A stretch of 37,746 nt of DNA, taken from NCBI GenBank assembly GCA_016763755.1, contig JAESTD010000298.1:1-37746 (forward strand), in the 5' to 3' direction. Each line of letters begins with the position of its first letter. Within the stretch, counting starts at the first letter, position 1. The stretch is from Mucilaginibacter sp. Lineage in GTDB: Bacteria; Bacteroidota; Bacteroidia; Sphingobacteriales; Sphingobacteriaceae. Shown in pieces: positions 1 to 37,746 of this stretch. The notes under the pieces were generated by a model. The model had not been told where the DNA came from. It made no database searches and was given only the letters and a program-made list of their open reading frames with translations. Made by a program: the position numbers and the translations under genes.

Positions 1-813
1 ACTGCTACGCGAGACAACATTACGCAATTGCAAACCTTCGGAAATATATTGATACCGCCCGGGAGCGGCGAGCTGGCAAGTGGCTTACACGGTGAAGGAC
101 GCATGGCCGAACCTGAAGAAATAGTGGCATTTTTAGAAGCCGATATTAAAAAAAAGCTTCCGTTGGTTAATAAAAGGGTACTGGTTACAGCCGGGCCTAC
201 GTATGAGGCTATTGATCCGGTAAGGTTTATTGGTAATCATTCGTCCGGTAAAATGGGTTTTGCTTTGGCCGATGAACTGGCTTCCCTTGGGGCCGATGTT
301 ACTTTGATAGCGGGGCCTACAGCGCAGAAAAGCAAATATCAAAGCATCAAACGCATTGATGTTACCAGCGCTGCCGAGATGCTTGCCGCTTGTCTGGATA
401 ATTTCACTGATGCTGATGCCTGCGTAATGTGCGCCGCCGTGGCCGATTATACTCCGGCGCAGGTAGCAACACAGAAGATCAAAAAGACTGAAGACCATTT
501 CAATATCGTGCTGAAGAAAACTACGGATATACTAAAAACCCTTGGTCAGCAGAAACGTGACAATCAGGTTTTGGTAGGTTTTGCTTTAGAAACAAACAAC
601 GAGGAAGAGCACGCCAAAGAAAAACTGCAGAAGAAAAATCTCGACCTGATTGTATTAAACTCATTAAACGACAGTGGCGCGGGTTTTAAAAGTGATACCA
701 ATAAAGTAACTTTGATAGCGCGCGACCATAGCAAAACTGTTTTCGAGTTAAAAAACAAAACCGAGGTAGCGCGGGATATCTGCTCAAGAATTACCCAACT
801 GCTTAACAAATGA
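1..813 (+). CDS. coaBC: Bifunctional phosphopantothenoylcysteine decarboxylase/phosphopantothenate-cysteine ligase CoaBC, 5' truncated by the window edge
   Basis: Frame is open from base 1 (TATRDNITQLQTFGN...), with the CoaB signature VLVTAGPTYEAIDPVRFIGNHSSGKMGFALA and C-terminal DLIVLNSLND. The listed start at 28 is an internal TTG. Confidence 0.93.
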   Translation, partial: TATRDNITQLQTFGNILIPPGSGELASGLHGEGRMAEPEEIVAFLEADIKKKLPLVNKRVLVTAGPTYEAIDPVRFIGNHSSGKMGFALADELASLGADVTLIAGPTAQKSKYQSIKRIDVTSAAEMLAACLDNFTDADACVMCAAVADYTPAQVATQKIKKTEDHFNIVLKKTTDILKTLGQQKRDNQVLVGFALETNNEEEHAKEKLQKKNLDLIVLNSLNDSGAGFKSDTNKVTLIARDHSKTVFELKNKTEVARDICSRITQLLNK

Positions 814-1709
814 GAAAACTGCTCACTTTAACATTCCTCAGCCTATGCTGCTTTTACGCAAAAGCGCAAGACTTAAATGCACGTGTTAAAGTGGTAGCCC
901 CCAAAATACAGGTAACCAATACCCGAATTTTCCAGACCTTGGAGCGCGCCATGAAGGATTTTCTGAACGGCCGTAAGTGGAGTGCCGATGATATTGCTCC
1001 GAACGAACGCATTGATTGTAACTTTGTACTAAACATCACCAACTGGGATGGCAGCAGCAGTTTTAGCGGCGAGTTGCAGGTACAATCGTCAAGGCCTGTG
1101 TATAATTCAACTTACACCACTACCCTGCTCAACATTAATGATAAGGATGTTGATTTCACCTATACCGACGGCCAGACCATTGATTACACGGATCAAAACT
1201 TTCAAAGCAATTTAAGCTCCATCATGGCTTTTTATGCTTACGTTATTGTTGGGATGGATTATGACTCGTTCTCTAAATTTGGCGGTACACCTTATTTTCT
1301 GAATGCCCAAACAGTCGCAATTAACGCCCAAACATCCTCGTACAAGGGATGGAAAGGTTTTGACAACAGTAACGTAAACCGCTACTGGCTGATGGAAAAC
1401 CTGAACAACAAGATCTACAATAACCTGCGCGAACTGATATATAACTATCACCGCAATGGTTTAGATATGATGGCGGAAAATGCCGGCAAAGCACGCAAAT
1501 ACATTGGCACCTTATTGCCTGTATTAAATGATGTGGATAGAAAACGCTTGGGCTCGTACTTCCCACTGGCTTTTTTCACGGCTAAAAACAATGAGCTGAT
1601 CTCTATTTTCAGTGCGGCTGCCCCGCAGGACAGGATGGCTGCCATGAATATCCTCAACGCGGTTGACCCTGCTAATGGCAGTAAATACCAAACGCTGAGC
1701 GGCAGGTAA
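810..1709 (+). CDS. DUF4835 family protein (PorD-like, type IX secretion associated), with signal peptide
   Basis: N-terminal signal peptide MRKLLTLTFLSLCCFYAKAQ; sequence and position directly after coaBC (ATGA overlap) fit the DUF4835 family of Bacteroidota. Confidence 0.75.
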   Translation: MRKLLTLTFLSLCCFYAKAQDLNARVKVVAPKIQVTNTRIFQTLERAMKDFLNGRKWSADDIAPNERIDCNFVLNITNWDGSSSFSGELQVQSSRPVYNSTYTTTLLNINDKDVDFTYTDGQTIDYTDQNFQSNLSSIMAFYAYVIVGMDYDSFSKFGGTPYFLNAQTVAINAQTSSYKGWKGFDNSNVNRYWLMENLNNKIYNNLRELIYNYHRNGLDMMAENAGKARKYIGTLLPVLNDVDRKRLGSYFPLAFFTAKNNELISIFSAAAPQDRMAAMNILNAVDPANGSKYQTLSGR

Positions 1710-1731
1710 TAACGCAGTTAACACCGCACGT

Positions 1732-1859
1732 TGTCATTTCGAGCGAGCACAGGGGTGGGAAGTGCGGGAAGGAGCGACGAGAAATCTTCTACGCTGTCAA
1801 GCAATCCTGAAAATAGCCGGCAGAAGATTTCTCCTCGTTATCAATCGTTCGAAATGACA
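1732..1859. repeat. Intergenic imperfect palindromic repeat, family 1 copy A
   Basis: TGTCATTTCGAGCGAGCA...GCGACGAGAAATCTTCTACG ... GCAGAAGATTTCTCCTCG...CGTTCGAAATGACA; ends and internal blocks are inverted copies of each other; second copy at 21303-21427. Confidence 0.85.
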
Positions 1860-1878
1860 TAATTATTAAAGTGTTGTT

Positions 1879-2192
1879 TTAAGTTATATCCGTTCCCCCC
1901 TTCCTCAACACCTTTTTATCAATATAAAACGTACCGAAAGGGATAATGCATGCCAATAACACTTTGGTGATAATATCTTTTTTCCAGCGTTGTTCTATAC
2001 CCACACTTATTGTATTGTAGATAAACAGCAAAAAAAGCGACCCATGTATAGGCCCCATCGCTTTTACCATTGCTGGGTTGTGTGCTGCATACTTCAGCGG
2101 CACGGCAACAAAAAGTAGTACAAGCAGCGACACGCCTTCTAAAAATCAATCACACGTAACCTGCCGATATTGGTGGATAATAACGATCTCAT
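1879..2192 (-). pseudogene. DUF3817 family small membrane protein, apparently frameshifted by one base
   Basis: ATG at 2192 gives MRSLLSTNIGRLRVIDF then TAG; restoring one T in the T-run (+ strand A-run 2141-2145) continues as LEGVSLLVLLFVAVPLKYAAHNPAMVKAMGPIHGSLFLLF..., a DUF3817 signature. Span is 314 nt, one short of a codon multiple. Confidence 0.75.
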
Positions 2193-2205
2193 ATTTAAAA
2201 GAATT

Positions 2206-2673
2206 TTAATGTAAACTGCGTAAGTAAGCTCTTTGGGCCAGCGGCGAAAATGGCCATGGTATAGCCAGCAGGATAACAAGCAATGCGATACCGAACCAAA
2301 TAAGCATTGTTTTAAACTTCTGCCGGTCGCCTGCCTTGCGTTTTGCCGTGGCCGAGCCAACGGTGATCAATACAATAGCTGATAACATCATCAGCAAATG
2401 CAATACACCGAAAAAGAACGTTGGAGTGATATGCCCGTAAAATACCGGCTGCTTAAAACTGAATTTTGCATTAGGGCTTTGCGTGTAAACAAGCATACCT
2501 ACCATTAGTTGGATATGAGCAATGGTGGCGGTCCAATGCCGTAACGCATTGTCTGCGTTGCTAAAAACACGGCCTTTCATATAGCCATCACAAGCTTTAT
2601 AAATAGCGGTTAGCAGGCTTATCAGCACCACCCATCGCATAACAGAGTGGACGAATAGTAAAATATCAAACAT
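2206..2673 (-). CDS. Small integral membrane protein, about 4 TM helices, function unknown
   Basis: 155 aa hydrophobic protein (MFDILLFVHSVMRWVVLISLLTAIYKACDGY...); downstream of the palindromic site at 2690-2709. Confidence 0.7.
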   Translation of the reverse strand: MFDILLFVHSVMRWVVLISLLTAIYKACDGYMKGRVFSNADNALRHWTATIAHIQLMVGMLVYTQSPNAKFSFKQPVFYGHITPTFFFGVLHLLMMLSAIVLITVGSATAKRKAGDRQKFKTMLIWFGIALLVILLAIPWPFSPLAQRAYLRSLH

Positions 2674-2689
2674 ATGTATACATCATTAA

Positions 2690-2709
2690 AACATACCAAT
2701 TGGTATGTT
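2690..2709. promoter_or_regulatory. Probable TetR-family operator, perfect 20-bp palindrome
   Basis: AACATACCAATTGGTATGTT, self-complementary over 20 bp, just upstream of the minus-strand gene starting at 2673 and next to a tetR gene. Confidence 0.75.
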
Positions 2710-2724
2710 ATTTATCAAAAAATT

Positions 2725-3312
2725 TTACTCCATCAATTGCAGGTAGTTCTTTAACTCCAGTAAGTATGGCGTATAGCAGGCGGAACCCATTGCCTTACCC
2801 ATATTACGAATCCCTGCGTAACCGGCCACTATAAAACAGGCTGCATGTTTTGAATTTACATCTATGCGGATTTGGTTATCCTCTTTACCATGCTCAATAG
2901 TTTGGGCTATGGCGTCCTGCCATTGCTCGGTCAGCCTAACCAGCGCCTTCCTGAAATCCTCTTTCAGCGGGGCAAGTTCCTCTATCAAGTTGATTGCCGG
3001 GCAACCATACTTAGCACGCAGAAACGGAATTTTTATTAACAAGTTGCGCACCATAGCGTAGATCTGGTTAATAGGGTCGCGCGCATCTATAAGCGGTGTA
3101 ACCATGTTGGCGTACATACCAGGGTATAGCACCTCGTTGATGAGCGCCAGGCCCATTTCATCTTTGCTTTTAAAATGATAAAAGAAAGCGCCTTTGGTAA
3201 CCTGCGTGGTAGCCAAAATATTATCAATACTCGTTGCCTGGTATCCCTGGCGGTATATCAACTCGAATGATTTTTGCAATATCATCTGGCGGGTTTCTGC
3301 TGCTTTTGACAT
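2725..3312 (-). CDS. TetR/AcrR family transcriptional regulator
   Basis: N-terminal TetR HTH: RQMILQKSFELIYRQGYQATSIDNILATTQVTKGAFFYHFKSKDEMG. Confidence 0.93.
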   Translation of the reverse strand: MSKAAETRQMILQKSFELIYRQGYQATSIDNILATTQVTKGAFFYHFKSKDEMGLALINEVLYPGMYANMVTPLIDARDPINQIYAMVRNLLIKIPFLRAKYGCPAINLIEELAPLKEDFRKALVRLTEQWQDAIAQTIEHGKEDNQIRIDVNSKHAACFIVAGYAGIRNMGKAMGSACYTPYLLELKNYLQLME

Positions 3313-3324
3313 CTTTTATCTAAT

Positions 3325-3342
3325 ACATACCAATTAGTATGT
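3325..3342. promoter_or_regulatory. Second probable TetR operator, near-palindrome, in the tetR promoter
   Basis: ACATACCAATTAGTATGT, differing from the 2691-2708 site by one base; located upstream of the tetR start at 3312. Confidence 0.75.
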
Positions 3343-3476
3343 TTATGCAAACATATACGATAAATCATCTCTATCAAAACAATGCATGGTAATTTTTATG
3401 TCACTAAAATTTTGTACACATATTCGCGTTTATCAACCATTGGTTATCTTTATACCTTTTAAGCGAAACATAAACT

Positions 3477-5186
3477 ATGAACAAAAGATGGGTGTTAAAA
3501 GATGCTGCTGACGCAGACACGGTGAAAAGCTTGTCTGCCGATATAAACATAAGCACCAGACTTTCTAACATCCTTGTTCAGCGCGGCGTAACCAGTTTTG
3601 AGGAAGCGCGCTATTTCTTTCGCCCGAGCGAGCTGCATTTGCATGATCCGTTCCTGATGGCCGATATGGAAAAAGCTATCAACCGCATTGATGAAGCTAT
3701 TGCAAAAGATCAGAAAATATTAGTTTACGGAGATTATGATGTAGACGGTACTACTGCAGTTGCTTTGGTATACAGCTTTTTTAGCAAGCGGTACAGTAAT
3801 ATAGAGTATTATATCCCTGATCGTTATAAAGAAGGTTATGGCATATCTACCCAAGGCATCGATTACGCTGCTGAAAATGGCTTCAGCCTTATCATTGCTT
3901 TAGACTGTGGCATTAAATCGGTTGATAAAATTGCTTATGCCAATACATTGAGCGTTGATTTTATTATCTGCGATCACCACTTGGCTGGTGACGAATTACC
4001 TGCCGCAGTAGCCATTTTAGATCCCAAACGCCCGCAATGCGATTATCCTTATAAAGAACTATCCGGCTGCGGCATTGGCTTTAAACTGGCTCAAGCCTAC
4101 GCCGAGGTACATAATATCCCTTTTGAAGAAGTTGCCGAATACCTTGATCTTGTCGCTATCAGCGTTGCTTGCGATATTGTGCATGTTACCGGTGAAAACC
4201 GTGTGTTAGCCCATTTAGGTTTAACAAAGATTAATGAGGCGCCTTGCATCGGTGTAAAAATGCTGATGGAGGTAGCGGGCAAGGGCAAAGATTACAATAT
4301 TTCCGACGTGGTTTTTCAGTTAGGGCCGCGCATTAATGCCGCCGGTCGTATTGATGATGCCAAGCATGCCGTGCAGCTATTGATAGCCTGCCATGAGGAC
4401 GATGCACGTGAAAAAGGTGACCTGATAAACCTGCGTAACGTTGAACGTAAAGGCCACGATCAGCAAATTACGGATGAAGCTTTGAGCATTATTGATAATG
4501 ATGATGTGCTTATCGCCCGCAAATCAACAGTTGTATTTAACGAGAATTGGCACAAAGGTGTTATTGGTATTGTTGCTTCGCGCCTTACCGAGAAATACTA
4601 TCGCCCTACCGTAGTGCTAACCCGTTCAAACGGGCATGTGGCAGGTTCGGCGCGTTCTGTTTTGGGGTACGATTTGTATGAAGCATTATGCAGTTGCAGC
4701 GATTTACTTATCCAATTCGGCGGGCATAAATATGCCGCGGGCTTAACTATGGAACCGGAGAACGTTCCCGCATTTATGGCAAAGTTTGAGGAAGTAGTAT
4801 GCTCAACCATCCCCGATGAATTGCTGGTACAGCAGATAAGTATTGATGCGGAAATTAACCTGACGGAGATCGATTCCAAATTTTTCAGGATATTGAACCA
4901 GTTTGCGCCATTCGGGCCGGAGAATATGGCACCCGTGTTCATAACCAAAAATGTGTATGTTAGCGGGGCAGCCAGTTTGGTAGGCGCTAAACACTTAAAA
5001 ATGTTTGTAATGCAGCCGGGTTCGCCTGCATTCAGTTGCATTGCCTTTAACCAGGGCGAGTTACTTCCCGAACTTAAAAACGGCGTACCGTTTGATATTT
5101 GTTACACGATTGAAGAAAACGTATGGCGCGAACAACGCACTATACAATTGAACATAAAAGGCATAAGATTAGTAAGTGGTGAGTAG
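3477..5186 (+). CDS. recJ: Single-stranded-DNA-specific exonuclease RecJ
   Basis: DHH motifs: ILVYGDYDVDGTTAVAL, DFIICDHH; GPRINAAGRIDDAKHAV; FGGHKYAAGLTM; 569 aa. Confidence 0.96.
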   Translation: MNKRWVLKDAADADTVKSLSADINISTRLSNILVQRGVTSFEEARYFFRPSELHLHDPFLMADMEKAINRIDEAIAKDQKILVYGDYDVDGTTAVALVYSFFSKRYSNIEYYIPDRYKEGYGISTQGIDYAAENGFSLIIALDCGIKSVDKIAYANTLSVDFIICDHHLAGDELPAAVAILDPKRPQCDYPYKELSGCGIGFKLAQAYAEVHNIPFEEVAEYLDLVAISVACDIVHVTGENRVLAHLGLTKINEAPCIGVKMLMEVAGKGKDYNISDVVFQLGPRINAAGRIDDAKHAVQLLIACHEDDAREKGDLINLRNVERKGHDQQITDEALSIIDNDDVLIARKSTVVFNENWHKGVIGIVASRLTEKYYRPTVVLTRSNGHVAGSARSVLGYDLYEALCSCSDLLIQFGGHKYAAGLTMEPENVPAFMAKFEEVVCSTIPDELLVQQISIDAEINLTEIDSKFFRILNQFAPFGPENMAPVFITKNVYVSGAASLVGAKHLKMFVMQPGSPAFSCIAFNQGELLPELKNGVPFDICYTIEENVWREQRTIQLNIKGIRLVSGE

Positions 5187-5205
5187 TGACTGGTGAGTAG
5201 TTTTA
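5171..5205. repeat. Degenerate heptanucleotide tandem array (RGTGAGT-like)
   Basis: AGTAAGT GGTGAGT AGTGACT GGTGAGT AGTTTTA; overlaps the last codons and stop of recJ. Confidence 0.6.
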
Positions 5206-5263
5206 GCTCCGTCAGCATGAAACGCTTTTTAATTTTTACTTTTGAATTTTGAATTTTCAACCT

Positions 5264-6004
5264 ATGATATTACGCGCCGAGCATTTAATAAAGAAATATA
5301 AACAGCGTACTGTTGTTAACGATGTTACGTTCAATGTATCGCAGGGCGAGATTGTTGGATTGCTTGGACCAAACGGTGCCGGTAAAACCACATCGTTTTA
5401 CATGATCGTAGGGTTAATTAAGCCTAACGAGGGCAAGATTTTTCTCGAAGACGAAGAAATAACTACCGACCCAATGTACCGCCGTGCACAAAAAGGCATC
5501 GGCTACCTGGCACAAGAAGCATCTGTTTTCCGTAAACTTTCCGTTGAGGATAACATCAAGGCTGTATTGGAAATGGGCAAAATGACCAAGGACAAACAGC
5601 GCGACAAACTGGAAGAACTGATAGATGAGTTTAGTCTGCATAAAGTGCGCAAAAACCGAGGCGACCTGCTATCAGGCGGTGAACGCCGCCGTACCGAGAT
5701 TGCCCGCGCCCTTGCCGCCGAGCCAAACTTTATCCTGCTGGACGAGCCTTTTGCCGGTGTAGACCCTATAGCAGTAGAGGAAATCCAGGCCATGGTAGCC
5801 AAACTGAAACACCGTAACATCGGCATCCTCATTACTGATCACAACGTACAGGAAACTCTTTCCATTACCGATAGGGCTTATCTGCTGTTCGAGGGTAAGA
5901 TCCTGGAATCGGGTGTGCCAGAGGTTTTGGCCGAGAACGAACTGGTGCGTAAAGTTTACCTCGGCGCAAACTTTGTGCTGAAAAGAAAAGTTTTTCCGCA
6001 GTAA
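5264..6004 (+). CDS. lptB: LPS export ABC transporter ATP-binding protein LptB
   Basis: Walker [52 protein letters not shown]; likely start ATG at 5264 ([14 protein letters not shown]). Confidence 0.95.
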
Positions 6005-6039
6005 CTTATATATTTGAGCTGTTCATAGCCAATAGATCG

Positions 6040-6087
6040 TGGTTCATGGTAGCGCTCGCGCGGTCATGAGCTATCACCCATGAACCA
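6040..6087. repeat. Intergenic inverted repeat
   Basis: TGGTTCATGG (6040-6049) and CCATGAACCA (6078-6087) are exact reverse complements. Confidence 0.6.
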
Positions 6088-6099
6088 TAAGCCAACAGT

Positions 6100-7626
6100 A
6101 TGACCCTTTTCAACTCCGTGTTTACCTGGTTCATGAAAAAGCGTATCCATCAGATAGAGCTTTTTATGAAATACCCTAATGAGGTGCAGGAAGAATGGTT
6201 TGAGCAGTTGATAGCAGGTGCCGAAAACACCGAATGGGGCAAAAAATATGGTTACAAAAGCATCGAAAACCTGAGTCAGTTTAAGCAGCGGGTTCCCATC
6301 CAAACATACGATACACTGAAGCCTTACATTGAGCGAATGCTTAAAGGTGAGCAAAACGTACTTTGGCCTTCAGAAATAAGGTGGTTTGCCAAGTCATCAG
6401 GCACTACCAGTGATCGCAGCAAGTTTATTCCCGTAAGTGAAGAATCATTAGAGGAATGCCACTTTAAAGGTGGTAAGGATATGCTTACCCTCTATTTTAA
6501 CAACAGACCAAACGCCCGCATTTTTACCGGGAAGAGTCTAACCCTTGGCGGTAGCCACCAGGTAGCACAGCTCAATACAGATACTTTCTTCGGTGATCTT
6601 TCGGCCGTTATCATGAAAAACCTGCCCCTTTGGGCCGAGTTTTATCGCACTCCGCATTTGGATATTGCACTGTTAGAGAACTTTGAGGAAAAGATAGAGA
6701 AAATGGCTTACGCCACCAAGGATGTTAATGTAACCAGCATCAGCGGCGTACCAACTTGGAACTTGTTGTTATTTAAACGTATCCTGGAGATCACTGGCAA
6801 AGCTAATTTGCTCGAAGTTTGGCCAAACCTTGAACTGTACTTCCATGGTGCCGTAAATTTCACACCCTATCGAGAACAGTTCAGCAAACTGATCCCTAAA
6901 AACGATATGTATTACCTGGAAACCTACAATGCATCAGAAGGTTTCTTTGGCATACAGGACCTGGAACAACCAGGCGATATGTTGTTGATGCTTGATTATG
7001 GCATTTTCTATGAATTTCTTCCGCTCGAAAATATTCATGATGAGCATCCTCAAACACTCACGTTAGATGAGGTGCAGTTGAATAAAAACTATGCGCTTAT
7101 CATTAGCACCAATGCCGGTTTATGGCGATATATGATTGGCGATACCATTAAATTCACTTCGCTTTCGCCGTTCCGGATCCAGATCACCGGCCGTACCAAA
7201 CATTTTATAAACGCCTTTGGCGAGGAGCTGATCATAGACAATGCCGAGCGAGCCCTTGCAGAAGCTTGTTCGCAAACAGGAGCAATCATCCGCGATTACA
7301 CTGCTGCTCCGGTATATTTTAGTGATAACGAGTGCGGGGCACATGAGTGGCTGATAGAATTTGATAAACATCCCGCAGAATTTGAACGCTTTGTTGACCT
7401 GCTTGATGAAACGCTGCGCAAAGAAAACTCTGATTACGACGCAAAGCGCTTTAAGGATATGGCCTTACGCCGCCCGTTAGTGCGATTAATGGAACAAAAC
7501 ACATTCTTTAACTGGATGAAAACCCGCGGTAAAATTGGCGGTCAGCACAAAGTACCACGATTGGCCAATACGCGCGAATATGTCGACTCCATTTTAAGCC
7601 TCACAACATTCGTTAGCAAAAATTAG
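6100..7626 (+). CDS. GH3 auxin-responsive promoter family protein (ANL-like acyl-adenylating enzyme)
   Basis: GH3-type features: FAKSSGTTSDRSKFIPVS, GVPTWNLLLFKRIL, YNASEGFFGIQ, YALIISTNAGLWRYMIGDTIKFTS, ITGRTKHFINAFGEELI. Confidence 0.9.
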   Translation: MTLFNSVFTWFMKKRIHQIELFMKYPNEVQEEWFEQLIAGAENTEWGKKYGYKSIENLSQFKQRVPIQTYDTLKPYIERMLKGEQNVLWPSEIRWFAKSSGTTSDRSKFIPVSEESLEECHFKGGKDMLTLYFNNRPNARIFTGKSLTLGGSHQVAQLNTDTFFGDLSAVIMKNLPLWAEFYRTPHLDIALLENFEEKIEKMAYATKDVNVTSISGVPTWNLLLFKRILEITGKANLLEVWPNLELYFHGAVNFTPYREQFSKLIPKNDMYYLETYNASEGFFGIQDLEQPGDMLLMLDYGIFYEFLPLENIHDEHPQTLTLDEVQLNKNYALIISTNAGLWRYMIGDTIKFTSLSPFRIQITGRTKHFINAFGEELIIDNAERALAEACSQTGAIIRDYTAAPVYFSDNECGAHEWLIEFDKHPAEFERFVDLLDETLRKENSDYDAKRFKDMALRRPLVRLMEQNTFFNWMKTRGKIGGQHKVPRLANTREYVDSILSLTTFVSKN

Positions 7627-7686
7627 TATTGCATTGTAGCGTTTTAAATCATGGTTACGTAAGTTTAATAACTAAACTTAAATACT

Positions 7687-8064
7687 ATGAAGAAGTACCT
7701 TATCATCCTGGCACTAACTGCCATTTTCTCATCCTGCAAAAAAGATAAACCTGTTAGCGCGTTAAATGGCACCTGGGAGCTTCACTCTATAGCCGGCCCT
7801 TTTTCCACAACAAGCGAGCCGGTAAAGCTCAGATATGTGATCACCAACGAGAACCAGTATGTGTTATCCGCTTTAGGCAACGAATTAGAACACGGTATCT
7901 TCATTTTAAATCTTGATAAACAGAGCGGTGAATATCGTTCCGGTAATATTGTATTTGGCCAGTCCTCTAAAGTTCAGGAATTTCATCTTAAAGCTGATAC
8001 CTTTATCATAGGCACTATCTCACCGGATTCGCCAAGCGCAAAATACGCAAGGATAAAGAAATAA
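7687..8064 (+). CDS. Small lipocalin-like lipoprotein, tandem paralog 1
   Basis: Lipobox signal MKKYLIILALTAIFSSC; NGTWEL near N-terminus; ...ADTFIIGTISPDSPSAKYARIKK C-terminus shared with following genes. Confidence 0.85.
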   Translation: MKKYLIILALTAIFSSCKKDKPVSALNGTWELHSIAGPFSTTSEPVKLRYVITNENQYVLSALGNELEHGIFILNLDKQSGEYRSGNIVFGQSSKVQEFHLKADTFIIGTISPDSPSAKYARIKK

Positions 8065-8152
8065 TTATCAACGCTTTATCGCTAAAAACCTCTACTTGGT
8101 TGTAGCATTTCCGCAGGTGATTGCGTAACTGTATAAACTAAACTTAAATACC

Positions 8153-8554
8153 ATGAAGAAATACCTTATCATCCTGGCATTGTTTGCCATTTTCTCATCT
8201 TGCAAAAAAGACAAACCGGTAACTCCAAGTATCACGGGCACTTGGGAACTTAAAACCATTTTAGCCAGCATTACCATCACTGTTGAGGACAAAGACAAAG
8301 AAACCTACGTATTTACAGCAGATAATCGTTACATAAAAACCGCGGCAGACAAAACACAGACGAGCGGAACTTTTGTCTTAAAACTCACCGGTGAACAAGA
8401 TGGTCGACGCTATGGCAATATTACATTTAGCGACACTCAGAAAACCGAGGTTATCACATTTAAAGGCGATGACCTGGTAATAGGTGATTCCAGCTTAGAC
8501 ATGCCAAGCTACCGGTATGCAAGGGTAAAGAAAGCTTCAATATTTGGCAACTAA
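8153..8554 (+). CDS. Small lipocalin-like lipoprotein, tandem paralog 2
   Basis: MKKYLIILALFAIFSSCKKDKP; GTWEL; YVFTADNRY; YRYARVKK. Confidence 0.85.
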   Translation: MKKYLIILALFAIFSSCKKDKPVTPSITGTWELKTILASITITVEDKDKETYVFTADNRYIKTAADKTQTSGTFVLKLTGEQDGRRYGNITFSDTQKTEVITFKGDDLVIGDSSLDMPSYRYARVKKASIFGN

Positions 8555-8593
8555 GTAATACCTGTTTACTATTTATCTAAAAATATGCTCAAT

Positions 8594-8977
8594 ATGAAAA
8601 AATCGTTATTGATAATTATAGCTGTTTTTGCTTTCGCTTCCTGCAAAAAAGATAAACCAACTACCCCTACCACTTATTGTTCATGGCGTCTAAACTCTGT
8701 AATTACTGATAATGGTAAATATGTTGTTGCGGAAAAAGATAAAGACTCTTATCAATTCAACACAAATAGCAAATATGTTAAGACTATGCCGGATAAGAAT
8801 ACAATACAGGGGAATTTCACTTTTACGCTTAGTGATGAATCCGAGGGTCGCCGTTTCGGTAGTATTACGTTCAGCAATCCGACAGACACACAACCGTTAA
8901 CTATTAAAGGTGATACGATCGTAACTGGCTCCTCATATATTGATGGGCCAAGATTTATTTATGCAAGAATAAAATAG
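8594..8977 (+). CDS. Small lipocalin-like lipoprotein, tandem paralog 3
   Basis: MKKSLLIIIAVFAFASCKKDKP; SWRL; YQFNTNSKY; GPRFIYARIK. Likely start 8594 rather than 8585. Confidence 0.83.
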   Translation: MKKSLLIIIAVFAFASCKKDKPTTPTTYCSWRLNSVITDNGKYVVAEKDKDSYQFNTNSKYVKTMPDKNTIQGNFTFTLSDESEGRRFGSITFSNPTDTQPLTIKGDTIVTGSSYIDGPRFIYARIK

Positions 8978-9001
8978 TATAATCAATTTTATCTACTGGT
9001 C

Positions 9002-9394
9002 ATGAAAAAGTATTTTCTCATCCTGGCAATTGCCTTCGTTGTTTTGGCATGCAAAAAAGATAAAACAGTGGTTAATACCAGCGTGTTTGGCAAATGGGAA
9101 TTGCGTGCTAAGTCCGGCGGCTTTACCGGCGCTACCACAAAATATGGAGCCGGTAACGGCGATATTTACCAGTTTAACAACGATAGTACCTATACGTGGA
9201 CTGAAAAAGACCGATTGTTAGGGAGCGGCAAATTCCACATCAGTATAACAGGGAAGGAAAAGAACATGCAATACGGTACTATCAAATTTGATGGTATTGA
9301 TGAAAATGAAATGTTTACGTTTAAGACAGATACAATATCCGTTGGTTCTATGATTGCTGAAGCAATGATATCAACCTACGTTAAGGTGAAATAA
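9002..9394 (+). CDS. Small lipocalin-like lipoprotein, tandem paralog 4
   Basis: MKKYFLILAIAFVVLACKKDK; GKWELR; IYQFNNDSTY; STYVKVK. Confidence 0.84.
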   Translation: MKKYFLILAIAFVVLACKKDKTVVNTSVFGKWELRAKSGGFTGATTKYGAGNGDIYQFNNDSTYTWTEKDRLLGSGKFHISITGKEKNMQYGTIKFDGIDENEMFTFKTDTISVGSMIAEAMISTYVKVK

Positions 9395-9422
9395 CTAAGG
9401 GCATAACATTTAATAACAAACC

Positions 9423-9818
9423 ATGAAAAACTATCTTATCATACTGGCTTTTGTATTAGCTTTTGCGGCTTGTAGTAAAAATTCGCCTAAACCCCAAAGC
9501 GGCAGCATTGTAGGTACCTGGGAACTAAGATTATTCACTACCGGCTGGACGATGCCTAAAAATTATAGTGCAGGTAACGGCAACAAATATATTTTTAAAG
9601 CCGATGGCAGTTACACCGAATATGCTGAGAACAAAGTAGAGAGCCAGGGTAAATATACATTAACGCCCACCAGTGATGATAACGGCACCAAATCTGGTAA
9701 GATCACTTTAACTAATCCGGATTATACAGATGTTTATACCATCAAAACCGATACATTTACTGTCGGCACTTCTTTAGCTGATGGCCCGAGCTGGCAATAC
9801 GTTAGGATAAAAAACTAA
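9423..9818 (+). CDS. Small lipocalin-like lipoprotein, tandem paralog 5
   Basis: MKNYLIILAFVLAFAACSKNSP; GTWELR; YIFKADGSY; DGPSWQYVRIKN. Confidence 0.84.
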   Translation: MKNYLIILAFVLAFAACSKNSPKPQSGSIVGTWELRLFTTGWTMPKNYSAGNGNKYIFKADGSYTEYAENKVESQGKYTLTPTSDDNGTKSGKITLTNPDYTDVYTIKTDTFTVGTSLADGPSWQYVRIKN

Positions 9819-9923
9819 GGTAAAACAAGTAAAAAATGTTTAAAGGTAATCGCTCACGGATCCAAGCGGCTACCATAAGCTGCATGCTTACCTGCTGTCA
9901 GCTAATTATGCAATTTAAAATAG

Positions 9924-10967
9924 TTAATCTATTTTTTTGAGCCGAAGCTGCCAAAACTTAATCTTGACGCGGTTATACGTATAGGTGATATAAATATTGC
10001 CCTTTTTATCTGCTATAATGGCGGGATAACTAAATTCTCCTTTTTGTTCGTTCTCAAAAGTAAATACATCTTTCCAATGTTCACCATCAGTAGATGCAGC
10101 CAATTTAAGCACCGATCTTCCGTCCCACCAGTTTTTACCGGCGTTAAGTGGGTTGTATATCAATAGCTGAACAGCGCCTACAGAAACAGCATCGCTCCCC
10201 GAGTTAGGGTTGGGCAATTCAGTAGCTGTTGCTTTATCCCAAGTGTTACCATCGTCGCCCGACCAATTCTGTACAATAACATTCTCTTTGCTGCGTGATA
10301 ATAATTGCAGCTTATTAGCGGAATAACGCAATATTGATGGCTGTATAACCTGGAAAGTATCGCAATCAATAGCAATATGTTCCCATTTATTAAGGCCGGC
10401 ATCAGAACGCTCCAGATGTATCTTCCAGGTTTTCTCGTCCAAACTTTCGGTACTTGATGGATATAGTATATTGCCATTCTTAAGCTGTAGGGGTTTATTT
10501 TTAATAGGCCCAAGAAAACCTTTTGGCAACATCTTAGCTGCTGACCATGTTCGGCCATTATCTTTTGAAGTTTTGTAAACCGCCCACCACTCGCGCGGGT
10601 TAGGGCCCATTTTATAATGAAGATACAGCATTCCGTTTGCGGCTTTAAATAACACGGGGTTCCAACAAGGGAGCTGCTTACCATCGGGTTGCATACCATC
10701 AACAACCTTACGCGGCGCCGACCAACTTTTACCATCGTTAGCCGCTATCCAGATACATACATCATTGTGCCCTTCCTGGGTACCGCCAAACCAGGCAGCT
10801 AACAATTTGCTATCTTCCAGCTTTACGATAGTTGAGGCATGGCATGCCGCAAAGGGCGCACTTTCAAATATGTATTGTTTTTTTACAACTACCACCTGCT
10901 GGGCAAAGGCAGCGTTAAAACCCAAAAAAGCAATCGAAATTAACAAGAAAGTAAGGCTGTTTTTCAT
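9924..10967 (-). CDS. Sialidase-superfamily (BNR repeat) secreted protein
   Basis: Signal peptide MKNSLTFLLISIAFLGFNAAFAQ; LLAAWFGGTQEGHNDVCIWIAANDGKSWS, SKDNGRTWSAAKML, WSGDDGNTWDKA Asp-box-like motifs. Confidence 0.82.
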   Translation of the reverse strand: MKNSLTFLLISIAFLGFNAAFAQQVVVVKKQYIFESAPFAACHASTIVKLEDSKLLAAWFGGTQEGHNDVCIWIAANDGKSWSAPRKVVDGMQPDGKQLPCWNPVLFKAANGMLYLHYKMGPNPREWWAVYKTSKDNGRTWSAAKMLPKGFLGPIKNKPLQLKNGNILYPSSTESLDEKTWKIHLERSDAGLNKWEHIAIDCDTFQVIQPSILRYSANKLQLLSRSKENVIVQNWSGDDGNTWDKATATELPNPNSGSDAVSVGAVQLLIYNPLNAGKNWWDGRSVLKLAASTDGEHWKDVFTFENEQKGEFSYPAIIADKKGNIYITYTYNRVKIKFWQLRLKKID

Positions 10968-11845
10968 TTAGGCAGAAGATATTTATTATCACCCAAAGTA
11001 ACAGTATTAAATATGGCAACAGCTTCAACAGCTTCTTTAACATCATGCACCCGCAGAATATTAGCGCCTTTCATTAACGCGATGGTATTTAAAGCGGTAG
11101 TGCCGTTAAGTGCTTCTTCGGCTGTGACACCTAATAAATCATAGATCATTTTTTTCCGGGAGATGCCTGCAAAGAGTGGTAGTTTCAATCTCTCAAACTC
11201 CTGCATGCGGTTCATCAGCGCATAACTATGCTCTGCTTTTTTAGCAAACCCGAAGCCGGGGTCTATAATAATATCATGTACACCCAACTGCCTCAGCGCA
11301 TAGATTTTTTTAGTAAAGTAATCATACACTTCGCCAAATGCATCATCGTATTCAGCTAATTGCTGCATGGTTTGGGGGTTGCCCTTCATATGCATTAATA
11401 TGTAAGGCACCTGCAGGCGGGCAACGGTAGCAAACATTTTGTTATCCAGTTCGCCGCCGGCAATATCATTGATGATATGTGCACCTGCCTTGATAGCAGC
11501 CTCGGCCACATCAGCGCGAAAGGTGTCAACAGAAATAATCGCTTCAGGATAATTTTTGGTAATAGCCTCAACACCGGGCAACAGGCGATCTATCTCTTCC
11601 TGCACAGAAATATCCGTGGCACCCGGGCGCGATGAGTAGGCCCCTACATCCAGGAAATCTGCACCGTCATTCAACATCTTCTCTGCCTGTATTAACAGGC
11701 TATCCTCATCGGTTTTACGACTGCCGGCAAAGAACGAATCTGGAGTAATATTGATAATGCCCATTACTTTGGGTGATGCCAGATCTATCAATTTACCGCC
11801 CGCATTTATGGTCGTCTTTTTCTGAAAAAATGTATCTTTAGCCAC
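10964..11845 (-). CDS. folP: Dihydropteroate synthase
   Basis: VMGIINITPDSFFAGS, DGADFLDVGAYSSRPGA, HIINDIAGG, ILMHMKGNP, DIIIDPGFGFAK, GISRKKMI. Confidence 0.96.
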   Translation of the reverse strand: MAKDTFFQKKTTINAGGKLIDLASPKVMGIINITPDSFFAGSRKTDEDSLLIQAEKMLNDGADFLDVGAYSSRPGATDISVQEEIDRLLPGVEAITKNYPEAIISVDTFRADVAEAAIKAGAHIINDIAGGELDNKMFATVARLQVPYILMHMKGNPQTMQQLAEYDDAFGEVYDYFTKKIYALRQLGVHDIIIDPGFGFAKKAEHSYALMNRMQEFERLKLPLFAGISRKKMIYDLLGVTAEEALNGTTALNTIALMKGANILRVHDVKEAVEAVAIFNTVTLGDNKYLLPK

Positions 11846-12016
11846 GTTGTTTTGTTAAAATGTTGAAAGATTTTAAAGTTGTAAAGTTAAATCAACTTTA
11901 GGCATTCTCCGATACATTTATGCGACACCTTTCTCGAAGGAGCAATAGGGTAATCACTCGCCCTGCAACCGCAGCTAAAACATTACAACTTTGCAACTTT
12001 TAAACATTACAACCTT

Positions 12017-12556
12017 TTGAGCAACACAGCAGAAGAATTTGACACAGTTATAAACGTTTGTCGTACCCTGTTTATCAAAAAAACACGCGACTACGGTACC
12101 GCATGGCGTATTTTACGGCTATCATCCATTACGGACCAGATCTTTATTAAGGCACAACGCATCCGCACGCTCGAGGAAAAACAGATCTCAAAAGTGGGTG
12201 ATGATATTACCGGCGAATACATCGGTATTGTAAATTATTGCGTTATTGCCATGATGCAGCTGGATTGTACCGAAGATACCCCGCTGGAACTAAATCCCGA
12301 CGAGGTTGAAATGATCTTTGACAGCAAGGTGCAGGAAACCCGCGATCTGATGTTTGCCAAAAACCACGACTACGGCGAGGCCTGGCGCGAAATGCGAATC
12401 AGTTCATTAACGGATCTTATTTTGATGAAATTACTTCGTGTAAAACAGATAGAGGATAATAAAGGCCAAACCCTGGCGTCAGAAGGTGTTAAAGCCAATT
12501 ACCAGGATATGCTTAACTATTCGGTATTTGCGCTGATAAAACTGGGAGTAAAATGA
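12017..12556 (+). CDS. DUF1599 domain-containing protein
   Basis: Two internal repeats: KTRDYGTAWRILRLSSITDQIFIKAQRIRTLEE and KNHDYGEAWREMRISSLTDLILMKLLRVKQIED. Start is TTG at 12017. Confidence 0.85.
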   Translation: MSNTAEEFDTVINVCRTLFIKKTRDYGTAWRILRLSSITDQIFIKAQRIRTLEEKQISKVGDDITGEYIGIVNYCVIAMMQLDCTEDTPLELNPDEVEMIFDSKVQETRDLMFAKNHDYGEAWREMRISSLTDLILMKLLRVKQIEDNKGQTLASEGVKANYQDMLNYSVFALIKLGVK

Positions 12557-13704
12557 AACACGGATTGATTTGGTTTTGCCGTATTGCCGTGGGGTTGCTT
12601 TTTATATTCTCCGGATTGATAAAAGCTAATGACCCGCTGGGGTTTTCATATAAACTGGAAGAATACTTTGAGGTGTTCCACCTCACTTTTCTGGATAGCC
12701 TTGCATTAAGCATGGCCATTGTGCTATGTGCATTAGAGATGATCTTGGGCTTTGCACTGCTCACCGGTGCACGTGCTGTTAAAGTAGTTTGGGGCTTACT
12801 ACTGCTGATCATATTCTTTGGCTTCCTTACTTTCTACTCGGCCTTTTTCAAAGTGGTACAAACCTGCGGATGTTTTGGCGATGCTATCCCGCTTACACCA
12901 TGGCAATCGTTTAGCAAGGATATGGTGCTGCTGGCGCTGGTGTTAGTATTATTTGTCAACCGTAAAACCATAAAGCCGTTATTTGGTGCTAAAGCAGGGG
13001 ATAAAGTCATTTTTTTGGCCACTATCGTTTCGTTAGGGTTTGGTCTGTACACCTATAACTTTTTACCGGTAGTAGATTTCCTTCCGTACAAAATTGGCGC
13101 TAACATCCTTGAGGAGATGAAAACCCCGCCTGGTGCCAAGCCTGATGAATATGAGATCACTTACATACTGGTAAACAAGAAAACCAAAGCAACCAAAAAG
13201 ATAACTGATAAGGAATATTTGAAAAGTGGTATTTGGAAAGATACCAATTGGGAAGTGCAGGGTAATCCGGAAAGCCGGTTGGTTAAAAAAGGCTTTGAGC
13301 CAAAGATCCGCGATTTGAATATCCAGGATGCACAGGGCAATAATTATAATCAGGAATTGCTGAGCAGTCCGTTTTACAGCTTGATCATAGTGGCTTACGA
13401 TCTCTCAAAAACCAATGACGGCGCCATAGCTAACGCCAATGCTTTAGCTGCAAACCTGATCCAGAATTATAATACCCGCGTTATTTTTCTTACTTCAAAT
13501 GCACCTGCTCAGGCTCAGCAATTTGCAAAAGATCATAAATTGGTAAGCGAATTATTTTATGCCGATGGTGTTCCGTTGAAGAGTATGGTAAGGGCCAACC
13601 CCGGTATCATATTGCTAAAAAATGGCACCGTAATTAATAAATGGCATTTTCATAATATGCCGAAATATGATGACTTGGTTAAAGAGTATCTAAGTAAACA
13701 ATGA
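12553..13704 (+). CDS. BT_3928-type DoxX/MauE-like membrane protein
   Basis: RIAVGLLFIFSGLIKANDPLGFSYKLEEYFEVF (DoxX-like N-terminus), CGCFGDAIPLTPWQSFSKD; ATGA overlap with the DUF1599 gene. Confidence 0.85.
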   Translation: MKHGLIWFCRIAVGLLFIFSGLIKANDPLGFSYKLEEYFEVFHLTFLDSLALSMAIVLCALEMILGFALLTGARAVKVVWGLLLLIIFFGFLTFYSAFFKVVQTCGCFGDAIPLTPWQSFSKDMVLLALVLVLFVNRKTIKPLFGAKAGDKVIFLATIVSLGFGLYTYNFLPVVDFLPYKIGANILEEMKTPPGAKPDEYEITYILVNKKTKATKKITDKEYLKSGIWKDTNWEVQGNPESRLVKKGFEPKIRDLNIQDAQGNNYNQELLSSPFYSLIIVAYDLSKTNDGAIANANALAANLIQNYNTRVIFLTSNAPAQAQQFAKDHKLVSELFYADGVPLKSMVRANPGIILLKNGTVINKWHFHNMPKYDDLVKEYLSKQ

Positions 13705-14213
13705 GTTTAATATTTTTAGTAGGATTTATGGGTTGTGGTAAAACCACAATGGGCCGCAAACTCTCGGCGGCAATGGAGTACGAGTTTATAGATCTTGATC
13801 ATAAGTTTGAGGAACAGGCCGGCATGCGCATTGCCGAATACTTTGTTGAGCATGGTGAAGATGCCTTCCGCCGGATGGAATCAAAGATCCTGAAAGAGAC
13901 GGAATATCCTGAGAATGCGGTGATATCAACCGGTGGTGGCCTACCATGTTTTTTTGATAATATGGACTGGATGAATACCAACGGCCAAACCGTTTATATG
14001 AAACTGACGCCAAAAATGCTGGCGTCGCGCCTGGAGAATGCTAAAACCCCACGCCCGGTGCTTCAAGGTAAAAAAGGACAGGAATTAGTTGAATTTATTG
14101 AAACAAAGCTCGCCGAACGCGAACCACATTATAGCAAAGCTGCTTTTATAGCAGAAAGCTTTGCAGACTTAACGCCTGAAAATATTATGTACCTGCTGGC
14201 GACGAAAAAGTAA
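13701..14213 (+). CDS. aroK: Shikimate kinase
   Basis: IFLVGFMGCGKTTMGRKLS, FIDLDHKFEEQAGMRIAEYFVEHGEDAFRRMES, VISTGGGLPC. Confidence 0.95.
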   Translation: MSLIFLVGFMGCGKTTMGRKLSAAMEYEFIDLDHKFEEQAGMRIAEYFVEHGEDAFRRMESKILKETEYPENAVISTGGGLPCFFDNMDWMNTNGQTVYMKLTPKMLASRLENAKTPRPVLQGKKGQELVEFIETKLAEREPHYSKAAFIAESFADLTPENIMYLLATKK

Positions 14214-14217
14214 AGTA

Positions 14218-14727
14218 TTACCTCAGATAAACCGCATCTTCCTCACCCTCAACGCCAAGCACAACATCAATATGTTGCTTAATAACGGTTGAAAGTGCAA
14301 CGCCGGCGTAATCGGTAGTTACCGGGAAGTTTTTGTGGTTACGGTCTATCAGTACTACCGTACGTAACTTTTTCAAAGGCACATCAAGGAACACGCCGAA
14401 GCCATAAGCCAGGGTTTTACCACTATTTAACACATCATCCACCAGGATAATAACCTTATTGGCGCAGTCCTCAACGTTAAAATTAGTGTTAGCGTGCAAC
14501 TGACTGCTTTGCTTATCCAACTCGATACTAAGCAAGGTTATTTTAAACGGGGCGATCTTGTCAAGCACAACTTTCAGACGATCTGCCACCTTGTTACCAC
14601 GCGGAAGGATGCCTGCAATAATCACTTCTTTTTCATCAAAATTATCCTCAAGCACTTGGTAAGCAATACGGTCAATTTTCTGCTGTATCTGCTGGCTGTT
14701 TAAAACAAGGATCTTTGTATCTGACAT
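14218..14727 (-). CDS. Phosphoribosyltransferase family protein (PyrR-like)
   Basis: EVIIAGILPRGNKVADRL; PRPP loop VIILVDDVLNSGKTLAYG; likely start MSDTKILVL at 14727. Confidence 0.88.
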   Translation of the reverse strand: MSDTKILVLNSQQIQQKIDRIAYQVLEDNFDEKEVIIAGILPRGNKVADRLKVVLDKIAPFKITLLSIELDKQSSQLHANTNFNVEDCANKVIILVDDVLNSGKTLAYGFGVFLDVPLKKLRTVVLIDRNHKNFPVTTDYAGVALSTVIKQHIDVVLGVEGEEDAVYLR

Positions 14728-14826
14728 GGATATGCTGTTTTGATGTTGCAATGTTTTAAAGTTTCATAGTTATTGCGCTTAAAGGTAAGAATTAACAACA
14801 TTTCAACCTTACAACATTTTAACTTT

Positions 14827-15231
14827 CTAACTCTTTAAATACGGATAATAAACAAAGTTTGCCCCCTCCGGCACTATCACAAACAAGCACATAAACTCGT
14901 TTGGATTTTTATAACTGCTCAGGAAACGCTCTTTTAATTCAGCTTTGATAATACCGCGATCAATAAATTCCTCGATGGTTGAGGCGTGGATGCTCCACTC
15001 GGTATTCAGTTCGTTGCGGTCAAGGATCACTTCGCCCAACTTAACTTCATGCTGGTGGGCAACAAATATTGGCGTAGCTGATAGCCCTTCAAGCATAATA
15101 TCTATGGCAACTTCTTTTATCGAATCGTTAAAGAATTTAATATCGCGCTCCAGGCTTACCAGCGGACTTTGCTTTTGCTCTTTCTTCTCGCTGCTTCCTC
15201 TGTCCTGGTTAAAAAGTTCTTCGGTATTCAT
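14827..15231 (-). CDS. Conserved hypothetical protein
   Basis: 134 aa intact ORF with balanced composition, in a compact minus-strand gene run. Confidence 0.65.
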   Translation of the reverse strand: MNTEELFNQDRGSSEKKEQKQSPLVSLERDIKFFNDSIKEVAIDIMLEGLSATPIFVAHQHEVKLGEVILDRNELNTEWSIHASTIEEFIDRGIIKAELKERFLSSYKNPNEFMCLFVIVPEGANFVYYPYLKS

Positions 15232-15234
15232 ATC

Positions 15235-16260
15235 TCAGTCCTCAGTTTTTGGTGGTTGAGGTTTTGTGGTCTTTGGGTTAAAACGTGGTTTAAAGCCAAG
15301 TTTGGGTGTAGCTTCGGCAGCAGGCTCAGTTTCCTGCTCCTTTACTTTGATGTCCTCTGCTTTTTGCTCCGCAGGCACAACACTTTCCGCAGTTGTGTCT
15401 TCTAAGGGCTTATCCTCAGCAGCAGGGTGTTCTTTCTTTGGTGCCATCTTCGCTGCATTAAACCTTGGCTTAAAACCAGCAGGTTTTGATGCAGCAGGTG
15501 CTTCGGCTGGTGCGACGACTTCTGTCGGAGTTTCCTCTACAGCCTTTTCTTCAACAACAGGATCATCCTTCTTAGGCGCCATTTTAGCCGCGTTAAATCT
15601 CGGTTTAAAACCGGCAGGTTTTGGTGCAGATGCTTGAGTTGATGTTGGCGCTTCCGCAGGCTTTTCGTCTAACGGCTTACTTTCAGCAGCTGGCTCATCT
15701 GTTTTAGGCGTCGCCATCTTAGCAGCATTAAACCTTGGTTTGAAGCCCGCAGGTTTTGGCGCAGACGTTTCTACCGGTGCTTCAGTTGCAGGTTTATCTT
15801 CTGCAACAGGCTCATCCGTTTTCGGGGCCATTGCTTTGGCATTAAACCTTGGTTTAAACCCGGCAGGTTTCGGCGCGGCCGATGTTTCTGTATCTGTTGA
15901 TGCGGTGGTCTCTTTAGATTCTTCTGCTTTAACAACCGGTTCAGGTGCAGGCTTAGCGGCTGTTGCACCGGCTTTAAAACGTGGTTTAAAACCTACATTT
16001 GCAGTTGCCGATTCGGTTAGCGATTCTACAATGGTTTGCTCGGCAAGGCGGTTCTCTATGATCACCTTTTCCTCTTTTATTTCGGCAGCAAGGCGATACT
16101 GCAGGCGCAGCTTATTAAACCAGTATTTCTTTGTATGGTCGAAACTCTTTTCTCCCATAGCTTCGTAGTGCTCTTTAAATTCAGAGAACAAACCCGGCTG
16201 CCCCGATTGCAGGGCCATCAGATCTATCTTCTTCTTTTTAAAAAACTCTTCGAAAGTCAT
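15235..16260 (-). CDS. Hypothetical protein with an N-terminal helical domain and a disordered tail carrying six GFKPRF(N/K) motifs
   Basis: Likely start MTFEEFFKKKKIDL at 16260; repeats VGFKPRFKAG, AGFKPRFNAKAMAPK, AGFKPRFNAAKMATPK, AGFKPRFNAAKMAPKK (x2), LGFKPRFNPKTTK with acidic Ala/Pro/Glu-rich linkers. Confidence 0.8.
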   Translation of the reverse strand: MTFEEFFKKKKIDLMALQSGQPGLFSEFKEHYEAMGEKSFDHTKKYWFNKLRLQYRLAAEIKEEKVIIENRLAEQTIVESLTESATANVGFKPRFKAGATAAKPAPEPVVKAEESKETTASTDTETSAAPKPAGFKPRFNAKAMAPKTDEPVAEDKPATEAPVETSAPKPAGFKPRFNAAKMATPKTDEPAAESKPLDEKPAEAPTSTQASAPKPAGFKPRFNAAKMAPKKDDPVVEEKAVEETPTEVVAPAEAPAASKPAGFKPRFNAAKMAPKKEHPAAEDKPLEDTTAESVVPAEQKAEDIKVKEQETEPAAEATPKLGFKPRFNPKTTKPQPPKTED

Positions 16261-16341
16261 CTGTGTGATTTGAAAATTTGTTGATTGAAAATTTGAAGAT
16301 TGACAGGAATTTTCAAATTGCCAAATCTTTAAATCAATCAA

Positions 16342-16557
16342 TTAAAACTGAACATCAGTATCCAGTTGGTTAAATCGGATGCCTTTATCGGTTTGGCTCC
16401 AGTCCGCACGCTCCTCGTCGGTTGCGTTCAGCAGTTTCGGAAACCATTCCAGCGGAAATGCTTGTTGCTTACCGTCTTCTTTCTCTACAAAAAGTAAACC
16501 ATTGGCAAAGGTTACTTTAACCTTTTTCTCCTGTTTGCGTGTTGATAGTAAAGGCAT
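16342..16557 (-). CDS. DUF2442-like small protein
   Basis: 71 aa: VKVTFANGLLFVEKEDGKQQAFPLEWFPKLLNATDEERADWSQTDKGIRFNQLDTDV resembles DUF2442. Confidence 0.65.
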   Translation of the reverse strand: MPLLSTRKQEKKVKVTFANGLLFVEKEDGKQQAFPLEWFPKLLNATDEERADWSQTDKGIRFNQLDTDVQF

Positions 16558-16580
16558 GATGTTAGATTTGAAAATTACTT

Positions 16581-16642
16581 AATTTGAAAATTTGAAGGTG
16601 TAAGGAATTTTCAAATTATCACATCTTCAAATTTTCAAATTA
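16581..16642. repeat. AT-rich intergenic inverted repeat
   Basis: AATTTGAAAATTTGAAGGTGT (16581-16601) pairs with ACATCTTCAAATTTTCAAATT (from 16621); related sequence at about 16266-16335. Confidence 0.65.
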
Positions 16643-16647
16643 GAGAA

Positions 16648-17373
16648 TTACTCCGCCATATTATGATAAACCGCCTGTACATCATCGTCTTCCTCTAAGC
16701 GGTCAACAATTTTCAGTACATCTACGGCTTGTTCTTCGGTAACTGCGGTGGTTGACAGCGGGATACGCTCCAGCTTGGCTGATTTTACTTCGATGCCCAT
16801 CTCCTCTAAAGTTTTCTGCATTTTACCGAAATCTTCAAAAGCGGTATGGATAACGGCTACATCGTTTCCTTCTTCATCGGCCTCCACAAAAAGGTCTTCC
16901 AAACCGGCGTCTATCAATTCAAACTCCAGTTCTTCCAGATCGCGCTCTCCGGGATCAAATCTGAAAACAGATTTGCGTGCGAAAACGAAATCAAGTGAGC
17001 CGGTTTTACCGAGCGTACCGCCATATTTTGTAAAATAACTGCGCACGTTAGCAACCGTACGGTTTGTATTATCAGTAGCGGTCTCTACCAATATAGCTAC
17101 GCCATGCTGTGCGTAACCCTCGTAAACCAACTCATCGTAATCTTTCTCATCACGGCTTGAGGCACGTTTGATAGCGGCCTCAACTCTGTCTTTAGGCATG
17201 TTAACCGCCTTGGCATTCTGCACAGCAGTACGTAGGCGCGAGTTGGTGTTGGGGTCGCCGCCACCAGCTTTAACAGCCATTACTATCTCCTTACCCAAAC
17301 GGGTAAACTGCACCGCCATTTTGGCCCAGCGCTTAAATTTTCTCTCTTTCCGGAATTCGAATGCTCTTCCCAT
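16648..17373 (-). CDS. yebC: YebC/PmpR family regulator (TACO1 family)
   Basis: MGRAFEFRKERKFKRWAKMAVQFTRLGKEIVMAVKAGGGDPNTNSRLRTAVQNAKAVNMPKDRVEAAIKRA; YEGYAQHGVAILVETATDNTNRTVANVR. Confidence 0.95.
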   Translation of the reverse strand: MGRAFEFRKERKFKRWAKMAVQFTRLGKEIVMAVKAGGGDPNTNSRLRTAVQNAKAVNMPKDRVEAAIKRASSRDEKDYDELVYEGYAQHGVAILVETATDNTNRTVANVRSYFTKYGGTLGKTGSLDFVFARKSVFRFDPGERDLEELEFELIDAGLEDLFVEADEEGNDVAVIHTAFEDFGKMQKTLEEMGIEVKSAKLERIPLSTTAVTEEQAVDVLKIVDRLEEDDDVQAVYHNMAE

Positions 17374-17434
17374 TTCTAATATTGTCGATAGTCTTTGATC
17401 AATAGACCATAGACACCGCGAATATAAACCTTTT

Positions 17435-18385
17435 TTAGATAATCGTTTTCAGGTTGGTTAGCATATCTTCCGTTATCTTTGGCAGATTATACTCCAGTTG
17501 CCAACCCCAATCCTGTTGTGCCTGGCTGTCATCAATAGATTTTGGCCAGCTATCGGCAATAACCTGGCGTGAGTCGTTTTCGGCATAGCTCATCTCAAAC
17601 TCAGGCATTAGCTTTTTAATTTCTGAAGCTAATTGCTCAGGCGTAAAACTTACACCTGCCAAATTATAGCTTGAGCGGATGGTAATATTCTCTACCGGCG
17701 CATCCATCAAACTTAATGTAGCGCGAATGGCATCATCCATGTACATCATCGGCAATGCAGTTTGTGCCGATAAGAAGCCTTGATATTTACCATGTTTTAA
17801 TGCCTCGTGAAAAATATGCACAGCATAATCTGTAGTGCCGCCCCCCGGATTTGCTCTCCAGCCTATTAAACCAGGGTAACGCAGGCTGCGTACATCCAAT
17901 CCGTATTTTTCGAAATAGTACTCGCACCAGCGTTCGCCGGCCAATTTACTAAAACCATAAACTGTGTTAGGATCCATCACACAATACTGCGGGGTATTAT
18001 GCTGTGGCGAGTGCGGGCCGAATACCGCTATCGAGCTTGGCCAAAAAACTTTCTGCACTTTAAATTCAACAGCAAAATCCAACACATGTAAAAGCCCTGT
18101 CATGTTCAAATCCCAGGCCATTTTGGGTTTTTGCTCGCCTACGGCTGATAAGATGGCTGCCAACAGGTAAACCTGTGTTGGACGATGTTTATCAAAAAGG
18201 TGACGCAAGTTTTCTTTATCCATCACGTTTGCATATTCAAACGGACCGGTATTGCGGAGAGCGTAGTTTGGGCTATTTATATCTGATGCAATTACATTTT
18301 CTGCACCATGAATTTTTCTTAATGCGGCTACCAGTTCGGTACCAATTTGACCATTGGAGCCGATCACGAATATCTTTTCAGTCAT
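17435..18385 (-). CDS. NAD-dependent epimerase/dehydratase, L-threonine 3-dehydrogenase-like SDR
   Basis: IFVIGSNGQIGTELVAALRKIHG, VYLLAAILSAVGE, YGFSKLAGERWCEYYFEKYGLDVRSLRYPGLIG. Confidence 0.87.
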   Translation of the reverse strand: MTEKIFVIGSNGQIGTELVAALRKIHGAENVIASDINSPNYALRNTGPFEYANVMDKENLRHLFDKHRPTQVYLLAAILSAVGEQKPKMAWDLNMTGLLHVLDFAVEFKVQKVFWPSSIAVFGPHSPQHNTPQYCVMDPNTVYGFSKLAGERWCEYYFEKYGLDVRSLRYPGLIGWRANPGGGTTDYAVHIFHEALKHGKYQGFLSAQTALPMMYMDDAIRATLSLMDAPVENITIRSSYNLAGVSFTPEQLASEIKKLMPEFEMSYAENDSRQVIADSWPKSIDDSQAQQDWGWQLEYNLPKITEDMLTNLKTII

Positions 18386-18584
18386 TCAAACACAGTTTGG
18401 CACAAATGTAGGAAATTGAAACTAAAGGGTCTGTTTTCTCATGATATAAACCGCCTACCCTAACTAAATGTTTACAAAAAGGCGCAATCAAATTATACTA
18501 AAATAGTAGACATTTTATTGGCAGGTTCGCAAAAAAAACACCATATTTGAAGCTATTTAATTAACATTTATACATAAATAAACA

Positions 18585-19592
18585 ATGAAAGTCGCAGTTG
18601 TTGGTGCTACCGGACTGGTAGGCACTAAAATGTTGCAAGTTCTTGATGAACGCAACTTCCCCGTTACAGAATTAATTCCCGTTGCATCCGCTAAAAGTAT
18701 TGGTAAAGAAATCACTTTTAAGGGTAAGCAATATAAGATTGTTTCTGCCGAGGATGCGATTAAGCAGAAGCCAGATGTTGCTATCTTTAGCGCTGGTGGC
18801 AGCACTTCATTGGAGCAGGCCCCTTTGTTTGCCAATGCAGGCATTACAGTTATCGATAACTCATCTGCATGGCGTATGGACCCGACCAAAAAACTGGTTG
18901 TGCCTGAGGTTAATGCTGATGCACTAACTGCTGAAGACAAGATCATCGCTAACCCAAATTGCTCGACCATACAAATGGTGGTGGCTTTAAAACCACTGCA
19001 CGACAGGTATAAAATTAAACGCGTTGTGGTATCAACCTACCAATCGGTAACCGGTACCGGCGTTAAAGCGGTTGATCAGTTATTCAACGAACGTAATGGC
19101 GTTGATGGCCCTAAGGTTTACCCTTACACTATTGATCTTAATGTTATCCCTCAGATCGATGTGTTTACCGAAAATGGCTACACCAAAGAGGAGATGAAAA
19201 TGATCCTCGAAACCAAAAAAATAATGGGCGACGATAGCATTGCAGTTACGGCTACTACCGTCCGTATCCCGGTTATGGGCGGCCACTCAGAATCAGTAAA
19301 CATCGAGTTTGCCCACGAGTATGATCTGGCTGAAGTTCGCGAAGTATTGGCTAACGCACCTGGTGTTGTTGTGGTTGACGATGTTGCCAACCTTAAATAC
19401 CCGATGCCGCTTGATGCACACGATAAAGATGAGGTTTTCGTAGGCCGCCTTCGCCGCGACGAAACCCAACCGAATACTTTAAACTGCTGGATAGTATCAG
19501 ACAACCTGCGTAAAGGTGCTGCTACTAACGCCGTGCAAATTGCGGAGTACCTGGCATCAAAGAATTTGATAGGTCACGCGGTTGGTGTTTAG
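18585..19592 (+). CDS. asd: Aspartate-semialdehyde dehydrogenase
   Basis: VAVVGATGLVGTKMLQVLDERNFPV, IFSAGGSTS, VVPEVNADAL, IIANPNCSTIQMVVALKPL, VSTYQSVTGTG. Confidence 0.96.
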   Translation: MKVAVVGATGLVGTKMLQVLDERNFPVTELIPVASAKSIGKEITFKGKQYKIVSAEDAIKQKPDVAIFSAGGSTSLEQAPLFANAGITVIDNSSAWRMDPTKKLVVPEVNADALTAEDKIIANPNCSTIQMVVALKPLHDRYKIKRVVVSTYQSVTGTGVKAVDQLFNERNGVDGPKVYPYTIDLNVIPQIDVFTENGYTKEEMKMILETKKIMGDDSIAVTATTVRIPVMGGHSESVNIEFAHEYDLAEVREVLANAPGVVVVDDVANLKYPMPLDAHDKDEVFVGRLRRDETQPNTLNCWIVSDNLRKGAATNAVQIAEYLASKNLIGHAVGV

Positions 19593-19616
19593 AGATTTGT
19601 GATCAGAGATTAGTTC
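19589..19616. repeat. Degenerate heptanucleotide array (TTAGAGA-like)
   Basis: TTAGAGA TTTGTGA TCAGAGA TTAGTTC overlapping the asd stop codon; reverse complement of the TCTCTAA array inside waaA. Confidence 0.5.
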
Positions 19617-19629
19617 TCTGTGTAATAGG

Positions 19630-19661
19630 AAAGGGATAATCAATTGGTTATCCCTTTTTTA
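19630..19661 (+). terminator. Rho-independent terminator after asd
   Basis: AAAGGGATAATCAATTGGTTATCCCTTTTTT hairpin followed by a T run. Confidence 0.75.
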
Positions 19662-19673
19662 TTGAATAACGAT

Positions 19674-19737
19674 TGTCATGGTGAGCCTGTCGAACCGTCT
19701 AATGCTCGTACAGGTCTTCGACGAGCTCAGACTGACA
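19674..19737. repeat. Intergenic imperfect palindromic repeat, TGTCATGGTGAGCCTGTCGAA family
   Basis: Left TGTCATGGTGAGCCTGTCGAACC and right GGTCTTCGACGAGCTCAGACTGACA are imperfect reverse complements. Confidence 0.75.
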
Positions 19738-19769
19738 TTAATAGACATCTACATATTGTTTCATTCAAT

Positions 19770-19792
19770 CCCCCCTTCAGGGGGTTAGGGGG
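19770..19792. repeat. Short intergenic repeat CCCCCCTTCAGGGGGTTAGGGGG
   Basis: C-run/G-run self-complementary element upstream of the desaturase gene. Confidence 0.55.
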
Positions 19793-19820
19793 CTTTCGCT
19801 GTTTTGTATATCTTTACCGC

Positions 19821-21293
19821 ATGCCTCAACAAAAAGCTGTTATTATAGGTGCCGGTGTAGCGGGTATTGCCACGGCTATCCGTTTAGCGGTTAAGGGTTA
19901 TAAGGTTGAGGTTTTTGAGGCCAACAGTTACCCCGGGGGCAAGCTTTCTCAGTTTGAGCAGAACGGATATCGTTTTGATGCCGGCCCAAGCCTGTTCACC
20001 ATGCCGCAGTATGTGGACGAGTTGTTTCGACTCGCCGGCAAAGATCCGCGCCAATACTTCAATTACCGAAAGCTGGATGTGGTGTGCAATTATTTTTATG
20101 AGGATGGCACACAACTGCATGTCTGGGCTGACACCGAAAAATTTGCACAGGAAATAGCCAATAAAACCGGCGAATCTGCTGAAGCGGTGTTCAAACACCT
20201 GGCTAACAGCCGCGACATTTACGACATTACCAATCATGTTTTCTTAGAGAGATCGTTACATAAATTGCAAACCTATTTGCGTTGGGATACGCTGCGTTCT
20301 GTTTTCAGATTGCCGCAGATAGATTCTATGCGTACGATGCATAAAGCCAACTCATCTGCATTTAAGGATAAGCGCGTGGTTCAGTTTTTTGATAGGTATG
20401 CCACTTATAATGGAACCGATCCCTACCAGGCACCTGCCACGCTAAACGTTATCCCCCATCTGGAGCATCATTTTGGCGCCTGGTTTCCTGAAGGTGGTAT
20501 GTACAGCATTACACAAAGTCTGGTTAAACTCGCGGAAGAAGTAGGCGTAAAATTTAACTATAACAGCCCGGTTGATGAAGTATTTGTAATAAATGGCATT
20601 GCCAAAGGCGTACGGGCACAGGGTATAAACATTATATCCGATTTAGTGGTATCTAACATGGATATCTGGTTCACCTATAAAAAGCTATTGACTAAATATC
20701 CTGCGTTGCATCCCCAGAAAATATTGAACCAGGAACGCAGCAGCTCGGCTTTGATATTTTACTGGGGGATAAAAAAGCAATTCCCAAACTTGGATCTCCA
20801 CAATATATTTTTTAGTGCTGATTATAAGGCGGAGTTTGAACATATCTGGCTACAGCAAAATATTTATCACGATCCGACAGTATACCTTAATATCAGCTCA
20901 AAATTAAACCCCGATGATGCGCCAAGTGATAGTGAGAACTGGTTTGTGATGATCAACGTACCTGCCAACAACGGGCAGGACTGGGATGCGTTGATAGCCA
21001 GCGCCCGCAAGAATATCATTGATAAGCTATCGCGCTTGCTGGGAGAAGATATCGGGAGTTTGATAGAATGCGAGAGCATTCTCGATCCGCGGAGCATCGA
21101 GAGCCGTACCTCGTCATACAAAGGTTCTATTTACGGCACCAGTTCCAATAATCGCTTTGCGGCGTTTTTAAGACATTCAAATGTATCTTCAAAAGTGAAA
21201 GGGTTGTATTTCTGCGGTGGCAGTGTGCATCCCGGTGGGGGGATACCGCTGTGTTTGTTATCGGCGAAGATTGTGAGTGAAATGATCGAATAA
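19821..21293 (+). CDS. crtD: Phytoene desaturase family protein, CrtD-like (1-hydroxycarotenoid 3,4-desaturase)
   Basis: KAVIIGAGVAGIATAIRLAVKGYKVEVFEANSYPGGKLSQFEQNGYRFDAGPSLFTMPQYVDELF; C-terminal YFCGGSVHPGGGIPLCLLSAKIVSEMI. True start likely 19821; the listed 19644 start extends into repeats. Confidence 0.85.
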   Translation: MPQQKAVIIGAGVAGIATAIRLAVKGYKVEVFEANSYPGGKLSQFEQNGYRFDAGPSLFTMPQYVDELFRLAGKDPRQYFNYRKLDVVCNYFYEDGTQLHVWADTEKFAQEIANKTGESAEAVFKHLANSRDIYDITNHVFLERSLHKLQTYLRWDTLRSVFRLPQIDSMRTMHKANSSAFKDKRVVQFFDRYATYNGTDPYQAPATLNVIPHLEHHFGAWFPEGGMYSITQSLVKLAEEVGVKFNYNSPVDEVFVINGIAKGVRAQGINIISDLVVSNMDIWFTYKKLLTKYPALHPQKILNQERSSSALIFYWGIKKQFPNLDLHNIFFSADYKAEFEHIWLQQNIYHDPTVYLNISSKLNPDDAPSDSENWFVMINVPANNGQDWDALIASARKNIIDKLSRLLGEDIGSLIECESILDPRSIESRTSSYKGSIYGTSSNNRFAAFLRHSNVSSKVKGLYFCGGSVHPGGGIPLCLLSAKIVSEMIE

Positions 21294-21302
21294 AATACAC
21301 TA

Positions 21303-21427
21303 TGTCATTCCGAGCGAGCAGAAGGGGCCGCCGTTAGCAAGAGCGCGACGAGAATCTTCTACGTGCAACTCAGAAACGTGGCTATCGCGCGTAGAAGATT
21401 TCTCCTCCTACCTCGTTCGAAATGACA
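21303..21427. repeat. Intergenic imperfect palindromic repeat, family 1 copy B
   Basis: TGTCATTCCGAGCGAGCAGAAGGGG...GCGACGAGAATCTTCTACG...GTAGAAGATTTCTCCTCC...TCGTTCGAAATGACA; same family as 1732-1859. Confidence 0.85.
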
Positions 21428-21435
21428 TTGCTTTT

Positions 21436-21891
21436 CTACTCCGGGCAATTATCCTTGCGGCGGGTGTCAACAATGTAGGTGATCTTCCAGCCGGTGTCCG
21501 TTTTCATAAGCTGGAAAAAGTTAACGCCGCAATGGCTGTATTGCGTACCGATGTAGAACTTGTACGGAGTCCAGACACTGGCAAGCGCGCCGTCCACTTT
21601 AATGTCGCCCCAGGTAATGCGCTCGTCATAAATATCTTTATGCGGTGTGCCTACTTGTTTAACAAAGTCTGCGGCTTTCTCAGTAACTAATGCTACTGAC
21701 CCATCTTTTTTGTTGGCTACGCTTTGCAGCACCATGTCTTTATGAAAAGTTGAGCTTAACATCGCCGTATCAGCTTTCTTCATCCCCTCAAACATGGTGT
21801 TGATAGTTTTCTTGATATCGTCTTTATCGGTTTGGGCAAAAGTAGGGATAGACAAGATCATTATGGTGAGTAGTGTGAACAGCTTTTTCAT
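21436..21891 (-). CDS. Secreted NTF2-like/SnoaL-type protein
   Basis: Signal peptide MKKLFTLLTIMILSIPTFAQ; DDIKKTINTMFEGMKKADTAMLSSTFHKDMVLQSV; VWTPYKFYIGTQYSHCGVNFFQLMKTDTGWKITYIVDTRR. Confidence 0.82.
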   Translation of the reverse strand: MKKLFTLLTIMILSIPTFAQTDKDDIKKTINTMFEGMKKADTAMLSSTFHKDMVLQSVANKKDGSVALVTEKAADFVKQVGTPHKDIYDERITWGDIKVDGALASVWTPYKFYIGTQYSHCGVNFFQLMKTDTGWKITYIVDTRRKDNCPE

Positions 21892-21940
21892 ATTTATTGT
21901 GATGATTGGTTGTTACAAGTTACATAAAATTCTCTTCATG

Positions 21941-22038
21941 TCATTGCGAGCGTAGCGCGGCAATCTTATAGGTGATAGCCATCATGCGAAGTTGATTTTC
22001 CTATGAGATTGCCACGTCGCTATCGCTCCTCGCAATGA
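21941..22038. repeat. Intergenic imperfect palindromic repeat, TCATTGCGAG family
   Basis: TCATTGCGAGCGTAGCGCGGCAATCT ... AGATTGCCACGTCGCTATCGCTCCTCGCAATGA inverted arms. Confidence 0.8.
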
Positions 22039-22062
22039 GATGGCGAAAAAAATGACTAACAA

Positions 22063-22088
22063 AAAAGCCCTGCGGTTGCAGGGCTTTT
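22063..22088 (-). terminator. Rho-independent terminator after dnaA
   Basis: AAAAGCCCTGCGGTTGCAGGGCTTTT hairpin; U-run on the minus strand. Confidence 0.75.
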
Positions 22089-22101
22089 GGTTTATAACCG
22101 G

Positions 22102-23528
22102 TTAGGACATTTTTAATTTCTTTTGGATATCGGCAACGTAGCCTTTGAATTTTTTATCGGTATCAATTAAGTCTTCAACCGTTTGGCAGGCATAAATAAC
22201 CGTAGAGTGGTCGCGTCCGCCAAAGAAGTGACCAATTGATTTTAGTGAGCTTTTGGTATGTGCCTTTGCCAGGTACATTGATATCTGACGGGCCTGAACG
22301 ATCTCACGTTTGCGGGTCTGAGATTTAACCATCTCGATAGGTACCTCAAAGTACTCGCAAACCAGGCTCTGGATGTACTCCATTGAAATTTCTTTGGCAG
22401 AATTCTTAACAAAATTCTTCAGCATCTGCTTAGCCAGGTTCAGGTCGATCTCTTTACGGTTTAGGGTTGATTGTGCCAATAGTGATACCATAGCACCTTC
22501 AAGTTCACGTACGTTGTTGTCAATATTATGGGCAACGTATTCTACCACTTCATGAGATAGATCGATACCATCCTGGTAGATCTTGTTCTTCAGGATAGCC
22601 ATACGGGTTTCCAGGTCAGGTACCTGCAGATCAGCAGATAAACCCCATTTGAAACGTGATAATAAACGCTCTTCTAAACCTGCCAGATCCTTAGGGGCTT
22701 TATCTGATGTGATGATCAGTTGTTTGCCACTTTGGTGCAGGTGGTTAAATATGTGGAAGAAGAAATCCTGTGTTTTCTCTTTACCTGCAAAGTTGTGTAC
22801 GTCATCCATGATGAGTACATCTATCGCCTGGTAAAAATTCACAAAATCATTGATGTTATTGTGCTTAAGTGCGTCAACAAACTGTTGTGTAAATTTTTCG
22901 CAGCTTACATATAAAACCAGTTTATCCGGTAGGGTGCGTTTAATCTCGTTACCAATGGCTTGTGCCAGGTGGGTTTTACCTAAACCAACGCCACCATATA
23001 TCATTAGCGGATTAAAAGAGGTACCACCGGGTTTAGCAGCAACAGCATAACCTGCAGAACGTGCCAAGCGGTTGCAATCGCCCTCAACAAAGTTTTCGAA
23101 GGTGTAATTGCGATTAAGCTGAGGGTCAACATTCAGCTTCTTAAGGCCCGGTATTACAAACGGGTTCTTAATATCTTTGTTTATCGAAATAGGTATCGGC
23201 ATAGACTGATTCTTTGCTTCGGCACCATTTCCATTTGAGGGCATGTTAGTAGTGTAAGGCTTTGGCGATGACGACTGTTCTACAACAATGTTATATTCCA
23301 GTCTGCCTTCGTCTCCCAGTTGCTTTTTTATGGTTTTGCGCAACAGGCCTACATAATGCTCCTCAAGCCATTCATAAAAGAATAACTTGGTACCTGTATA
23401 GTTAGAACGCTACCTTCCATCCGCAAAGCTTTAATTGGCTCAAACCAGGTTTTAAAGCTTTGTGCCGGTATGTTATCTTTGATGATCTGAAGGCAACTAT
23501 TCCAAACGTTAGTACAAGTTTTTTCCAT
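22102..23528 (-). CDS. dnaA: Chromosomal replication initiator DnaA, reading frame broken by an apparent 1-nt deletion
   Basis: C-terminal part: PLMIYGGVGLGKTHLAQAIGNEIK, VLIMDDVHNFAGKEKTQDFFFHIFNHL, GGRDHSTVIYACQTVEDLI. N-terminal part MEKTCTNVWNSCLQIIKDNIPAQSFKTWFEPIKAL is in another frame; adding one T at 23376-23379 joins them as VPSYSFYEWLEEHYVGLLRKTIKKQLG. Confidence 0.93.
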
Positions 23529-23863
23529 ATAAAGTATCAGTAATTTCTTGATTTCCAGTCTCCCAACCAGTGAGCTTTTGGGCTCATTACGGAACATCGA
23601 ATATTCAAAAAAAGGCGGATTAAAAAATTAAAATTGAACTTTTTTCAGAAATATATTTTTTCAAAATAATGCCTTTTTTGTAGCGTAAATACATATTTAA
23701 TATTATATTTCGCGAGTAGCAGCGCAAAAATGCCCTCTACTTTCTCCTATCGCATTTTTACGAGTTTGAACAACAATTGGGTGCAAAAAGTTGCGTATTT
23801 TTTAATGTAAAATTCGTAAATAACAACTCCCGGCAATTATCCTAATAAGTAATATTTTTCTTT

Positions 23864-25411
23864 CTAATATTCTCCAAAAACAAGGCGCAATTCGTCGGCT
23901 ATTTCTCCAAGGGTAGCATAGGCTTCAACAGCTGCCAAAATATACGGCATCAAATTTTCGGGGCCCTTTGCAGCAACACTTAGATTTTGTAAAGCTGTTT
24001 TAACGGCACTATTATCGCGCTCGTTTTTCAAATCATTCAGCTTTTGAGTTTGCTGTACGCGGATAGAATCATCAATACGGAAAACAGGTGGATTCACCTC
24101 TTCCTGCTGGGTAAATTTATTAACACCAACCAATACACGGTCGCCTGTTTCGATATCATTCTGGTATTCGTAAGGGGCAGCGGCTATTTCTTGTTACAGA
24201 TAATCCTGCTCAATCGCTTTAACAGATCCGCCCATGGCGTCAATCTTTTCTATATATATATAAGCAGCGGCTTCCAATTCATTGGTGAGTGCTTCTACAA
24301 AATACGAGCCAGCCAAGGGGTCAACCGTGTCGGTAACACCACTTTCAAAAGCAATAATTTGCTGTGTACGCAGGGCAATTTTGGCAGCGGCCTCAGTTGG
24401 TAACGACAAGGCCTCGTCATAGCCATTAGTATGTAAAGATTGCGTACCGCCCAACACTGCAGCCAACGCCTGATTACTCACCCTTACAATGTTATTCATG
24501 GGCTGCTGGGCTGTAAGCGTAGAGCCGCCGGTTTGCGTATGGAAACGCAATTTCTGCGCCCCCGGATCAGTGGCACCTAATTCTTTGGTAATGTTAGCCC
24601 ACATCCTGCGTGCAGCCCTAAATTTGGCTATCTCTTCAAAAAAGTTGTTATGGCAGTTAAAAAAGAACGACAAGCGTTTGGCAAATACATTAATATCCAA
24701 ACCTTTCTCGAGCGCCGCCTTCAGGTAAGTTTTACCGTTAGCAAGCGTAAAAGCCAACTCCTGCACGGCAGTAGATCCTGCCTCACGGATGTGATAGCCT
24801 GATATGGAAATCGTATTCCATTTGGGTACTTCTTTGCTACAGTATTCAAATATATCAGTGATCAACCGCATGGACGGCTCCGGCGGATAGATGTAGGTTC
24901 CGCGTGCCGCGTATTCCTTTAATATATCGTTTTGGATAGTACCCGAGATCTGTTTAATATCTGCTCCCTGCTTTTTTGCCAGGGCGATGTACATACATAA
25001 TAATATAGATGCCGTTGCATTAATGGTCATGGATGTAGTGATATCCTTTAATTGAATACCATCAAACAATGTCTCAATATCTTTTAACGAATCTATCGCC
25101 ACCCCTACTTTGCCTACTTCGCCTTCTGCAAGGTCGTGGTCGCTGTCGTAACCTATCTGGGTGGGCAGGTCAAACGCTACTGAAAGCCCCATCGTACCCT
25201 GACTAAGCAGGTAATGGTAGCGTTTATTCGATTCCTCGGCAGTTGAGAACCCGGCATATTGGCGCATTGTCCACGGCCTGCCTCGATACATATCTTTCTG
25301 GATGCCCCGCGTATACGGGAACTGCCCGGGCAGTTCGCTCATAGCCGATGGCTGGGTGTAAACTTCATCGAACTTTATCCCAGATGTTGTAGTAAATTTC
25401 TTATCGGCCAT
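23864..25411 (-). CDS. Methylmalonyl-CoA mutase family protein (catalytic TIM-barrel subunit), interrupted by an in-frame TAA
   Basis: [67 protein letters not shown] at 24194-24196 followed in the same frame by [38 protein letters not shown]; total 515 codons plus stop. Confidence 0.92.
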
Positions 25412-25417
25412 AGTGCG

Positions 25418-25954
25418 TTAAAATATATTGTCCATATCCTTGCGTACGATGGCGATCGCTATCTCGTAAGGATTGCTTTCAAGAGTAGCAAGGTGGTTAA
25501 GAACGGCTTTCCCCAGATCAAGACCCGTTGCATTAGGCGGCAAACTTTGTGTAGCATTGGTAACCAGGTTGATGGTATCATCCTTTATACGCCTAACCGC
25601 AGCCCAGGCTTGTGCACTAACATAGATCTGCTGGGTTACGTTATGCTGATACTCGGTACGAACTTCGTTTAATATAATGTTATACAATTCAACCGCACTA
25701 TATGCGTTACCATTTAAACGGATAAGCATATTTGAGGGGTCAATACGATCAATCAACAACACCACACGTTCGTATGCCTGTAGGCGCATCGGTAAGGTTT
25801 GATTGCTGATGGCCTTGCGGATCTCTAAAGCTTGCAGATTTTGCGATTTATCAAGCAAAGGCTTAAACAAATAGAAAGCCACGTAAATAATGCCAATACC
25901 GGCAACCGTGTACTTTAAAATACCGAGCAGGAATAAATAACTAAATGCGGCCAT
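25418..25954 (-). CDS. Conserved Bacteroidota protein with N-terminal TM anchor
   Basis: 178 aa; YLFLLGILKYTVAGIGIIYVAFYLFKPLL TM segment; directly upstream of the mutase gene on the same strand. Confidence 0.7.
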   Translation of the reverse strand: MAAFSYLFLLGILKYTVAGIGIIYVAFYLFKPLLDKSQNLQALEIRKAISNQTLPMRLQAYERVVLLIDRIDPSNMLIRLNGNAYSAVELYNIILNEVRTEYQHNVTQQIYVSAQAWAAVRRIKDDTINLVTNATQSLPPNATGLDLGKAVLNHLATLESNPYEIAIAIVRKDMDNIF

Positions 25955-26017
25955 GTTTTTTCTGTTAGGCAGAGGTCATAAATAAATAGGTCGCGACAAA
26001 AATCCGTATTTTAGATT

Positions 26018-26025
26018 TATATTTG
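26018..26025 (+). promoter_or_regulatory. Candidate Bacteroidota -7 promoter element (TAnnTTTG)
   Basis: TATATTTG located 22 nt before the likely ATG at 26047; no clear -33 TTG. Confidence 0.35.
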
Positions 26026-26046
26026 TATAGTTTAATAAAAAATAAG

Positions 26047-26400
26047 ATGAGTGCTACTGCTGAAACTTTAACCGCCCCCGTATCATTTACTGAAGGCGCC
26101 GTAAAAGAACTTTATAAATTAAGAGAACAGCAAGAAATTGCCGACGATTTTGGCCTGCGTGTAGGCGTTGAAGGTGGCGGCTGCTCTGGTATGAACTATG
26201 TTTTAGGTTTCGATCAAAAGAAAGATGGCGACCAGGAATATTACATCGAGGGCATCAAAGTATTTATGCATAAAGCACATGGCCTTTACCTTGCCGGTAT
26301 GCAGATCGACTTTCAGGATGGTCTTAATGCGCGTGGCTTTACCTTTAACAACCCGAATGCTGCCAGCACTTGCGGTTGTGGCACATCATTCTCGGTATAA
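26047..26400 (+). CDS. Iron-sulfur cluster assembly accessory protein, IscA/ErpA (HesB) family
   Basis: A-type carrier cysteines: GGCSGMNY and STCGCGTSF; likely start MSATAETL at 26047. Confidence 0.92.
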   Translation: MSATAETLTAPVSFTEGAVKELYKLREQQEIADDFGLRVGVEGGGCSGMNYVLGFDQKKDGDQEYYIEGIKVFMHKAHGLYLAGMQIDFQDGLNARGFTFNNPNAASTCGCGTSFSV

Positions 26401-26420
26401 CAATATTTGAATTATATAGT

Positions 26421-26457
26421 AAAGGCATTCGTCGGCATCAGACGGATGCCTTTTTTG
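26421..26457 (+). terminator. Rho-independent terminator
   Basis: AAGGCATTCGTC GGCATCA GACGGATGCCTT followed by T run. Confidence 0.8.
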
Positions 26458-26534
26458 TTTGCTTATATTTCCTGGTGCCTGTAACAAAACCATTCATCTG
26501 ATAGTCAAACCGGCAAATTCCCTAACTTTATAAA

Positions 26535-27776
26535 ATGGCAGTAAAAACCAGCCTGCGAGAAAACATATCCATTGCCTTGCAATCAATAGGCGGTAACCGT
26601 TTGCGTACATCGTTAACGGCGCTGATCATTGCTATTGGTATTATGGCTCTTGTAGGCATTTTAACAGCAATTGAGGGCATTAAGCAATTTACAAATGATG
26701 CTTTTGCCGGTTTGGGTGCTAATTCTTTTACGGTACAAAACCGCGGCTCGGGTATCAGCTTCGGTAACGGCGGTCACCGCAAGATGTATCCAACCATCAC
26801 CTATGCACAAGCAGATCGTTTTCTTAAAACATATAAACTTCCTGCCCGCACAAGCGTAGACCTCGAAGTTTCGGGTACTGCTGTTGCTAAATACAACAAT
26901 ATAAAATCTAACCCCAACATATCAGTAACCGGCAGCAACGACAATTACCTGGCTATTAAAGGCCATAAGCTGGCATTTGGCCGTAATTTTTCAGCGTCAG
27001 AATTAGAGCATGGCGCAAATGTGGTGATAGTGGGCGATGAGGTAAAAACTAAATTGTTCAAAAATCAAGACCCGGTAAATCAATATATTCTTTTGGGAAG
27101 TAACAAACTCCGCATAATTGGTGTGGTTGCCCCCAAAGGAAGCAACAGCTTTGGCGGCGATAAATTTTGTATAGTGCCATTGCAACGGGCAAGGCAAATG
27201 ATCGATACATCGCGCAAAGTATCATACGCCATCACCATTAGTGTTAACAGTGCCGATGTGTTGGATGCCAGCATTGGCGAAGCTACTTCGCTGATGCGTA
27301 ATATCCGTGGCCTTCGCATTGGTCAAGATGACAATTTTGAAATATCACGCAGCGATTCTATCCAGCAAGAACTTTCGGGCCAGCTTACCGGCATGACCAT
27401 AGCGGGCTTTGCCATTGGTATAATTACTTTATTAGGTGCTGCTATTGGTTTAATGAATATTATGCTTGTTTCGGTTACCGAACGCACCCGAGAGATAGGA
27501 TTGCGAAAATCCATTGGTGCCACTCCTGCCGTTATACGCAAGCAGTTTTTGATAGAAGCTATTGTGATATGCCTGATGGGTGGCGTAGGTGGTATCATAT
27601 TGGGTATGGCTGCTGGCAACCTTATTGCCGTAAATATCAGTGGTAGTTTTGTGGTACCGTGGTTCTGGCTTATCTCGGCAATTATATTATGTACTATTAT
27701 TGGCCTCTCCTCGGGATTTTATCCTGCCAAAAAAGCATCGAGATTAGATCCTGTAGAGGCTTTGAGATACGAGTAA
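26535..27776 (+). CDS. MacB-like ABC transporter permease (FtsX domain)
   Basis: NRLRTSLTALIIAIGIMALVGILTAIEG; IGLMNIMLVSVTERTREIGLRKSIGATPAVIRKQFLIEAI; FYPAKKASRLDPVEALRYE. Confidence 0.93.
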   Translation: MAVKTSLRENISIALQSIGGNRLRTSLTALIIAIGIMALVGILTAIEGIKQFTNDAFAGLGANSFTVQNRGSGISFGNGGHRKMYPTITYAQADRFLKTYKLPARTSVDLEVSGTAVAKYNNIKSNPNISVTGSNDNYLAIKGHKLAFGRNFSASELEHGANVVIVGDEVKTKLFKNQDPVNQYILLGSNKLRIIGVVAPKGSNSFGGDKFCIVPLQRARQMIDTSRKVSYAITISVNSADVLDASIGEATSLMRNIRGLRIGQDDNFEISRSDSIQQELSGQLTGMTIAGFAIGIITLLGAAIGLMNIMLVSVTERTREIGLRKSIGATPAVIRKQFLIEAIVICLMGGVGGIILGMAAGNLIAVNISGSFVVPWFWLISAIILCTIIGLSSGFYPAKKASRLDPVEALRYE

Positions 27777-27812
27777 AAGAGAATCAGGACAATAAGAGTC
27801 AAGAATCAAGAC

Positions 27813-27856
27813 AAAAAGAGGAAGGCCCTGTTCGCAAACAGGGCCTTCCTCTTTTT
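27813..27856. terminator. Bidirectional rho-independent terminator
   Basis: 20-bp perfect stem AAAAAGAGGAAGGCCCTGTT / AACAGGGCCTTCCTCTTTTT with loop CGCA between convergent genes. Confidence 0.9.
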
Positions 27857-27909
27857 TATATCATTTTTACCAAATCTGCTGGTTCTTGTTTCTTAGTATC
27901 TTGCATTCC

Positions 27910-28653
27910 TTACAGCATGTTATTCTTCAACGGATAATCGACTAATAATTTCTCCAGGTAAGAGGTTCGCAGGGCTCTTTCAAAGGCGTCGGCGTGCCTT
28001 GGATGGTGCATATCACTTGAGATAAAATCTACTATCTCAGCATCTACCATTTCTTCGGCTTTCTTCTGTACCTGTTTACCGTAGTAACCTGTTAATGATA
28101 TGGTATTCAATTGCAGATCGCAGCCCCAGCTTCTGATATTTTGCATTTGGTCGATAGTCATGTAATTATATCGCTCCGGATGTGCTAAAATAGGCTTATA
28201 TCCCATTTCCTTCATTTTCTGGATAACCGGGATAACGTTTGGCGGCTGATTAATGAAAGATAGTTCAAAAAGCACATAATTATCGCCCATGGTCATTACC
28301 CGGCGGTCATTAATACGCTTTTCAAATGTTTCATCAAAGTAGCGCTCTGCCGCTGCCGCAATTTCAATATCAATGTTTTGTGCAACGAGTTCGGCTTTTA
28401 AAACCTCAAGTGCGGCATTAATATTTTCGGGTTCGTTGCGGTAATAATCTATCATGATGTGAGGCGTGGCAAAAATTTTCTTAATGCCCAGCTCCATCAT
28501 TTTTTTTATCAGAACGATTGATTCCTGCGGATTTTGTGCACCATCATCAATACCCGGTAAAACATGCGAGTGCATATCTACCACGATGCCACTATAATTC
28601 AGATCGGGGTTACTCGCGGCTACTTCTTTCTTCTTCTTAAATAATCCAAACAT
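27910..28653 (-). CDS. CpsB/CapC/YwqE-type PHP-domain tyrosine-protein phosphatase
   Basis: GIVVDMHSHVLPGIDDGAQN, IFATPHIM, PILAHPERYNY, FISSDMHHPRHADAF metal-binding motifs. Confidence 0.9.
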   Translation of the reverse strand: MFGLFKKKKEVAASNPDLNYSGIVVDMHSHVLPGIDDGAQNPQESIVLIKKMMELGIKKIFATPHIMIDYYRNEPENINAALEVLKAELVAQNIDIEIAAAAERYFDETFEKRINDRRVMTMGDNYVLFELSFINQPPNVIPVIQKMKEMGYKPILAHPERYNYMTIDQMQNIRSWGCDLQLNTISLTGYYGKQVQKKAEEMVDAEIVDFISSDMHHPRHADAFERALRTSYLEKLLVDYPLKNNML

Positions 28654-28656
28654 TTT

Positions 28657-29709
28657 TTATCTGTCTGCGTACTGCTCGTTATAATAGTCCTGGTAATGAC
28701 CACTGGTAACGTCATCAAGCCAACTCTGATTAGCCATATACCAGTCAACAGTTTTCTCCAGTCCTTCTTCAAATGTTATTGATGGTTCCCAACCCAATTC
28801 AGTTTTAAGTTTGGTAGCATCAATTGCGTATCTTAGATCGTGACCGGCGCGGTCTGTTACATAGGTGATCAGCTTTGCTGATTCTCCATTTGCACGCCCC
28901 AGTTTACAGTCGAGTATTTCACACAACAGTTTAATCAGGTCAATGTTTTTCCATTCGTTATGTCCGCCAATGTTGTAAGTTGAACCTGCCGCTGCTTTAT
29001 GGAATATAACGTCAATAGCGCGTGCATGGTCTTCTACCCAAAGCCAATCGCGTACATTTTCTCCTTTACCATAAACGGGCACAGGTTTGCTCTGCCTGAT
29101 ATTGTTTATAGCAAGTGGTATCAGTTTCTCAGGAAAATGATATGAACCGTAATTGTTTGAACAGTTTGAGATAACTGTATTAAGGCCATAAGTATCATGA
29201 TATGCCCGCACAAAATGGTCAGATCCGGCTTTTGAGGCTGAGTATGGCGAATGCGGGTCGTAAGCGGTATCTTCTCTAAACATATCTGTTTCGCCAAGCG
29301 TACCATACACTTCGTCTGTTGATACGTGGTAAAACCTTTTGTTTTCAAAGTTGCCTTTCCACAAGTTCTTTGCTGCGTTAAGCAGGTTTACAGTACCTAC
29401 TACGTTGGTCATCACAAATTCCAGCGGATTGGTAATTGAACGGTCAACATGCGATTCGGCGGCAAGGTGAATAACAGCATCGGGTTGCTCCTGTTCAAAT
29501 AAGGTATTAATAAAACTTATATCAACTATGTCGCCTTTTACGAAGCGATAATTTGGCAGGTGCTCAATATCTTTTAAGTTGGCCAGGTTACCGGCATAAG
29601 TTAATTTATCCAGGTTAACTATCTCATAATCGGGATAGTTAGTTACAAACCTGCGCACAACGTGCGAGCCTATAAAGCCGGCACCGCCAGTAATAATAAT
29701 TTTTTTCAT
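28657..29709 (-). CDS. rfbB: dTDP-glucose 4,6-dehydratase
   Basis: IIITGGAGFIGSHVVRRF, HLAAESHVDRSI, YHVSTDEVYGTLGE, YSASKAGSDHFVRAYHDTYGL, NCSNNYG. Confidence 0.95.
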   Translation of the reverse strand: MKKIIITGGAGFIGSHVVRRFVTNYPDYEIVNLDKLTYAGNLANLKDIEHLPNYRFVKGDIVDISFINTLFEQEQPDAVIHLAAESHVDRSITNPLEFVMTNVVGTVNLLNAAKNLWKGNFENKRFYHVSTDEVYGTLGETDMFREDTAYDPHSPYSASKAGSDHFVRAYHDTYGLNTVISNCSNNYGSYHFPEKLIPLAINNIRQSKPVPVYGKGENVRDWLWVEDHARAIDVIFHKAAAGSTYNIGGHNEWKNIDLIKLLCEILDCKLGRANGESAKLITYVTDRAGHDLRYAIDATKLKTELGWEPSITFEEGLEKTVDWYMANQSWLDDVTSGHYQDYYNEQYADR

Positions 29710-29721
29710 GGTAATATGTTC

Positions 29722-30741
29722 CTAAAGTGGGTTAGCCGCAATATATTGCTCCCACGCCCATGCAGACGACATCATGGTTGACAGGTCGAGCTCTGCTTCC
29801 CAATTCAGCTTCTCGGCTGATTTGGTTACATCACCCCATACCTTTTCTATATCACCTTCGCGCCTGTCGCCTATTTGGTAATTGAGCTTAACGCCTGTTG
29901 CAGCTTCAAATGCTTTGATAACTTTTAACACGGTTGAGCCCGTTCCGGTGCCGATATTGAAAACATCATAACCCTTAAAATCGGGCTGCTCCATTAATTT
30001 AATTGCTGCAACGTGTGCTTTAGCCAGATCAACCACATGTATGTAATCACGGATGCAGCTTCCGTCCGGAGTGTCGTAAGTATCTCCAAAAACGGTGATC
30101 TTTTCGCGTTTGCCTATGGCTGTTTGCGTAATAAATGGTACCAGGTTCTGCGGCACGCCTATAGGTAGTTCGCCAATAAGGGCAGTCTCATGTGCGCCTA
30201 CAGGGTTAAAGTAACGCAAAGCAGTAATATTAAATTTACTGCCGGATGCTGAAACATCCCTCAATATCTCTTCGGCTATTTGTTTAGTGTTGCCATAGGG
30301 CGATTCGGCAGCTTTTACCGGAGCATTTTCGGTTACCGGTAGTATATCAGGCTGGCCGTAAACCGTACAGCTTGATGAAAACACGAAGTTTAGCGGTTTA
30401 CCTTCGTAAAATCTCAAAAGATTGATTAACGAATAGAAGTTGTTGTAATAATATTTTAGTGGTTTTTGCACCGATTCGCCAACAGCTTTTGATGCAGCGA
30501 AGTGGATGATGCCGCTAATATCGGCCTCATCAGCAGCCAGTTGCTTAACCGATGCTTCATCGCAAAGGTTCAGTTCGTAGAACTTGGGCTTAAAAGCCAT
30601 AATCTTTACTAACTGGTCTAAAATTTTAACATTCGAGTTTGACAGGTCGTCAACAATAACTGGATCATAGCCGGCATTTACCAGTTCAACAACCGTATGC
30701 GAACCAATAAAGCCTAATCCCCCGGTAACTAATATTTTCAT
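29722..30741 (-). CDS. galE: UDP-glucose 4-epimerase
   Basis: MKILVTGGLGFIGSHTVVELVNAGYDPVIVDDLSNS, HFAASKAVGESVQKPLKYYYNN, YGNTKQIAEEIL, GSCIRDYIHVVDLAKAH. Confidence 0.95.
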   Translation of the reverse strand: MKILVTGGLGFIGSHTVVELVNAGYDPVIVDDLSNSNVKILDQLVKIMAFKPKFYELNLCDEASVKQLAADEADISGIIHFAASKAVGESVQKPLKYYYNNFYSLINLLRFYEGKPLNFVFSSSCTVYGQPDILPVTENAPVKAAESPYGNTKQIAEEILRDVSASGSKFNITALRYFNPVGAHETALIGELPIGVPQNLVPFITQTAIGKREKITVFGDTYDTPDGSCIRDYIHVVDLAKAHVAAIKLMEQPDFKGYDVFNIGTGTGSTVLKVIKAFEAATGVKLNYQIGDRREGDIEKVWGDVTKSAEKLNWEAELDLSTMMSSAWAWEQYIAANPL

Positions 30742-30805
30742 GTAAAAGACTTGTTTAGGGAGCAGCAAATGTACATCTAATTATTTACTGTCCAATGTCT
30801 TTTCG

Positions 30806-31789
30806 TTACTTATTAAAGTAAGTAAAATCCTTATGCTTTATCTCGTGCTCCGGCAACGATCTAAAATAATCGTAAGTTATTTTTAAACCCTCTGCGCGCG
30901 ATACTTTTGGCTCCCATCCTAAAATAGTTCTTGCCTTAGTAATATCAGGGCGGCGCTGTTTTGGATCATCTGTTGGCAACGGCAAACTTATCAATTCCTG
31001 ATCGGTACCGGTTAGTTTGATGATCTCCTCGCCAAACTCGCGGATAGGGATCTCATCAGGGTTACCAATATTCATCGGCTGTGCATAATCGCTGAACAGC
31101 AAACGGTAAATACCTTCTATCAGGTCATCAACATAGCAGAACGAGCGGGTTTGCGAACCATCGCCAAACATAGTTAGTGATTCGCCACGTAAAGCCTGGC
31201 CTATAAATGCAGGCAGTACACGACCATCATTTAGGCGCATACGCGGGCCATAAGTGTTGAAAATGCGCACAATGCGGGTCTCTAAACCATGGAAAGTGTG
31301 GTAGGCCATGGTGATAGATTCCTGGAAACGCTTAGCTTCATCATATACACCACGCGGACCAACGGTATTTACGTTGCCCCAGTATTCCTCGGGTTGCGGA
31401 TTAACGGTTGGGTCGCCGTATATTTCTGATGTTGATGCAATAAGCATACGTGCATTTTTAGCACGTGCCAGCCCTAAAAGGTTATGCGTGCCTAAAGACC
31501 CTACCTTTAACGTTTGGATAGGGATCTTAAGGTAATCGATAGGGCTTGCCGGTGAGGCAAAGTGCAGGATGTAATCCAGATCGCCGGATACATGTACAAA
31601 TTTGGAAACATCGTGATTGTAAAACTCAAAGTTCTCCAACTTAAACAGATGCTCAATGTTACGCAGGTCGCCGGTAATCAAATTATCCATGCCAATTACA
31701 TGGAAATCTTCTTTTATAAATCTTTCGCAAAGATGCGAGCCGAGAAACCCGGCTGCACCTGTAATTAATACTCTTTTACGTTCAGCCAT
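30806..31789 (-). CDS. UDP-glucuronate decarboxylase (UDP-xylose synthase-like)
   Basis: [88 protein letters not shown]. Confidence 0.93.
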
Positions 31790-33099
31790 TTAGCCTATAA
31801 TTTTACGTCCGATACTGTTGTAGTAGAAACCAAGATCAACCATTTTTTGCAAGTCGTAAAGGTTACGACCGTCAAATATCACTTTACTTGGCAACAGATC
31901 AACCAACCTGTCAAAATCAGGTGTACGGAATACCGACCATTCTGTTACAATCAACAGGGCATCAGCACTTGTTAATGCTTCATATTGGTCTTCGGCATAT
32001 TTAATTTTATCGCCAAGCAGGTTTTTCACATTGCTCATACCTTCAGGGTCATAAACGGTGATGGTAGCGCCTGCGGCAAGCAATTCATCTATAATATATA
32101 AAGCCGGTGCTTCGCGAATGTCGTCGGTTTCCGGTTTAAAGGCCAGGCCCCACATGGCGAAGTGTTTACCGCTAAGCTCATTTTTATAGTATTTTTTCAG
32201 CTTTTGCACCAACACTTTCTTTTGGATCTCGTTAACTTTCATTACCGAATTGAGGATCGCAAACTCGTACTGGTTTTCTTGTGATGATTTAGCTAAAGCC
32301 TGCACATCCTTAGGGAAACAGCTACCGCCATAACCGATACCCGAGAACAGGAAGCGGTTACCGATACGATTATCTGAACCAATACCACGGCGTACCATGT
32401 CTACATCGGCACCAACCAGTTCGCACAGGTTAGCGATCTCGTTCATGAAAGATATTTTGGTAGCCAGGAAAGAGTTAGCGGCGTATTTGGTTAGCTCAGA
32501 TGAACGCTCGTCCATAAAAATAACCGGGTTACCCTGGCGCACATAAGGTGCATAAAGCTCGCCCATTAATTTGCGTGCACGTTCGTCGGTAGTACCAACT
32601 ACCACGCGGTCGGGCTTCATAAAGTCATCAACGGCAACACCTTCACGTAAAAATTCAGGGTTTGATACCACTGCACACTCAATGCTGGTGTTTTCTTTCA
32701 TTACCGCTTTTACCTTATCAGCAGTACCTACCGGCACAGTTGATTTGGTAACGATAACCTTATAATCGGTTACCAATTTGGCTATATCTTTAGCGGCACC
32801 AAGCACGTAGCTCAGGTCCGCAGAGCCATCACCACCCGGAGGGGTTGGCAAAGCAAGGAAAATGATCTCGGCATCAGCAATAGCATCAGCCAAAACGCTG
32901 GTAAACAGCAAACGTTTCTGGCTAATGTTTCGATGGAAAAGTAACTCAAGCCCAGGTTCGTAAATTGGCACTTTACCTTCTTGCATCATTTAACTTTTTG
33001 TTCGTTAATATCAACGCAAGTAACCTGGTTACCGGTCTCAGCTAAACACGTTCCGGTTACAAGGCCTACGTAGCCCGTACCTACTACAGCAATTTTCAT
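31790..33099 (-). CDS. ugd: UDP-glucose 6-dehydrogenase, N-terminus separated by an apparent 1-nt deletion
   Basis: Start at 33099 gives [37 protein letters not shown] then TGA; the remainder [18 protein letters not shown]... is in the next frame; [17 protein letters not shown] catalytic Cys motif present. Confidence 0.93.
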
Positions 33100-33162
33100 A
33101 GCTTATGATTTGTTATTTATTACTTTTATACCCGACGAAGATAATACTATTACCATTAAAAA

Positions 33163-34377
33163 ATGCTTTCCTTTTATAACATCGGCATCTCTTTATACTC
33201 TTGGATAGTGCGATTAGTTTCGCTTTTCTCCAATAAAGCAAAGTTGTGGGTAAATGGGCGCCGTAATCAGGAAATTAAACAGTTAGGAAGCTGCATCTGG
33301 TTTCACTTTGCATCATTAGGCGAGTTTGAACAGGGCCGCCCGGTGTTAGAAAGGATGAGAAAATTGTATCCTGATGAGAAGTTTATTGTTACATTTTTCT
33401 CTCCATCGGGCTACGAGATCAGGAAAAATACCCCACTGGCTGATGCGGTTTACTACCTGCCGGTAGATACCGCCGCCAATGCAAGACAATTTGTAAGTTC
33501 TCTTAGCCCAAGGATGGCCATATTTACCAAGTACGAATACTGGTACCACTTTTTCAATGAGCTGCATAAACAACATATCCCGTTGTATGTGATATCAAGC
33601 ATCTTTAGACCAGGACAGGTGTTTTTTAAATGGTACGGAAGCTTACACCGTAAAATGCTGAAAATGGTTACCTGGTTCTTTGTGCAGGATGCCGATTCTA
33701 AACATCTCCTGCATGACGTAGGCATAACTAATGTAACTATTAGCGGCGATACTCGCTTTGATCGTGTATGGGCCAATGCGCAACAGCCAAAGGCTTTACC
33801 GGAAATTCAGCAATTTAAAAGCGGTCAAAAGCTATTCATAGCCGGCAGCACCTGGCCGCAAGATGAAGCTCTTATAGCTGAGCTTATCAAACAACACCCC
33901 GATTGGAAATTCATCATCGCCCCTCATGAGATAGGCACAGATAAAATTGATGGATTGATGGGTTTAGTGCCAAAAGAAAATTCTATCAGATTTTCCCAAA
34001 TCTCTAATCTCCAATCTCTAACCTCTAATCTCATTATCGACAACATTGGCATGCTTTCGTCACTGTATCAATATGCTGATATCGCTTACATAGGTGGTGG
34101 TTTTGGTGCAGGCATCCACAACACGCTGGAAGCTGCGGCCTTCGGCATGCCGGTAATTTTTGGGCCTAAGTATCAGAAATTTAAAGAAGCCCGCGATCTG
34201 GTGGAGCTTAAAGGCGGGTTTAGCATCAACAGACAAGAAGAATTGAATTGCATTGCAGGTAAACTAATGGATGATGAACAGGCCCGCCATGTATCAGCGG
34301 TTATTGCTAAAAGTTATGTAGAGCAGAATGTGGGTGCTACAGATGCAATATTAGGATATGTGAAGGGGAGGCATTGA
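33163..34377 (+). CDS. waaA: 3-deoxy-D-manno-octulosonic acid transferase
   Basis: WFHFASLGEFEQGRPVLERM, FFSPSGYEIRKN, AIFTKYEYWYHF, GDTRFDRV, IAGSTWPQDE, YADIAYIGGGFGAGIHNTLEAAAFGMPVIFGPKY. Confidence 0.95.
   Translation: MLSFYNIGISLYSWIVRLVSLFSNKAKLWVNGRRNQEIKQLGSCIWFHFASLGEFEQGRPVLERMRKLYPDEKFIVTFFSPSGYEIRKNTPLADAVYYLPVDTAANARQFVSSLSPRMAIFTKYEYWYHFFNELHKQHIPLYVISSIFRPGQVFFKWYGSLHRKMLKMVTWFFVQDADSKHLLHDVGITNVTISGDTRFDRVWANAQQPKALPEIQQFKSGQKLFIAGSTWPQDEALIAELIKQHPDWKFIIAPHEIGTDKIDGLMGLVPKENSIRFSQISNLQSLTSNLIIDNIGMLSSLYQYADIAYIGGGFGAGIHNTLEAAAFGMPVIFGPKYQKFKEARDLVELKGGFSINRQEELNCIAGKLMDDEQARHVSAVIAKSYVEQNVGATDAILGYVKGRH
34001..34035. repeat. Heptanucleotide tandem array (TCTCTAA)n inside the waaA coding sequence
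   Basis: TCTCTAA TCTCCAA TCTCTAA CCTCTAA TCTCATT, encoding ISNLQSLTSNLI. Confidence 0.75.
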
Positions 34378-34386
34378 TTGTTTGTC

Positions 34387-34474
34387 TTGAACCCTGATTA
34401 AACAGATTAAAGGATGCCCTGATTGTATTTTACAAGAATCAAATAATCCTTTAATCAAGCGAATCATGGTTCAG
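34387..34474. repeat. Intergenic imperfect palindromic repeat
   Basis: TTGAACCCTGATTAAACAGATTAAAGGAT pairs imperfectly with AATCCTTTAATCAAGCGAATCATGGTTCA. Confidence 0.75.
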
Positions 34475-34537
34475 AAACATCCCTTCAATCTCAGCAATCC
34501 ATTTAATTCACTAACATTTTATTAATATTGCCCACCT

Positions 34538-35356
34538 ATGGGTTTTCTGAATATCGATGGTTTAGGTAGGGCGCATTATCATGAATATGGCACAGGCAGC
34601 AAGCCTATGCTGGCTTTTCATGGTTACGGCATGACGGGCAGGCAATTCCATGTATTGGAAAACTCGATATTGCAGGATCATCACATTTACGGCTTCGATC
34701 ATTTTTTTCATGGGGAGAGCAAATTAAACAGCTGGACGGAAGAACAGATTATTAACGGTATGCCCCGCAATATGGTAAAAGCATATGCCGAAGAATGGTT
34801 TAAAATATATGGCAGGCAACGTTTTTCGGTAATGGGGTACTCAATTGGCGCTAACCTGGCGCTTATCCTTGTCGAAGAATATCCTGATCTGATAGACGAA
34901 GTGATTTTAATGGCTCCAGATGGGCTTTCGGTTTATAAGGGTTTTGAGATACTAATGCACAAACCTTGGGGCAGGTATATGTTTAAAGTGGTTACCAAAA
35001 GTAAATGGCTGGCTCCTTCTCTGTTAAAGAATTTAAAGCGGGTAAATTTTATCGACAATAGTCTTTACACCATCGCCTATAACGAGATCGATACGGAACA
35101 AAAGCGCCTGGACGTTTATTACACGTTAAACCTCATCCGCCTGTTAAAGCCGGATACTCATAGGTTGGCCAATCTCATTAATCAGTATAATATCAAATGT
35201 ACTCTCATATTTGGCAAGTACGATAATTTGTTCCCTAAAAAGGCAGCGTTGCCCTTTATCAGCAGCCTGCAAAATGCTGAGGTACATGAGGTAGACATGG
35301 GGCACTGGCTGGTAACCAAACAACTGGACGAATATTTAGTTAATTTACCACGATGA
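34538..35356 (+). CDS. Alpha/beta hydrolase
   Basis: MLAFHGYGMTGRQFHVLE; nucleophile elbow FSVMGYSIGANLAL; FGKYDNLFPKKAA; GHWLV. Confidence 0.87.
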   Translation: MGFLNIDGLGRAHYHEYGTGSKPMLAFHGYGMTGRQFHVLENSILQDHHIYGFDHFFHGESKLNSWTEEQIINGMPRNMVKAYAEEWFKIYGRQRFSVMGYSIGANLALILVEEYPDLIDEVILMAPDGLSVYKGFEILMHKPWGRYMFKVVTKSKWLAPSLLKNLKRVNFIDNSLYTIAYNEIDTEQKRLDVYYTLNLIRLLKPDTHRLANLINQYNIKCTLIFGKYDNLFPKKAALPFISSLQNAEVHEVDMGHWLVTKQLDEYLVNLPR

Positions 35357-35976
35357 TCCCCGCCCGCAGAATAACTGTTTTTAGTAACTGGTTTGCCAAA
35401 TATATGCGCTACCGTATGCGCAAGGCCTTTAATCGTTTAGAGGCGATGCCATTTACGCCAAAGCCGGGGCACTCTGTTTTGCTGCTTTGCAACCACTTTA
35501 GCTGGTGGGACGGCTTATGGGGTAATTATCTCGCCTACTGGCACCTGCACCGCAAGCTGTACATCATGATGCAGGAAGACCACCTGCAGAAACGAATGCT
35601 CTTAAACCTGTTTGGCGGCTTTTCCATCAACCGCCAGTCGCGCGAAATGATCAAATCGCTGCAATACGCTGCAGGTCTGTTGGCCAACCCCGAAAACCTG
35701 GTAGTAGTATTCCCGCAAGGCGAACTTATCTCCAACCATACCACCGAAATTAAAGTGGAGCGCGGGATAGAATTATTACTTCGCAATATTAAAGGGCCCT
35801 GCCAGATCGTATACAACTGCGCTTTGATCGATTATTTTGAAAGCCTAAAGCCATCAGTATATTTCCACTTGTTTGACTGCGGCATTGCCGGTGAGGTGAC
35901 TTTTACTGAACTATCAGAAAAGATAAACGCCTTTCATAAACAGGCTCTGGCTGCCCAGGTAAATGTTGAGCATTAA
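35353..35976 (+). CDS. PlsC-like acyltransferase (LPLAT family), paralog 1
   Basis: LLLCNHFSWWDGLWGNY (HX4D motif), GGFSINRQSREMIKSL, LVVVFPQGELISN; ATGA overlap with previous gene. Confidence 0.85.
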   Translation: MIPARRITVFSNWFAKYMRYRMRKAFNRLEAMPFTPKPGHSVLLLCNHFSWWDGLWGNYLAYWHLHRKLYIMMQEDHLQKRMLLNLFGGFSINRQSREMIKSLQYAAGLLANPENLVVVFPQGELISNHTTEIKVERGIELLLRNIKGPCQIVYNCALIDYFESLKPSVYFHLFDCGIAGEVTFTELSEKINAFHKQALAAQVNVEH

Positions 35977-35981
35977 AAGCC

Positions 35982-36608
35982 ATGATATACCCGCAAAAAA
36001 ATAAGCTCATCAGGTGGTTTTTCCATACCTACATTTTGCGGATAGTGGGGCGGGATTTTCAGAATGTTAAATTCAATGATATTGAGATAGATAATAGCAA
36101 GTCGGTTTTACTGCTGGCCAATCACTTTAGCTGGTGGGATGGATTTCTGATGTACTTTATTAATCATAAACTGCTGAAAAAGAATTTTCATGTGATGGTG
36201 ATCGAAGACACCTTACAAAAAGTTGGGTTCTTTAAGTATATGGGTGCATTTTCGGTAACTAGAGGCTCAAGGGAGATACTTACTTCGCTGGACTATACTG
36301 CTGCGTTGTTGAATGACCCTAAAAACCTGGTGCTTATTTTCCCGCAGGGTAAATTGCATTCAAACTTTGTTGATGATATAAAATTTGAAAAAGGTCTCTC
36401 ACGCATTGTCGAAAAAGCCGCAGGGAAATATCAAACCGTATTATCGGTAACATTTGTTGAGAACTTTAAGTACAAAAAGCCAACGGCAAACGTTTATTTA
36501 AAAGTGATTGCCGAACAAAAAGATGGCGATAATGTAGTTAACTTACAACAAGCCTATCGGCAACATTACAACAACGCCCTTCAACAGCAAAATCAAATAA
36601 CTGTATAA
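35982..36608 (+). CDS. PlsC-like acyltransferase (LPLAT family), paralog 2
   Basis: LLLANHFSWWDGFLMYF, GAFSVTRGSREILTSLDYTAALL, LVLIFPQGKLHSN; clearly paralogous to the preceding gene. Confidence 0.85.
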   Translation: MIYPQKNKLIRWFFHTYILRIVGRDFQNVKFNDIEIDNSKSVLLLANHFSWWDGFLMYFINHKLLKKNFHVMVIEDTLQKVGFFKYMGAFSVTRGSREILTSLDYTAALLNDPKNLVLIFPQGKLHSNFVDDIKFEKGLSRIVEKAAGKYQTVLSVTFVENFKYKKPTANVYLKVIAEQKDGDNVVNLQQAYRQHYNNALQQQNQITV

Positions 36609-36609
36609 A

Positions 36610-37701
36610 GTGATCATAGCCCTTTACGTAACATTTTTCTTTTTGATCCTTCGCTTTACAGTCACCCTGTTCAATTTTGTATCGAACCCTAAACTGCCGC
36701 GCATAGTAAGGCACTACCAGGATAAAATTTCAATCCTGATACCCGCCCGCAACGAGGCCGAAGACATTTTAACTTTATTGCAATCCATTCACGATCAGGA
36801 TTATCAGAATTATGAGGTCATTATACTTGACGATAACTCTACCGACAATACCTATATAATTTGCGAAACTTTTGCCAAAAATCATCCGAAGTTTAAAGTG
36901 GTAAAAGGAAATCCATTGCCTGATGGCTGGTTGGGTAAAAACTATGCCTGCCATCAACTGGCGGAGCTGGCAACCGGTGATTATTTTGTGTTTTTAGACG
37001 CAGATGAAAAAGTGTATAAAGGACTGTTCAACAGCACCCTCCACCGCATGAATTTGCGCCAGCTAAGCTTGTTAAGTCTGTTCACCAACCAGGAAATGTA
37101 CAGCACGGGCGAAATGGTCACCGTGCCGTTGATGCATTATATTCTGCTGAACCTGCTCCCTTTGCGGTTGGTTTATCTTGTGCGGAGTGCAGCATTATCG
37201 GCAGCGAGCGGGCAATTCATGCTTTTTGATGCTTCGGTTTACCGCGAGTATCAATGGCATCAACTGGTAAAAAATAAAGTGGTTGAAGATGTTGAGATCA
37301 TGAAGCTGATAAAAGCATCCAAATTAAACGGCGAAGCCCTGCTCGCCAATGGCATGATCAGTTGCCGTATGTATAAGAACTACAACGAAGCCCTTAACGG
37401 TTTTGGCAAGAATTTTTTGGCAGCTTTTAATTACAATATCATAGGCTTTTCGTTATATCTGCTCATTATCATCGGTGGACCGGTATTAGTTATCGCCACC
37501 GGCAAACCGGGGTTAATATCGATGGCGGTGACCCTTATATTATCTGCACGGTTAATGATCTCCCTATCAGCCGGGCAAAATGCAATACGTAACTTTTTCT
37601 GGCACCCAGTGCAAATGCTGGCGCTGTTGCATATAGGTGTAACTTCTATACAGCAGCGCCTCACAAAATCAACCGTATGGAAAGGCAGAAAGATATCATA
37701 A
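36610..37701 (+). CDS. Family 2 glycosyltransferase, membrane-associated
   Basis: ISILIPARNEAEDILTLLQSIHDQDYQNYEVIILDDNSTDNT; YFVFLDADEKV; C-terminal TM segments. Confidence 0.9.
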   Translation: MIIALYVTFFFLILRFTVTLFNFVSNPKLPRIVRHYQDKISILIPARNEAEDILTLLQSIHDQDYQNYEVIILDDNSTDNTYIICETFAKNHPKFKVVKGNPLPDGWLGKNYACHQLAELATGDYFVFLDADEKVYKGLFNSTLHRMNLRQLSLLSLFTNQEMYSTGEMVTVPLMHYILLNLLPLRLVYLVRSAALSAASGQFMLFDASVYREYQWHQLVKNKVVEDVEIMKLIKASKLNGEALLANGMISCRMYKNYNEALNGFGKNFLAAFNYNIIGFSLYLLIIIGGPVLVIATGKPGLISMAVTLILSARLMISLSAGQNAIRNFFWHPVQMLALLHIGVTSIQQRLTKSTVWKGRKIS

Positions 37702-37746
37702 GACCCGCCAGGACGGCTATTGTAATCATCATCCTGTTCCACCTGG
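37677..37746 (+). CDS. Start of a possible carotenoid biosynthesis protein (CruF-like), truncated by the window end
   Basis: ATG at 37677 inside the glycosyltransferase 3' end gives MERQKDIIRPARTAIVIIILFHL, open to the window edge; identification rests on a short N-terminus and on context. Confidence 0.45.
   Translation, partial: MERQKDIIRPARTAIVIIILFHL

Follow-up and report, generated by a model that had tools for sequence, protein, structure and literature searches.

A conserved helical domain followed by a predicted disordered array of GFKPRF-type motifs in Mucilaginibacter and other Bacteroidota

The stretch of Mucilaginibacter DNA analyzed here, hereafter called the window (37,746 nucleotides in all), carries on its minus strand a gene for a protein of 341 residues, P0001, which looks cytosolic and has no apparent signal peptide. 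Among named organisms, species of Mucilaginibacter are the closest to this genome. The initial annotation had placed this gene correctly at 15235-16260, and only the strand needed adding: the ATG lies at 16260 and the stop codon at 15235-15237, with the start set by orthologs that begin with M[T/L/V]FEEF. The product has a helical N-terminal domain, hereafter the head (residues 1-60; 16081-16260, minus strand), which is defined by alignment, AlphaFold2 and genome surveys, followed by a tail rich in Ala, Pro, Lys and Glu (residues 61-341; 15238-16080, minus strand), characterized by its pLDDT values and charges. On the same strand lie two conserved neighbours, namely yebC upstream, which encodes a member of the TACO1-like translation factor family (16648-17373; NCBIfam NF009044/TIGR01033 and synteny), and tdh, which encodes an SDR-type L-threonine 3-dehydrogenase (17435-18385; matched to solved L-threonine dehydrogenases, e.g. 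2yy7 with E = 4e-127). The gene directly downstream, after a gap of 3 bases, encodes a protein of 134 residues without Pfam match (14827-15231, minus strand) and occupies this position in just a few of the named Mucilaginibacter loci (L007, L008, L011, L013 and L022). An AT-rich intergenic element, TTTGAAAATTTGAAGA, occurs in the two gaps that flank a DUF2442 gene (16262-16340 and 16575-16645), with four copies, one of them inverted, against 0.1 expected by chance.

The six copies of GFKPRF(N/K) first counted by eye are indeed present in the tail, all encoded on the minus strand. The next residue is K in motif 1 (residues 90-95; 15976-15993) and N in the other five: motif 2 (residues 134-139; 15844-15861), motif 3 (172-177; 15730-15747), motif 4 (217-222; 15595-15612), motif 5 (262-267; 15460-15477) and motif 6 (322-327; 15280-15297), the last being near the C-terminus; the phenylalanine after the glycine falls at residues 91, 135, 173, 218, 263 and 323. 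The AKxMAPKK-like stretch that had been described after four of the copies follows the four inner ones, in the forms AKAMAPK, AAKMATPK, AAKMAPKK and AAKMAPKK. Peptides representing the motif are GFKPRFNAAKMAPKK and KPAGFKPRFNAAKMAPKK. A DNA pattern for GFKPRF[NK] has six matches in the whole 4.97-Mb assembly of this organism, all of them in the gene for the 341-residue protein, and the reversed control pattern has none in the same assembly; a looser pattern of the [FY]xP[RK]F type finds five extra scattered matches there versus five for its control, which is the level of chance.

The charged N-terminal region of the initial annotation exists, but it is a conserved folded domain lying outside the disordered region, and its folding had been overlooked. 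AlphaFold2 models residues 1-60 with a mean pLDDT of 84.3 (from 50 aligned sequences) and predicts helices at residues 3-9, 14-20, 22-35, 37-43 and 45-54. In the alignment of the head, N49 and R52 are invariant, with F3, K10, I12, F40, K44 and K45 nearly so; the domain is conserved across several orders of Bacteroidia according to alignment and genome surveys, and its conservation is still strong in relatives that possess the head only. No significant match to the head was found in Pfam, NCBIfam, PHROGs, PADLOC, PDB sequences, PDB folds or viral folds. An alignment of the head profile with part of a S30EA-type ribosomal-factor chain (E = 0.74) was rejected, and phrog_37007, of unknown function, gives a weak match (E = 1e-3) that is confined to 31 residues of the repeat tail. 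The earlier remark that no described family could be recognized thus holds against Pfam, NCBIfam, PHROG, PADLOC and solved structures, no known structural repeat family matches the array in profile and fold searches, and none of the literature searched contains the motif strings. Both the family and the motif appear to be undescribed; the general kind, that is, tandem linear motifs in disordered linkers, is already known.

The full-length AlphaFold2 model (mean pLDDT 53.6, pTM 0.26) keeps the head and assigns low confidence to the tail, with pLDDT below 60 throughout and mostly below 50, from which the tail is predicted to be disordered, as had been proposed for this acidic, Ala/Pro-rich region. 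In the window protein the motif segments have a net charge of +31 and the linkers of -30. The same alternation of basic motif segments and acidic linkers is found in 87 of 87 related proteins with at least three motifs.

The motif itself is under strong constraint. In 11 ortholog comparisons, some of which have a sequence in common, the ratio of replacement to silent changes is 4/143 in motif codons (a mildly biased figure, given that a column counted as motif whenever the first member of the pair had the motif there), 41/150 in the head and 637/595 in the linkers. Purifying selection is therefore stronger on the motif than on the folded domain. Although the search pattern did not cover the residue preceding the motif, 79% of 460 motifs have G there and 17% have A. 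Pairwise codon differences among the six copies of the window gene amount to 37 silent and no replacement changes, and Tandem Repeats Finder does not call these copies as a DNA tandem array; consequently, they look old and held by selection. Relatives possess between 0 and 13 motifs; the median spacing is 43 residues (34-61 residues at the 5th-95th percentile), and in orthologs a median of 18 residues separates the last motif from the end of the protein. This conserved motif, with its variable copy number and regular spacing, supports the earlier suggestion of a multivalent array of short linear motifs. The flanks of inner repeats are more similar within a protein (identity 0.62) than between proteins (0.26), which indicates that the arrays are renewed lineage by lineage. 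A very young expansion of the GFKPRF-type array is seen in the ortholog L099 (4354-5928), where a unit of 129 bp is repeated in 12.3 copies with 97% matches, and the array contains 13 motifs with identical codons.

The head gene was found in 34 of the 60 relatives sampled, all of these within the genus, in 93 of 121 genomes of the family (presumably Sphingobacteriaceae; we infer the order and family names of the surveyed genomes) and in 149 of 251 genomes of the window's order. It is rare in the other Bacteroidia sampled (43 of 396 genomes of the class), and is present in a second, Cytophagales-like order in 149 of 242 genomes (about 60%) and 72 of 106 genera. A large genus of the window's family, g37, has no head gene, though it possesses yebC and tdh, and the region after its yebC contains no diverged homolog. 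The small genomes of g34 (about 2 Mb) encode a head of 58-59 residues without tail.

Head homologs elsewhere have different tails that are often tandem as well, with RPVFKRP and RPVIKRP in family f29, RPVFKKP and RPVIKPK in f135, KPVIRPVIKK in f123, KPIFKRP in f136, and KPIMRK and LKRPIMK in f2; some homologs possess just one copy, close to the C-terminus (KPVFKRPS, KKPVMR or YKPLFRKK). These tails share a [KR]-P-x-hydrophobic-[KR] core with GFKPRF[N/K], so that, besides the family-defining folded domain, the initial annotation missed that its motif is one form of a broader core. When each tail is shuffled within its own protein, the core is enriched about 10-40 times in seven families, with 260 matches versus 11.8 in the window family (f1), 93 versus 3.3 in f135, 42 versus 1.3 in f29, 19 versus 1.9 in f2, 13 versus 0.4 in f123, 12 versus 0.3 in f136 and 12 versus 0.7 in f15, counts that are not independent within one protein because the repeats are duplicated. 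For the reversed core, the counts in every family fall inside the range given by its own shuffles. The exact form of the core is not settled, since the alternative [KR]P-hydrophobic-x-[KR] scores about equally in f29, f123, f135 and f136, where the middle residue is also hydrophobic, and other orderings score as high in f2, for example [KR]xP-hydrophobic-[KR] with 21 matches. The KPKIPG repeats of f133 do not fit the core. The mean net charge of the tail per residue is -0.014 in f1, near zero in f29 and about +0.1 in f2, f133 and f135.

We consider that the best explanation, with a probability of about 0.5, is a soluble multivalent scaffold or adaptor that holds one target with its head and, with the motifs of its tail, several copies of another, putative partner. 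The helical head of about 60 residues would dock on its target, which is probably the ancestral core function given that many relatives consist of the head only, and the disordered tail would present up to thirteen motif copies, about 43 residues apart in the window family, each to be captured by one copy of a conserved putative partner, probably one of the common, conserved constituents of the cell. Acidic linkers offset the basic motifs, which would keep the tail extended and less prone to non-specific sticking, and tandem duplication would raise or lower the copy number and thereby tune valency lineage by lineage. The constraint on exact residues favours a specific groove over generic charge; we infer that the motif recognizes a specific surface of some protein or ribonucleoprotein, with clustering or tethering as the presumed effect. 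Several observations count against this scaffold: no other protein of the same assembly carries the motif above chance, the net basic tails of f135 and f2 would also suit a generic polyanion binder, the f133 repeats lie outside the core and alternative cores score about as well in several families. Moreover, tail-less relatives are common and the gene is absent from g37 and some others, so the array is dispensable. If correct, the scaffold would represent a new conserved and previously undescribed domain family of Bacteroidota, as well as a bacterial case in which relatives naturally differ in motif copy number, from 0 to 13, with the motif residues frozen, thus offering a natural series to test how scaffolding or condensation in bacteria depends on valency. 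More tentatively, [KR]-P-x-hydrophobic-[KR] might be an undescribed bacterial linear motif for one receptor conserved across Bacteroidota, amplified repeatedly by independent lineages behind the same head to give a tunable scaffold or condensate in which valency itself evolves.

The main rival of the scaffold, owing to the conserved basic residues of the head (K10, K44, K45 and R52, invariant or nearly so) and the net basic tails of f2 and f135, is binding to RNA or the ribosome, in which the basic-aromatic-proline motifs and the basic head would contact rRNA or other RNA and tether or condense ribonucleoprotein. Genomic context lends it something, as the translation-related yebC adjoins the gene in the window family and obg does so in f2, and YebC reportedly acts on ribosomes (PMC12234827, PMC11990639). 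The neighbours elsewhere, however, vary widely, including tdh and kbl, a ClC channel, HtrA, an M50 protein, diadenylate cyclase and FabH (a neighbour of 599 residues in f135, considered as the translation factor LepA, was rejected as such and is a ClC channel). A link to YebC through polyproline translation was likewise rejected: YebC is present in 15 of 15 genomes checked, including those without the head gene, and the motifs contain single prolines, so that no special link with YebC is claimed. Given also that the tails of f1 and f29 have almost no net charge, that exact residues rather than charge alone are constrained and that a synthetic two-motif query matched yeast ribosomal uS19 without significance (E = 0.06-0.2, rejected as an effect of composition), we regard RNA or ribosome binding as rather unlikely. 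The same context suggests a scaffold for threonine catabolism that would cluster Tdh and Kbl and pass on the unstable 2-amino-3-ketobutyrate. The order in the window family is, with variations, tdh - yebC - head gene, with tdh on the same strand and yebC often in between, whereas the second order has, in many of its families, a head gene flanked by a divergent tdh and a co-directional kbl; tdh hence adjoins the head gene in both orders, though the arrangement differs, and kbl does so in one, and the identities of both Tdh and Kbl (NCBIfam TIGR01822) were checked. Yet Tdh (threshold E <= 1e-60) does not co-occur with the domain, being present in 29 of 40 genomes with it and 34 of 40 without it among 80 genomes; G1007 and G1020 have long motif tails and lack such a Tdh, g37 keeps tdh-yebC without the domain and the neighbours in f2 are obg and M16 peptidases instead. 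A role in threonine catabolism is accordingly improbable, and the variable neighbours together with the failed co-occurrence of Tdh mean that context gives no firm function.

Equally doubtful is that the motifs bind the head of their own protein, either in cis for autoinhibition or in trans for self-association into a condensate. Head and motif belong to a single chain, and the assembly of this organism yielded no further protein with the motif that stood out, but the head is strongly conserved even in relatives that have nothing else, and the scores of the full-length model contain no confident docking signal (pLDDT of the motifs about 50-59, with the low pTM of 0.26). It is highly improbable that the tail is a neutral or weakly constrained repeat expanded by slippage of K/P/E-rich sequence, or else a generic glue for membrane or nucleoid, even if fresh expansions such as that of L099 (129 bp x 12.3) do occur and small genomes lack tails. 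The linkers drift and the motif codons do not, replacement changes being nearly absent from the latter, and unrelated repeat arrays have the [KR]Px-hydrophobic-[KR] core in common.

The multivalent scaffold that we favour can be compared with known systems. EPYC1 and the N-terminal repeats of CsoS2 present tandem Rubisco-binding motifs in disordered linkers and thus resemble our protein as disordered multivalent chains with several regularly spaced short motifs and variable linkers; the likeness is one of architecture, and here the motif is of the [KR]Px-hydrophobic-[KR] type and follows a folded head that is shared with motif-less relatives. AlgP, with its KPAA repeats, and histone H1-like bacterial proteins have Lys/Pro-rich tandem tails and share with the window family a low-complexity K/P/A composition with repeats in variable number. 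In contrast to these, the tail of the window family is near neutral, with basic motifs alternating with acidic linkers and specific aromatic residues frozen; the strong net positive charge of H1-like or AlgP-like tails was not found, the mean per residue being -0.014 in f1 and about +0.1 in f2, f133 and f135. Proline-rich antimicrobial peptides of the apidaecin and oncocin types, which are secreted inhibitors of the ribosome tunnel, contain K/R-P-hydrophobic sequences that recall the short pattern of K/R, Pro and hydrophobic residues found here, but our motifs are repeated in tandem between acidic linkers, and the protein that contains them has no apparent signal peptide. Another comparison is offered by the Rho protein of Bacteroides, in which short autoinhibitory sequences within a disordered region are reported to control phase separation (PMC13269538). 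Both are Bacteroidota proteins with short motifs in a disordered region, those of Rho governing condensation according to that report; unlike Rho, a known termination factor, the window protein has no recognized enzyme domain.

Elsewhere in the window, dnaA (22102-23597) is interrupted near 23380 by what looks like a frameshift, probably an error of sequencing or assembly in this fragmented assembly. The reading frame of a methylmalonyl-CoA-mutase-like gene (23864-25411) contains an internal stop codon, and a UDP-glucose-dehydrogenase-like gene (31790-33100) is frameshifted near its start, both being named by sequence resemblance; that three housekeeping genes are disrupted within 37 kb suggests errors in the sequence. 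Finally, the region 7687-9818 contains five tandem paralogous genes for small lipoprotein-like proteins of about 125-133 residues, which have a hydrophobic start followed by Cys and a CKKDKP-like sequence.
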